Made by a program: the position numbers and the translations under genes. A DNA stretch of 41,822 nt, taken from positions 1 to 41,822 of the IMG/VR virus record IMGVR_UViG_3300028920_000016; one strand, 5' to 3'. Origin of the DNA: a virus. The notes beneath the pieces were generated by a model. That model was not told where the DNA came from. It saw only the letters and a program-made list of their open reading frames with translations, and made no database searches. This document shows, piece by piece, positions 1 to 41,822 of the stretch; the first letter of the stretch is position 1, and each line of letters starts with the position of its first letter.

Positions 1-127
1 GTTGCTTTGCCGGATGTAGTTGGCGACGCCCGGCGCACGTTGGAACTTTACGAGCAATTTGCAGGAGAAAGTTTTTTGCAAGGCGTCCCGCGGGCTCTGG
101 TGATTCAGGATGGAATTGAGGGACTGC
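1..127. repeat. Terminal direct repeat, left copy (contig closure)
   Basis: Bases 1-127 are identical to 41696-41822. An exact overlap of 127 bases with no flanking degeneration is what a de Bruijn assembler with k=127 leaves when it closes a circle, so I read it as an assembly overlap and not as a biological terminal repeat. The unique genome would be 41,695 bp and circular or circularly permuted. Confidence 0.9.
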
Positions 128-408
128 CGATACCATGGGGCTCAATTAGTGCGATATTTATTGGCGGGACGAATCGATTTAAGGATGGCGATGGACCCAC
201 TTTCCCAGTATTTTTGCCGTCTTTGCTACTGCCATTGACGCATGTTGGCCGCGTCAATACGTTTGCACGGGCCAAGCATTGGATGCACATAGCGGATTCC
301 TGCGATGGGTCAGGCATGTCGAGGTATGACCACATGCTGGCCGCTGTTGTTGATGCACTGACGTTGGCCCGTCCTGTAAAAAAACACCAAGATGATGATA
401 TTGATTAG
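1..408 (+). CDS. DpdA-like DNA guanine transglycosylase, C-terminal part (gene wraps the join)
   Basis: This is codons 81 to stop of a 215-residue protein whose start is at 41456. Motifs seen here are FVALPDVVGD, VIQDG, IFIGGTNRFK, HVGRVNTFAR and DSCDGSGMSR; the N-terminal part has GIDNGCFGG. They line up with tRNA-guanine transglycosylase landmarks: DSGGFQ, the GG substrate loop, and the second catalytic Asp followed by Arg. The wording (DNG, PDVVGD, GGT.. K, GRVN, DS.DG) fits the DpdA branch, which swaps guanine in DNA for 7-deazaguanines. No preQ0 synthesis genes (folE, queD, queE, queC) were seen, so the base would have to come from the host. The role is inferred from motifs. The protein is short for the family. 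Confidence 0.7.
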   Translation, partial: VALPDVVGDARRTLELYEQFAGESFLQGVPRALVIQDGIEGLPIPWGSISAIFIGGTNRFKDGDGPTFPVFLPSLLLPLTHVGRVNTFARAKHWMHIADSCDGSGMSRYDHMLAAVVDALTLARPVKKHQDDDID

Positions 409-423
409 CCAACCAACCCCCAG

Positions 424-453
424 AACCAAAGGAGAGAGAGTATGGACTCTAAA
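424..453 (+). repeat. Translation-start cassette, copy A2
   Basis: Same cassette as 41435-41466. It gives the gene at 442 the start codons for MDSK, shared with the unrelated DpdA-like protein. The sharing is at DNA level, which argues for cassette duplication and not protein homology. Confidence 0.75.
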
Positions 454-636
454 GAAAAACCGAAGACGCGGACAGTCTACATGGTAATCGAAGCAGACAG
501 AGGCTTCGGGATAATTGGCCGGCGGGCGTTTTGGTCTGAGGAAGAGGCCGACGCGTTTGCAGCAACGAGTGCATATTTTGAAGTTGTCGAAGCAGAGATA
601 GAACCCCCAGAACCAGAGGAGAGAGTATGCCACTAA
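442..636 (+). CDS. Small hypothetical protein, 64 aa
   Basis: Unrecognised acidic protein (MDSKEKPKTR at the start, EPEERVCH at the end). The start is set by the AGGAGAGAGAG site 3-4 bases upstream. It lies between the DpdA-like gene and the radical SAM gene and overlaps the latter by 10 bases, so all three are probably co-translated. No known domain, membrane segment or metal motif is visible; a central VYMVIEADRGFGII stretch looks beta-rich. Function unknown. Confidence 0.6.
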   Translation: MDSKEKPKTRTVYMVIEADRGFGIIGRRAFWSEEEADAFAATSAYFEVVEAEIEPPEPEERVCH

Positions 637-1316
637 CTAAGGCAGCCGGGAACATGTATCCCTGGGTGACCCACACTCACACGCACATCGGCGGAGCATG
701 CCCGCATATGTGCGCATACTGTTACGTGCAGGCAATGGCGCGGAGGTTCGGGCATGGCCGATACAAAGGCGAGCTACGCCTGATCGAAGAGGAATTCAAC
801 GTTAGCTATGGTAGCGGCAAGACGATCTTCGTGGAGCATTGCAACGATCTATTTGCCGCGGCGGTACCTGACGCTTTTATCCGCCGCGTGCTGGAGCATT
901 GCCGCGAACACCCCTGGAATAAATACGTATTCCAGACTAAAAATCCGGCACGTATGTTAACGTGGATACAAGAAACGCCGCAGGGCTCGCTTTTTGGGTG
1001 TACCGCCGAAACAAATAGGCACGTCGAATCACACGCACCACAAGTAATCGAGCGACTGCGGGCCATGCACGAACTGTCATGCATGGGGGAGCGAACATTC
1101 ATCACTGTGGAGCCTATCCTGGCCTGTGACGGCGAGATTTTCGCGTTGGGATTGTCACTGGCGAAACCCGAATTTGTGAACATCGGCGCGGACTCGAAAG
1201 GTCACGGGCTTGTCGAGCCTGCCAGTGATGAGATTACGGTTTTGCTAGAAGACTTGCAAAAATATGGTGTTGAGATTCGTCAGAAGCGCAACCTGGAACG
1301 GCTATTGGCCAAATGA
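627..1316 (+). CDS. Radical SAM-like protein, DUF5131 (Gp37/Gp68) type
   Basis: A protein of 229 residues with an iron-sulfur CX3CX2C motif at C25, C29 and C32 (GGACPHMCAYCY), as in radical SAM enzymes. PWVTHTHTHIGG, FVEHCNDLF and FQTKNPARM resemble the phage Gp37/Gp68 family (DUF5131). It would bind a 4Fe-4S cluster and S-adenosylmethionine in the cytoplasm; the substrate is unknown. It starts inside the preceding small gene with a GAGGAGAGAG site. Next to a DpdA-like enzyme it is a candidate for tailoring or supplying a modified base, but that is inference from position only. A DNA-repair or RNA-modification role is equally possible. Confidence 0.75.
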   Translation: MPLTKAAGNMYPWVTHTHTHIGGACPHMCAYCYVQAMARRFGHGRYKGELRLIEEEFNVSYGSGKTIFVEHCNDLFAAAVPDAFIRRVLEHCREHPWNKYVFQTKNPARMLTWIQETPQGSLFGCTAETNRHVESHAPQVIERLRAMHELSCMGERTFITVEPILACDGEIFALGLSLAKPEFVNIGADSKGHGLVEPASDEITVLLEDLQKYGVEIRQKRNLERLLAK

Positions 1317-1324
1317 GGTGAACA

Positions 1325-2035
1325 ATGGACATCAGGGCAACAGAGGAGCGAACAATCACCTGCGAGGACTGCGGCGCCACGGAAGTGACACAGATGCCGA
1401 AGATATTCGGGAACGTGCCGTTCACACGATGCACGCCGTGCCTGGAAGCAGCCAACGAACGGGATCGGAAGGCGAAACATCAGAAGTTCATTCAGGAGAT
1501 GGTCGAGCGCTCCGGCATCCCTGCGAAATACCAGACGTGGGACGCCGACAAGGCGAAAGAGATCGGCAGCAACACTCTTCTGCGGTGGGTGATTCAGCGC
1601 CAGGGCGCGTCCATGTGGATCGGCGGTCCCAACGGCATTGGCAAGACGCACGCGACCCACCACATAGCATATCAGCGAATCGTGGAACATGGCGAGCCTG
1701 TTCGTGCCCTTCGATGCAGCGGATATCTGCGCAATATTTCCACGCTGCGGATGACAGATCAGGCCAGAGAGGCAGAGCGGCTAGTCCAAGATGCTGTCAG
1801 GGTGTCGCTACTGGTGTTAGACGACCTGGGTAAGGAAAAACTTACCGACGCAAAGGCGGAGGTACTCTGGGAATTGATTGATTTGCGCTCGAGGTCTGAG
1901 AAGCGGGTCTGGATCACGACGAACAGCTCCGGGCCAAAACTCCGAGAACGGCTTGGTGACAATTACGGACCGGCGGTGCTTTCGCGGTTGAAACAGATGA
2001 TACCAACGTCGAACATACTCAAAGGACAGGAGTAA
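1325..2035 (+). CDS. DnaC/IstB-like helicase loader with N-terminal zinc motif
   Basis: 236 residues. The N-terminus has two CxxC pairs (C13/C16, C36/C39), probably a zinc ribbon. The AAA+ core has Walker A GPNGIGKT at 101-108, Walker B LLVLDDLG at 162-169, a sensor-like WITTNSS and an arginine-finger region AVLSRLKQM. This is the arrangement of phage DnaC-type loaders that place the host replicative helicase on the origin. It lies just downstream, around the circle, of the initiator-like gene at 40696 and its candidate origin. No phage helicase or primase was seen, so the loader probably recruits host DnaB. Confidence 0.8.
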   Translation: MDIRATEERTITCEDCGATEVTQMPKIFGNVPFTRCTPCLEAANERDRKAKHQKFIQEMVERSGIPAKYQTWDADKAKEIGSNTLLRWVIQRQGASMWIGGPNGIGKTHATHHIAYQRIVEHGEPVRALRCSGYLRNISTLRMTDQAREAERLVQDAVRVSLLVLDDLGKEKLTDAKAEVLWELIDLRSRSEKRVWITTNSSGPKLRERLGDNYGPAVLSRLKQMIPTSNILKGQE

Positions 2036-2040
2036 TAGAC

Positions 2041-2232
2041 ATGCATGACCAACTGGATTTGGACAAGGCTCAGGAATTGGCGCGGTGTACCGACTATGCG
2101 CGAGATATGAGCAAAGTTGACGGACGCCCCCCTGTGAACTGGATAGACGCCGCGGCGTTTTTCCTGGAGGGCTACCTATATGCGACGCACGGACAGCATA
2201 GCCGCTCAGAACCAGAGGAGAGAGAGGCGTAA
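2041..2232 (+). CDS. Small hypothetical protein, 63 aa
   Basis: Starts at ATG 2041 behind GGACAGGAG, five bases after the helicase-loader stop, so probably co-transcribed. Unrecognised; mixed charged N-terminus and a helical VNWIDAAAFFLEGYLY segment. Its last codons (SEPEEREA) are encoded by a copy of the start cassette (2207-2229), which would also act as a ribosome site for what follows. Confidence 0.5.
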   Translation: MHDQLDLDKAQELARCTDYARDMSKVDGRPPVNWIDAAAFFLEGYLYATHGQHSRSEPEEREA

Positions 2233-3016
2233 AGGGACGAAAGAGGTGAGCTGGACATGTATACCATCCATTTGTTCGCCGGAGCTGGAGGTGGGCTGCT
2301 TGCCGACCTCTTACTTGGACACACTCCAATCGGCGCTGTTGAAATCGAAGACTATCCCAGACGAGTTTTATTGCAGCGACAACTTGACGGAATTCTGCCA
2401 GTCTTTCCCATTTGGGACGACGTTACGACATTCAGACAAGACAACCCAGAAACCTCGAATTTCTTCAACAGTGCAAGGGAGGTGCAATCGGAACTCGCCA
2501 TATGCGGCGGGTTCCCGTAGCCCTGCCAGGACATTTCAGCCGCGGGAAAGGGAGCAGGAATCACCGGCGCTAGATCAGGACTCTGGTCTGAGATGGCCCG
2601 AATTATCGGCGAAGTTCGACCGCGGTTCGTCTTCGTGGAAAATTCACCCATGCTTGTTTGCAGAGGACTCGATACCGTGCTCAGTGATCTTGCCGAAATG
2701 GGGTATGATGCGCGCTGGGGTATTGTCAGCGCTGCCGACGCCGGCGCGCCTCACGTGCGGAAGCGGATCTGGATTGTTGCCTACACCGACAAAGACAAAT
2801 TGCCGTTTCAACGCACATACGATAGACAAAATTTACCAACGTATAACGAATGGGATATCCCCGAATCTGTGCGACTGGGAACGGCTACGCAACTTGACTA
2901 TTGGGAGCGAAAAGCTTCGCAGTTGGATGATGGGATTTCCGGATCAATGGGTGAGCTTGCGGCCCTTGGAAATGCGCAAGTTCCAGCAGTGGCTGCGCTC
3001 GCATGGAAAATACTAA
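2180..3016 (+). other. Long open second frame overlapping the methyltransferase (possible overlapping gene)
   Basis: A 278-codon frame with no stop covers nearly all of the methyltransferase in the +2 register. Its second half has phrases I associate with a phage protein family seen with such methyltransferases: SSSWKIHPCLF, GMMRAGVLSALPTPARLT, GSGLLPTPTKTN, SWMMGFPDQW and PLEMRKFQQWLRSHG. The last is the same DNA that codes ALGNAQVPAVAALAW in the methyltransferase frame. The 6-base insertion that stops the methyltransferase adds only Arg-Ser here. The true start is unclear; 2180 lies inside the preceding gene. It may be a real overlapping gene or an open shadow. Confidence 0.4.
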
Positions 3017-3030
3017 CAGGAGAGGAATAG
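2257..3030 (+). pseudogene. Cytosine-C5 DNA methyltransferase frame interrupted by TAG before the catalytic Cys
   Basis: The frame reads as a Dcm-type methyltransferase: motif I FAGAGGG near the start, motif IV ICGGFP-stop-PCQDIS, motif VI FVENS, motif VIII APHVRKRIWIVA and motif X ALGNAQVPAVAALAW near the end. The TAG lies at 2518-2520. Removing six bases (2515-2520, ccgtag) restores the canonical GGFPCQD, so the defect looks like a precise in-frame 6-base insertion just before the catalytic cysteine. Other genes here stop with TAG, so general recoding is unlikely. Without readthrough only 87 residues are made. The restored protein would be about 255 residues, short for the family. The start follows an AGAGGTGAG site. 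Confidence 0.75.
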
Positions 3031-3032
3031 AC

Positions 3033-3200
3033 ATGGAAGACCATAACAACCAGAGGAGAGATAGTATGGACTCTAAGCCAATGTTGACGCAACTGCAAAA
3101 AGAGCGGCTGGAAGATCCGACCCGGTACACGCCCTGCCCGCTTGCGGGTGGGGCTTTAACCCCCAACCACCAGAAAAGCTGGCTGAGGAGCGTGCAATGA
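3033..3200 (+). CDS. Doubtful small ORF, 55 aa
   Basis: ATG 3033 has a good AGGAGAGGAATAGAC site; a second start at 3066 lies in a copied start cassette. The sequence is made of repeated parts: the start cassette, then the hairpin repeat at 3118-3168 read through in frame, then the copied start region of the next gene. Low-complexity wording (RYTPCPLAGGALTPNHQKSW) argues against a folded product. It is probably a mosaic of duplicated regulatory DNA, or a leader peptide for the gene at 3197. Confidence 0.3.
   Translation: MEDHNNQRRDSMDSKPMLTQLQKERLEDPTRYTPCPLAGGALTPNHQKSWLRSVQ
3047..3083 (+). repeat. Translation-start cassette, copy A3
   Basis: Closest relative of the DpdA-like start (41435-41466): both continue ATGGACTCTAAGCCAATG before diverging. 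Here it lies inside a small open frame that may be no more than a copied start plus the hairpin at 3118. Confidence 0.75.
3118..3168 (+). repeat. Hairpin repeat, copy 1
   Basis: The block CGACCCGGTACACGCCCTGC through GGGCTTTAACCC recurs at 39640-39695. It folds as CCC-bulge-GCCC / GGGU-GGG, and the second copy has a longer closed stem. Both copies lie just upstream of a ribosome site. It may be a weak terminator (CTTTAA follows the stem) or an RNA-processing element. Confidence 0.6.
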
Positions 3201-3415
3201 ATCCAATCCTTACATACACCCAAAAATCGAAAGTAGTCACCGGCGCAATGGATTTAGCGGCGATTGTCCGCATGCATTACGACGCTTGCGAGCAGAGGGT
3301 GTCAGTCATGATACGCGGCGACACAACTGGCGGGTTCACGCTGCAGGGCGACGATGCGAAAGAGGTGTATGACGTCATTTTTAAAGCCTGGAATGACTAC
3401 AGAAACCAGGAATAG
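3197..3415 (+). CDS. Hypothetical protein, 72 aa
   Basis: ATG 3197 follows GAGGAG at normal distance; this start region is duplicated at 39369-39388. Unrecognised: a central MDLAAIVRMHYDACEQRVSVMIRGD and a helical C-terminus (AKEVYDVIFKAWNDYRNQ). Its stop is followed within two bases by the start of the tiny Cys protein at 3418. No function can be assigned. Confidence 0.5.
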   Translation: MNPILTYTQKSKVVTGAMDLAAIVRMHYDACEQRVSVMIRGDTTGGFTLQGDDAKEVYDVIFKAWNDYRNQE

Positions 3416-3417
3416 AC

Positions 3418-3519
3418 ATGAGTAAACGCAAACGCAAAGTATGCCAGAACTGCGGCCACTGCATCATTGTCAAGACCGAGGCTCGCATAATAGGAGCAAC
3501 CGATTCTGCAGCCCATTGA
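3418..3519 (+). CDS. Tiny basic Cys-containing protein, 33 aa
   Basis: ATG 3418 lies just after the previous stop, with an AACCAGGA site upstream. The N-terminus is MSKRKRKVCQNCGHC: basic residues, then CxxC and a third Cys, so half a zinc ribbon. The stop codon lies within the -35 box of the promoter at 3516. Likely real but too small for assignment. Confidence 0.45.
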   Translation: MSKRKRKVCQNCGHCIIVKTEARIIGATDSAAH

Positions 3520-3543
3520 CACATCTGACAATTGCGGTATAGT
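3516..3543 (+). promoter_or_regulatory. Sigma70-like promoter upstream of the Cro-like gene
   Basis: TTGACA at 3516-3521 and TATAGT at 3538-3543 with a 16-base spacer, a near-consensus promoter. The start would fall near 3550, with a strong AAAGGAGG site before ATG 3566. The spacer lacks the TTGCGCTAGCGCAA operator found at four other promoters. Confidence 0.75.
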
Positions 3544-3565
3544 AAGACGTAACAAAGGAGGCTAA

Positions 3566-3778
3566 ATGAACGAAGAACTCAAGAGGCTCATTCGAGAGTC
3601 AGGCCTTACGTCTGAGGAGGCCGCGCGCAAAATCGGAATCGGAGCGACTCACCTGTCACGGCTCGCAAATCACCGTGACATCCGCCCGCAACGGACTACA
3701 TTAAAGATGATGGAGACCGTCTTAGGTCCCGAGGTCTGGGACATATTCCAGGACAAAGCAATGAGAGGCCCGCGATAA
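3566..3778 (+). CDS. Cro/C1-type helix-turn-helix regulator, 70 aa
   Basis: A single HTH_3-like domain: LTSEEAARKIGIGATHLSRLANH is the helix-turn-helix, followed by a third helix and LKMMETVLGPEVWDIF. Small Cro-like proteins of this length bind palindromic operators as dimers. It has its own near-consensus promoter and an AAAGGAGG site. It is a good candidate for the protein that reads the repeated palindrome TTGCGCTAGCGCAA, but nothing in the sequence proves that link. No integrase accompanies it, so lysogeny is not supported. Confidence 0.75.
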   Translation: MNEELKRLIRESGLTSEEAARKIGIGATHLSRLANHRDIRPQRTTLKMMETVLGPEVWDIFQDKAMRGPR

Positions 3779-3795
3779 CTAAGGAGAAACCGGGC

Positions 3796-3876
3796 ATGTC
3801 ACGCAAAAAGATCAGCACGCAATCGACATGCACACCCAACACATCGAAGAACTCTACGAAAGTCTGCAAACGCTAG
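3796..3876 (+). CDS. Possible tiny basic ORF, 26 aa
   Basis: ATG 3796 follows CTAAGGAG at workable distance and reads MSRKKISTQS to a TAG at 3874. Lysine- and threonine-rich, no motif. A competing 22-codon frame (3828-3896) lacks a ribosome site. It may only bridge translation to the membrane protein at 3893. Confidence 0.3.
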   Translation: MSRKKISTQSTCTPNTSKNSTKVCKR

Positions 3877-3892
3877 AGAAAAAGGAGACGTG

Positions 3893-4048
3893 GTGAGACT
3901 CATAAGCCTGATCATGATAGGCATCTCAATGGTCTGCCTGCCTATTCCGCCAATAGCCCTACAGACAGGATTCTTCCTCGTATTCTGGGCGATCATGGCA
4001 CTAAACGAGTCAATCAGTAATAGATACGTGAGCGGGCACACACCATAG
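3893..4048 (+). CDS. Small two-span membrane protein, 51 aa
   Basis: GTG 3893 is five bases after AAGGAG. The protein is hydrophobic: LISLIMIGISMVCLPIPPIA, then TGFFLVFWAIMAL, two likely membrane helices with a short turn, and a polar NESISNRYVSGHTP tail. It sits among early-type genes and not in the lysis region. Function unknown; it might act on the host inner membrane. Confidence 0.5.
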   Translation: MRLISLIMIGISMVCLPIPPIALQTGFFLVFWAIMALNESISNRYVSGHTP

Positions 4049-4059
4049 GCTTACACACC

Positions 4060-4641
4060 ATGAAAATAAGACAGGTCAAAATCAGCGATATCATCAGCGC
4101 AGAATACAACCCGCGCACCCTCACTACAACCCAGCACAAGCACCTGGAAGACAGCCTCAAACGCTTCGGCTTTGTCGACCCAGTGATCATCAACACACAC
4201 AATGACCGCAAAAACATCCTGGTCGGAGGGCATCAACGGGTCAAGGTGTGGTCGGCCATGGGCAATGACACAGTTCCAGCCGTCACCGTGGAACTTGACC
4301 GCGACCGGGAACGTGAGCTGAACGTCCGCCTCAACAAGAACACAGGCGAATGGGATATACCTACGCTCCTCAGCGAGTTCGACAACGAGGAGTTGCTTGA
4401 TTGGGGCTGGGCCCAGGATGAGCTGGACGCATTGGAGGCTGAGGTGGCGACGATAGACCGGATGGACGGAGATCAAGCTGGCGCGTCGCCATGGGATAGG
4501 ATTGGGGATGCAACAGAGGGCGTAGTGTTCGCGTTTGGCGCAACACATAAAAAGCTACCAACAGACATATACGAAAGGTTTGCGGCGCAGGTTTCTTCTG
4601 CAAACCTGGAGGAGTGGCTTTGTGAAGCTATCGGTAATTGA
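4060..4641 (+). CDS. ParB/Srx-fold nuclease-like protein, 193 aa
   Basis: The N-terminal ~110 residues are a ParB N-terminal-like domain: NPRTLT, then ILVGGHQRVKVW (the GGHR-type motif), then RELNVRLNKNTGEWD. Such stand-alone phage domains often sit beside or fused to DNA methyltransferases; here a radical SAM gene follows, overlapping by 20 bases. The C-terminus is acidic then less conserved. It probably acts on DNA or nucleotides in the cytoplasm. No HTH or CTPase segment of true partition ParB is evident. Confidence 0.75.
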   Translation: MKIRQVKISDIISAEYNPRTLTTTQHKHLEDSLKRFGFVDPVIINTHNDRKNILVGGHQRVKVWSAMGNDTVPAVTVELDRDRERELNVRLNKNTGEWDIPTLLSEFDNEELLDWGWAQDELDALEAEVATIDRMDGDQAGASPWDRIGDATEGVVFAFGATHKKLPTDIYERFAAQVSSANLEEWLCEAIGN

Positions 4642-5839
4642 TGCCTGTTTTTCGATTAACAAGCAGTCGCAAGGCTTGGCTGCAATGTGGATCGAGTGGT
4701 TTGCGCAAAGGGCACAAACTAAAGTAGTTCCGGTTCGTGATTCAGACGTATGCGCCGTCACGTGTGTAGATCCGCGAAACTGGGAGGTGTGCCGCACAAT
4801 TAAGAAAAAATGGCCACACGTTAAGCCCAAGAGAGTACGGGGCCAAAGCCCCAGCGCCACCCGCCACGATTTTCACGCGGATGCAGTATGTGATGGGCGT
4901 CGATTTATGGCGGAGTTGATCAAGGGGGGAGTGGACGCCGTAAAACATTTACCCGAAACGTGGATACGCGGGCAAGATAGACCAGTCGAGGTTGCGGTGG
5001 GGTTTCCGTGGGATTGTCCACCGATTCAGGCGGAAGATGGGGCATACCGTGTTTGGTGTGGGCGTGGATGTAAGAAGCGGTGTGCCTTTTGCCAGACGGG
5101 CTGGGCGATGGCGTATGAGGAAAATCCAAACGGCTACCAGTTGATACGACAAGCGAAAAACCTAATACAAGCGGGGAAACGTATTGCGTATTTGTCTAAC
5201 GATCCAATGCAGCACACGTTTGGAAAACAACTGCCACCAGTTCAGCACGGCAGCTATAGCCTAGATTATATGAAACGCTACGGAGCCCCCAAGGCGAGGC
5301 AAATAAGGCTCGGAGTGGAGGGCGTCAGTGAAAGACTAAGAAAATTTGTATACAAGCCAATATCAACAGACGACCTTGTAAAGGCGTCGGCATGGTTATG
5401 TAGCCTTGGAAAGTCTGTCCGCTGGTTTATGATTGCGGGGTTGCCGACGGAAGAGGATGGCGACTGGGAGGAGCTAAAAGACGCAGTCACAAAATGGAAA
5501 AAAATATGTCACAAAGGCGTATTGGCTATATCGTTTACTGCGTGGCAACCAGAGCCAGCCACTCCTCTTGGTGTAATGCCGCTAGATGACGCATACTGGC
5601 CGCGGTGGGAGTCATTCAAAAAGTGGTTTTTTGATGGCGACGGGTGGTCAAATAGGGTTAAGCTTATGGCACCAGCACAACCGAAGGCGCGTTTAAAATC
5701 AGCAATAGCGCGAATGGGGCTAGACGAAAAGACATTACGAGCGGGAGGCCAGTGGGGGCCCAATGACCGAGTGATGTATGCGCACAAGACACAGAGAAAC
5801 ACTATAGCAGAAAGGATGTTAGGTACCAATGGCAGGTAA
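4622..5839 (+). CDS. Radical SAM protein with extended N-terminal domain, 405 aa
   Basis: GTG 4622 is chosen because GGAGGAG lies seven bases upstream; the frame is open further 5' but overlaps the ParB-like gene. An N-terminal ~125-residue domain (LSVIDACFSINKQSQGLA) is followed by CX3CX2C at C150, C154 and C157 (RGCKKRCAFC), the radical SAM cluster site. Typical barrel features follow: ISTDDLVKA and WFMIAGLPTEED, like the GLPGET segment of MiaB-type enzymes. It overlaps the small terminase start, so it is the last gene before packaging. Substrate unknown; DNA or RNA base modification is a reasonable guess. Confidence 0.75.
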   Translation: MKLSVIDACFSINKQSQGLAAMWIEWFAQRAQTKVVPVRDSDVCAVTCVDPRNWEVCRTIKKKWPHVKPKRVRGQSPSATRHDFHADAVCDGRRFMAELIKGGVDAVKHLPETWIRGQDRPVEVAVGFPWDCPPIQAEDGAYRVWCGRGCKKRCAFCQTGWAMAYEENPNGYQLIRQAKNLIQAGKRIAYLSNDPMQHTFGKQLPPVQHGSYSLDYMKRYGAPKARQIRLGVEGVSERLRKFVYKPISTDDLVKASAWLCSLGKSVRWFMIAGLPTEEDGDWEELKDAVTKWKKICHKGVLAISFTAWQPEPATPLGVMPLDDAYWPRWESFKKWFFDGDGWSNRVKLMAPAQPKARLKSAIARMGLDEKTLRAGGQWGPNDRVMYAHKTQRNTIAERMLGTNGR

Positions 5840-6275
5840 ATACAAAAAAGCATGGCTTTCGAAGTGCCGGGATATGGCGGAGAAGGGCTATACCGACGCG
5901 CAGATGGCAGAGGAGCTTGGTGTATGCCGGAAGACCTTGTACAACATCTGCCGCGACAGGCCCAGCCTCAAGCGGGCAATCGAGGAGGGAAAGGCTATTG
6001 CTGATGACGCTGTCGAGGACAGTCTATACCAACGCGCTACCGGTTACGACTATGAAGAGACACAGACAGAGATCTCGCAGACCGGCGGCGCTGAACGAAA
6101 GGTGGTCAAGCGAAGCAAGCGGCACGTCCCGCCGGACACTGCCGCGGCATTCATCTGGCTCAAGAACCGGCGTCCTAACGACTGGCGCGACAAGAAAGAG
6201 ATGGCGGTCGACAACACCCACAGCTTCGCAGAACCGCCAAAAATTATCTTCACGGATGAAGACGATGAGGCATAA
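5829..6275 (+). CDS. terS: Terminase small subunit
   Basis: 148 residues. The N-terminal helix-turn-helix (YTDAQMAEELGVCRKTLYNICRDRPSLKRAIEEGK) is the DNA-recognition domain of phage small terminases, and FIWLKNRRPNDWRDK is the usual C-terminal signature. It binds the packaging site and hands DNA to the large subunit encoded next. Starts inside the end of the radical SAM gene, 11 bases of overlap. Acidic C-terminus IIFTDEDDEA. Confidence 0.85.
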   Translation: MAGKYKKAWLSKCRDMAEKGYTDAQMAEELGVCRKTLYNICRDRPSLKRAIEEGKAIADDAVEDSLYQRATGYDYEETQTEISQTGGAERKVVKRSKRHVPPDTAAAFIWLKNRRPNDWRDKKEMAVDNTHSFAEPPKIIFTDEDDEA

Positions 6276-6295
6276 GAGAAAGGCGAGTAGCGTAA

Positions 6296-7639
6296 ATGCC
6301 GGGGATTGACGTAGAAACAGAGCCAGTACAGAAAGCCAACCTTCATCTAAAGACCAAGCTCAAGCCGTTGTGGAAGCCGATCAAGACAAGGTACGTTCTC
6401 CTCAACGGCGGCCGGGGAGGGGCGAAATCGTTTTCGATCACAGCATGGCTGGCCGACCGGTTAGCTAGGGAGACCGGAAGACACGCGCTATTCACTCGGT
6501 TCACAATGACTGCCGCCGAGAAGTCCATCGTTCCTGAGTTCATGGATAAGGTTGAGCGGCTGGCGCTGTCAGAGTTTCGTGCGGTAGGGCGCACGGTCGA
6601 GACACCCGGCGGCGGGCTCATACGGTTCGAGGGCATCAAGACATCGTCAGGCAACCAAACTGCCAAGCTCAAATCAATTCCGAAGATTTCGATCTGGATC
6701 TGTGAGGAAGCCGAAGAATTAGATGACGAAGACACGTTCGACATCATCGACCAATCGATCCGCGAAGATCAGTTCCAGAATCTTGTGATTCTCGTCTTCA
6801 ACCCCACGAGCATTCATCATTGGATCTATCAGCGCTTCTACAAAGGGCAGATGCCGGATGGTTCCGATGTCCCGGATGACTTTGCTGGCGTGGCTGGCGC
6901 GGCGACGTTTATTCACATGCATTGGACAGACTGCCGTCGTCATCTGGCGCCGTCCTGGATAGAGGCAGCAGAACGTTGCAAGCAGTTCCGGCCCGCGCGG
7001 TACGCGTGGATGTATGACGGGAGGTGGCAGCAAGACACAGAAGGCGCCTTGTGGAATCATTCCCTGATTCAAAAAGCCAAGTCTCAACGAATCGACATGT
7101 CTGAGCTGGTACAGATAGCAGTAGCCCTCGACCCGTCCGTCACGTCAGACGGCGACCAGGACGAAGTCGGGCTCGTATGCGCCGGAAAGACAGCAGACGG
7201 ACGGTACCTGGTGTTTTCCGACCGATCCGGGACCATGTCCGTCGGAGAATGGGCCGATAAAGCGATCATCGCCTATCAACAGTTCCAGGCGAATGCTATC
7301 GTTGCAGAGGTCAACCAGGGCGGGGATTTGGTTGAGAAGGGTATCCGCAATGCCGCGCAAGCGTTGCAGCGTACAGACTCAACAATCAACCCGCAATCTA
7401 TTCGGGTATGCCCGGTCCGCGCCAGTAAGGGGAAACTGCTGCGGGCAGAGCCTATTGCGACACTGTATGAGTTCGGGAAGGTTGCACATTTGCCGGGCCT
7501 GACTAAATTAGAGACAGAGATGTGCACATACACAGGCAAAACAGGCGAACCATCGCCCGGCAGGCTTGACGCCCTGGTCTGGGCCCTGTCGTGGCTATCC
7601 GGCAGCGTCTATTCTCGCCCAAAAATCCGGAGCCTCTAA
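6296..7639 (+). CDS. terL: Terminase large subunit (PBSX-like)
   Basis: 447 residues, normal for the PBSX-type family. The ATPase domain has Walker A-like GGRGGAKS at 38-45 and Walker B-like ICEEAEEL at about 135-142. The C-terminal RNase H-like nuclease begins ALDPSVTSDGDQDEVG and ends with RLDALVWALSWL, which carry its metal-binding acids. It pumps DNA through the portal and cuts it. The TAA is followed directly by the portal ATG. Confidence 0.92.
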   Translation: MPGIDVETEPVQKANLHLKTKLKPLWKPIKTRYVLLNGGRGGAKSFSITAWLADRLARETGRHALFTRFTMTAAEKSIVPEFMDKVERLALSEFRAVGRTVETPGGGLIRFEGIKTSSGNQTAKLKSIPKISIWICEEAEELDDEDTFDIIDQSIREDQFQNLVILVFNPTSIHHWIYQRFYKGQMPDGSDVPDDFAGVAGAATFIHMHWTDCRRHLAPSWIEAAERCKQFRPARYAWMYDGRWQQDTEGALWNHSLIQKAKSQRIDMSELVQIAVALDPSVTSDGDQDEVGLVCAGKTADGRYLVFSDRSGTMSVGEWADKAIIAYQQFQANAIVAEVNQGGDLVEKGIRNAAQALQRTDSTINPQSIRVCPVRASKGKLLRAEPIATLYEFGKVAHLPGLTKLETEMCTYTGKTGEPSPGRLDALVWALSWLSGSVYSRPKIRSL

Positions 7640-8938
7640 ATGTTTTCCGCAATCACCCGCTTTTTTTCGTCATTCAGCAAAAAAGAGATCAGCCATTCCT
7701 GGCCCGCGTTCCAGAATTTCTTAACCGGCAACGACGGGCAAGAGGCGACATGGTCATACCAAGACCGCGTGGCGAAGGGCTACATGGGGACGGACATTGT
7801 ATTCTCGGCAGTCGATATCGTGGCGAGCGCGTTCGCTTCCGTGAAGCTGTGCGCTGCGACGGTCGATAGCCAGGGGGAAGTGACGAAGCTCGGCAGGGAC
7901 CACCAGTTGAACCGGCTCCTGGCCAAGCCAAATATGTTTCAGAATCAGTCAGAGTGGCTGTATGCTGTGGCGGCATTTCGCATGCTTGGCGGGACCGGAT
8001 ATACACTCATGGACACAGGCGACCCCGCAGACTTTACAAAGCCGGTCCACCTCTGGCCCTTGGCTCCACCAGCGACTCAATTGGTGTGTGAGCAGAACGT
8101 GATGTACTGGCAGTTCCATCCGCAGGAGAGCGGTTGTATGAAGTGGGCGTTTAGGCGTTTGCCGATCGACATCGACGGCACATCGAATATTGTCGATTGG
8201 AAAGCGTTCGACCCCACATCTATCACGAAAGGGATGAGCCCACTCAAACCGGCGGACCTCGCGTCAGATATCTACCGATACGGCAATATCTGGAACCGGA
8301 CATACTTCAAGCACGGCTCCCGCCCAAGCCAAGGATTGGTGTCAGACACGAAGGACGCGAACGGCAACCCCGTATTTATGGATGAGGATCAACGCGACCT
8401 TCTCAAAAAGGAGCTGAACGAGGTATATTCAGGGCTCGCAAGCGGCAACGGCAAGCCGATCCTCCTGGAGCATATTCAACCAGTAGAGCTGAGCGCCAAC
8501 CCGAAGGACGCGGACTTTATCGAGAGCCACAAGCAGGTGGCGGCAGATGTCGCGCGCACGGCTGGCGTTCCCCCGGTTCTATTGAATCAGGGCGAGGGAA
8601 CAACATACGAGAACATGGCTCAGGCCAAGCTGAGCATGTGGGACGATACCATTATCCCGCTGGTAAATAGCCACGCTGAGGAGTTGACAGAAGACCTCGC
8701 CAGCCGGTGGGGCGACAACTTTGTGATCGTACCCGACTTCAGCGATGTATCAGCTTTAGAGCCGCGGCGGGAAACAGCCTGGAAACGAGCTGAAGAGTCA
8801 TCATTCCTGACGGTCAACGAAAAGCGCGAGCTGGTCGGTATGGATGCTATTCCCGGCGGTGACATCGTCCTGGTCGACAGCAGCAAGCTTCCGGTTGAGG
8901 TTGTCAGCACCCTCGGCATAAACGGCGTCGATGAATGA
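7640..8938 (+). CDS. Portal protein, HK97 type
   Basis: 432 residues with phage portal signatures: HQLNRLLAKPN, YTLMDTGD, DIYRYGNIWNRTYFKHGSRPSQGL, and a C-terminal PPVLLNQGEGTTYENMAQAK followed by RELVGMDAIPGGDIV. It forms the dodecameric vertex ring for DNA entry and exit. Ends in an ATGA overlap with the head morphogenesis gene, so the two are coupled. Confidence 0.92.
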   Translation: MFSAITRFFSSFSKKEISHSWPAFQNFLTGNDGQEATWSYQDRVAKGYMGTDIVFSAVDIVASAFASVKLCAATVDSQGEVTKLGRDHQLNRLLAKPNMFQNQSEWLYAVAAFRMLGGTGYTLMDTGDPADFTKPVHLWPLAPPATQLVCEQNVMYWQFHPQESGCMKWAFRRLPIDIDGTSNIVDWKAFDPTSITKGMSPLKPADLASDIYRYGNIWNRTYFKHGSRPSQGLVSDTKDANGNPVFMDEDQRDLLKKELNEVYSGLASGNGKPILLEHIQPVELSANPKDADFIESHKQVAADVARTAGVPPVLLNQGEGTTYENMAQAKLSMWDDTIIPLVNSHAEELTEDLASRWGDNFVIVPDFSDVSALEPRRETAWKRAEESSFLTVNEKRELVGMDAIPGGDIVLVDSSKLPVEVVSTLGINGVDE

Positions 8939-10692
8939 ACTGGTACAAGCAATCCGAAGACACGATACTGAGAGCAGCGATCGCGCGTCAAGAACTACTG
9001 ATGGCAGCGCTGGACATCCCGTTCGAGCGGACGGTTCAGCGCAAGCTCGCCAAATACGTCGACCGCGCAGCATCCGCCGCCGGAGATGACACGCAGTTCA
9101 GCCTCAACATGGCCTTGGAAGGAATCGACCAGGATTTACTGGCGTCATACACGGCGCAATACCGCCGAACTGGCGGCGAATTCTCGCGGGCATTCTTCGC
9201 CAGCATCCAGAAATCCCTTGCCCAGGCGGAGACCAAAGACGAGACGGACATATTCAAGACGTTGCTGGATGCGTGGATAGAGGAGAACGCCGCCGCTAGG
9301 GTGCAACTGGTGACCGAGACAACTCGAGCGCTGATCCAGGGCGCCATCGCCGAGGCCGTCAACGAATCACTTGGCCCACACGGCATGCAGCAGCTGATCC
9401 GCGAACGTGCTGGGGGAGTCATCAACGCCCAACGCGCCAAGGTCATCGCCAGGACCGAGACTCATACGGCCGCGCAATTCGCGAACTCCGCCGCCGCCGA
9501 AGCGTCCGGGGTAGAACTTCGGAAGATCTGGGTTAGTACTACCGACGAGCGGACGCGCGAAACACATCGGAAGGCTGAGAGGGATTCACGCGCCACGATC
9601 ATCAGGCTGGGTGAGAAGTTCAGCGTGGGCGGTCATCCGGCAATGTACCCAGGCGACCCAGCTCTGCCAGCAGCCGAGTCTGTCAATTGTTTCCACCCTG
9701 ATACCGAAGTCCGGGGATTTGTCACAGCGGCGTCAAAAGCCGTCTACTCTGGGGACATGGTCACCATTGAGACTCTTGGCACGCGAAAGCTGTCCGTCAC
9801 CCCTAATCACCCCATAATGACCCCTGGCGGATTCAAGGCGGCTGGTGACATTGCAAAAGGCGACAACCTTTTCGCAGACCGCGGCGCACAGGAACCGTCC
9901 GTGCTGGCAATGGACAAAAATCGTATGCCAGCCAATATCAGAGAGGTATTTGGTGCGCTTGGTGATTTGCTGCCGACGTACTCCAGAAATGCTACTGCTG
10001 TGGATTTCTACGGCGACGCTGAAGGCATTCAAAGCAATATCGATATTGTAGCGGTAGATGGCTTTTTGAAGCGTTGCGTCCAGACCCATGGCGACAGAGG
10101 CCTCAAAGAATTCTCGCTCGTACAAGCCGACGTAGTCCTGCGAGATTTCATGTGCTTTAGCCTTTCGGATTTGTTCTTCATCGGAAACGACCCTACCCTT
10201 GGCAGCGGCATTAGCTGCGGCAACTTGCTTGCGAACGGCATCCGTTCCTTGAGCTTTGATGCCCTTCCACTTCTGGCGTTCCGCATCGGATTGATCTCGC
10301 CGGTGCACTCCGTGCTTATGGAGAATTCTCGCTATCACACCGCGGTCACAACAGAAGCGCTTGGCGACCTGATGTTCCGAAATGCCAGACAAATAAAGAG
10401 CGATGACATCTGCAGGCTGGATGTCGACTCGCGCCATAGTGCGCATAGTGATTCCGGCAGCCATCAGCCGTCTGCGCATAGTGGCATAGGTCAGGCCAAA
10501 AACGTCTCCCACTTCGCGCGCGGACATTCCGGAATAGTAGAGATTGATAGCGTGGTTAATGTTGAAAGGTTTCACTACGATGGTCCTGTGCTAGATGTGG
10601 AAACTTACTCTGGTTATACTCTAGCGCAGGGTCTCATCGTTTCAAACTGTAGATGTGGGCTGGTACACAGACCGCTGATTTTGGAAGAGTAA
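8935..10692 (+). CDS. SPP1 gp7-like (MuF) head morphogenesis protein carrying an intein
   Basis: 585 residues as translated. Extein 1-251 is the head protein: helical N-terminus, then RTETHTAAQFANSAAAEASG, TTDERTRETHRKAE and ESVN; the C-terminal extein is CRCGLVHRPLILEE. Joining the two gives the family motif ending in NCRC, at which the intein is inserted. Residues 252-571 are the intein. After splicing the head protein is 265 residues, normal for the family. It follows the portal by ATGA overlap and would act inside the procapsid. Confidence 0.88.
   Translation: MNWYKQSEDTILRAAIARQELLMAALDIPFERTVQRKLAKYVDRAASAAGDDTQFSLNMALEGIDQDLLASYTAQYRRTGGEFSRAFFASIQKSLAQAETKDETDIFKTLLDAWIEENAAARVQLVTETTRALIQGAIAEAVNESLGPHGMQQLIRERAGGVINAQRAKVIARTETHTAAQFANSAAAEASGVELRKIWVSTTDERTRETHRKAERDSRATIIRLGEKFSVGGHPAMYPGDPALPAAESVNCFHPDTEVRGFVTAASKAVYSGDMVTIETLGTRKLSVTPNHPIMTPGGFKAAGDIAKGDNLFADRGAQEPSVLAMDKNRMPANIREVFGALGDLLPTYSRNATAVDFYGDAEGIQSNIDIVAVDGFLKRCVQTHGDRGLKEFSLVQADVVLRDFMCFSLSDLFFIGNDPTLGSGISCGNLLANGIRSLSFDALPLLAFRIGLISPVHSVLMENSRYHTAVTTEALGDLMFRNARQIKSDDICRLDVDSRHSAHSDSGSHQPSAHSGIGQAKNVSHFARGHSGIVEIDSVVNVERFHYDGPVLDVETYSGYTLAQGLIVSNCRCGLVHRPLILEE
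9688..10647 (+). mobile_element. Intein, 320 aa, in the gp7-like head protein
   Basis: The first residue is Cys252 (CFHPDTEV, block A). Block B is SVTPNHPIMTPGGF with His292; block F is VLDVETYSGYTLAQGL; block G is LIVSN followed by the +1 Cys of the C-extein. The penultimate residue is Ser and not the usual His, a known but slower variant. The middle contains TAVDFYGDAEGIQSNIDIV and EALGDLMFRNARQI, which I recognise from inteins at this site. It has no LAGLIDADG endonuclease in the sense frame; instead the opposite strand encodes one (9733-10575). Confidence 0.88.
9733..10575 (-). CDS. Vsr-like (EDxHD) homing endonuclease encoded antisense inside the intein
   Basis: 280 codons, read in codon-for-codon register opposite the intein. 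Two N-terminal HTH segments (MSAREVGDVFGLTYATMRRRLMAAG and ISEHQVAKRFCCDRGVIARILHKHG, split here only for reference at residues 17-41 and 65-89) precede a Vsr/EDxHD-like core: NIDIAL (177-182), VAVEI (E190), TKYLSDIGW (208-216), then GHYGVIRGDGQ. These are features of phage homing nucleases of the I-Bth0305I type. The GTG start has an AGGA eight bases upstream. The usual WH...GRH segment after VAVEI is replaced by SSSISGVRR, so catalysis may be lost or altered. Confidence 0.7.
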   Translation of the reverse strand: MKPFNINHAINLYYSGMSAREVGDVFGLTYATMRRRLMAAGITMRTMARVDIQPADVIALYLSGISEHQVAKRFCCDRGVIARILHKHGVHRRDQSDAERQKWKGIKAQGTDAVRKQVAAANAAAKGRVVSDEEQIRKAKAHEISQDYVGLYEREFFEASVAMGLDATLQKAIYRYNIDIALNAFSVAVEIHSSSISGVRRQQITKRTKYLSDIGWHTIFVHCQHGRFLCAAVCEKVVAFCNVTSRLESARGHYGVIRGDGQLSRAKSLNGDHVPRVDGF

Positions 10693-10705
10693 AAACCTCG
10701 CGACG

Positions 10706-11152
10706 CTATGGTAAATCCGATTTTTTTATGCGGCATTGCATCCAATAAATTGCACTCTCCGGACCTGCTGGCGCAGTCACGAAAGAAAATGTACTATTTG
10801 GGCTTCTGTATACCAGTACGAGTTTCGCTGGGTACCAATCTTCGTTCCAAACGTCACTGACCTCACACGGCACACGTCCGCCCTTAAGCATCGCGTCGGT
10901 GATCTTATCGCCTTCGATGTACTCGGGCTCCTCGGCTATTTCTGGCTGCGGTTTGAGCTGGTAACAGTACGGGTTATCGCCACCCGGCCCAACGTACCAC
11001 TCGCACCACGTCGCGCCCATGCATCGGCTACACTCCCAGCGGTACTCGGGCCCTTCGATGACGCGCTCCAATGCCTCAATCTTAGCGCTCAGCTTGGCAA
11101 TCACGCCCTCGTGTACTTGTCGGACTTTTTGCAGGTGCTTTAGTTCATCCAT
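10706..11152 (-). CDS. Hypothetical protein with coiled coil and Cys cluster, 148 aa
   Basis: ATG 11152 on the minus strand follows AAGGGAG at good spacing; the frame is open further 5' but runs into the tRNA-like gene. Residues 1-33 are a heptad-like helix (LQKVRQVHEGVIAKLSAKIEALERV). ECSRCMGATWC gives CxxC plus a third Cys, possibly zinc-binding. The C-terminal half (DAMLKGGRVPCEVSDVWNEDWYPAKLVLVY) looks like a small beta-barrel. It is the last gene of the minus-strand tRNA-like island. Function unknown. Confidence 0.6.
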   Translation of the reverse strand: MDELKHLQKVRQVHEGVIAKLSAKIEALERVIEGPEYRWECSRCMGATWCEWYVGPGGDNPYCYQLKPQPEIAEEPEYIEGDKITDAMLKGGRVPCEVSDVWNEDWYPAKLVLVYRSPNSTFSFVTAPAGPESAIYWMQCRIKKSDLP

Positions 11153-11179
11153 TGCGTTCTCCCTTGGTTTGGGTACTGA

Positions 11180-11256
11180 TCCTCGCTGCGGGAGTCGAAC
11201 CCGCAAGCCTTCTCGGGCGGCTCGTTTCCGAGCTGCGTTCCCACGCTATAGCGAGG
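11180..11256 (-). ncRNA. tRNA-like cloverleaf without anticodon loop
   Basis: Read on the minus strand, a 7-bp acceptor stem (CCTCGCT / AGCGAGG) and a perfect T arm (GCGGG-TTCGACT-CCCGC) are present. The middle does not form normal D and anticodon arms: it folds as GCGT-GGGA-ACGC and GCTCG-GAAA-CGAGC, both capped by GNRA tetraloops, plus a weak GCC/GGC hairpin. No U33 plus anticodon can be placed. CCA is not encoded (TCA follows). It could be a degenerate tRNA or a tRNA mimic that keeps the acceptor/T domain. Confidence 0.6.
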
Positions 11257-11260
11257 TTTG

Positions 11261-11421
11261 CTACCACACCCACCGGCGGATCTTGCCACATGCTCGACAT
11301 TCAATGTCTCTCGCCACGCCGCCGGTAAGCTGGCGATACTTGACAACGGTCTTAAACTTGGCCTTTCCACACTCACACACGCCGTTCATTTCCTTGAACA
11401 GGTTGGCTTTTTTTTGCTCAT
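11261..11421 (-). CDS. Tiny zinc-ribbon protein, possible -1 frameshift
   Basis: A 42-residue frame from ATG 11389 reads MNGVCECGKAKFK and ends with DIECRACGKIRRWVW: CxC and CxxC, a zinc ribbon. Its ATG has no well-spaced ribosome site. A second ATG at 11421 (MSKKK) reaches an eight-A run containing the slippery heptamer A AAA AAG; a -1 slip there would fuse MSKKK to ANLFKEMNGVCEC, giving 53 residues. So this is either an internal start, a programmed frameshift, or a homopolymer error. It lies between two tRNA-like genes on the same strand. Confidence 0.5.
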
Positions 11422-11447
11422 CTCACTCTTCTAGTTTGGGTTAGAGT

Positions 11448-11568
11448 TGGTACGAGAGGCAGGATTCGAACCTGCATGCCGGTAGTCTTGGGGATTCGAA
11501 CCCCGCGTCATTAATCCGGTCTTGCCGCGCCAGGGCATGTCAGCGTCTACCAATTCCGCCACTCTCGC
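11448..11568 (-). tRNA. tRNA-Leu-like gene, 121 nt, anticodon region replaced by a large insert
   Basis: The 5' half (GCGAGAG TG GCGGAATTGGTAGACGC) is a textbook phage tRNA-Leu acceptor strand and D arm. The 3' end has a perfect T arm (GCAGG-TTCGAAT-CCTGC), the matching CTCTCGT acceptor strand (first pair G-U), discriminator A and an encoded CCA. Between them are 67 bases where about 34 are expected. CATGCC pairs with GGCATG to close this region, and inside lies a second T-arm-like hairpin (GGGG-TTCGAAT-CCCC). I cannot place a credible anticodon. It may be an interrupted tRNA, a recombinant of two tRNAs, or a non-decoding RNA. Confidence 0.6.
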
Positions 11569-11634
11569 AAATGCCCGTACTTTCCGGGCTGTCAGGCACT
11601 ACCGAGGTGCCAACTCTTTACGCGCTGAGCGTAA
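11569..11634 (-). other. Spacer between tRNA-like genes with three hairpins
   Basis: Read on the minus strand: TTACGC-TCAGC-GCGTAA, then GGCAC-CTCGGTA-GTGCC, then GCCCG-GAAAGTA-CGGGC. The last two have a 5-bp stem and a 7-base loop, the geometry of an anticodon arm; the middle one has a U at the place of U33. No acceptor or T arm flanks them. They may be processing signals or parts of an RNA spanning the island. Confidence 0.4.
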
Positions 11635-11756
11635 TGGTCGGGGCGGTGGGATTCAAACCCACGACATACCTATCTGAGGGAACGTCCATTATTGCTTTTG
11701 CTAGGACTTTGCGCGCATCTCAGCATCGGATGCTCTAATCGCTGAGCTACGCCCCG
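11635..11756 (-). tRNA. tRNA-like gene with encoded CCA, enlarged and unassignable anticodon region
   Basis: On the minus strand: acceptor CGGGGCG / CGCCCCG, TA, a normal D arm (GCTC-8-GAGC), T arm GTGGG-TTTGAAT-CCCAC, discriminator A and an encoded CCA. The stretch between D and T arms is 69 bases against about 22 in a normal tRNA. It can form CTGAG/CTCAG and, inside it, GTCC/GGAC around an A-rich loop. No 5-bp stem with a 7-base loop and U33 fits. First gene after the promoter at 11795-11767. Confidence 0.6.
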
Positions 11757-11766
11757 ACTAAGTCAT

Positions 11767-11795
11767 ACTCTAGGCTTGCCCTAGCGCAATGTCAA
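11767..11795 (-). promoter_or_regulatory. Operator-type promoter for the tRNA-like island
   Basis: On the minus strand: TTGACA (11795-11790), 17-base spacer, TAGAGT (11772-11767). The spacer holds TTGCGCTAGGGCAA, the shared operator palindrome with one mismatch, at 11776-11789. Transcription would start near 11760 and run through the three tRNA-like genes to the gene at 10706. Confidence 0.75.
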
Positions 11796-11859
11796 GGGTG
11801 GAGTTAGACTTTTTCTGGATTTAACCGTAGGTTACTAGAAACCGTATTGAGGATAAGAA

Positions 11860-12588
11860 ATGGACGTAGATTATACCAAATCCCGTAGTCTGGAATACAT
11901 CACGCTGCCCTTCGAGGTCAAGGCCCTGGAGGTCAAAGAAGACGCAGCCGGAGGCAAATTTGCAGAGTTCTCCGGTTATGCTGCTGTGACCGGCAATCTA
12001 GACCAAGGCAGAGATATCATTGAGCCTGGAGCATTCAAAGATACTATTGCCGAGGGAACGGCATGGCCTATTCAGAATGACCACATATGGGATATCAAGC
12101 ACAACGCGGGATTTAACAAGGCGGCTCGCGAAGACGATCATGGCCTATTTGTAGAGGGTGAATTGAACCTGGAAAAAGAGGCTGGGCGTGAGGCGTACAG
12201 CACAATGAAGCAGGCTCAAAAGCTCGGCGCGAAAGCAGGGCTGAGCATTGGCTACAAGTTGCCGAAGGGCGGCGCTGAGTATGATGACGCAATAGATGCG
12301 CGTCGGCTCAAACGGGTTGGCGTCTTCGAATATTCTAACACGCTGTTTCCCATGAACCAATCAGCACTGGTGACCAGCGTCAAGTCGGTGATCGAGTCTG
12401 ACGACAAAGAACAGGTTTCAACAAAAAAGCGCGAGCTGGAGCGTATTCTGCGCGATGCAGGGTGCAGCCGGTCGCAATCGCTGAAGGCGGTCGCGGCTAT
12501 CTTCGAGTGTGACGCCGAAGACTCGCAGGAAGAGGCCAAAGAACTGGCCGACTACATCAACGAAATGACAAAGAGGGTGTTCTCATGA
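11860..12588 (+). CDS. Prohead maturation protease, HK97 (U35) type
   Basis: 242 residues. Family landmarks are FSGYAAVTGNLDQGRDIIEPGAF near residue 40 (split: FSGYAAV, DIIEPGAF), the catalytic-His region IQNDHIWD, LFVEGELNL and the catalytic-Ser region KAGLSIGYKLP. It cleaves scaffold and capsid N-termini inside the procapsid. Residues 185-242 are a charged helical tail typical of the scaffold-like end. Overlaps the major capsid start by four bases (ATGA). Confidence 0.88.
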   Translation: MDVDYTKSRSLEYITLPFEVKALEVKEDAAGGKFAEFSGYAAVTGNLDQGRDIIEPGAFKDTIAEGTAWPIQNDHIWDIKHNAGFNKAAREDDHGLFVEGELNLEKEAGREAYSTMKQAQKLGAKAGLSIGYKLPKGGAEYDDAIDARRLKRVGVFEYSNTLFPMNQSALVTSVKSVIESDDKEQVSTKKRELERILRDAGCSRSQSLKAVAAIFECDAEDSQEEAKELADYINEMTKRVFS

Positions 12589-13841
12589 ACATGACTCCTG
12601 AAATCAAAACGGCACTTGACGCGCTCGAAAAGAAGATCGAGTCTGGCCGCAACGACCACGACGACCGTATCCGGCAGCTTGGCGAAGATGCTGGGTACTG
12701 CAAAGACACGCTCGAAAACATGACCAAAGATCTTACGGACCAATCCGAAAAGATCGACGAGGAAATCAAGAAGATCAAGTCCGCTCTTTCTCGCGGCAAC
12801 ATGGACCCGGCAGCGACAGACGCGTTGCAGCTGAAGAAGGAAGCGCACGCCATTCGCGGGTGGATGAAAGGTCATAGCGGCGAGGGCGTCAGCGGCTCCA
12901 TTCCCCTCGATCAGCTCATGGAATCAAAAGAGCTTATGCGCAAAGATTTGAGCGTTGGCGACGGCCCGGAAGCCGGGTTCGCCGTGAAGCCTCAGATGGA
13001 GCAAATGATCACGTCAACTGTGACTGAGCGCTCCAGCTTCCGTCAGGCGGCAACGGTCATCACGCTCAGCAACAGCGACCACATCGAACGTCTCGTCAAC
13101 AAAAAGGGCGGCGTCGGCGCCACTCGTGACGGCGAGACCGAATCCGCAGCGAACGAAGACACCGGCAACCCGTCCCTTGGCGATCAGAGAATCTACGCCA
13201 ATTTCATGGGCGCGAGTGTAAATGTCACGCAACAGCTTCTCGACGATGCGGCGTTCCCGATCGCGAGCTGGATACAGGAAGAAGCGACTGACGACTTCCT
13301 GACCCGTGAAGACACTGAATGGTTCCTTGGCCGCGGCGCTGGTCGCAACGTCAACGAAGCGCGTGGCGTCCTCACATACGCCGCCGGTACTTCCTACGGT
13401 CAGATCGAGCAGGTGAGCTCTGGTTCGTCCGGTGCGTTTACAACGAACGGTCTATTGAAGCTTCAGGGCTCACTGAAGTTCCAGTATCGCCAGGGCGCAC
13501 GGTTCTACGCCCAGCGTAGTGTGATCTACACCAACCTGCTGACCCTCAAGGATGGCGAAGACAATCACTATCTGGTCCCGGACTTTGCCGAAGGCTTCGG
13601 CTTCCGTCTGCTCGGCGATCCGATCGACGCCGCTCCGGCAATGCCTGCCGCCGCCGCTGACAGCCTGTCGCTGGTTTACGGAAATTTCGCACGCGGTTAT
13701 CAAATCGTTGACCGTAGCGGGCTTGTCCTGCTTCGCGACCCGTACACCGCCTATCCCAAGGTGAAGTTCCGTTTCCGTAAACGCACCGGCGGCGACGTCG
13801 GCGTGTTCGAAGCCATCAAAATCCAAAAGCTCGCAGTCTAG
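12585..13841 (+). CDS. Major capsid protein, HK97 fold
   Basis: 418 residues. Residues 1-70 are a charged coiled coil, matching the delta (scaffolding) domain removed by the protease. The fold follows: FAVKPQMEQMITSTVTERS, NVTQQLLDDAAFPIASWI, DFLTREDTEWFLGRGAGRN (E-loop and spine helix regions) and RDPYTAYPKVKFRFRKRTGGDV near the end. Coupled to the protease by ATGA overlap. Confidence 0.92.
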   Translation: MNMTPEIKTALDALEKKIESGRNDHDDRIRQLGEDAGYCKDTLENMTKDLTDQSEKIDEEIKKIKSALSRGNMDPAATDALQLKKEAHAIRGWMKGHSGEGVSGSIPLDQLMESKELMRKDLSVGDGPEAGFAVKPQMEQMITSTVTERSSFRQAATVITLSNSDHIERLVNKKGGVGATRDGETESAANEDTGNPSLGDQRIYANFMGASVNVTQQLLDDAAFPIASWIQEEATDDFLTREDTEWFLGRGAGRNVNEARGVLTYAAGTSYGQIEQVSSGSSGAFTTNGLLKLQGSLKFQYRQGARFYAQRSVIYTNLLTLKDGEDNHYLVPDFAEGFGFRLLGDPIDAAPAMPAAAADSLSLVYGNFARGYQIVDRSGLVLLRDPYTAYPKVKFRFRKRTGGDVGVFEAIKIQKLAV

Positions 13842-13851
13842 GAGGTTTTCC

Positions 13852-14334
13852 ATGGGCGCAGTGAATGATATTGGCAACAAGCTCTCGGCAGTTATGTCCG
13901 TTGAATCCGCAACGTACACGACCGACCCCGCGACGATCACCGGCATCGACATGCAAGGGTCGAACGCGGTCGTGTTTTATTGTGCGATTGGCGAGTCTGG
14001 CGACACCCTGTCCGGATCTGTAAAAATTGACTTGGTCCTGCAGGAGTCTGACGACGACTCGACATACACCGACGTGACCGACACCGACAATGCAATCGGT
14101 ATTCGCGAAATCTACGCGACTCCGGTTGCTGGCGCTGGTCTCCCTGACGCGACTGATGGCATTTTCCAAACCATCGACGCCGCGGCTGAAGACTCTACGC
14201 TGTACGCTATCGGCTACCGCGGCACATCCAGGTATTGCCGGGTGCTCCCGGACTTTACCGGCACGCACTCGAACGGCTGCCCGCTGGCGGTTGTGGCCGT
14301 CCGCGGCATGCTAGACAGAGCTCCGAACGTATAG
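13852..14334 (+). CDS. Putative head decoration protein, 160 aa
   Basis: Starts after GGAGGTTTTCC, eleven bases downstream of the capsid gene. It is beta-rich with Asp/Thr/Ser repeats (LVLQESDDDSTYTDVTDTDN) and a C-terminal YRGTSRYCRVLPDFTG strand pattern common in small proteins encoded just after HK97-type capsids. Decoration or head stabilisation is inferred from position and length. A strong terminator follows at once, so it ends the head operon. Confidence 0.55.
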   Translation: MGAVNDIGNKLSAVMSVESATYTTDPATITGIDMQGSNAVVFYCAIGESGDTLSGSVKIDLVLQESDDDSTYTDVTDTDNAIGIREIYATPVAGAGLPDATDGIFQTIDAAAEDSTLYAIGYRGTSRYCRVLPDFTGTHSNGCPLAVVAVRGMLDRAPNV

Positions 14335-14352
14335 GTTGCGTTCATCCCCCCT

Positions 14353-14379
14353 AGCCCCGTCTTTCGACGGGGCTTTTTT
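14353..14379 (+). terminator. Intrinsic terminator at the end of the head operon
   Basis: AGCCCCGTC-TTTC-GACGGGGCT forms a perfect 9-bp stem followed by TTTTT. It lies 19 bases after the decoration gene stop and faces the minus-strand genes. The opposite strand has no T-run, so it acts on plus-strand transcripts only. Confidence 0.9.
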
Positions 14380-14381
14380 GT

Positions 14382-14735
14382 TTAACGATCGAATGAATGC
14401 TGGATGTAGGACAGGCGGTCATTGTCAATAACCCAGCCAAGCCGCCCTAGATCTTCGATTCCGTCCTTACCGAGGGCTTCTCCGGCTTCCTCGACAGTGA
14501 TGCTGCGGAGCGTGTCGTGGGACAGTTCGTGGACAATGATCGGATCAGACACGCTGTCAGCGATCTTCCAAAGCCCCACAAGTATGGGGTCGCGTTTGCT
14601 GGGTTCTGAGGTGGTTGACGTCAGGATGCCGACAAGCTCCTTGCGGGACAGCTTCTGTTTGGGTTGCCGCCTGTATTGCCTCGCGACCAAGACAGCGATA
14701 ATGACGAGTTGCAGAATAATGATGGCGATGTGCAT
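14382..14735 (-). CDS. Single-span membrane-anchored protein, 117 aa
   Basis: The N-terminus MHIAIIILQLVIIAVLVARQ is one membrane helix followed by a basic stop (YRRQPKQK), so the rest is probably cytoplasmic. The body is acidic and helical with no recognised domain (DPIIVHELSHDTLRSITVEE). The HELSH string resembles a zinc-protease HExxH but is HExxH-like only by spacing and lacks supporting context. Last gene of the second minus-strand island. Confidence 0.5.
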   Translation of the reverse strand: MHIAIIILQLVIIAVLVARQYRRQPKQKLSRKELVGILTSTTSEPSKRDPILVGLWKIADSVSDPIIVHELSHDTLRSITVEEAGEALGKDGIEDLGRLGWVIDNDRLSYIQHSFDR

Positions 14736-14768
14736 GGACGGGGTGGAGGAACCTGTTGTTGCGCTAAT

Positions 14769-15068
14769 CTAACTCTCGAACCCCGCTAAGTCAACCTTGA
14801 CGCGGGTAGTTGTTTCAGTGACCGCGTGGCTGATCAACGGTCCTACGTTGACAGTTTGGGATGCGCGGATCTGGATGCGCATCCCAAAGACCATCTCCTC
14901 GTACCAGTACTGGGCTGCCTCTGCGGCGTGGGCTTTCAACGTCTCCTGGAATCGCGGGTGCTCGGCGTCTTCGTGGCCTTGCAGCTTCGCTACGATGTAA
15001 CGGGCGAGCCCGTCCTCGGTGAACTGTAGCCGCGCCTTTGGCGGCCTTCCTCTGCGTTTTTCAGTCAT
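14769..15068 (-). CDS. Basic protein with AT-hook-like N-terminus, 99 aa
   Basis: Start at ATG 15068 (GAGGAAA upstream), overlapping the end of the HNH-like gene by eight bases. The N-terminus MTEKRRGRPPKAR contains RGRP, the AT-hook core that binds the minor groove of AT-rich DNA. The rest is helical (AEAAQYWYEEMVFGMRIQIRASQ). It may be a small DNA-binding regulator. Unrecognised otherwise. Confidence 0.55.
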   Translation of the reverse strand: MTEKRRGRPPKARLQFTEDGLARYIVAKLQGHEDAEHPRFQETLKAHAAEAAQYWYEEMVFGMRIQIRASQTVNVGPLISHAVTETTTRVKVDLAGFES

Positions 15069-15342
15069 GGCTTTCCTCTTCGTTGTATTCATTCCGGCTG
15101 GCTATGAACTCATTGCGACATTCGCGACACAGCCAGATGAGGTTTTTAGGCTCCCAGCGCAGGCTGATTTTCCGAACCCTGTGAAGCGCCGAGCAATCCC
15201 GGCACGACCCACAAACTTCACAGTATCCGTTGGCGCGATCGCGACACGCATTCGCCGCGACCATGTCTTTTTTCCTGTTCTGATAGGCTTCTGTGGCAGT
15301 AGCCGCATTAAGGTGGAATTGGGTAATCATGGTCTCTACCAT
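15061..15342 (-). CDS. Degenerate HNH/zinc-finger protein, 93 aa
   Basis: Cysteines C41/C44 and C72/C75 frame an HNH-like core: ALHRV (H54), KNLIWLC (N67) and ECRNEF, where the last His of HNH is Arg. It is a diverged relative of the intact HNH protein at 36407: both share CRDRA.GYCE.C and NL.WLC..C. It is probably inactive as a nuclease but may still bind zinc and nucleic acid. The start overlaps the stop of the 66-aa gene upstream. Confidence 0.6.
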   Translation of the reverse strand: MVETMITQFHLNAATATEAYQNRKKDMVAANACRDRANGYCEVCGSCRDCSALHRVRKISLRWEPKNLIWLCRECRNEFIASRNEYNEEESHD

Positions 15343-15536
15343 TTGACTGTCTTAGGCCTTTCGGCCAGATATCCATTGAGACAGTATTCTTCGGCCTCCC
15401 GCCCGCTCATCGAATGGCCTTGGGCGTAGAAGGCCCGACTTTCGGCAGCGGCGCGTGACACGCCAGCCTTGATGGCTTCTGCGGCGAGCGCCCCACCGTA
15501 GGAGTTGAGTTTGGTGGTGGTGGTGGTGGTGGTCAT
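15336..15536 (-). CDS. Small Thr-tract protein, 66 aa
   Basis: The start at ATG 15536 is supported by AAGGAG seven bases upstream; the open frame continues 5' through the promoter but that cannot be translated. The protein begins with seven Thr (a CCA/ACC codon run) and then AEAIKAGVSRAAAESRAFYAQGHSMSGREAEEYCLNGYLAERP, helical and unassigned (given here as positions 20-62). First gene of the operator-controlled minus-strand island. Confidence 0.55.
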   Translation of the reverse strand: MTTTTTTTKLNSYGGALAAEAIKAGVSRAAAESRAFYAQGHSMSGREAEEYCLNGYLAERPKTVKW

Positions 15537-15578
15537 GGTCTTCACTCCTTGGTTTGTGGTGTTTCTGTCCATACCCTT

Positions 15579-15607
15579 AGTATAGCATTGCGCTAGCGCA
15601 ACTTCAA
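15579..15607 (-). promoter_or_regulatory. Operator-type promoter for the second minus-strand island
   Basis: On the minus strand: TTGAAG (15607-15602), 17-base spacer, TATACT (15584-15579). The spacer carries the perfect palindrome TTGCGCTAGCGCAA at 15588-15601. The predicted transcript starts near 15572, with AAGGAG about 25 bases further on. Confidence 0.8.
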
Positions 15608-15650
15608 GGTGGTGTAGTGGTTTTTTCCAAAAAAAAATGTACCGTACAGT

Positions 15651-16505
15651 ATGGTACCTCATACACAGTTTCGCTATGCTCAGACGACTGAGCCTGACGG
15701 AGGGGTTGTGTCGCTGGCCTCGGCCAAGGAGCACGCCTACATAAACGACACTGGCGACGCGACCTACGACGCACAGCAAAACATCATTATCCAGGGCCTG
15801 ATCGGCGCTGCAGTGGCCCGGTTCGAGCGAGAGACCGGAAAGCAGATTCGGGTCACCGGATTCACTGCGACCATTGACCGGCAGAACTGGGAGTACTCAG
15901 ACACCTACGGCTACTATGATTTTTGGCTTCGTGACATCCCGCTGGTCGCGGTGAGCAAAATCTACTACGTCAACGACGACGCGTCAGAAGACACACTCGA
16001 TTCGAGTAAGTACGCCGTCGACACGAAGGCGGGGAAGGTCATTGCGTCAGAGCTTCCCGAGTCAACCGGGACAATCGCTGATATGGGCGGATTCAACATT
16101 GACTATACTGCAGGTCTTGCGGCTCAGCTCACCGGCACATTGAACGCTGACGTGGCGGCAGATGCAACGAGTGTGACCGTCAAAACCTTGTCGGCTGATC
16201 CAGACTCGCAGCGGGGAATCCTGACGATGGTCAACGCCACGACCGGCGCGCGTGAATCGATCGTATTCACGGCATGGACCGAGAGCGCGAGCGTCTACAC
16301 ATTTACCACTGCAGTCACAGTAGCTGCGTTTAGCGAGAACGACGTGGTCTATGTGATCTCACCGCCTGAGGACGTGCAAACGGCTATTTACCAGATCGTG
16401 GCGCATTGGTACGAACACCGCGAGGCGGTCGGAAACGAAGAACTTATGCGTGTGCCAATGGCGGCAGACGCGATCATCCAGAAATACAGAATACGGAGGC
16501 TGTAA
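15651..16505 (+). CDS. Head-tail connector, HK97 gp6-like, with an inserted beta domain
   Basis: 284 residues. The N-terminal VVSLASAKEHAYIND and ALVARFERETGKQI-like helices, then IPLVAVSKIYYVND, match gp6-like connectors; the C-terminal half DVQTAIYQIVAHWYEHREAV closes the family fold. Residues ~155-235 are an extra Thr/Val-rich beta segment, making it longer than usual (~100-200). ATG 15651 lacks a clear ribosome site; GTG 15708 behind GGAGGGG is an alternative that would trim 19 residues. A GTACC...GGTAC inverted repeat covers the start. Confidence 0.7.
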   Translation: MVPHTQFRYAQTTEPDGGVVSLASAKEHAYINDTGDATYDAQQNIIIQGLIGAAVARFERETGKQIRVTGFTATIDRQNWEYSDTYGYYDFWLRDIPLVAVSKIYYVNDDASEDTLDSSKYAVDTKAGKVIASELPESTGTIADMGGFNIDYTAGLAAQLTGTLNADVAADATSVTVKTLSADPDSQRGILTMVNATTGARESIVFTAWTESASVYTFTTAVTVAAFSENDVVYVISPPEDVQTAIYQIVAHWYEHREAVGNEELMRVPMAADAIIQKYRIRRL

Positions 16506-16699
16506 TGGCCGAGAAGACCAAAGCCGAACTCAAGGCAGAGATCGTCGAACTCAAGGCCAAGCAGGCCGAGCCCAAAGAACTGAACCTCGTCGAGATGGTT
16601 ACCGCTGCTCACGACGAACTGCAGAAAAACGATCACGTCCACAACGTGCATGTCGCGGTACTCGCACTGCGTAAGGCGCTGAGGTATCTCGCGAAATAA
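16505..16699 (+). CDS. Small helical protein between connector genes, 64 aa
   Basis: ATG 16505 overlaps the previous TAA (TAATG). Lys/Glu-rich coiled coil (KTKAELKAEIVELKAKQAE) followed by a short helix. Ends in a TAATG-type overlap with the head-closure gene, so it is part of the neck operon. Unassigned; perhaps a neck or assembly factor. Confidence 0.55.
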   Translation: MAEKTKAELKAEIVELKAKQAEPKELNLVEMVTAAHDELQKNDHVHNVHVAVLALRKALRYLAK

Positions 16700-17094
16700 T
16701 GGTCCGCACCGGCAAACTCCGTGAGCGTGTAGTAATCCAGACCAGGGTATCTGCAGAGTCTGGCGATAGCGCGACGGATATCACTTATGCGGATGTGGCA
16801 ACAGTCAACTGCAACGCGATCAATATTGCCGGAAAGCAGTTGATTGGTTCGCGCGGGGCCAATTTTGCGGCGGATTACCGGTTTGAGATCCGCTGGTACT
16901 CCGGCCTCACGAAACAGCATATGCTACTATATCGCGACCACATGACAGGCGAGGATATGAGGCTCGAAATCATCAGTATCCAAAACCTTGATGAGCGGCG
17001 TCGGCGCATGCTGATCTTTGGCAATCTGGAGGCCGAAGAGAGCAGCGACCAGAACCCGTCACCAGTATCAACGGACGTCCCTACGATACCATGA
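16699..17094 (+). CDS. Head closure / head-tail adaptor (SPP1 gp16-like)
   Basis: 131 residues. TGKLRERVVIQTR at the start, then FEIRWYSGLTKQHMLLY and ILIFGNLEAEE-like strands, match the phage head-tail joining family (small beta-barrel). It plugs or extends the connector after packaging. Overlaps both neighbours by a few bases. Confidence 0.75.
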   Translation: MVRTGKLRERVVIQTRVSAESGDSATDITYADVATVNCNAINIAGKQLIGSRGANFAADYRFEIRWYSGLTKQHMLLYRDHMTGEDMRLEIISIQNLDERRRRMLIFGNLEAEESSDQNPSPVSTDVPTIP

Positions 17095-17528
17095 TCAATG
17101 TAACTATCACAGAAGCCGGACTGGCAGACCTCGACGACAAGGTGAATAAATGGGTTGAGGGCACGGTAGCGAACACCGTGCGTGCGCTCCGTGCCGCTGT
17201 GATCCTGTTAGAGGGGCAGGCGCGTGAGATGATCCTGCAAGGCCCTACCAGATCAGGTGTGATCTATTTTCGCGGCGGCAAACAAGCGCAGCGCTCCGCC
17301 CCCGGTGAGCCAGCCAAGTCAGATACAGGCAACCTGCAATCCTCGCTCAGATGGCATCAGACCAAAAACGGCAGCGTGGCGTTTGGTTATCTCAACAATA
17401 TTGCACCGTACGGACAATACCTGGAAGACCCCAACTCCAAGAACCGGCCGGTCTTGGTTCCCACGACCGAACAGAACTGGCTCACGGTAACGCGCCTACT
17501 CACCGGCGCATTAAGCGGGGACAACTGA
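17091..17528 (+). CDS. HK97 gp10-like neck/tail-completion protein
   Basis: 145 residues. LEGQAREMILQGPTRSGVIY, APGEPAKSDTGNLQSSLRW and APYGQYLEDPN (split across positions 45-115) are the usual gp10-like signatures: a long helix, then the AP.G.LR segment, then the G.YLE.G-like strand. Contributes to the head-tail junction. ATGA and TGATG overlaps on each side. Confidence 0.78.
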   Translation: MINVTITEAGLADLDDKVNKWVEGTVANTVRALRAAVILLEGQAREMILQGPTRSGVIYFRGGKQAQRSAPGEPAKSDTGNLQSSLRWHQTKNGSVAFGYLNNIAPYGQYLEDPNSKNRPVLVPTTEQNWLTVTRLLTGALSGDN

Positions 17529-18133
17529 TGCCAGCCATATTTACACGCCCGTCCCAGGTGATTGCAAGACTCCGCGAGGTAAACGCGCTAGGCGTTGCCG
17601 GTGTGGCAGGATGGCCCACGTTCGAGATCCATGGCGCCGGCGCAAATGAACTGGTCGACCTCGCCGCCGAACATAACACCCCAGCCGCCCTATTCGTAGT
17701 AGTAGGATCATCAAACGGCATACCGACTACCCTCAATGGGGACGTGCCGACTACAGTTACGCACACCTTCGATATTTATTTTGGACAACTGATGCAGGAT
17801 ATCCGGGGAAGCCAGGCCGACGAATGGAGCGTGTTCTATAAGGAGTTCTTAATTGTCGCCTTGCATGGCTACGAGTTTCTCGACGGGCAGACCCCGCTAT
17901 ATTTCGCGACGGAATCACCGGTCACTGTAGACGGTCACGCTATCTACCTGAGGGCGTACCAGTTCGCTCAGGAGATCGAGATCCGTCGGTCCGACCTCGA
18001 CTTTGGGCTGGGCGAGTGGGCCGATCTGGAATGGTTCCAGAAATTTGTCGCCGACCTGACATTTGAAGCCCCGCCGCTGGGCGATACCGATACCGTTGTC
18101 GTAACCGCAGAACCACCAGGCCCGTTCTCATGA
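17528..18133 (+). CDS. Tail completion/terminator protein, Gp37/DUF1834-like
   Basis: 202 residues from ATG 17528 (TGATG overlap). The FVVVGSSNG... THTFDIYFGQLMQDIRG region and the position between gp10-like and tail genes fit the gp37/DUF1834 group found in Mu-like phages. It would cap the tail tube at the head end. The assignment is moderate because the sequence signal is weak. Confidence 0.55.
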   Translation: MPAIFTRPSQVIARLREVNALGVAGVAGWPTFEIHGAGANELVDLAAEHNTPAALFVVVGSSNGIPTTLNGDVPTTVTHTFDIYFGQLMQDIRGSQADEWSVFYKEFLIVALHGYEFLDGQTPLYFATESPVTVDGHAIYLRAYQFAQEIEIRRSDLDFGLGEWADLEWFQKFVADLTFEAPPLGDTDTVVVTAEPPGPFS

Positions 18134-18834
18134 GAATCCTACATATAGCCAAATACGCCAGCGGCCGCACCTACAAACAGGTGTTGGCCCAGCAGTCTGC
18201 AGGCTGGGACGTCACTTTGATGGCGTGTCTAACCGGACATCCAGAGTTGCACGAAATGGTTTCTAAGAGTTGTTCTGTGCCGTCCGGCAATATGCTGAAA
18301 GAGCTGGACTATAACGTTGCCGTAGTGCATACGACATGCGCGACCGCCGCCGACGCGGACGTTATGCCAGCGCTATTGACCAACTGCCAGCGCCTTGTTT
18401 GGGATTGCCACGACCTGACAGATATTCGTCCGGTTGACAAATACGATGCGGTGATCGTTCCGTCCAAAGGGTACCAAAAGCACCTTCCCGGAAGTCACGT
18501 AGTGTACTCTAAGGTTCCCTCGTCCCTATGGCCCGCATGGGCGGACAGGGAAATTGCTGGCTGTATCCTGACCGCAACCCTTTCGGCCAATCAATATTGG
18601 TCGGACTATCGTCCTGTAACAACTGCGCTTCCGCTGTTTGTGCTGCCTGCCAATGTCCCGGTTGAACCAGAGTTCGAAACGATGAACGTCCTTCAGAAGC
18701 AGCCTTACCGAAACTTACTCGGACCTATACGGGCTACTCGGCGTCACGAGAGACACGGCACGAAGGCGGATCATAAAACACAGAGGTCAGCTTACGATGG
18801 AATCAGAACTCGACAACATGCGCGCAGCATATAG
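18130..18834 (+). CDS. Glycosyltransferase-like protein with probable frameshift at its C-terminus
   Basis: Residues 1-~190 resemble the N-terminal Rossmann half of GT-B glycosyltransferases: MRILHIAKYASGRTYKQVLAQ, LVWDCHDLTDIRP and DAVIVPSKGYQKHL. After ~190 the reading becomes basic and unlikely (RATRRHERHGTKADHKTQ). The +1 frame from 18686 gives a better protein, TETYSDLYGLLGVTRDTARR to NMRAAYRS, and ends TAA at 18839-18841 right at the next gene's ATG, with AGGAG in place. So there is a +1 shift or an indel between 18686 and 18834. A glycosyltransferase in a neck/tail operon is unusual. Confidence 0.5.
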   Translation: MRILHIAKYASGRTYKQVLAQQSAGWDVTLMACLTGHPELHEMVSKSCSVPSGNMLKELDYNVAVVHTTCATAADADVMPALLTNCQRLVWDCHDLTDIRPVDKYDAVIVPSKGYQKHLPGSHVVYSKVPSSLWPAWADREIAGCILTATLSANQYWSDYRPVTTALPLFVLPANVPVEPEFETMNVLQKQPYRNLLGPIRATRRHERHGTKADHKTQRSAYDGIRTRQHARSI

Positions 18835-18842
18835 GAGTTAAT

Positions 18843-19151
18843 ATGGCATATCAGACACTACTCACCAACCAGACCACGAACGGCAGCGGGACCGGCTACC
18901 CATCACCCGGCGGGCAGGCGATGCTCATTGTATCCGGAACGTTCGACGGCGCCACGGTTACCCCGGAAATCACGCACGATTCTACAGATGAGGGTTGGGT
19001 CGCTATCAACGACGACTCAGGTACAGCGGTTGCGATCACAGCAGCTACCAACGACGGCTATATCCGCTGGCTTCCGAGCGAGTACTCTCTTCGCCTGACG
19101 GTATCCAGCGCAGGCGGCTCAACTGACATCTCAGCGAAGGTCGTGTGGTAA
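18843..19151 (+). CDS. Putative structural protein, 102 aa
   Basis: AGGAG precedes ATG 18843 at good spacing. A beta-rich, Thr/Gly-rich protein (NGSGTGYPSPGGQAMLIVSG, YIRWLPSEYSLRLTVSSAGG) like small phage capsid or tail decoration modules. TAATG overlap with the next gene. No firm family. Confidence 0.5.
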   Translation: MAYQTLLTNQTTNGSGTGYPSPGGQAMLIVSGTFDGATVTPEITHDSTDEGWVAINDDSGTAVAITAATNDGYIRWLPSEYSLRLTVSSAGGSTDISAKVVW

Positions 19152-20197
19152 TGCAAGGCATATATATTTCTGGCAGTCACATCCCAGGCGTATACATTCA
19201 GAGCGCCTCGGCTGCTCCTGTGAATACGGTGGCCCCGGTGGTGACAGGAGTAGGGTATGCTGGGCAGACTATGTCCACGACGAACGGGACGTGGACCGGG
19301 AGCCCAACCGGCTATTCGTACCAGTGGCAGGCCAACGGCGTGGACATTTTCGGCGCGACATCCTCAACCTACGTCGTGACTATCGACAAAGAAGGCGCGG
19401 AGATTCGATGCGTCGTCACCGCAACGAATGCAGGGGGCTCCACCGATGCCAACTCAAACGCGGTTCACAATTGGATACCTTCAGACGATACGTCCTTACA
19501 CGCGCACTGGGACGCGGCGAATGAGAGCACGATCACTGCGAGCGGCGATGAAGTCTCATCGATAGCGGATCAGGGGCCGAACGGCTATGATCTGACAGTT
19601 AACGCCAATTATGTCTATACCGGAACACGTGATGAGAATGGCCTTAACGTCTTGGACTTCGACGGCGATGGGTATATGCAGTCAACCGACTTTCAAATGC
19701 CCGCTGACGGGGATGTTGCTATCATATCCGTGCAGATCATTGATGAGGTTACTCTCTCCTTGGACGCACTACACGCCTGGCAGTCATCGAACGACTATCA
19801 AATAAATTCTGGGAACTCCAGTTTTTTTGAGGGCCAAGCAGCTGTCGCTTTCGGCGACAGCTTTGACTTCAGCGGTAGCCCACACTCTGGGGTTGGACTG
19901 TGGAACTACGTCACAGACTATCAGGGCTCCAGCACTCATTTTATGCGAAAAAATGGGGCATCGGTCGGAAGCGCCGCAATGAACACCCAAATGTCTCAAA
20001 CCGGATCGTACTTCGTTTTGATGACCAACCGCAACCGGTCCGGGAATCTAAACGGCGCTGTCGCCATAATGGTTATGACAACCGACAACTCCCAGGCGAA
20101 TTACCAGAAACACGAAGGGTATGCGGCTTGGAGATATAGTCTGGTATCAGATCTTGACTCTGGACATCCCTACAAATCTTCACCCCCAACAGTCTAA
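19151..20197 (+). CDS. Ig-like plus lectin-like (concanavalin-type) surface protein, 348 aa
   Basis: Residues ~20-105 are an Ig/bacterial-Ig-like domain (VAPVVTGVGYAGQT, YQWQANGVDI, ATNAGGST). From ~115 a jelly-roll lectin-like domain follows: HAHWDAANES, VSSIADQGPNGYDL, NVLDFDGDGYMQS and ending AIMVMTTDNSQANYQKHEGYAAW (a common close in phage LamG-like proteins). Likely a virion surface module that binds host glycans. ATG 19151 is preferred to GTG 19145 because of the TAATG coupling. Confidence 0.6.
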   Translation: MQGIYISGSHIPGVYIQSASAAPVNTVAPVVTGVGYAGQTMSTTNGTWTGSPTGYSYQWQANGVDIFGATSSTYVVTIDKEGAEIRCVVTATNAGGSTDANSNAVHNWIPSDDTSLHAHWDAANESTITASGDEVSSIADQGPNGYDLTVNANYVYTGTRDENGLNVLDFDGDGYMQSTDFQMPADGDVAIISVQIIDEVTLSLDALHAWQSSNDYQINSGNSSFFEGQAAVAFGDSFDFSGSPHSGVGLWNYVTDYQGSSTHFMRKNGASVGSAAMNTQMSQTGSYFVLMTNRNRSGNLNGAVAIMVMTTDNSQANYQKHEGYAAWRYSLVSDLDSGHPYKSSPPTV

Positions 20198-20212
20198 CAA
20201 AAAGGAAAGACT

Positions 20213-20602
20213 ATGTCATCGTATAAACAGCAATACGAAGTCGCACAGAACACGGACTTTCGGGAGATGGTCCTGATTGCAATCGGTGCCAGCGCCGTTG
20301 CCATCCAGTCAGAAAACCCTGCAAACCTCACGCCGCCGATTGGGTATGATCCTGATGGCACCACTGAAGAACGGCAACAAGGCTGGCATTTGAGGCGATC
20401 AGGGTTGGCCGGGTCGATTCTTCGCAACCAGTCGCACTATGTCGAGCCGTTTGCTTTCTCTGTTGCGAATAACATTGGAGCATACGTTACCCAAGGCGGT
20501 GAATTGAAGTACGGCTCTGATCAAACGCTTGAGGACATCAACGTGCAAAATGCGTCTAACGCATTGTTTGACGCTTGGGCCGGTTCTCACTCATCGTCGT
20601 AG
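20213..20602 (+). CDS. Hypothetical protein upstream of the tail sheath, 129 aa
   Basis: AAAAAGGAAAG precedes ATG 20213. Mixed alpha/beta, QNTDFREMVLIAIGASAVAI near the start and SDQTLEDINVQNASNALFDAWA at the end. No known motif. Its place just before the sheath suggests a virion or tail assembly protein, but this is by position only. Confidence 0.45.
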   Translation: MSSYKQQYEVAQNTDFREMVLIAIGASAVAIQSENPANLTPPIGYDPDGTTEERQQGWHLRRSGLAGSILRNQSHYVEPFAFSVANNIGAYVTQGGELKYGSDQTLEDINVQNASNALFDAWAGSHSSS

Positions 20603-20615
20603 AAAACCTCGAATT

Positions 20616-20634
20616 TTTCGTGTATATTACGAAA
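20616..20634 (+). promoter_or_regulatory. Inverted repeat upstream of the sheath gene
   Basis: TTTCGT-GTATATT-ACGAAA: six-base arms around an AT-rich centre that contains TATATT, a possible -10. No convincing -35 lies 16-18 bases upstream. It may be a protein-binding site or weak promoter for the tail genes. Confidence 0.3.
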
Positions 20635-20654
20635 TAGCATAAGGAGCACAGAGA

Positions 20655-22127
20655 ATGTCAATTCGAAATTTCGGGACATCGCGCCTTGTACCGGGCACGT
20701 ATGTAACCCCTGACAGCAGCCGCGCAATTGACGGCGCGCTAGTCGGTCCGACTGAGACTGTTTTGATCGGTCAAAAGACTTCAGACGGTACGATCACCGC
20801 CGAGGTATTTACCCAGGTATTCAGCGCCGCGGACATCCAAGAAAAGGCCGGAATCGGCAGCCAACTGGATGAGATGGGGCAATACTGGTACAAAAACAAC
20901 GTCGCGAACAAACTGTGGATCGTCGCTCTGGATGACGCTGGAGCGGCAACCGCTGGCACACAGACGCTGACGATCACTGGAACGGCGACCGCAGCTGGTA
21001 CGGTATACCTGTATGTGAATGGCGTCCAGATCCAGGTTGGTGTATCGAGCGGCGACGCTAACACAGCCGTCGCGACCGCCATTGAGACCGCAATCGGTAC
21101 GGGCACGACCGACGCTGCCTACCCGGTAACCGCTGGCGCGGCCGCTGGTGTCGTTACCCTCACCGCGAAAAACGGCGGGACGGTTGGCAACGACATAGAT
21201 GTCAGACTGAACCTGAACTCCGGTGAGGAGCTTCCGGCTGGCATCAGTATTGCGATTGCAACGGGCGTAACCGGCGCGACCGATCCGGATATCGACGACG
21301 CTATCGCAGCGATCCCCGACGACATCATTAATTGGTGGATCTCACCCTACACTGACGCCTCAAACCTCGGCAAACTGGAAACCGAACTAGAACGGCGCTG
21401 GGGTACCTTGGTACAGCTCGACGGTCAGGCTGTGATTGCGTACGAAGGCACCGCCTCAGCAGTCGCAACGTTTGGCGACGGCGAGAACAGCCAATACATC
21501 CAATGCATGGACGCCGGGGTTAACTCTCCTATGCCGCCGTATTTGTGGGCGGCAGCAGTAGCCGGGCAGATGGTCTACAGCGCGGACGCCGACCCGGCTC
21601 GACCGTTCAGGAGTCTTCCGCTCGTCGGAATCATCGGCGATACGTTGACGGACAAACGGACCGACACCGAGCGCAATTCGCTGCTCACGTCAGGAGTGAG
21701 CACGCATCTGATTAATACCGCTGGTACTGTGTTGATTGAGCGCATGGTTACGTTCTACACCGAGAACGCCGTGGGCGCGGCTGACACGGCATGGCGCAAC
21801 TCTAACACAGCCTCCAACGTATCCTTCCTTCGCCAGAGCCTGATCAACCGGATCAACACCCGGTTCCCCCGTCACAAGTTGGCAGACGACGGGACAACGT
21901 TTGGCGCTGGTCAGCCCATCGTGACTCCGTCCGTCATAAAGGGCGAGATTGTCGACCTTTACGAGGACTGGATTCAGCTCGGGCTGACCGAGGATCTAAC
22001 CACGTTCAAGGATTCTTTGGACGTGGAGCGCGACGCTACCGACCGGACGCGCGTCAATGCCACGGTTCCGCCGATCCTGGTCGGTCAGTTCTATATCTTC
22101 GACGTAACCCTGCAATTCATTCTTTAG
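20655..22127 (+). CDS. Contractile tail sheath protein (Mu gpL-like)
   Basis: 490 residues, typical length. VPGTYVTPDSSRA near the N-terminus and FYTENAVGAADTAWRNSNTA, LRQSLINRINTRFPRHKLADDG and DRTRVNATVPPILVGQFYIFDVTLQFIL in the C-terminal third are sheath signatures. A Thr/Ala-rich insert (~95-195) resembles an exposed domain. Defines the phage as a myovirus. RBS AAGGAG at normal spacing. Confidence 0.88.
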   Translation: MSIRNFGTSRLVPGTYVTPDSSRAIDGALVGPTETVLIGQKTSDGTITAEVFTQVFSAADIQEKAGIGSQLDEMGQYWYKNNVANKLWIVALDDAGAATAGTQTLTITGTATAAGTVYLYVNGVQIQVGVSSGDANTAVATAIETAIGTGTTDAAYPVTAGAAAGVVTLTAKNGGTVGNDIDVRLNLNSGEELPAGISIAIATGVTGATDPDIDDAIAAIPDDIINWWISPYTDASNLGKLETELERRWGTLVQLDGQAVIAYEGTASAVATFGDGENSQYIQCMDAGVNSPMPPYLWAAAVAGQMVYSADADPARPFRSLPLVGIIGDTLTDKRTDTERNSLLTSGVSTHLINTAGTVLIERMVTFYTENAVGAADTAWRNSNTASNVSFLRQSLINRINTRFPRHKLADDGTTFGAGQPIVTPSVIKGEIVDLYEDWIQLGLTEDLTTFKDSLDVERDATDRTRVNATVPPILVGQFYIFDVTLQFIL

Positions 22128-22136
22128 GAGGCATAA

Positions 22137-22496
22137 ATGGCACAGCAGGCAAACCTAAAAAAACTTTCGATCGACGGCACAGAGTTCAGCCCAAGCGGTG
22201 AGTGGACGCTGCAAAAAGGCGGTCGCTCACGTGATGTGAGGAAAAATCTCAACGGCACCATCGACTGGAAAGAGACGCCCGAACCCGATGTTTGGTCCGG
22301 GCCGATCTCATGGCCGGGCGGCGTCACGGTTGAGACGCTCCTCAACGCAGAGTCAATCCGCGCGACCGCTGAACTGCGGAACGGCTCTATCGAGCAGTTG
22401 ACTCAGGCCGTCGTAAGCAATCACCCGGAACTGGATACGGACGGCGGCGAATTGACGCTTGAGCTGTCCGGCAACTCCCGCACACTCACCGACTAA
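22137..22496 (+). CDS. Tail tube protein (Mu gpM-like)
   Basis: 119 residues starting AQQANLKKLSIDGTEFSPSG with the PGG... TVETLLNAESIRATAELRNG (positions 58-85) pattern of Mu-like tubes. Polymerises into the inner tail tube. Nine bases after the sheath stop. Confidence 0.82.
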   Translation: MAQQANLKKLSIDGTEFSPSGEWTLQKGGRSRDVRKNLNGTIDWKETPEPDVWSGPISWPGGVTVETLLNAESIRATAELRNGSIEQLTQAVVSNHPELDTDGGELTLELSGNSRTLTD

Positions 22497-22514
22497 AACA
22501 AAGGATGAACGCAA

Positions 22515-22796
22515 ATGTCCGAAACGTACAAGCTCAAAACGCCCGTAGTGATGGGCGAGGAGCGATGTGACGAGATTACAATCAAACCGCCCATCGGCAA
22601 GCTGCTGATGCAATACGAAGTTAGGCTGATCGGCCCAGAGAGCATGAAGTCTGCCACGTTCGGCGACCTCTGCAAGTATCTGCTGGCATGCGGCGTGCCC
22701 GAGTGGGTAGTTGAGCGCATGACGGCAGTCGACCTGGACGAAGCCGCGGGTATCGCGCTCCCTTTCTTCATTCCTGCGCCCGAGTCTACGGACTAG
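22515..22796 (+). CDS. Tail assembly chaperone, short form (Mu gp41 / P2 E-like)
   Basis: 93 residues: TYKLKTPVVMGEERCDEITIKPP, then MQYEVRLIGPE and LDEAAGIALPFF. This is the phage tail protein E-like domain that binds the tape measure during assembly. The slippery heptamer at 22760-22766 lies ten codons before the stop, so the same start also yields a longer form. Confidence 0.8.
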   Translation: MSETYKLKTPVVMGEERCDEITIKPPIGKLLMQYEVRLIGPESMKSATFGDLCKYLLACGVPEWVVERMTAVDLDEAAGIALPFFIPAPESTD

Positions 22797-22930
22797 ATCT
22801 TCGGGCTGGTTTCTTGCAGGCGGTTAGGGTAATCAGCCCATACTATCACCTGACCCTGGCGTGTTATGAGAGGTTGACAGCAGACGAAATGAGCGATTTC
22901 CTCGACCAATACCAGAAGGCGAACCGGTAA
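22515..22930 (+). CDS. Tail assembly chaperone, -1 frameshift form (~138 aa)
   Basis: Codons CCT-TTC at 22761-22766 sit in the heptamer C CCT TTC (XXXYYYZ). A -1 slip continues as LHSCARVYGLDLRAGFLQAV and ends in ...DQYQKANR with TAA 22928-22930. The extension (VRVISPYYHLTLACYERLTADEM) resembles the second-frame part of P2 E+E' type chaperones. The TAA overlaps the tape-measure ATG (TAATG), which shows the second frame is translated. No CDS occupies 22797-22929 otherwise. Confidence 0.75.
22760..22766 (+). promoter_or_regulatory. -1 ribosomal frameshift heptamer CCCTTTC
   Basis: X XXY YYZ form in the zero frame of the chaperone. Both P- and A-site tRNAs can re-pair (CCT to CCC, TTC to TTT). 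The position between tube and tape measure is where long-tailed phages conserve such signals. Confidence 0.75.
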
Positions 22931-24435
22931 TGCCCAGATATTCTGCTCAGGTTGACATAAAATACAGCACCAACGCCAAGGGTGCGAGCAAAGAAGTCAC
23001 CAAAGCGAACAAGGCCATGGAGAAGTCGACTAAGTCGACCTCCAAAGCAATGGCGGCGATGGGTAGGGTTGCGGGACGGGCGCTGACTGCAGGGCTCGCA
23101 GCGGCCTCCGCGGCGATGGCATACGGCATAGCCAAGGGCTCAGAGTTCCAGGCGGCGTTGGCGGATCTGTCGGCTATTACCGGAGCAACCGGTACTGACC
23201 TCGAGTTCTTGGGTAGCGAAGCCCTGCGGATGTCCAGCGCGTACGGGATTGCAGGGACAGACGTCGCAACGGCTACGAAAATTATTGCATCAGCAAAAGC
23301 TGAATTATTAGACCAGCCTGAGGCACTCGCAGCGATCACCGAGCAAGCAATCATCCTGAGCAAGGCCCAGCGTGTAGATCTGACGACGTCGACAAGGGTG
23401 CTCACCCAAGCAATGAACCAGTTTGGTTTGGGCGCTGACGAGGCTGCACGTGCAACCAACACCATCGCCGCGGCCGCAAAATTTGGCACGTCAGAGCTTG
23501 GCGATGCGGGAGCTGCATTGGTCCAGGCCGGAACCGCTGCGAGGCTCGCCAACGTTGACTTCGAACAGACCAACGCGGCCATTCAAGTCTTGGCGAAGCG
23601 CGGCGTTGTCGGGGCCCGTGCGGGAACGGCGCTGCGTGCGATTTTCACTCGCATGGCTTCGCGCCTGGAAGATGAACTCAACCCCCAAGTCATTGGGTTG
23701 ACGAAGACGCTGGAGCGGCTTGCGCCTATTCAGAATGATGTAGTCAGGTTGGGCGAGTTGTTCGGCGAAGAGTACACGAGCGCCGGTAAAATTCTGATTG
23801 AAAACCGCGGCTTGTTTGCGTCGCTAACTGAGCAGATCACCGGGACCAATATTGCCAACGAGCAGGCTGCAACGAATATGGGCACGTTCCGCGAATCTGC
23901 AAACCGGCTGTATCAAGTATTGCAAAACAAACTGATCAAGACTTTCCTCGACATGGAGCCAACTTTAACCGCTGCAACTGAGCAACTGATACGGCTGTTT
24001 GAGACAGGGCGCGAGACCGGATTCTTGGCTGAAGTGGTAGAAGGCGCCAAGATATTTGGCGAAGGGCTGACTGGTCTGATCGCGATTATTGGTAAAGCTG
24101 TTGAAAGCTTGAAACCGCTCTGGGATATCATGCGCAAAATCCAATCCGTTGCTGCTGATGTATTAGCTATGGTGATGATTTTAAATACTGATACCGGCGG
24201 CCCAACAGCAGAGACCTTGGAGGACCGACGACAACGAATGCAGCAGCGGATTCGAGAACGTTCGAAGGCTGATGAGGCAGCGAGCATTAACACGCGGCCA
24301 ATGAGCCTGGATATGCGCGTAAGGCTGGATGGCAGCGGGCAAATGCAAGTAGAGGAGGTCAACGCTTCAACCGACTTATCCCTGACCATTGAGCAGGGGC
24401 TGATGATCCCAGGAGGTGCTTTTGGGCTGGCGTGA
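22930..24435 (+). CDS. Tail tape measure protein
   Basis: 501 residues. N-terminal YSAQVDIKYSTNAKGASKEV, then the TP901-type core: ALADLSAITGATGTDLEFL, STRVLTQAMNQFGLGADEAA, AARLANVDFEQTNAAIQVLA and LRAIFTRMASRLEDELNP. An AMAYGIAKGS hydrophobic stretch and IFGEGLTGLIAIIGKAVESL follow. At about 0.15 nm per residue the tail would be near 75 nm, short for a myophage. The C-terminus overlaps the next start. Confidence 0.85.
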   Translation: MPRYSAQVDIKYSTNAKGASKEVTKANKAMEKSTKSTSKAMAAMGRVAGRALTAGLAAASAAMAYGIAKGSEFQAALADLSAITGATGTDLEFLGSEALRMSSAYGIAGTDVATATKIIASAKAELLDQPEALAAITEQAIILSKAQRVDLTTSTRVLTQAMNQFGLGADEAARATNTIAAAAKFGTSELGDAGAALVQAGTAARLANVDFEQTNAAIQVLAKRGVVGARAGTALRAIFTRMASRLEDELNPQVIGLTKTLERLAPIQNDVVRLGELFGEEYTSAGKILIENRGLFASLTEQITGTNIANEQAATNMGTFRESANRLYQVLQNKLIKTFLDMEPTLTAATEQLIRLFETGRETGFLAEVVEGAKIFGEGLTGLIAIIGKAVESLKPLWDIMRKIQSVAADVLAMVMILNTDTGGPTAETLEDRRQRMQQRIRERSKADEAASINTRPMSLDMRVRLDGSGQMQVEEVNASTDLSLTIEQGLMIPGGAFGLA

Positions 24436-25669
24436 TACATTGAGGACAGCGAGCTTCAAAGGTGTGGAATTCCAGGCGGATATCGTGCAGGATACGTACG
24501 GCGTCGACCTGCTGACGAATAAGAAGTCGCGCCTATCGCTGAAGGATATCCAGGGCAAGACTAAATCTGTAGAGCTGGCAGACCCTTTTGCCGAATCCGT
24601 TTCAAAACGACCGCGCGAAGTTACTGTGGTTGCACACTTCTCCGGCGACGACTATCAGGCCAACCTCAACCGGTTCATTGAGGCAGTCAAGTCTGGGACC
24701 AGGGGCGTGTTGGTGCTTCCGAGCCGTGATCAGATGTATGCATTGGCACAAAGCGCGGCGATCACCTGGAGCAATCGCGAGGGCGGCTGGGAGACTGTCA
24801 ACGTCAGGTTTATCGAGGCGGGCGAGTTTAACACCCCACAATCTGGCGCCGCTACCGTCCAGCAGTCAGAGCTGCGGGCTGCTGATTACAGCGAGTCAGT
24901 CAACTCAGCAGTTCAAGACGCGTGGGACGTGGCTGGACCTGATTATGTACAGGACGCTGCAGAGGCCAATACCGATACCTTCCTCGATGTGGCCGACGAC
25001 TCCCTGAAATCCGGCCTGGCCGGGGTAACCTTCGACGCCGTCAAAAATAGGATTGACCAGCTCCGGACAGATCTCCCTGAAACAATCACAGACGCCCAGG
25101 CGCTGACTGTAGAGCTAAGCGCCATCATGGGCGACATCGAGACAGCGTTTGACACGCCTCAGCAATCATACAATGCGCTTCTCGGAATTAACGATCAATT
25201 TGCTGCGCTGCAGGTCCGGGCGATTGCGGTCGGTACTACACCCGCCAAGTTGGCAGAGCAGTCTAACCAGCAGAGCCTACAGATATTAATCCAGTCGCTG
25301 TCTATCATCGGGATCGCAAACATCCTTTCCGATCTGGAGTTTGCCTCTGTGTCCGATGCGACACTTGTCCGCGAACAGGTGTTTGATCGGATCACAGAAC
25401 TGCAGGAGTACATCGGCGATCTGAGCGGTGATTGGGGCGACGTCTATAAGGATCTGACACTCACGCGCGCGGCGATCTGGAACGACCTCGCAGCCAGAAC
25501 CGCTGCGCTCCCGGTTATCGATACGCTCCCGCTCCGCGAGGAAGTACCGGCGGTCGTCATAGCATACGCAAAATACGCTGACACCGATCGGTATACCGAA
25601 ATTCTCACTCGAAACGACGTCCCGCGCAGCCTGTTTACGTCAGGCGACATCGAAATACTGACAGCATGA
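24422..25669 (+). CDS. DNA circulation protein-like baseplate protein (Mu gpN/gp43-like)
   Basis: 415 residues. TTG 24422 is preferred because AGGAGG lies five bases upstream and the family starts WRD.L..ASF.GV.F, as here (GWRDTLRTASFKGVEF). The N-terminal beta domain is that of Mu gp43; the long C-terminal part is helical (LQILIQSLSIIGIANIL). Part of the baseplate hub. Its stop overlaps the next ATG. Confidence 0.8.
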   Translation: MGWRDTLRTASFKGVEFQADIVQDTYGVDLLTNKKSRLSLKDIQGKTKSVELADPFAESVSKRPREVTVVAHFSGDDYQANLNRFIEAVKSGTRGVLVLPSRDQMYALAQSAAITWSNREGGWETVNVRFIEAGEFNTPQSGAATVQQSELRAADYSESVNSAVQDAWDVAGPDYVQDAAEANTDTFLDVADDSLKSGLAGVTFDAVKNRIDQLRTDLPETITDAQALTVELSAIMGDIETAFDTPQQSYNALLGINDQFAALQVRAIAVGTTPAKLAEQSNQQSLQILIQSLSIIGIANILSDLEFASVSDATLVREQVFDRITELQEYIGDLSGDWGDVYKDLTLTRAAIWNDLAARTAALPVIDTLPLREEVPAVVIAYAKYADTDRYTEILTRNDVPRSLFTSGDIEILTA

Positions 25670-26628
25670 TCTCCATTGAAATCAACGGAATACAATATAC
25701 GGACTGGCATCAGGCGCAGGTGCTCTCAACGCTTGCTGCGCTGGCTGATTCGTTTTCTATCACCGGTCGCAATCGCTTCACTGATTATCAGATAAAGGCG
25801 GGCGATGAGTGCAAGGTCTACATCGCCGACGAGCTGCAGATAACCGGATACATCGACACAATCAAGGCTGGGCTCGACGGGATGATCACGTTGATGGGGC
25901 GCGACAAGACCGGTGACTTGGTGGATTCTCAGCTACCCGGCCAGACGACATTCAACCAGCTCACTCCAATAGATATCATCACCAAGATCTGTGATCAGTT
26001 TGATATTGATGTGGTCGCCGATCTCGAAACAATGGCGACAATCGAATTGTTTGTAGTCGCCCAGGATGAGACCGCGGGCGAGGCAATAGGGAGGATGGCG
26101 TCAGATTATGCGCTAATCATCAACAGCACACCAGAGGGCGCGTTGAACATTCAGAACGGCACGGATCTACCGTTTCACGGCAACTCATTTATCGAGGGTG
26201 ACTCGATAACCTCGGCAACAGTAATTGCCAACGACCGACGGCGGTTTTCAGAGTTCACGGCAATCGGTCAGCGCTACGCATTGCCGCAGGTATCCGGATC
26301 TGTCGCCGGGACGTCCAACCGTACGCGTGTCCGCCGGAAGATCATCGACGGCGGAATTGATAGCGCGACCTGTGGTTTCTCCGCCATTCGCCTTTCGCAA
26401 TGGGAAGAGGGACAGTCAGTACGCGTGGTAATGGACCCGGTCGGTTTGTGGCTGTTACCCGCTGGCATATTGATCAACATCACGTCGCCAGCGCTCGGAA
26501 TCAATGGGCAGATGGCTATTGAGCAGGCTCTCACCAAATTCACCGGCGGCGATGCAACGACTCAATTTACCCTGGTCTCTCCCGAGGCGTATGGCGGCGA
26601 TCCAATAACCTGCGAGTGGCTGAAATGA
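25666..26628 (+). CDS. Baseplate hub protein (Mu gpP/gp44, T4 gp27-like)
   Basis: 320 residues. SFSITGRNRFTDYQIKAGDECKV-type N-terminal beta domain, GYIDTIKAGLDGMITLMGRD, LTPIDIITKICDQFDIDV and ESIGRMASDYAL-like segment (ETAGEAIGRMASDYALI) are hub-protein features. Forms the ring that joins tube to spike. ATGA overlaps on both sides. Confidence 0.82.
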   Translation: MISIEINGIQYTDWHQAQVLSTLAALADSFSITGRNRFTDYQIKAGDECKVYIADELQITGYIDTIKAGLDGMITLMGRDKTGDLVDSQLPGQTTFNQLTPIDIITKICDQFDIDVVADLETMATIELFVVAQDETAGEAIGRMASDYALIINSTPEGALNIQNGTDLPFHGNSFIEGDSITSATVIANDRRRFSEFTAIGQRYALPQVSGSVAGTSNRTRVRRKIIDGGIDSATCGFSAIRLSQWEEGQSVRVVMDPVGLWLLPAGILINITSPALGINGQMAIEQALTKFTGGDATTQFTLVSPEAYGGDPITCEWLK

Positions 26629-27086
26629 ACGTCGTAAGAGCAATCCGAAACATGATCAGCCTCGCGAAGATGGTCACCGGATCAGCGGGCGAATACCAGT
26701 TCGAAGTACAGACCGGCGAGATCCTGAGCAAGGTTCGGTTCGTGCAGAACTTCGGCTTTGTGAGTGAGCCGCCGGCAGACAGTACGGCGCTATTAACATC
26801 TCGCGCGGGCTCAAAGGACGCTTCGGTGGCTGTAGTGATCGAGAACCGCGACGGCGCGGTCAGCCTTGCGTCAGGTGAGGTTGTGGTGTACAATAATCAT
26901 GGAGTATCGATCCACCTGAAAGCCGGTGGAGTCGTTGAAATTTTAGGCGCAGACCTTGAGGTTACCGGCGATGTGCAGGACGCAGGCACAGTCACGCCGA
27001 CAATGCAAGACATGCGCGACCTCTACAACACGCATACACATAACGAGACAGGATCGGTCACAGCAGTGCCGAATCAATCAATGTAA
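26625..27086 (+). CDS. Baseplate spike protein (Mu gp45-like)
   Basis: 153 residues from ATG 26625 (ATGA overlap). VRFVQNFGFVSEPPADS and an OB-like N-terminal half are followed by repeating beta strands and the motif NTHTHNETGSVT: an HxH pattern that binds iron at the tip in Mu-type spikes. It pierces the outer membrane, which suggests a Gram-negative host. Confidence 0.82.
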   Translation: MNVVRAIRNMISLAKMVTGSAGEYQFEVQTGEILSKVRFVQNFGFVSEPPADSTALLTSRAGSKDASVAVVIENRDGAVSLASGEVVVYNNHGVSIHLKAGGVVEILGADLEVTGDVQDAGTVTPTMQDMRDLYNTHTHNETGSVTAVPNQSM

Positions 27087-27088
27087 TA

Positions 27089-28306
27089 ATGGGTGATTTT
27101 TCATTCAGATTTAAGAACTCAGCTCAGATCTTTGCGGATCTAGAGATATCGCGCGGCGATTTCCTGGTGGGCAATGAGCTTGAGACGGCTGTGATTATGT
27201 CGCTGTTCTCCGACTCACGCGCAGAGGATGATGAGTATATCCGATACTCCAGCAATTTCCAACGCCCGCCGCTGAATCGGGGATTCTGGGTCGACACATA
27301 TCGCAATACTGTCATGGGTTCCGGCCTCTGGTTACTCGAGCGTGAGAAACGCCTGCAATCCACATTGGTACAGGCTGAGACGTATGCTTCAGATTGCCTG
27401 CAGTGGCTGATCCGGGACGGCGTATGCAAGTCGATCAACGTGACTGCAGAGTTCGACGCAACGAATCAGGAAGTGCTGAACCTTGACGTGGTGCTGACGC
27501 GCCAGGATGAGGAAACTACCACTCTGCAGTATGCGTATGTATGGGACACGATAAACACTGCTGCGGCTCAACCTGCAGCATCTGCGCCACCCGCGACACC
27601 TGACCCCAATACCGTACTATTACTGCCAATGCAGGGCGCCAACGGGGCGACCAATTTTTTTGATGCGTCGCTGGGTGGCGTGGGCAGCCCGCACACGGTT
27701 ACTGCGGTAGCTGATGCACAAATCAGCACAGGACAGACTAGCCCGTTTGGTGATAGCGATGGGGTAGGGCTGTTGGATGGGACAGGAGACTATTTATCCG
27801 TACCAGCTAGTGCAGACTGGGATTATGGCAGCGACAATTTTACCGTTGAGTTTTGGTTCCGTGCCGACGCCTCTCAAGTCAACTCCCCACACCTCCTAAG
27901 CTCTTCCTCATTTAAGCTGCGCATCTCCCTCGACAACAAGACAGACGTTGGGCGTAATGATGGAGCTTTGGCACTAGTGGCCATCGGATCAACCAGCACC
28001 TCGGCTGCTACATATGACGAAAATAATGGTACCCTCTATCTAGATCAGACATGGCACCATTTGGCTTTGTGCCGGGTAACGAACACCATGTACCTATTCA
28101 TTGACGGAATCAGGCTTACTCCAACATATGGGACAGAGACTATAGGCGGAACTTTGGATGAATCAGCAGAGACTGTTTATGTTGGCACATACAATGGATC
28201 TGATACATTCAATGGATACCTGTCTGACCTCAGAATTTCCAATGGGATTGCTAGGTATACAGCCAACTTCACGCCGCCGACCGCGCACCTGAACCCATAC
28301 CTATAG
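27089..28306 (+). CDS. Baseplate wedge gp46-like protein fused to a LamG/concanavalin domain
   Basis: 405 residues. Residues 1-~150 are gp46-like (ETAVIMSLFSDSRAEDDEYI, GFWVDTYRNTVMGSGLWLL). An Ala/Pro linker (~155-172) joins a lectin-like domain: LLDGTGDYLSVPASADWDYG, FTVEFWFRADA, WHHLALCRVTNTMYLFIDG and FNGYLSDLRISNGIARY. Mu gp46 alone is ~145 residues, so the C-terminal 235 are an addition. It would place a glycan-binding module on the baseplate periphery. Confidence 0.8.
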   Translation: MGDFSFRFKNSAQIFADLEISRGDFLVGNELETAVIMSLFSDSRAEDDEYIRYSSNFQRPPLNRGFWVDTYRNTVMGSGLWLLEREKRLQSTLVQAETYASDCLQWLIRDGVCKSINVTAEFDATNQEVLNLDVVLTRQDEETTTLQYAYVWDTINTAAAQPAASAPPATPDPNTVLLLPMQGANGATNFFDASLGGVGSPHTVTAVADAQISTGQTSPFGDSDGVGLLDGTGDYLSVPASADWDYGSDNFTVEFWFRADASQVNSPHLLSSSSFKLRISLDNKTDVGRNDGALALVAIGSTSTSAATYDENNGTLYLDQTWHHLALCRVTNTMYLFIDGIRLTPTYGTETIGGTLDESAETVYVGTYNGSDTFNGYLSDLRISNGIARYTANFTPPTAHLNPYL

Positions 28307-28315
28307 GATTTTGCA

Positions 28316-29395
28316 ATGGCATACACGCGCCCAACGCTTTCGTCGATAGTCGCAGACGTCAAGGCTGATCTGTTCAGTCGTTTTCCCGACCTAGACGCAC
28401 AACTGGAAAACTCTATGGCCCTGGCAATTGCGGCCGTGATCGCAGGAGGGATATCAGGCAATTACGACTATCTCGACTGGCTGCTAAAGCAGATGTGCCC
28501 AGACACAGCAACGGCTGAGAATATGGAACGCTGGGGAAATATCTACGGCCTGTCCCGTTTGGCTGCGGAAAAGGCAGACGGTGACTGCACGTTTACCGGG
28601 ACAATAGGATCGAGTGTCCCGACTGGGGCAGAGCTAACGTCATCCGGCGGCGTCCGGTTTGAGGTGGTCATCGGATTTACGCTGGCAGCGGCAAGCGAGG
28701 ACCACGAGGTCCGCGCGGTTGATCCTGGCAGCGACGGCAACCAGGACGCGGGCGCAACGCTTACCCTAAGCGCGGCATACAGTGGACTTGATCCTACTGC
28801 GGATGTCGCGGCAGGCGGTCTGACCGGCGGACGTGATCGTGAGACAGACGACGCTCTCCGCGTACGAGTCCTCGCGCAGACCGCGGCAGCGGCAAAGGGC
28901 GGCAGCGCATCCGACTACGACCTATGGGCTAGAGCGGGCGTTGGCGCTACCAGAACATGGGTCCGGAACTGGCAGAATGCAGCGGCTTTTGGCGACAGCG
29001 CATCAGTCGGGCAGGTTAAGCTGTATTTTGCGATGGATGATACGTATTCTGACGGCATCCCAGCGGCTGGCGATGTTTCAGATCTACAGGACTATATTGA
29101 CGACCTGAAGCCTGTCGGTTGTGAGTTCGAGGCGATTGCGCCGACCGCTTATGCAGTAGCGTTCAATCTCACGATCGTTCCTGATACCGCCGCACTCCAG
29201 ACAGCGACTGACGCGGCGCTGAAGGACGCGATTACGGAATATGGTATTCCCGGCGGCGAAATCCCGCTTAGCGCATTTCAGGAGGCAATGACCCAGGTGT
29301 CAGGCCTCACGTCGTGGACCATCAACAGCCCGACCGGCGGCGTCACGGCGACCGCTGGAACACTCCACACACTCGGAACAACAACCTACGTCTAA
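28316..29395 (+). CDS. Baseplate J-like protein (Mu gp47-like)
   Basis: 359 residues. YTRPTLSSIVADVKADLFSR at the start, WGNIYGLSRLAAEKADGDC, GGLTGGRDRETDDALRVRVL and KGGSASDYDLWARAGVGATRTW (positions 60-210) are standard gp47/J signatures. It builds the wedge with gp46 and gp48 relatives. TAATG overlap with the next gene. Confidence 0.88.
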   Translation: MAYTRPTLSSIVADVKADLFSRFPDLDAQLENSMALAIAAVIAGGISGNYDYLDWLLKQMCPDTATAENMERWGNIYGLSRLAAEKADGDCTFTGTIGSSVPTGAELTSSGGVRFEVVIGFTLAAASEDHEVRAVDPGSDGNQDAGATLTLSAAYSGLDPTADVAAGGLTGGRDRETDDALRVRVLAQTAAAAKGGSASDYDLWARAGVGATRTWVRNWQNAAAFGDSASVGQVKLYFAMDDTYSDGIPAAGDVSDLQDYIDDLKPVGCEFEAIAPTAYAVAFNLTIVPDTAALQTATDAALKDAITEYGIPGGEIPLSAFQEAMTQVSGLTSWTINSPTGGVTATAGTLHTLGTTTYV

Positions 29396-29949
29396 TGCCG
29401 ACAGAAGACCAATTTTATAACGCGATCCACAAGCTCTTGCCCCCCGGTAGGGTGTGGCCCGGCGCGAATGAGGTCACGAACCTCAACACGCTGATCCGGT
29501 CGATCGCAGCGGCTGTTAAGGACTGCGACGATAACACGTCAGATGAGTTTGACGACGTGTTCCCAGACTCCTACGTCCCTGGGAATTACCTGGAAGACTG
29601 GGAACGGGTCCTTGGGCTGCCCAAGAGCTTCGATGATACCACTTATTTTCTGGCGGGTACAGACACATGCCAGGAGCCGCTGAGCGTCACCACCACGACC
29701 ACGCCGACTCCGGCGACGGACGAAGACCGGCGGGACTACATCCTGTCCGTGTTGCAGTCGTCGATCTACAATAACGATCAGTTCTATATAGACGTAGCCG
29801 CTGTATTGGGATACACCGTCACAATCGCGACAATCTCCCCGTGCGAGTGGACAATCACAGTTGCCGGCGGCAGTGGTGACATTGATCTACTCACCGCGAC
29901 ATGCGAGTTTTTTAAGCCAGCGCATACGCGGCTAACAATCATACCATAA
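29395..29949 (+). CDS. Baseplate/tail-fibre connector (Mu gp48-like, DUF2313)
   Basis: 184 residues. LLPPGRVWPG near the start, then DEFDDVFPDSYVPGNYLEDWERVLGLP (positions 45-72) and a C-terminal TCEFFKPAHTRLTI are DUF2313 features. It links baseplate to tail fibres. Start by TAATG overlap. Confidence 0.82.
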   Translation: MPTEDQFYNAIHKLLPPGRVWPGANEVTNLNTLIRSIAAAVKDCDDNTSDEFDDVFPDSYVPGNYLEDWERVLGLPKSFDDTTYFLAGTDTCQEPLSVTTTTTPTPATDEDRRDYILSVLQSSIYNNDQFYIDVAAVLGYTVTIATISPCEWTITVAGGSGDIDLLTATCEFFKPAHTRLTIIP

Positions 29950-29958
29950 GGAGTTTAC

Positions 29959-30513
29959 ATGTACCGCATAGATAATGCATCTTCTACAGCCAGCCTGCCG
30001 ACACCCGGACCGGTCGGCCCAAATCCGGATGGATACTACGACTCAAACACAGTCGTTGAGCAGGACGCACTTAACGCGATGCAAGAGGAGATCTGCTATG
30101 TCATCGAGCAGCAATCAATAAGCCTCAGCAAGACCAACAGGACACAACTCAAAGCTGCCATTGATGCCATGATTGCGGGTGTTGCTCAATATCCAATCAG
30201 AGCGTGGGCTGTGATTGATATGACCGGCCCGACGCTGACCGCAGGCGGCAATATTGCGAGCGTGAGTTCCGCAGCAACTGGAGATATCACTATCAACTTC
30301 ACGTCCGCCCTGCCGTCGAATTACGCAGTTTTCGGACATGCCCAGCACGCTTCTGCACCTACCGCTGATAGTAACGTTCCCTCGGTTGGGATCAGCCGCC
30401 GCACAGCGACTCCATTGGGGACCACATCTGCACAGCTCGGAGTAACAATAAATCTGACAGGTACAGCGGTTGCGCTCAATTCGCCAATTCTTACAGTTGC
30501 ATTCTGCGCTTAA
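29959..30513 (+). CDS. Short tail fibre protein, 184 aa
   Basis: The N-terminus (YRIDNASSTASLPTPGPVG, PDGYYDSNTVVEQDALNAMQ) matches the attachment end of many tail fibres encoded after gp48; ISLSKTNRTQLKAAIDAMI follows. The C-terminal 90 residues are a compact beta domain (TGDITINFTSALPSNYAVFG) as in small fibre tips. Short compared with Mu fibres. Confidence 0.7.
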   Translation: MYRIDNASSTASLPTPGPVGPNPDGYYDSNTVVEQDALNAMQEEICYVIEQQSISLSKTNRTQLKAAIDAMIAGVAQYPIRAWAVIDMTGPTLTAGGNIASVSSAATGDITINFTSALPSNYAVFGHAQHASAPTADSNVPSVGISRRTATPLGTTSAQLGVTINLTGTAVALNSPILTVAFCA

Positions 30514-30521
30514 GGAGGAAT

Positions 30522-30884
30522 ATGCATATAGCGTACGAAATCGAAAACGAATTTCCCGAGCTGTACGGTCCGACGTCGGTAGTCATCGAAGAGCGGCCGA
30601 ACGGCAATATACCAGACGGCGCGATTGAGGTGGATCTAGCCAAATTGCCTGACGCCGCTGACCGCTGGCGCTGGGCGATCAAGGGCAAGAAGGTGGTGAT
30701 TGACAAGGGACGCAGGCGCACCAAACAGGCGGCCCAGGCCAAGGCCAAAGAGGAAAATATGAGCCGCCTGTACGAAGGGATTGACCTGATAATGAACTGG
30801 CTATCGACCGAGGGTGAGTTTACAGTACCTGATGAGCTGAAGAGTTTTGCAGCCGCGTGGCAGGGCAGGAAGCCGAAAAAATGA
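30522..30884 (+). CDS. Tail fibre-associated hypothetical protein, 120 aa
   Basis: TAAGGAGG before ATG 30522. N-terminal half beta-like (FPELYGPTSVVIEERPNGNI), then a basic stretch KGRRRTKQAAQAKAKEE and a helical end. The position after the fibre fits a fibre assembly or tip protein, but no family signature is seen. Confidence 0.5.
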   Translation: MHIAYEIENEFPELYGPTSVVIEERPNGNIPDGAIEVDLAKLPDAADRWRWAIKGKKVVIDKGRRRTKQAAQAKAKEENMSRLYEGIDLIMNWLSTEGEFTVPDELKSFAAAWQGRKPKK

Positions 30885-31321
30885 AACGCTACGCTCTATT
30901 ACTCCTCCTATCTGCAGGCTGCCTCTCAACAGTAGTCGATCCACGACCTGACGGGCGGACGTATGAGGTATCGACTAGGAAGCTATGTGGGCTGACGATA
31001 TCAAAGACTGAGCAGCCGGTCCAGACTCAGACACAGAAGGCTCGCGCGCGCGCGTCTAATAGTTATAGATGGATCGGGACGGCGTGCGGTATTGCCGCAG
31101 TGATCGCGTTCGTGGTGGGGTATATCACGCATCTCAGGGAAGCCGCTGGAGCCGGGGTAATTCTGGGACTCGGATCGGTCGGATTTATGTGGCTATCGAT
31201 TGCCGGGTTGTCGTGGTGGGCAATTGCAGCCGGGGTGGTTGCGTGTATTATAGCCATATTGTTGCACCTGAGGCTGATTAATTTTGACATAATCACGAAG
31301 CTGCGAGGCAAAAATGACTGA
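30881..31321 (+). CDS. Lipoprotein-like membrane protein, possible lysis component, 146 aa
   Basis: ATG 30881 overlaps the previous stop (ATGA). MKRYALLLLLSAGC is a signal peptide with lipobox LSAGC. A short periplasmic part (to ~60) is followed by three hydrophobic segments: WIGTACGIAAVIAFVVGYI, AGVILGLGSVGFMWLSIAGL and WWAIAAGVVACIIAILLHL. Combination of lipoprotein signal and several spans is unusual. Location between fibre and holin-like genes suggests a lysis role. Confidence 0.5.
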   Translation: MKRYALLLLLSAGCLSTVVDPRPDGRTYEVSTRKLCGLTISKTEQPVQTQTQKARARASNSYRWIGTACGIAAVIAFVVGYITHLREAAGAGVILGLGSVGFMWLSIAGLSWWAIAAGVVACIIAILLHLRLINFDIITKLRGKND

Positions 31322-31622
31322 TGAAGAACGCGAGAAAATAGAGCATCTTTTGCCTATCCTTACTCAGCTGCGAGACATCCACGGAGTACTTATAGAAATG
31401 TCAAGCAGGCTGGAAGGCGTGTGCATCCTGGCAAAGGCTCACGAGAAGGACTTAAACGGAAACGGGCAACCAGGCCTGAAAACGCGTATGGATACTGTCC
31501 AGGTCACTCAAGAGACGTGTCCGGCGCGCGATCGCAGCAAACCAGCAAACAGGTACGCGTATCTGGCTCTTGTACTGTCCGCCGGGGCGGTGATCGGGGG
31601 CGCTATCGCGAAGCTGTTGTAG
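31314..31622 (+). CDS. Holin-like/XhlA-like protein, 102 aa
   Basis: An N-terminal amphipathic helix (EREKIEHLLPILTQLRDIHG), a polar middle (LNGNGQPGLKTRMDTVQ) and one C-terminal membrane span (YAYLALVLSAGAVIGGAIAKLL). This layout is common among small phage membrane proteins next to lysis genes. Overlaps the preceding gene by eight bases. Holin function is inferred from topology and place. Confidence 0.5.
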   Translation: MTDEEREKIEHLLPILTQLRDIHGVLIEMSSRLEGVCILAKAHEKDLNGNGQPGLKTRMDTVQVTQETCPARDRSKPANRYAYLALVLSAGAVIGGAIAKLL

Positions 31623-31691
31623 TTACACAGTCATCGCAAAATAAATGATGTACAGCGCGACGAAGCCAAAAATGACTAGAGCCTTTCCCAT
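31623..31691 (-). CDS. 22-residue membrane peptide on the minus strand
   Basis: From ATG 31691 on the minus strand: MGKALVIFGFVALYIIYFAM, then TV and TAA. A consensus GGAGGA lies five bases before the start. It is a single membrane helix and ends exactly against the stop of the plus-strand gene at 31622. Tiny toxin-like or holin-modulating peptides have this form. No clear promoter on that strand. Confidence 0.4.
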   Translation of the reverse strand: MGKALVIFGFVALYIIYFAMTV

Positions 31692-31769
31692 AATGCTCCT
31701 CCGTTAGAATAGGTCTGTACTATAATCGCACTCCTCTGAAATTTCTCACAGAAATACTTGAAAATGCCC

Positions 31770-31798
31770 TTGAATTGCGCTAGCGCAATTGCTATACT
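31770..31798 (+). promoter_or_regulatory. Operator-type promoter of the accessory/early region
   Basis: TTGAAT (31770-31775), 17-base spacer, TATACT (31793-31798) with a TGC extension before the -10. The spacer and box edges form the perfect 18-bp palindrome AATTGCGCTAGCGCAATT (31773-31790). It should drive 31839 onwards. Confidence 0.82.
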
Positions 31799-31838
31799 AT
31801 AGATATGCAGAGAGAATCCACAACTAAGGAGAACCAAG

Positions 31839-32156
31839 ATGAGCCAAGTAAGCTGGACAACATCAAAGGGAAACGAAATCGAGGTCGCTGTAGAGCGCAG
31901 CAACGGCGAGACCGTCTACACACTAACGGTTGACGGTGAAAGCCGTAAGATCGACGAGCCGCACAAGATCAAGCACCCGAGCGTCGTCGGAGTCATTGGC
32001 GGTAACGTCGGGCTGACCCAAGAAAACTGGGACGCCATCCGCAAAGCCGCGGATGAGGTTTACGTCTACACGCCCGCGACCGACCATCTGACCGCCTACG
32101 ATAACGCCCACGACCAGATTGTTGCAGCGATGACCGCCAACGGAACATCTTGCTAG
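31839..32156 (+). CDS. Hypothetical early protein, 105 aa
   Basis: AAGGAG before ATG 31839; first gene after the operator promoter. SWTTSKGNEIEVAVERSNGETVYTLTVDGE (positions 5-34) is a beta-meander; the second half is helical (TQENWDAIRKAADEVY). Compact, acidic, no membrane segment. Function unknown; as the first gene of a strong promoter it may be a host takeover or anti-defence protein. Confidence 0.6.
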   Translation: MSQVSWTTSKGNEIEVAVERSNGETVYTLTVDGESRKIDEPHKIKHPSVVGVIGGNVGLTQENWDAIRKAADEVYVYTPATDHLTAYDNAHDQIVAAMTANGTSC

Positions 32157-32167
32157 GGAGACCTAAA

Positions 32168-32320
32168 ATGACCAAAGAAACCAAAGACCCGCAAGTCATC
32201 AAAGCCAAGATCATGTTCCTGGCTGCGATGGGCGTCAAGATCGCGTTCCCAGTAACGCGGATTGAAGAAAACGGGGTTACCGTCTACGCGTCCCAGTGGG
32301 ACCAAAGGAGAGAGAGATGA
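32168..32320 (+). CDS. Small hypothetical protein, 50 aa
   Basis: ATG 32168 follows AGGGAGACC. It reads MTKETKDPQVIKAKIMFLAA to a C-terminus encoded by the start cassette (WDQRRER), and the TGA overlaps the next ATG (ATGA). Short alpha/beta protein, unassigned. Confidence 0.5.
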   Translation: MTKETKDPQVIKAKIMFLAAMGVKIAFPVTRIEENGVTVYASQWDQRRER

Positions 32321-32502
32321 ACGAGATTGAAGCAACTATATCCGACACAAATGTGGTTGCCAAGGTAAAGCTACCGGCTATACCGTCCCAAGGCGACTAC
32401 ATAAATGTCGTCATAGAAAATGAGTACAGGAGCTACGAAGTCCAGTACGTTATTTTTGAAGTCGCTGGTTCAATAACGTTAGAGTGTGAAAGGTTACGGT
32501 AA
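32317..32502 (+). CDS. Small hypothetical protein, 61 aa
   Basis: Start in the cassette ACCAAAGGAGAGAGAGATGA. Acidic beta-rich sequence (ATISDTNVVAKVKLPAIPSQ; YVIFEVAGSITLECERLR). Unassigned. Confidence 0.5.
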   Translation: MNEIEATISDTNVVAKVKLPAIPSQGDYINVVIENEYRSYEVQYVIFEVAGSITLECERLR

Positions 32503-32522
32503 TAGGACCAAAGGAGAGAGAG

Positions 32523-32753
32523 ATGAACGCAAACGAGATTGAGCAACTCAGAGACATGTACGCTGCCGCCAGATTGTTGGCGGACATCCTGGGATCGGAC
32601 GGAAGCCAGGCGCAGGACGAGGCTCGTCAAAACATGTACGCATTGGAAGACCAACTTCGAGAGAATGACCCGGACTTTCACAAGGCCATTGAGGCATTTA
32701 TGGAAGAGGACGTACGCCAGTTCAACGAAATGCTCGAAGCTGGCGTGATATAG
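32523..32753 (+). CDS. Small acidic helical protein, 76 aa
   Basis: Starts behind a second copy of the same cassette. Nearly all helix: NEIEQLRDMYAAARLLADIL and DPDFHKAIEAFMEEDVRQFN. High acidity suggests a protein inhibitor or DNA mimic, but no family is recognised. The terminator at 32775 follows. Confidence 0.5.
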   Translation: MNANEIEQLRDMYAAARLLADILGSDGSQAQDEARQNMYALEDQLRENDPDFHKAIEAFMEEDVRQFNEMLEAGVI

Positions 32754-32774
32754 ACGTATGCCAAGGAGGCTACG

Positions 32775-32824
32775 GGCGGGGCCCGGTTCTCCCTCTCTCC
32801 TGCCTTTAGGGTCCCGCCTCTTTT
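32775..32824 (+). terminator. Intrinsic terminator with a pyrimidine-rich loop
   Basis: GGCGGGGCCC (32775-32784) pairs with GGGTCCCGCC (32809-32818; one G-U), then TCTTTT. The 24-base loop contains CTCTCTCCT, the reverse complement of AGGAGAGAG in the start cassettes. It ends the operon that begins at 31770. Confidence 0.8.
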
Positions 32825-32839
32825 AACACGGAGACTACA

Positions 32840-33172
32840 ATGGAACTGATTAGTATCATTATCATCGCAACCGGAATCGTCGTATTCCTGGCGCTGGCAC
32901 TTGCAGCGCTGTGTAGGTATCACAAATCCTGCCAGCCAGTATGCGAGTCTGAGCCAGTATGCGAGCTGTGCGGCGCATCCAGGCCGATTACATGCTGGGG
33001 AACGCACGTATGTGTTGCCTGCGCCTATAAGATCGACAAGATTATAGAAAACCATCGGCTCGCTGAGAAACAGAAAGCCACAAACAAGCGTAAGGCGTCG
33101 TATGAGATCCGCCAAAACCGGCTGTTCGAGCGGGCAATGCGCGGGTTTCCGTGGCACCAAGGAGGCTGTTAG
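32840..33172 (+). CDS. Membrane-anchored Cys-rich protein, 110 aa
   Basis: One N-terminal membrane helix (LISIIIIATGIVVFLALALA), then CQPVCESEPVCELCG and CWGTHVCVACAYK: three CxxC-like pairs, probably zinc-binding, followed by a basic helix (AEKQKATNKRKASYEIRQNR). The zinc domain would face the cytoplasm. Unassigned. Confidence 0.5.
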   Translation: MELISIIIIATGIVVFLALALAALCRYHKSCQPVCESEPVCELCGASRPITCWGTHVCVACAYKIDKIIENHRLAEKQKATNKRKASYEIRQNRLFERAMRGFPWHQGGC

Positions 33173-33174
33173 AA

Positions 33175-33309
33175 ATGAGACACCTGCACGCAATCAAGCG
33201 GATCTTGACACACAAAAAAGCGTCGCGGTGCTACACGTGCTGCCGGACGCGATGTGCCTGGCGCTACAAGCCCGAAACCTTCAAAGGTGAGTGTACCCCC
33301 AGCAAATGA
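33175..33309 (+). CDS. Tiny basic Cys protein, 44 aa
   Basis: ATG 33175 is ten bases after an AAGGAGG. MRHLHAIKRILTHKKASRCY then CCRTRCAW: CxxCC and a further Cys in a basic context, likely a small zinc or nucleic-acid binder. The TGA overlaps the next ATG. Confidence 0.45.
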   Translation: MRHLHAIKRILTHKKASRCYTCCRTRCAWRYKPETFKGECTPSK

Positions 33310-33728
33310 AGCTTAACTTGGAAACCGAACACGATCGCAACAAAGCCGCTGAATACCTCGCAACGCTCACAGAGCGCCGGGCGTTCATCGAGCTAAAGGA
33401 GGTCAAGAAGGGCAGAACCAACCGCCAGAACGCCTATCTGCATGCGCTGATAGCCGAATGGGCCATGCAGGCAGGCTACACGCTTGAAGAAATGAAGTAC
33501 GCAATCAAGGCTGCGCTCGGCTATACGTACGAAAAGAAGGGCGTCGTGATGTACCGCCAGACGTCCGCGATGGACACGGGCGAGGTCACAGGCTTCATCG
33601 ACAAGATGCGGTGCCTTGCAGCCGATCACGGCGTTGATCTGATGTCAGCCGAGCAGTTTGAACGCGGCGGCTGGAAAGAGATCGAGAAGCGTAAACAGGC
33701 CATGAAGGCCTATAGGAGAGAACCATGA
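33306..33728 (+). CDS. NinB-like recombination protein (tentative), 140 aa
   Basis: ATG 33306 in an ATGA overlap. KGRTNRQNAYLHALIAEWAM resembles the RS..QNA..HA...IA segment of phage NinB and related recombination proteins; GYTLEEMKYAIKAALGYTYE and GFIDKMRCLAADHGVDL follow. NinB binds ssDNA and works with Orf/RusA-type proteins; a RusA-like gene is at 36015. Moderate confidence. Confidence 0.5.
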   Translation: MKLNLETEHDRNKAAEYLATLTERRAFIELKEVKKGRTNRQNAYLHALIAEWAMQAGYTLEEMKYAIKAALGYTYEKKGVVMYRQTSAMDTGEVTGFIDKMRCLAADHGVDLMSAEQFERGGWKEIEKRKQAMKAYRREP

Positions 33729-33988
33729 TCACAGACACAAACAATGTATGTCGATTCCGCGGCTGTAAGCATCTGGACTACGAAGGCGAGTATGTAAGCT
33801 GCACAAAAGAATGGTTTGTCGGGATCGGCGTGGCGTGGATGCGTCACGAGTTGCCATATCCAGGCGCGCCAAAAATGGTCCAATTTTGCGGCAAGCGCGG
33901 GCGCTTAAATCATATGTCAGCGTGCCTGGGTGCCTGCAATGCGATGTGCAGTGATTATGATGAAACAGAGCACGTTGTTGAGTTTTAG
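33725..33988 (+). CDS. Cys-rich hypothetical protein, 87 aa
   Basis: ATGA overlap with the previous gene. Eight cysteines in CRFRGC, SCTKEW, FCGKRG and SACLGACNAMC suggest one or two metal sites. No recognised family. Confidence 0.5.
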   Translation: MITDTNNVCRFRGCKHLDYEGEYVSCTKEWFVGIGVAWMRHELPYPGAPKMVQFCGKRGRLNHMSACLGACNAMCSDYDETEHVVEF

Positions 33989-33997
33989 GAGAGAGAA

Positions 33998-34663
33998 ATG
34001 GACAACCTAGAACACTGGAACGCACTATGCAGGCCGCCGGAATGCGCGCTGAAACAGATTAAGGGCGGTCGGCTCAAGGGCATGACCGACATCAACCCTC
34101 AATGGCGTCTTAAGGCAATTACGGAGCACTTCGGACCGGTCGGCATTGGCTGGTCGTATGAGATTGTGCGGACGTGGTGCGAAGGTGCTGCGAACGAAGT
34201 ATGCGCATTTGCCGAGATCAAGCTATCGATCAAGCATGATGGCGAGTGGTCAAAACCGATTCCGGGAATAGGCGGCTCAAAGCTGCTGACCCAAGAGACG
34301 CACGGGGGCCACGTATCTGATGAGTGCTACAAGATGGCGGTCACCGATGCGCTATCGGTAGCCATGAAGGCGGTCGGCGTTGCTGCTGACATATACGCAG
34401 GCTGTTTCGACGGCTCAAAGTACACGACACCCCCGCCCGCTTCCCAGCAGGCAACCCAACCAGCCGAGCCTACCGTGGATCAAGAGCAGGCAGCTCAGCC
34501 CGCCGCGCCGCCCGTGGATCAAGAGCTACTCAAGAAAGCGCGGGAGCTATTCAACCAAGCATGCAACATCTTGGATGAAGAGCAAAAGGCATGGTGCACG
34601 TCGATTATCGAGCAATTCCCGCAGGACGCACGGGAAGTAATCGACTACCTCAACAAGCTATAG
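33998..34663 (+). CDS. Rad52-like single-strand annealing protein
   Basis: 221 residues. ALKQIKGGRLKGMTDINPQW, then WRLKAITEHFGPVGIGWSYE, GGSKLLTQE and ECYKMAVTDALSVAMKAVGVAADIY (positions 20-135) are the Rad52/Sak-type annealase core of phages. The C-terminal third is a Pro/Gln linker with a direct repeat (PxVDQEQAAQP / PxVDQELLKK) and a helical end. It pairs ssDNA during recombination-dependent replication. SSB-like gene downstream. Confidence 0.78.
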   Translation: MDNLEHWNALCRPPECALKQIKGGRLKGMTDINPQWRLKAITEHFGPVGIGWSYEIVRTWCEGAANEVCAFAEIKLSIKHDGEWSKPIPGIGGSKLLTQETHGGHVSDECYKMAVTDALSVAMKAVGVAADIYAGCFDGSKYTTPPPASQQATQPAEPTVDQEQAAQPAAPPVDQELLKKARELFNQACNILDEEQKAWCTSIIEQFPQDAREVIDYLNKL

Positions 34664-34672
34664 GAGATAACC

Positions 34673-34750
34673 ATGCCCGAATACCCTTCATACCCCAAAA
34701 AAGGAGAAACAAATGGGCGACGCAGCAGACTATGCCTGTCAAGATTTTGA
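34673..34750 (+). CDS. Possible leader ORF, 25 aa
   Basis: TAGGAGATAACC precedes ATG 34673; reads MPEYPSYPKKGETNGRRSRL to TGA 34750. Overlaps the next gene's start at 34713. May couple translation. Confidence 0.3.
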   Translation: MPEYPSYPKKGETNGRRSRLCLSRF

Positions 34751-35216
34751 TTTTCCGGACGTTATGTATGATCAGGTGCACGGCTACAGCTCAGACTCTG
34801 GGCCGCCTCAGCAGCACGATGAGGTATACGATGTCAATGATATCGACGAAATGCTACGGCGCGACCGTGGAGGCAAAGCGATCGAGACGACCAAGGACGA
34901 CTGCTGGATATATTTTGGCGCCCTGCAGTCATCCCTGGACATCGCCAAGCTGGCCGGGAAGTACTTATTCTTCTCGAAGTATCAGACAGCCCTAGTAGCG
35001 ATCGCAGAAGTGGAGCTCTGGGAGCACGGTTTCGAAGCTGCCAAAGTATCGGCCGATCCGCGCGCCGGCGACTATGTGCTGTGCCTGTACTGGACCAGTG
35101 ATGAGCGCAAACATGAGCTGGCGGTAAGGTACACAGGCCGACCCGAAATCAAATATCGCTGGTGGAAATCCAACGAAGACACCCGCGCCGGCAAATACAA
35201 AACACACAGGAGATAA
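34713..35216 (+). CDS. DUF1917-like (putative phosphothreonine-lyase-domain) protein, 167 aa
   Basis: AAAAAAGGAGAAACAA precedes ATG 34713. The N-terminal 60 residues are acidic and disordered. From ~65: DCWIYFGALQSS, AGKYLFFSKYQT, AKVSADPRAGDYVLCLYWTS and YRWWKSNEDTRAGKYK fit the small DUF1917 family found in phages. The family name implies a lyase fold, but activity here is unproven. Confidence 0.5.
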   Translation: MGDAADYACQDFDFPDVMYDQVHGYSSDSGPPQQHDEVYDVNDIDEMLRRDRGGKAIETTKDDCWIYFGALQSSLDIAKLAGKYLFFSKYQTALVAIAEVELWEHGFEAAKVSADPRAGDYVLCLYWTSDERKHELAVRYTGRPEIKYRWWKSNEDTRAGKYKTHRR

Positions 35217-35218
35217 TC

Positions 35219-35614
35219 ATGGCAGACCCCAAATTCCCCGACGGCATCCGCGTCTACGCACCAAGAGACCGCGCGCCGGACTATGTCATCGCCGACATCG
35301 TGATCAACGTGCAACAGTTCGAGCAGTACATGCGTGCAGCTCACGTCCAGGGCGAGCTACGCCTGGAGCTAAAGCGCTCAAAGAAAGGCAACCTGTATCT
35401 GCAGGAAAACGAATGGCGTCCCAAGCCGCGCACCTACAACCCGGATGAACGTCCGAAGTACAATCCCAAAGCTGGCCCGCCATTCCCGCCAAGCCGTGCC
35501 CCTTCAGCGCCGACTCCACCTCCACACCCACGAGCGCCCCACGGCGACCATCCCGCGGATGAGATCCCAGGGCTGGAGTGCAACGACGATAAAATCGACT
35601 CCTTACCATTTTGA
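35219..35614 (+). CDS. SSB-like single-stranded DNA-binding protein, 131 aa
   Basis: CAGGAGATAATC before ATG 35219. N-terminal 70 residues look like an OB fold (DGIRVYAPRDRAPDYVIADI, LRLELKRSKKGNLYLQENEW). A Pro-rich linker leads to an acidic tip ending NDDKIDSLPF, like the DDDIPF tail by which SSBs recruit partners. Location between annealase and RusA-like genes agrees. Confidence 0.55.
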   Translation: MADPKFPDGIRVYAPRDRAPDYVIADIVINVQQFEQYMRAAHVQGELRLELKRSKKGNLYLQENEWRPKPRTYNPDERPKYNPKAGPPFPPSRAPSAPTPPPHPRAPHGDHPADEIPGLECNDDKIDSLPF

Positions 35615-35811
35615 TGAAACGCAAACACGCAATCAAATGTGCCGACTGCCAGAACTGGCCGACCGATGCCGAATACTGGGAACAACGAGCAGGCCATTGC
35701 CCGGTCGATGGTAAATACAGATGGCCGCAATGGCTGAGGTACTGCCCACACTACCACGAACGCGAGGAAGACAATGGCACTGAATCTAGTCCTATCTCAT
35801 CACCAGTATGA
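35614..35811 (+). CDS. Small Cys/His zinc-type protein, 65 aa
   Basis: TGATG overlap with the SSB-like gene. IKCADCQNWPTDAEYWEQRA, then HCPVDGK and YCPHYHERE: CxxC...C...C with His, a likely zinc finger. Overlaps the next gene by 38 bases. Confidence 0.5.
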   Translation: MKRKHAIKCADCQNWPTDAEYWEQRAGHCPVDGKYRWPQWLRYCPHYHEREEDNGTESSPISSPV

Positions 35812-36052
35812 CGAGATCATATCCGGCCGGAACCGCGTGGAGTACCGCGAAAACAATCCGTACTATATCAGAAAAAACGCACCGATCTATCTGGACGACG
35901 GCAATTATAGCCTAGACCTGAGCTACGCCCGGACCAGAGTCGATGGACTACGACTGGCGGCAAAACACCTTCGCCAACTGGCGGACAGAGTTGACAAGAT
36001 GCTGGAGGAAGACAATGGCAAAACGGATAAGCCTGGAGAGACTACTCCGTGA
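35774..36052 (+). CDS. ASCH-like protein (tentative), 92 aa
   Basis: LVLSHHQYDEIISGRNRVEYRENNPYYIRK (positions 5-34) resembles the start of phage ASCH proteins (h...yd.I.sG.K.vEyR). The rest is shorter than the family, then helical LAAKHLRQLADRVDKML. ASCH domains bind RNA or modified nucleosides. Uncertain because the core is truncated. Confidence 0.4.
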   Translation: MALNLVLSHHQYDEIISGRNRVEYRENNPYYIRKNAPIYLDDGNYSLDLSYARTRVDGLRLAAKHLRQLADRVDKMLEEDNGKTDKPGETTP

Positions 36053-36410
36053 CGGATCAGACACATTCAAGCGGCTCAACGCCGGTGCTCAAGCTGAGCT
36101 TGCCAGGGTTGAGAATTCCAAGTCGAAACGAGGTCGACAAGATGAACTGGCGGCTGAAGACCCAAATTCGCCGGGCATGGTCGATATATCTGGTCCGCTG
36201 TTTGTACGGATTGTGCGGTACATACCAGACCGTCGCCACGTCCAGGATGACGATAATACGTCAGGGGGCGCTAAGAGCCTTCGCGATGCGATCGCCGAGT
36301 TCCTCTGCCGCAAAGGTGATTCTGAGGAAGACGGGCTCACCTGGGAATACGCGACAGTAGTCGGCAAACCGTTCAGAGTTGATATCGAAATCTACGAGGT
36401 AAACGAATGA
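36015..36410 (+). CDS. RusA-like Holliday-junction resolvase (tentative), 131 aa
   Basis: ATG 36015 follows GGAGGAAGAC. The C-terminal half has FVRIVRYIPDRRHVQDDDNT, then AKSLRDAIAEFL and a late EDGLTWEYA: the D.DN..K.l.Dal...DD pattern of RusA-type resolvases. It would cut branched intermediates made by the annealase. Frame choice is secure because of tight overlaps on both sides. Confidence 0.5.
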   Translation: MAKRISLERLLRDGSDTFKRLNAGAQAELARVENSKSKRGRQDELAAEDPNSPGMVDISGPLFVRIVRYIPDRRHVQDDDNTSGGAKSLRDAIAEFLCRKGDSEEDGLTWEYATVVGKPFRVDIEIYEVNE

Positions 36411-36709
36411 TCACACGCCCAACCCAAAAGCAACGTTCGGCAAAACGCCGCCGGAAAGACGCCGAGATGTCGCGCAAATGCCGAGACCGTGCCGACGGCT
36501 ACTGTGAACTATGCTTTGAATACTGCCCGAAGACTGGCGTCGCTCATCACGACTACCGCCGAAACAATTACCCACACCTCCGCCACGATTTGCAGAATCT
36601 GACATGGCTGTGTCTGGATTGTCACCGTGATGTTCACGAGGCGATCCCGATTATCTGTAGTACTTTTCCAATAATTTCGTTGTACTACCCTTGCGCTAGC
36701 GCAATATGA
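36407..36709 (+). CDS. HNH endonuclease, 100 aa
   Basis: Basic N-terminus, zinc knuckles C33/C36 and C69/C72, GVAHHDYRR (H47/H48), LQNLTWLC (N64) and CHRDVHE (H73/H77): a complete HNH core. Diverged paralogue at 15061 (minus) has lost the final His. The last 20 codons run through the operator of the next promoter (36691-36704), so its C-terminus PCASAI is coded by the palindrome. Confidence 0.75.
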   Translation: MITRPTQKQRSAKRRRKDAEMSRKCRDRADGYCELCFEYCPKTGVAHHDYRRNNYPHLRHDLQNLTWLCLDCHRDVHEAIPIICSTFPIISLYYPCASAI

Positions 36710-36718
36710 TGCTATAGT
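36691..36718 (+). promoter_or_regulatory. Operator-type promoter inside the end of the HNH gene
   Basis: The perfect palindrome TTGCGCTAGCGCAA (36691-36704) overlaps the -35 (TTGCGC); a TGC-extended TATAGT lies at 36713-36718, spacer 16. Differs from the other three sites, where the palindrome is in the spacer; repression geometry may differ. Confidence 0.65.
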
Positions 36719-36944
36719 TATAAGTAAAGGAAGCCACAAAGGCAAGCCTAAAACCAAATGGAGTGAAGACCTCCATGTTGTACCGTACGGCGCTTACAGC
36801 GTTGACGTTCAAATCATGAACGGGTACAGTATTCGTGAGGATCTGAAACGCTGCGGCCGCACCAGAACCATTACATCCTCCGGACTGGTGTCCGGATTGC
36901 CGGTCGCCGATCAATTTTTGTCAGTGCTAACAAGGAGCGAGACC
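36719..36944 (+). other. Long leader (~225 nt) before the gene at 36945
   Basis: Holds no gene I can support. It contains a 6-bp hairpin ATGGAG-TGAAGAC-CTCCAT, a two-codon frame (ATG GAG TGA), a 14-codon frame from 36774, and TCCGGA twice at 36889-36906. The frame of the downstream gene is open through the whole leader (HVVPYGAYSVDV, similar in tone to DUF2188), but no start with a ribosome site is present. It is either regulatory RNA or the remnant of a longer gene. Confidence 0.4.
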
Positions 36945-37277
36945 ATGGGAATTGCAGCCTATAATCGAGGATCTGCATGCATCGCGTGGCAAATGCGCGA
37001 GGAAAAGCCGTCAGATAACGTTGTCTTCATGAATGACGTCAATGCGCTGCCCAAAATTAAAGACCCCGCTTATCCCTGGCGAAAGGCCTGCATGCCGTTC
37101 GAGCGAGGGGAAATCATCTTTTCCCATGGTGTTTGGTGGCTGACGGACGCCAGCAAGCCTTCCGGCAGAAATTGGGCCCCCTGCTATCCGTCAATCCGTG
37201 CATTGGTCAGGAGCTGGGATATATCGCTCGTTGACCGTCGCGGCGAAACATGGTTCTGTGAAAACAACCAAAACTAG
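36945..37277 (+). CDS. Hypothetical protein, 110 aa
   Basis: ATG 36945 chosen for AAGGAG seven bases upstream; an upstream in-frame ATG 36816 lacks one. Contains GSACIAWQMREEKPSDNVVF and GEIIFSHGVWWLTDASKPSG, a mixed fold with many Trp. No known family. Confidence 0.5.
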   Translation: MGIAAYNRGSACIAWQMREEKPSDNVVFMNDVNALPKIKDPAYPWRKACMPFERGEIIFSHGVWWLTDASKPSGRNWAPCYPSIRALVRSWDISLVDRRGETWFCENNQN

Positions 37278-37283
37278 GAGACT

Positions 37284-37478
37284 ATGTTGAAAATCATAGA
37301 CTGGCTAATTACCGCAGGATATGGCGCTGTGATCATCACGGCCGCGGCGTATCTGTCCAGTCTGGCAGCTACCTACTTCTGTCCGGTCGTATGTCAGGCC
37401 TGCAAGAGGCGAACGCTGGTATACTGGACGGGCAAAGGGTATCGCTGTACGAACTGCTCCAAGGAGGAAAGCAAATGA
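37284..37478 (+). CDS. Membrane protein with zinc ribbon, 64 aa
   Basis: TAGGAG before ATG 37284. One or two membrane segments (IDWLITAGYGAVIITAAAYL, SSLAATYF) then CPVVCQACKRR and YRCTNCSKE: a four-Cys ribbon. Same plan as the 32840 protein. Coupled by ATGA to the next gene. Confidence 0.5.
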   Translation: MLKIIDWLITAGYGAVIITAAAYLSSLAATYFCPVVCQACKRRTLVYWTGKGYRCTNCSKEESK

Positions 37479-37627
37479 GCCACACAAACAAAATCATTAT
37501 TGCCACGAGTACTGGCGTGATTGCCATGTATGAAGTAAAAGGCAGTAACGGATTGTTGCTTGCAATGGTTGCTGGCATCATAGTCCACATTGTAGTAAGA
37601 ATCGTCCTGGAGGGCGTGTCGAAATGA
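37475..37627 (+). CDS. Small membrane protein, 50 aa
   Basis: ATGA overlap with the previous gene, AAGGAGG upstream. MSHTNKIIIATSTGVIAMYE and LLLAMVAGIIVHIVVRIVLE: one to two membrane segments. Unassigned. Confidence 0.45.
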   Translation: MSHTNKIIIATSTGVIAMYEVKGSNGLLLAMVAGIIVHIVVRIVLEGVSK

Positions 37628-37950
37628 ACGTACGATTCCCGCACGATCTGCTCCAGCAGATGGGCCTAATGTCCAAGGCGTGGAATATTTCATCCACCGA
37701 GATCGTCCGCCGATCCCTTCGCGCCTACTCAAACACAGTAGTAGATCTCGAGCAATACAGGGCTACTACCACGCGCACTAACTCGATGCCGTTGAAGCTG
37801 AATATCGAGACAGAACTGGAGCCGTGGCAGGTCGTTGCGGCGACGGCGTGGAATGTAGCGGAACACAAAGACGCCATAGAGAGTTGGCTCAACAGGCCGA
37901 TCTTCGTCCCTGACCATGTTGAAGGCGTCCACTACACGAGGCAATCATGA
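37624..37950 (+). CDS. Ribbon-helix-helix-like protein, 108 aa
   Basis: ATGA overlap at the start. MNVRFPHDLLQQMGLMSKAW then NISSTEIVRRSLRAY is a beta strand plus two helices in the Arc/CopG pattern, a DNA-binding dimer fold. The C-terminal part is acidic. Candidate transcription factor, second to the HTH at 3566. Confidence 0.5.
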   Translation: MNVRFPHDLLQQMGLMSKAWNISSTEIVRRSLRAYSNTVVDLEQYRATTTRTNSMPLKLNIETELEPWQVVAATAWNVAEHKDAIESWLNRPIFVPDHVEGVHYTRQS

Positions 37951-38033
37951 CACACAGATACAAACGACTGAAGACCATCGCAATCATGGCAATCCAGCAG
38001 GATGAGCGTAAGTGCGCCAATTGCTGGTCATGA
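37947..38033 (+). CDS. Tiny protein, 28 aa
   Basis: ATGA overlap with the previous gene; MTHRYKRLKTIAIMAIQQDE then CANCWS: basic with a CxxC end. Its TGA overlaps the next ATG (TGATG). Probably translated by coupling. Confidence 0.35.
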   Translation: MTHRYKRLKTIAIMAIQQDERKCANCWS

Positions 38034-38167
38034 TGAATGAAGAGATCGAAAGGATCACCGAAACCATGAGGCGCGAAGAAACGCTTCTCAGAGCACAAAT
38101 CGAAACAGGGAGACAGTATGCAACCGAAACCAGGAACACAGAACGCCCGGCTGCTCGAATGGCTTGA
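38033..38167 (+). CDS. Small charged helical protein, 44 aa
   Basis: TGATG overlap. MNEEIERITETMRREETLLR is a charged coiled-coil-like helix. Overlaps the next gene by 50 bases, in a different frame. Uncertain. Confidence 0.35.
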   Translation: MNEEIERITETMRREETLLRAQIETGRQYATETRNTERPAARMA

Positions 38168-38351
38168 AAACGTGGGCCCCATCACCCCGTTGGATTCGTG
38201 GAGACGGGTGGGAATTTACCGCCTTTCAGCACGGATTTTTGATCTGCGGGAAATGGGCTACGACATTGAATCCACCCGGATCAAGGTCCGCAACTTCTAC
38301 GGCGAGACTGTGCGCGTTGCTGAATACCGCCTAACGGAGAGAGACAGATGA
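38118..38351 (+). CDS. Winged-helix (HTH_39-like) protein, 77 aa
   Basis: CAGGGAG before ATG 38118. QNARLLEWLENVGPITPLDS, then RRVGIYRLSARIFDLREMGY is the HTH_39 pattern common in phage accessory regions. Binds DNA; target unknown. Confidence 0.65.
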   Translation: MQPKPGTQNARLLEWLENVGPITPLDSWRRVGIYRLSARIFDLREMGYDIESTRIKVRNFYGETVRVAEYRLTERDR

Positions 38352-38584
38352 AAGAAAACACCAACGCGTTGTTCCAGGTTTGGTCAGTGGCAATCACGGC
38401 CATTCTTTGCCTTGGCTTTGCCATCTGGCAGCGTCCCGAGCCGTGTCAATGCGACAAGCTCCTACAGATGATCCAGCGCGCAAACCGCCGGATAGCGGTA
38501 CTGGAGGCCAATCAACGCAAACAAGAGCCCTTGCCGCCGTGCGACCTGCAGGACTTCGAATTCAAGCCGGAGGACTACAGATGA
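38348..38584 (+). CDS. Single-span membrane protein, 78 aa (Rz-like layout)
   Basis: Membrane helix near the N-terminus (VWSVAITAILCLGFAIW) followed by CQCDKLLQMIQRANRRIAVL, a coiled coil facing the periplasm if oriented as in i-spanins. The YiiX-like hydrolase follows two genes later. A spanin-like role is possible. Confidence 0.4.
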   Translation: MKENTNALFQVWSVAITAILCLGFAIWQRPEPCQCDKLLQMIQRANRRIAVLEANQRKQEPLPPCDLQDFEFKPEDYR

Positions 38585-38712
38585 TGCCGCCAATTGACCC
38601 AGGACTGATCAAGGCATGCCGCAGAATTGAGGAACAACAACGAAAGGAGGCAAAACGCAGACACGACCGCCGGAAGAAAGGCAAAATCAACACCAAAAAG
38701 GAAAGCAAATGA
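38581..38712 (+). CDS. Basic small protein, 43 aa
   Basis: ATGA overlaps at both ends (38581 and 38709). MMPPIDPGLIKACRRIEEQQ then a run of Lys/Arg. Probably nucleic-acid binding or a coupling ORF. Confidence 0.4.
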   Translation: MMPPIDPGLIKACRRIEEQQRKEAKRRHDRRKKGKINTKKESK

Positions 38713-39386
38713 CACACATCATCACAAGCATCTTGCTCCTCACGGGGCTCGTCACCTACGCACAATACACCCCTATGGACGGCGACATCGTCTTCGCCCG
38801 CGGCTACCAGAACGCCCCACCATTCATCGCGCCGGACGGAACGCCGTTCGGCACAACCGGCCCAATGGTCGAATCGGTGCAAGGCAGCGACATCATGCAC
38901 ATGGGAATCGTCATCGTGGAATGCGACGGTCCATACGTAATCGAAGCTGGCGGCGCCGGGCCGTTCGTCGCCAAAACGCCTTGGGAAGAATGGAAGGCGC
39001 GCGTAGGCGTTTGGGAGGCCAAACGTCTCTGGTTTGCGGAGTGGTTCCCGGGGCTTATGCGAGACTGGGCAGAGACCGCACAAACCCGCGTTGGCGAGGA
39101 TTACGACTTCGGTTGGTCGCCGGGGCCGGAACTTATGTATTGCTCTGAACTCATTTCTTGGGCGTTCCCGCTCAGGCAATACGGTATCCCGCTGGCATGC
39201 TGGCAGCCGTTCGACGAGCTGGTTGAAGGCACGCCGGTAGACCCCTACACATCGGCGCTGTTCGGACTGCCCCCTGGCACGATGCTGTCTCAGTTCCTGC
39301 CGGCGCTAGGGTTTGACCTGTCGGTTGACGTGCTCACCCCGCAGCGGCTGTACGAAGATTCGTACTGGTTGAGGAGCGTGCAATGA
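38709..39386 (+). CDS. YiiX-like permuted papain-fold hydrolase with signal peptide, 225 aa
   Basis: Hydrophobic N-terminus ITSILLLTGLVTYAQ acts as a signal. DGDIVF, then MHMGIVIVE (His64), YVIEAGG and a late MYCSELISWAF (Cys145, Glu147) follow the circularly permuted NlpC/P60 order (His before Cys) of YiiX-like amidases. Exported, it could cut peptidoglycan peptides or amides, so it is the only endolysin candidate in the genome, though far from the tail-end lysis genes. Confidence 0.6.
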   Translation: MTHIITSILLLTGLVTYAQYTPMDGDIVFARGYQNAPPFIAPDGTPFGTTGPMVESVQGSDIMHMGIVIVECDGPYVIEAGGAGPFVAKTPWEEWKARVGVWEAKRLWFAEWFPGLMRDWAETAQTRVGEDYDFGWSPGPELMYCSELISWAFPLRQYGIPLACWQPFDELVEGTPVDPYTSALFGLPPGTMLSQFLPALGFDLSVDVLTPQRLYEDSYWLRSVQ

Positions 39387-39637
39387 ATAAGTACCGCAAA
39401 AAGCCTGTAGTGATCGAAGCCGTTCAGTGGCTTGGTCACAACTTCTGTGAGGTAGACGCGTTCGTGTCTGTGCCTCACGAAACGTTTCCAGCAGATGGGT
39501 ACATGATCATCCCGACATTGGAAGGTGATCACCGCGCCAACTTGAATGACTGGATAATCAAAGGAGTCCAAGGCGAGTTCTACCCATGCAAGCCGGACAT
39601 CTTTGAACAGACGTATCAGCTGGTTGACGACGAATAA
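39383..39637 (+). CDS. Conserved phage protein (YRKKPVVIEAVQW type), 84 aa
   Basis: ATGA overlap. The opening YRKKPVVIEAVQWLG and the close FYPCKPDIFEQTYQLVDD are widely shared among small phage proteins of unknown function. Compact alpha/beta fold. Confidence 0.65.
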   Translation: MNKYRKKPVVIEAVQWLGHNFCEVDAFVSVPHETFPADGYMIIPTLEGDHRANLNDWIIKGVQGEFYPCKPDIFEQTYQLVDDE

Positions 39638-39639
39638 CC

Positions 39640-39695
39640 CGACCCGGTACACGCCCTGCCCGCCTTGGTGGCGGGTGGGGCTTTAACCCCAACCA
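39640..39695 (+). repeat. Hairpin repeat, copy 2
   Basis: Second copy of 3118-3168, with stem CCC-U-GCCCGCC / GGCGGGU-GGG closed by UUGGU, then CTTTAACC. Extra stem bases relative to copy 1 keep pairing, which favours a structural role. Lies between two genes and ends in a start cassette (CCCCAACCAGGAGTAACGAA), itself repeated at 40198-40222. Confidence 0.65.
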
Positions 39696-39705
39696 GGAGT
39701 AACGA

Positions 39706-39951
39706 ATGAGCTACCTACGCCTAGACAACGGAACGGTCTGGCCGCACCCTGCGCCTATGACAGGAGATCCAGAGACCTCGATCGAATGGCTGCTCCGGAT
39801 TTCAGAAGCGCAGCTGACGCCAAAGCAGCGACACACGGTCGCGGATATCCTTCACGCCTACTGGTCGTTGATCATGCAACCGGGGCGGACAGAGCAGGAC
39901 GTCGCCCGGATTGTCGGCGAAATCAGGGAGAAACTGGAGGAATCACGATGA
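39706..39951 (+). CDS. Hypothetical helical protein, 81 aa
   Basis: ACCAGGAGTAACGA before ATG 39706. SIEWLLRISEAQLTPKQRHT and VARIVGEIREKLEE are helices; no motif. ATGA overlap with the next gene. Confidence 0.5.
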   Translation: MSYLRLDNGTVWPHPAPMTGDPETSIEWLLRISEAQLTPKQRHTVADILHAYWSLIMQPGRTEQDVARIVGEIREKLEESR

Positions 39952-40214
39952 AAGCCTCATTTTTGATCACGGTCCAAGCAGGACCCAAAACGAAGACCCA
40001 TGTTGATGTCAGCACGCGAAGCGTGAACCCGAAGGTCTTTTTCCGCCAGGGACAATACACGACTACGCTCACAGATGAGCACATAGCCGACTGGCTTGCG
40101 TCCAGCCTCGCAGAAGCCTTGGAGAAATTCAAGGAAAGCCGTATAGCCACGACGACTTCATCCGATGCCGAGCGGCTCCATAACATTGAAATTGCGACCC
40201 CCAACCAGGAGTAA
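39948..40214 (+). CDS. Hypothetical protein, 88 aa
   Basis: Beta-rich start SFLITVQAGPKTKTHVDVST, helical end ADWLASSLAEALEKFKESR. C-terminal ATPNQE is coded by the copied start cassette for the next gene. Unassigned. Confidence 0.5.
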   Translation: MKASFLITVQAGPKTKTHVDVSTRSVNPKVFFRQGQYTTTLTDEHIADWLASSLAEALEKFKESRIATTTSSDAERLHNIEIATPNQE

Positions 40215-40217
40215 CGA

Positions 40218-40406
40218 ATGAGCAATGAACTTTTCAACTACTATGCCCACGATACGGACATGGACCAGTTGACCTTGGAGGAAGTCGCCGACGTGGCTGG
40301 GTACGACCTCGACGCGAAGGATGCACAGATCGCGCAACTGAAAGCTGAAGTTTCAGAGCTGCGGGCGCTGCTGGAAGCCTTGAAATCACCCGGAAGTAAC
40401 GTATAG
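40218..40406 (+). CDS. Small coiled-coil protein, 62 aa
   Basis: Start behind the second copy of the AACCAGGAGTAACGA cassette. LTLEEVADVAGYDL then DAQIAQLKAEVSELRALLEA, a leucine heptad helix. The promoter at 40380 lies within its last codons. Confidence 0.5.
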   Translation: MSNELFNYYAHDTDMDQLTLEEVADVAGYDLDAKDAQIAQLKAEVSELRALLEALKSPGSNV

Positions 40407-40407
40407 T
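40380..40407 (+). promoter_or_regulatory. Promoter for the replication operon leader
   Basis: TTGAAA (40380-40385) and TATAGT (40402-40407), spacer 16. No operator palindrome. The transcript would start near 40414 and meet a terminator about 70 bases later, before the first gene. Confidence 0.7.
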
Positions 40408-40442
40408 ATGCCATGCGGAGTAAGACACGCACAACCAGATTT

Positions 40443-40486
40443 ACCCGCCGGAGCCATAGGGCTGTCTTACCCGGTGGGTCTTTTTT
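40443..40486 (+). terminator. Leader terminator/attenuator
   Basis: ACCCGCCGG (40443-40451) pairs with CCGGTGGGT (40471-40479; one G-U), with an inner AGCC-ATAG-GGCT, followed by CTTTTTT. TAAGAC (40421-40426) can instead pair with GTCTTA (40464-40469), and GGGTCTT (40476-40482) with AAGACCC (40498-40504), the last enclosing the GGAGG of the next gene. The three helices exclude one another in part, as in an attenuator or riboswitch. Confidence 0.7.
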
Positions 40487-40504
40487 AACATGGAGGTAAG
40501 ACCC

Positions 40505-40699
40505 ATGATCTACGAAGAATCACTCGAGAAACACCGTCGAGAAGCCCGCAAGAGGGCGAGTGAATGCTGGGAAGCATGGAAGAAGCTGAAACACAAGGAT
40601 TCAAACTATGCGAAGGAAATTTATGCACTCGGCGAACTCCACGATAAAGCGCTCTATGTGTATGAGGATGCTCCAGATTCGCTGAGGTTGAGGAAATGA
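40505..40699 (+). CDS. Small helical protein, 64 aa
   Basis: ATG 40505 is eight bases after GGAGG; ATG 40490 is upstream of that site and less likely. Charged helices (LEKHRREARKRASECWEAWK). ATGA overlap with the replication gene, so the leader controls both. Confidence 0.5.
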   Translation: MIYEESLEKHRREARKRASECWEAWKKLKHKDSNYAKEIYALGELHDKALYVYEDAPDSLRLRK

Positions 40700-41466
40700 A
40701 TTGGCTTAACCTTGAACTGACAACCCTTCGCTCTGAGCGGTTCCTCGGCTCCGAACCAGTCGAGCGTGCGACATGGCTGTGCTTGATGGCCTACTGCGCG
40801 GACCAAGAGAACGGCGGGGTCTTCGAGAGCTGCGGAGAATGGGGCGACCGCAAGTGGATGCAACTTGTCGGCGTTACCGCGAAAGAAGTGCGAGCACCGT
40901 CCGACCTATGGAGCTGGGACGGTCACACCTTGATCGTCTGGGGCTATCCCGAGAAGAAACAGGCAGAGGTCCAGCGACTTCGTGATCAGGCAAGGAATGC
41001 CGCGGCTAAGCGCTGGGGCAATGCCAAGCCTATGCCACAAGGCATGCCTTGTGGCATCCAAAAAGGCAATGGGGTAGGCAATGCGAAAGTAGAAGTAGAA
41101 GTAGAAGTAGAAGGGAATAAGAAGAAAGATACGCCGAACAAGTCGGCTGTGAATGTTTCTTCTGCCCCATCCAAACAGACTAAGCGTCAGAAGCACGATG
41201 CCGCTGTCTTTGCATGCGCGTTGCCTTCGGCGTTCGACACAATCGAATTTGCTGAGGTCTGGCAGGCGTTCTGCGATCACCGGGCTGACGCTGGAAAATG
41301 GCTGACGGAACGGGCCATCAAGGCGCTATTCTCCAAGCTGGAGGGCGTGTCAGAGCCGGACGCTCGCGACGCGTTGACCACGTCAATCATGAGCGGATGG
41401 TCCGGAGTGTTTCCGAAACCGTCCACCCACAACTCAGAACCAAAGGAGAGAGAGTATGGACTCTAA
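40696..41466 (+). CDS. Replication initiator-like protein, 256 aa
   Basis: The N-terminal ~90 residues (WLNLELTTLRSERFLGSEPV, ATWLCLMAYCADQENGGV) resemble the winged-helix start of phage replication proteins (DnaD/lambda O-type organisers). A low-complexity linker (GNAKPMPQGMPCGIQKGNG, then VEVEVEVEG) coincides with the repeats at 41017-41112. The C-terminal ~80 residues (EFAEVWQAFCDHRADAGKW) are helical and could bind the helicase loader at 1325. The assignment rests on layout and position. Confidence 0.6.
   Translation: MNWLNLELTTLRSERFLGSEPVERATWLCLMAYCADQENGGVFESCGEWGDRKWMQLVGVTAKEVRAPSDLWSWDGHTLIVWGYPEKKQAEVQRLRDQARNAAAKRWGNAKPMPQGMPCGIQKGNGVGNAKVEVEVEVEGNKKKDTPNKSAVNVSSAPSKQTKRQKHDAAVFACALPSAFDTIEFAEVWQAFCDHRADAGKWLTERAIKALFSKLEGVSEPDARDALTTSIMSGWSGVFPKPSTHNSEPKEREYGL
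41017..41112 (+). other. Candidate replication origin inside the initiator gene
   Basis: Three direct GGCAATG repeats (41017, 41065, 41077), a perfect 26-bp palindrome at 41032-41057 (arms ATGCCACAAGGCA / TGCCTTGTGGCAT), then four tandem GTAGAA units (41089-41112) and a purine-rich run to about 41130. Iterons followed by a one-strand purine tract, inside the linker of the initiator gene, is the lambda-O arrangement. Confidence 0.55.
41435..41466 (+). repeat. Translation-start cassette, copy A1
   Basis: The block around AACCAAAGGAGAGAGAG plus TATGGACTCTAAGCC is nearly identical at 424-453 and 3047-3083. Shorter versions lie at 608-629, 2207-2229, 32299-32322 and 32505-32529. It carries the ribosome-binding site and, in the first three, also the first codons (Met-Asp-Ser-Lys). 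It looks like a start region duplicated within the genome. Confidence 0.75.
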
Positions 41467-41822
41467 GCCAATGATTATTATGCTAGATGTAAGCACCAAA
41501 AAGCACAACACTATTGCGCCACGATTAACGGCTCGATCCGTTGCGCTGGGACAATTGCGGACCCCGCTGACAGGATACCAGACCACGCTAGGCGTGCCGC
41601 TGGGGATAGACAATGGGTGCTTTGGGGGGTGCATTAATCGTAGTGCTTGGCGGCGGATAGTAGAGGAGGACGCCAAGAATCCTCAATTGAAGTTCGTTGC
41701 TTTGCCGGATGTAGTTGGCGACGCCCGGCGCACGTTGGAACTTTACGAGCAATTTGCAGGAGAAAGTTTTTTGCAAGGCGTCCCGCGGGCTCTGGTGATT
41801 CAGGATGGAATTGAGGGACTGC
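41456..41822 (+). CDS. DpdA-like DNA guanine transglycosylase, N-terminal part (runs off the window end)
   Basis: ATG at 41456 is preceded by a strong site (AAAGGAGAGAGAG). The start overlaps the last codons of the upstream replication gene (stop at 41464-41466), so the two are probably translationally coupled. Residues 50-58 read GIDNGCFGG, the expected place of the first catalytic Asp (D52) of the TGT fold, and V81 onwards is the VALPDVVGD strand. Across the join the whole protein is 215 residues and ends at base 408. The small protein at 442 and the radical SAM protein at 627 follow, which suggests a DNA-modification cluster. Confidence 0.7.
   Translation, partial: MDSKPMIIMLDVSTKKHNTIAPRLTARSVALGQLRTPLTGYQTTLGVPLGIDNGCFGGCINRSAWRRIVEEDAKNPQLKFVALPDVVGDARRTLELYEQFAGESFLQGVPRALVIQDGIEGL
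41696..41822. repeat. Terminal direct repeat, right copy (contig closure)
   Basis: Exact copy of bases 1-127. Removing one copy joins codon 80 of the DpdA-like gene (ending at 41695) in frame to its continuation at base 1, which supports the circular reading. Confidence 0.9.

Follow-up and report, generated by a model that had tools for sequence, protein, structure and literature searches.

A probable homing intein of tailed phages with its endonuclease gene encoded antisense to the splicing domain in complementary codons

The window analyzed here, a viral stretch of 41,822 nucleotides (IMG/VR record IMGVR_UViG_3300028920_000016), very probably carries a homing intein of tailed phages whose putative endonuclease is encoded by a self-contained gene on the opposite strand, in codons complementary to those of the intein. 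The sense strand would make a MuF head protein and an intein of HINT type that includes a passive linker, and splicing of the precursor would allow MuF function to survive. With its own promoter driving transcription, the antisense gene would yield a product that, in co-infected cells, cuts MuF alleles lacking the intein at its insertion site (typically N/C-R-C). Intein and nuclease gene would then be copied together when the break is repaired from the genome that carries them. The relevant features of the window are as follows.

8935-10692, plus strand: MuF-like head morphogenesis gene, a 585 aa precursor interrupted in frame by the intein (Phage_Mu_F, E=5e-9)
9688-10647, plus strand: intein, 320 residues, with Cys1, block B TPNHP, block F GPVLDVE, and LIVSN followed by Cys+1
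9736-10575, minus strand: putative antisense gene, 280 aa, HTH-HTH-linker-EDxHD/Vsr-like nuclease, GTG start at 10573-10575, stop codon at 9733-9735
9778-9873, unstranded: first double-coded stretch, pairing intein residues 31-62 (around block B) with the antisense C-terminal tail
9838-10128, minus strand: predicted EDxHD/Vsr-like nuclease domain, residues about 150-246 (profile, Foldseek, conserved columns)
9922-10062, unstranded: second double-coded stretch (intein residues 79-125); DFYGD faces the nuclease core motifs VAVEI and YNIDI
10063-10491, unstranded: antisense-coding only, intein residues 126-268, predicted passive open linker in sense
10291-10416, minus strand: second HTH unit, residues about 54-95 (HTH_23, E=1.7e-5)
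10441-10563, minus strand: first HTH unit, residues about 5-45 (Sigma70_r4_2 match and model helices)
10564-10647, plus strand: C-terminal splicing blocks F-G, with a sense-type codon-position pattern and candidate antisense expression signals on the complement
10584-10587, minus strand: candidate Shine-Dalgarno AGGA, 8 nt upstream of the GTG at 10575
10618-10645, minus strand: predicted sigma70-like promoter (TTGAAA, 16 nt, TAGAGT), also seen in a plain scan

Besides Phage_Mu_F, the head-protein families phrog_15127 and phrog_2468 match the host gene. At the extein junction, SVN / CRCGLVHRPLILEE, it is interrupted by an insert that carries CFHPDTEV, TPNHPI and LIVSN/C in that order. HINT splicing blocks A, B, F and G are present, together with Cys1, the terminal Asn and a Cys/Ser/Thr+1 residue; the insert is a HINT-type intein whose motifs predict splicing. 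On the sense ORF, the Pfam model Intein_splicing matches at E=4e-4, below the Pfam cut-off, and Pfam finds no endonuclease domain in the sense polypeptide. AlphaFold models the sense intein confidently at residues 1-125 and 270-320, and pLDDT is <50 between them. The initial annotation had described a complete intein with an uninterrupted middle, and both the motifs and the open 585-aa sense ORF agree with that description.

The antisense frame of the window spans 280 codons without an internal stop, and its codons are exactly complementary to those of the sense frame. Coordinates and motif pairs confirm the codon-aligned register that had been claimed: antisense VAVEI sits opposite sense DFYGD (10003-10017), and NIDI is identical on both strands because it lies on the palindrome aatatcgatatt (10036-10047). 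An open complementary frame alone is weak evidence because such frames are common in GC-rich genes; in Pseudomonas extein DNA, the complementary-register open frame is much longer than that of the window. Four observations place the antisense frame beyond chance, namely its homologues, the absence of sense stops, a flipped codon-position pattern and a free-standing homologue.

A tblastn search with the antisense protein returned ~100 phage records at E<=1e-5, and among the matches listed, nearly all full-length ones fall on MuF or other head genes. The best match, in Pseudomonas phages, has an E-value of 3e-29, and the sense intein reaches 1e-17 in these phages. Viral and genome contigs were scanned with antisense alignments only, and annotated phages found in the same way were included. 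Single-protein scans of viral contigs (P0001 or P0002) gave no matches, and scanning worked with sub-alignments, the full alignment of 18 sequences being too diverged for use as a query.

At 154 of the 157 loci examined, the complementary frame in sense stays open over the whole match, so that host gene and intein form one continuous sense ORF. Nearly all of these open frames have intein motifs, and the remaining frames are stop-rich. The exceptions are Acinetobacter phage P1068, where the gene is free-standing, and two loci (L107 and L122) with stops in both frames. In 95 clusters, 0 sense stops were seen vs 476 expected from extein codon usage, in a set selected for openness, although sense stops had removed just 3 of the 157 loci. 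The N-exteins (n=70) belong mostly to Phage_Mu_F (52), with VG15 (5), Phage_min_cap2 (2) and dCMP deaminase (1) also represented. The arrangement of a putative nuclease gene antisense within an intein is general, extending to well over a hundred phage sequences, and a suspicion of the initial annotation is borne out in this respect. Homologues of the antisense protein are many and frequent antisense stops were not seen, two points that the same annotation had singled out for checking.

The element is present in Klebsiella and Helicobacter phages, and its cellular hosts include Pseudomonadota, Actinomycetota, Chloroflexota, Bacillota, Peregrinibacteria and Ignavibacteria. In the cellular-genome survey it is rare (1 of 369 genomes of the class surveyed). 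The antisense protein family has been missed by annotation because it lies inside head genes; in Salmonella phage sam, only a fragment of the antisense protein is annotated. At five loci (L038, L100, L155, L161 and L162), the antisense frame has a stop and the sense intein frame is open, a pattern that decay of the nuclease after fixation would produce. Four others (L071, L072, L088 and L108) have the same type of element with a KAELPGNLI-like start, the expected first-position Cys being absent, and are possibly of another splicing class.

Expression signals for the antisense gene, a point that the initial annotation had missed, appear to be embedded in the splicing motifs. The consensus upstream of the antisense ATG is about TGGAGGTNRTARACATG. 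This ATG pairs with CAT, which encodes the His of block F GHVYxLQ, and the Shine-Dalgarno GAGG pairs with the block F Leu codon and its neighbour. Where the block F His is present, its codon is CAT or CAC (antisense ATG or GTG) in 98 of 98 cases. CAT is used in 56 of 68, vs 27.8 expected from codon usage, and the Leu codon is CTC, which provides the Shine-Dalgarno, in 73 of 93 (18.9 expected). For the promoter, the best sigma70-like score over blocks F-G was compared with a null in which the sense protein was kept and synonymous codons were drawn. The mean score is 9.3 vs 5.5 in the null (p=2e-14), 78 of 81 loci score above the null mean, and the region also exceeds other segments of the same strand. 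This significance comes from the comparative test only, a plain promoter scan giving none for the region as a whole. The reading that a candidate promoter, Shine-Dalgarno and start codon are written backwards through the splicing motifs, beyond what codon usage would predict, is supported.

An extension of this reading is offered tentatively, as possible but somewhat doubtful: the nuclease gene may be a complete convergent transcription unit, silenced in established infections by late head-gene transcription and expressed early from incoming genomes. Its supported part is the embedding of the signals, and the off switch is speculation. If true, the element would contain its own off switch, which would at the same time dictate the codons used in the splicing motifs. 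A minus-strand ORF of about 148 aa with no Pfam match lies at 10709-11155 of the window, near minus-strand tRNAs. Because this ORF and these tRNAs are directly upstream, read-through could also express the antisense gene.

In the window itself, the promoter scores 9.8, whereas synonymous recodings score 3.4 +- 1.9. AGG (10585-10587) stands where the ATG usually lies, opposite the His of GHVY; the strong Shine-Dalgarno is gone, and the GTG start lies four codons downstream of the lost ATG. Dependence on this GTG in place of the usual ATG may make expression of the window's nuclease weak. Such losses, along with the few relatives that have antisense stops and intact sense frames, are what would be seen if the system were real and the nuclease gene of the window were in early decay within a homing cycle. 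Against early decay, all 280 codons are open, E153, D179, E190 and R207 are present, the promoter score is above all 60 recodings, and relatives of the window type (L002, L038, L054 and L068) have an ATG 3-4 codons downstream. Early decay, which is compatible with the homing-intein explanation, is rather unlikely but carries appreciable weight.

Pfam matches across the antisense proteins include HTH_7 in 11 of 18 and the MTES_1575 nuclease in 10 of 18, with DUF559 and Vsr in some. A profile search of the PDB identified 3r3p, the catalytic domain of I-Bth0305I, at E=1e-6 and 3hrl at 5e-6, and plain phmmer of the antisense protein against the PDB returned only noise. Structure predictions used IMG/VR and genome loci; AlphaFold modelled the antisense protein with a mean pLDDT of 93.2. 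Foldseek paired this model with I-Bth0305I (prob 1.00), Vsr (0.98) and 3hrl (0.97), the whole-chain E-values being weak (0.02 and above) because the domain arrangement differs. In 63 sequences, no variation occurs at Y176, N177, D179 or E190 and almost none at E153 or R207, and the antisense protein of the window retains each of them. The protein is made up of two HTH units and an EDxHD/Vsr-type nuclease domain with predicted cleavage activity, and the HTH matches in Pfam, the I-Bth0305I profile match and Foldseek uphold the same composition proposed earlier from the translation. The EDxHD/Vsr label denotes homology of the nuclease domain, the last two letters of the signature (His/Asp) being unplaced on residues. 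PHROGs and NCBIfam gave partial matches only to the antisense protein. The HTH pair (residues 8-96) resembles NF040595, the model of Cbp1, a CRISPR repeat-binding protein, at E=1e-10, a match far under the model's cut-off score. This Cbp1 likeness of the N-terminal ~90 residues perhaps arises because extended targets favour tandem HTHs.

The distribution of the element points to mobility. Phages Jersey and fEg-Eco06 carry it at different MuF sites, each being empty at the site of the other. In some pairs of loci, the nuclease and the intein N-block are ~65% identical and the exteins merely 25-33%. A dCMP deaminase hosts the same element, with the intein inside the PCxxC zinc motif. The element appears to move horizontally beyond host phylogeny, into precise sites for which relatives have intein-less alleles. 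In Virus Rctr197k (L013:616-1968), the protein with a dCMP deaminase extein (PF00383) is called "putative head morphogenesis protein" in GenBank, a name that seems to derive from intein similarity. Acinetobacter phages P1068 and BUCT629 have a free-standing homologue of 297 residues, which matches the antisense frames of Vibrio (9e-34) and Haemophilus (1e-27) phages. The Acinetobacter gene adjoins and converges on an intein-less MuF head gene, and its complement has stops.

Since the HTH units resemble those of regulators and recombinases, and some of the matches to the nuclease domain come from generic DUF559/MTES_1575 or anti-phage families, the antisense protein could instead be a regulator or an anti-phage nuclease sheltering in the intein. 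This is improbable given the match of the nuclease domain to the catalytic domain of a homing endonuclease, the precise insertion sites, the reciprocal empty alleles and the co-movement with the intein.

Coding polarity was assessed by counting differences at sense codon positions 1/2/3 in 14 pairs of related loci. The counts are 576/448/1355 in N-exteins, 41/19/111 in blocks A-B, 649/207/352 in the intein middle, 33/14/78 in blocks F-G and 157/102/376 in C-exteins. The fastest-changing position of the middle is the first (649 vs 352 at the third, p=4e-21, against 576 vs 1355 in N-exteins), which is the third, or wobble, base of the antisense codon. In the part matching residues 126-268, dN/dS is 0.26 for antisense and 1.01 for sense; that of the exteins is 0.21. 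Polarity flips inside one ORF: the exteins and splicing blocks are sense-coding, and the middle is antisense-coding. Because of this flip and the dN/dS values, the intein middle is best understood as a gene on the other strand, with the sense frame merely kept open.

By intein residue, constraint is on the sense strand only at 1-30, on both strands at 31-62, on antisense at 126-268 and on sense at 293-320, and both codon ends are slowed at 79-125. Sense conservation was compared with a null in which the antisense protein was kept and synonymous codons were drawn; these null models ignore phylogeny and inflate z-scores, and effect sizes weigh more. At residues 31-62, where both codon ends are again slowed, sense conservation is 2.57 vs 0.70 in this antisense-only null. 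At residues 79-125 it is 1.30 vs 0.57, with DF[YH]GD among the strongest positions and a confident sense model. About 80 codons (residues 31-62 and 79-125) are under constraint from both strands. Double coding of the entire stretch, with another functional sense domain in the intein middle, would draw on this, but residues 126-268 are sense-neutral, have near-null conservation and have a sense pLDDT below 50, which makes full double coding very improbable. Those residues are predicted to form a passive disordered linker in sense. Of the ~840 bp that the initial annotation held to be coding on both strands, the claim stands for residues 31-62 and 79-125 and fails for residues 126-268. The alternative that conserved intein codons merely cast a long untranslated antisense frame in complementary register, to which the codon alignment and the GC-rich exteins with long antisense open frames of no known function would lend themselves, is rejected on the polarity flip and the free-standing homologue, with the dN/dS contrast and the confident fold of the middle in antisense only leaving it a negligible probability.

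Conventional homing inteins combine a HINT domain with an in-frame LAGLIDADG or HNH endonuclease, PI-SceI being an example. The probable homing intein described here resembles them in its HINT blocks, its insertion at conserved motifs of the host protein, its associated endonuclease and its presumed homing. In contrast, its endonuclease would be the product of a separate opposite-strand gene over the splicing domain, outside the intein polypeptide. The fractured genes that Dassa et al. reportedly described in 2009 (cited in PMC10448857) are said to be split inteins with a Vsr-like endonuclease gene between the host-gene halves. They would thus share the nuclease superfamily and its association with phage-type inteins, whereas here the host gene remains in one piece and overlaps the endonuclease coding sequence. 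I-Bth0305I is an EDxHD endonuclease of a group I intron (PMC3943268). Its nuclease domain is homologous to that of the antisense protein by profile and fold, and is likewise joined to DNA-binding HTH units; here, however, a protein intein houses the gene, in antisense orientation, and the HTH units are N-terminal. Nuclear group I introns can carry His-Cys box endonuclease genes on their complementary strand, as in the Porphyra P1 extension (PMC2585584). In both arrangements a self-splicing element has an endonuclease gene on its other strand, but the nuclease families differ. Because the splicing element of a group I intron is RNA, the overlapping strand need not encode protein.

No earlier description of an endonuclease gene antisense to an intein was found in the literature searched, whose coverage was partial, and a prior report is possible. 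The arrangement would represent a third mode of cohabitation between endonuclease and intein, besides the fused and free-standing ones. To our knowledge, few antisense overlapping protein genes have good support, and such cases are disputed. The strength of the present case lies in deep alignments, a free-standing relative, a polarity switch within one ORF, two complementary AlphaFold predictions, embedded expression signals and built-in controls. Common phages such as Jersey offer a tractable system for studying the joint evolution of two proteins encoded by complementary codons, as well as the handling of opposed transcription.

Elsewhere in the window, Rfam tRNA models match 11451-11568 (-) and 11638-11756 (-), which are 118-119 nt long with ~45 extra nt in the anticodon-arm region. 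ARAGORN reported only a tRNA-Arg, at 11180-11256 (-).

Follow-up and report, generated by a model that had tools for sequence, protein, structure and literature searches.

An anticodon-less tRNA-Leu-like RNA gene in a viral genome and a putative class of phage RNAs carrying exchangeable folded domains on a tRNA frame

Transfer-messenger RNA (tmRNA, SsrA) possesses tRNA-like ends and a T arm, with pseudoknots elsewhere in the molecule, and the ToxI RNA of type III toxin–antitoxin systems is an allele-specific H-type pseudoknot. The tRNA-Tyr of phages T5 and T6 counters retron-Eco7 and Septu, both tRNA-targeting defences, and action as a decoy or as a supplement has been proposed (PMC13096335). 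For tRNAOther of B. cereus, a pseudo-tRNA reported to be non-functional in translation, participation in a regulatory RNA has been suggested; the abstract concerns one pseudo-tRNA, located on the chromosome next to a genomic island, and mentions no exchangeable replacement domain (PMC3399842).

The window analysed here is the whole of IMG/VR virus record IMGVR_UViG_3300028920_000016 (41,822 nucleotides), which contains genes for a head, a contractile tail and a baseplate. Within its head module, on the strand opposite to the surrounding genes, lies an anticodon-less tRNA-Leu-like RNA gene (11448–11568, minus strand, including an encoded CCA). The original prediction held that the acceptor, D arm, T arm and CCA of this gene are intact, and all four are indeed found on the minus strand. 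Specifically, the acceptor 5′ strand GCGAGAG (11562–11568) pairs over 7 bp with CTCTCGT (11452–11458), which is followed by A73 (11451) and CCA (11450–11448). The D arm GCGGAATTGGTAGACGC (11543–11559) is of the usual bacterial tRNA-Leu type and is common to at least 120 viral loci, and the T arm GCAGGTTCGAATCCTGC (11459–11475) is evident both in the sequence and in the Rfam alignment. We take A73 and the D arm to agree with leucine identity. The Rfam tRNA model (RF00005) aligns the full frame and skips the middle, with a score of 35.7 bits (E 5.7e-4 for the whole window), and ARAGORN makes no call at 11568–11448.

The skipped middle is a 67-nt replacement domain (11476–11542) that occupies the site of the anticodon and variable arms and is hypervariable among relatives. 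Its excess of about 33 nt over a normal tRNA-Leu had been anticipated, as had its two most visible features. The first is a closing stem in which CATGCC (11534–11539) pairs with GGCATG (11480–11475) beside the T stem, that is, at the variable-arm position; the T stem begins with the final G of GGCATG. The second is a nested T-arm-like hairpin, GGGG-TTCGAAT-CCCC (11490–11504). The further claim that no anticodon can be set survives in part. No standard anticodon arm (5-bp stem, 7-nt loop, U33, right position) was found in the element, but an alternative hairpin, TGCC-CTGGCGC-GGCA, offers 4 bp, a 7-nt loop, U33 and a would-be GGC; it is, however, displaced by a few nucleotides from the proper register, and CATGCC/GGCATG is a competing pairing. 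The middle has no decisive fold: the total minimum free energy of the element is unremarkable relative to expectation (z −0.94), a pseudoknot in its own middle is not significant (0.47 of shuffles are as good), and no relatives of this particular domain were found in IMG/VR. The element is very probably not a decoding tRNA. Directly upstream, on the same strand, sits a leader hairpin, GCCCG-GAAAGTA-CGGGC (11573–11589), that is conserved with Bacteroides phage BS-TP2.

Two further tRNA-likes accompany the element on the minus strand. Companion 1 (11635–11756) has a class I frame with an encoded CCA and scores 42.8 bits with RF00005, and ARAGORN is again silent; a long insert replaces its anticodon arm, 59 nt being skipped by the Rfam model, and no relatives of it were found in IMG/VR. 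Companion 3 (11180–11256) is called tRNA-Arg(acg) by ARAGORN and scores 22.6 bits with Rfam, below the cut-off. The supposed anticodon arm of companion 3 is a tetraloop hairpin, GCTCG-GAAA-CGAGC, and alternative crossing helices (CTCGG/CCGAG and GAGCC/GGCTT) are visible by eye. Since neither companion has a usable anticodon arm, the phage holds three such tRNA-likes, adjacent to one another and opposite in orientation to the neighbouring genes. Between the element and companion 3, a 42-aa open reading frame (11261–11389, minus strand) encodes a zinc-ribbon-like CxC...CxxC arrangement and has no Pfam match.

With respect to relatives of the frame, the spacing from D arm to T loop in a normal tRNA is about 36–47 nt, and two patterns with longer middles were used. 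The first, which is that of the window, placed 50–80 nt between a D arm of Leu type and the T loop (lineage B, Bacteroidetes-type); the second combined a TGCAAAT variant of the T loop with a 40–70-nt middle (lineage F, Firmicutes-type). Each pattern retrieved at least 120 loci from IMG/VR, and the first, the only one applied to the genome collection, retrieved 10 loci from 84,980 bacterial and archaeal species genomes; because D arm, T loop and middle length were fixed in these scans, such counts are lower bounds and the length ranges are censored. A control with the commonest class-I D arm gave 9 long-middle viral loci. That D arm and T loop are conserved is likewise in part a product of the pattern, which fixes them, but the conservation of the acceptor stem and the outer T-stem pairs is independent of it. 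In lineage B, 93 of 111 acceptors are fully paired, and these comprise 37 different sequences. Acceptor helices of at least 6 bp, mostly 7–9 bp, occur in 98 of 106 lineage F loci, and a 6-bp T stem in 95 of the 106; position 73 is often paired, and G55 is present. Comparison of these sequences indicates that the acceptor and T stems are maintained by covariation. The lineage F RNAs, with their 6-bp T stem and often paired position 73, may perhaps not be processed or charged like tRNA.

What the frame encloses is not an anticodon arm. A canonical arm of at least 4 pairs occurs in 5 of 103 distinct middles versus 6.5 expected from shuffles, and is thus not commoner than chance; two loci (L100 and L016) retain an arm of 5 bp that closes a 7-nt loop and includes a compensatory pair, but with C33. 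No strong motif common to all middles was found in k-mer tables. Structure is more apparent. The statistics strongly favour the helix at the variable-arm position (S2), homologous to CATGCC/GGCATG of the window (z 7.9 over 83 clusters and 9.5 over 73). A crossing helix (S1) has moderate support by itself (z 3.7 and 2.3), and the two considered jointly, as an anchored H-type pseudoknot, reach z 5.7 and 4.9. In single cases, the fraction of shuffles with as good a pseudoknot is 0.003 for BS-TP2, 0.017 for SPP1, whose candidate helices are CCTC/GAGG and GTACGGG/CCCGTAC, and 0.03 for L076, a minimal 83-nt form that reads CTGG-GGA-CGGG-ACA-CCAG-TTAGAAA-CCCG. Seven sequences make up one domain family in which compensatory changes on both sides affect 16 of 29 pairs, and several domain families recur beneath different acceptor stems. 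Taken together, these comparisons indicate that the replacement domains are structured and often H-type pseudoknots, though not clearly so in the window copy. Because both the stems of the frame and the helices of the domain covary, the class appears to be under selection.

The domains also appear to move. Several pairs of loci have middles that are unrelated and of different length (identity 0.31–0.49) between flanks that are 91–97% identical, flank matches that may not abut the element, although in the aligned Firmicutes cases the upstream side does; in other pairs from the same comparison, the middles are 0.71–0.98 alike. The alignments run in identity through the D arm, pass into an unrelated middle and return to an identical T arm, and downstream spacers often differ. 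Unrelated domains between such flanks imply that the domain is swapped as a cassette. In some phages as many as five copies occur, which agree in acceptor and T arm but differ in the middle. In copies with an AGTCAGG frame the D arm varies, which weakens the need for leucylation.

On sequence grounds, counterparts of the element appear to sit unannotated in hundreds of other phages. Isolates that contain one at a spot without annotation are Bacteroides phage BS-TP2, Flavobacterium phage FL-1, Lactobacillus phages Lenus and Satyr, Leuconostoc phages phiLM33_01 and Ln-9, Bacillus phages KLEB27-1, phi3T, SPP1 and BUCT082, Paenibacillus phage Pd_22F, Weissella phage WC29P3 and Enterococcus phage 21C1. 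The window element fits this class in its Leu-type D and T arms, paired acceptor and 40–80-nt middle without a canonical anticodon arm. Its membership rests on the frame (identical D arm and T loop), the missing arm, the leader hairpin that BS-TP2 also has, and the T-loop module nested in the middle. A scan for leader hairpins gave 5 of 111 loci in lineage B (the window included) and 1 of 106 in lineage F, versus 0.6% at random positions; hairpins similar to that of the window precede L010 and L079 (by scan) and L070, L094, L101 and L102 (by eye). The nested T-loop heptamer GGTTCGA occurs in 4 of 103 middles versus 0.1 expected, and T-arm-like hairpins similar to that of the window were seen by eye in L083, L122 and L074.

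The class differs from each of the systems introduced above. In canonical class II phage tRNA-Leu, the acceptor, D arm and T arm, the A73 and CCA of the window copy, and the variable-arm helix beside the T stem are all matched, whereas the class lacks the anticodon arm and has middles unrelated between members. Unlike tmRNA, it has a full D arm, a length of about 100–120 nt and a mostly Leu-type frame, and no sign of a tag reading frame was seen in the element by eye. An identity as tmRNA was rejected: the D stem is present, ARAGORN makes no tmRNA call, and the Rfam tmRNA model exceeds its cut-off nowhere, its one sub-threshold match being to the T arm of companion 3. ToxI is similar in that an H-type pseudoknot is supported class-wide, the window copy excepted, but it has no tRNA frame, and no endoribonuclease toxin gene recurs beside the elements among the clustered neighbours of 217 loci, whose top family is terminase-like. 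Rfam searches of the window and 24 related loci gave RF00005 alone above the gathering threshold, with no GOLLD, ROOL or other family. No description of the class was found in the literature searched (in which subscription journals and preprints are thinly covered), in Rfam or in deposited annotation, and in that restricted sense it appears new. Because tRNA finders miss such genes or force an anticodon on them, a frequent phage RNA class has gone unannotated, model phages included.

We propose, with about an even chance of being right, that the window element is one of many phage RNAs, widespread and unannotated as a class, whose tRNA frame, mostly Leu-type, presents an exchangeable folded domain that likely targets a tRNA-handling host protein. 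A domain that folds on its own, in many cases as an H-type pseudoknot, would have taken over the site of the anticodon and variable arms. RNase P, together with the enzymes of tRNA 3′ processing, would excise the transcript, which would be stable by virtue of its tRNA-like appearance; unable to decode, it would act in trans as a structured RNA, binding or decoying host factors that act on tRNA. The tRNA decoy raised in the original prediction would be one version of this mechanism. The likeliest targets would be tRNA-handling host proteins, in particular defence effectors that recognise the anticodon or variable region and cleave tRNA, although their identity is a guess. Diversity among the cassettes would then reflect an arms race. 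The T5 and T6 tRNA-Tyr is comparable as a phage RNA of the tRNA family, class II (PMC13096335), with the difference that it is a complete decoding tRNA and the class here would be unable to decode. In a broader formulation, tentative and somewhat doubtful, a common cassette system would extend across phages from at least two bacterial phyla, its tRNA frame presenting exchangeable domains as inhibitors of host proteins for tRNA handling or defence. This would be an RNA counter-defence repertoire residing in tRNA arrays and, with SPP1 and phi3T, in the most thoroughly studied Bacillus phages. The RNAs apparently cannot work as tRNAs, yet they are selected and cassette-exchanged; should host defences be their target, they would constitute an RNA counterpart to anti-defence proteins.

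In terms of alternatives, genomic position bears on the view that these are structured regulatory or structural RNAs whose tRNA frame serves processing and stability only, and whose targets are nucleic acid or phage proteins (in packaging or the control of late genes) instead of host factors that handle tRNA. The element lies between late regulator and terminase genes in several Firmicutes loci and between head genes 9 and 11 in SPP1, and in the window it belongs to the head module, all of which is consistent with such a role. Other members reside inside tRNA arrays or among early genes, so the position is not fixed, and the domain shows no excess of antisense pairing with the phage's own flanks (mean longest match 9.09 nt versus 8.94 expected). 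We regard this view as unlikely. No recurrent neighbour gene stands out, the commonest being terminase-like (24 of 217, with neighbours clustered and not individually annotated), and no shared neighbour pointing to a toxin or defence target was found in this set.

Frequent location in tRNA arrays, between which middles are swapped, and the resemblance of nested T arms to pieces of other tRNAs would also suit degenerate tRNA pseudogenes or functionless chance recombinants. A tRNA–tRNA recombinant had in fact been put forward for the window, and the class-wide swapping of middles between near-identical backgrounds bears out that part; a one-off chimera does not fit, as covariation argues for selection. 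The fully paired acceptors of 37 different sequences, the covarying domain helices and the recurrence of domain families under different acceptors make functionless remnants quite improbable.

The pseudoknot lies exactly at the place of the anticodon loop, as the minimal L076 form illustrates, which raises the idea of a codon-independent ribosome ligand: the pseudoknot would mimic a codon-paired anticodon stem, and the charged tRNA-like would enter the A site without mRNA, for rescue or translation shut-off. If correct, this would be a new mode of translation control. It is very improbable. Middles range from about 36 to more than 100 nt and form differing helices, a variety that a ribosomal slot of fixed shape could scarcely accommodate; the window copy has no clear pseudoknot; and lineage F carries G55 as well as one additional T-stem pair. 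With SPP1 and phi3T, both the defence and the ribosome reading become testable in a laboratory strain.

An intron-bearing or otherwise unusual decoding tRNA with a normal anticodon arm in its mature form, also raised in the original prediction, is scarcely credible: the Rfam alignment with its gap in the middle and the arms kept in L100 and L016 are what it would predict, but canonical arms are at chance level, no strong motif runs across all middles, near-identical backgrounds differ across the entire middle, and, wherever the pseudoknot holds, one S2 strand lies inside the would-be loop, so that excision would destroy the tRNA.

Several other tRNA-likes were observed. Viral contig L100 has an array of 24 ARAGORN tRNAs together with three pattern-matching anticodon-less Leu-likes and one further Leu-like with a much longer middle. 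Very short forms consisting of acceptor and T arm only follow the element in SPP1 (L272; ACGGAC...GTCCGT) and the Leu-like element in L183 (GCAACCG...CGGTTGC). A class-I tRNA frame of 139 nt with a large insert (L217, 1297–1435, minus strand) scores 48.9 bits.

The phage of the window itself is probably a distant myovirus, judging from its proteins. No relatives of its major capsid and portal proteins were found in IMG/VR, the capsid protein having about 32% identity to its top-ranked match, and the tail sheath (20655–22127, plus strand) is closest to Bordetella phages at 42% identity. Other genes encode DUF5131 (627–1316), an IstB-like ATPase (1325–2035), a Radical SAM protein (PF04055; 4535–5839, plus strand) adjoining the terminase large subunit, and a permuted papain-like amidase (PF05708; 38709–39386, plus strand).
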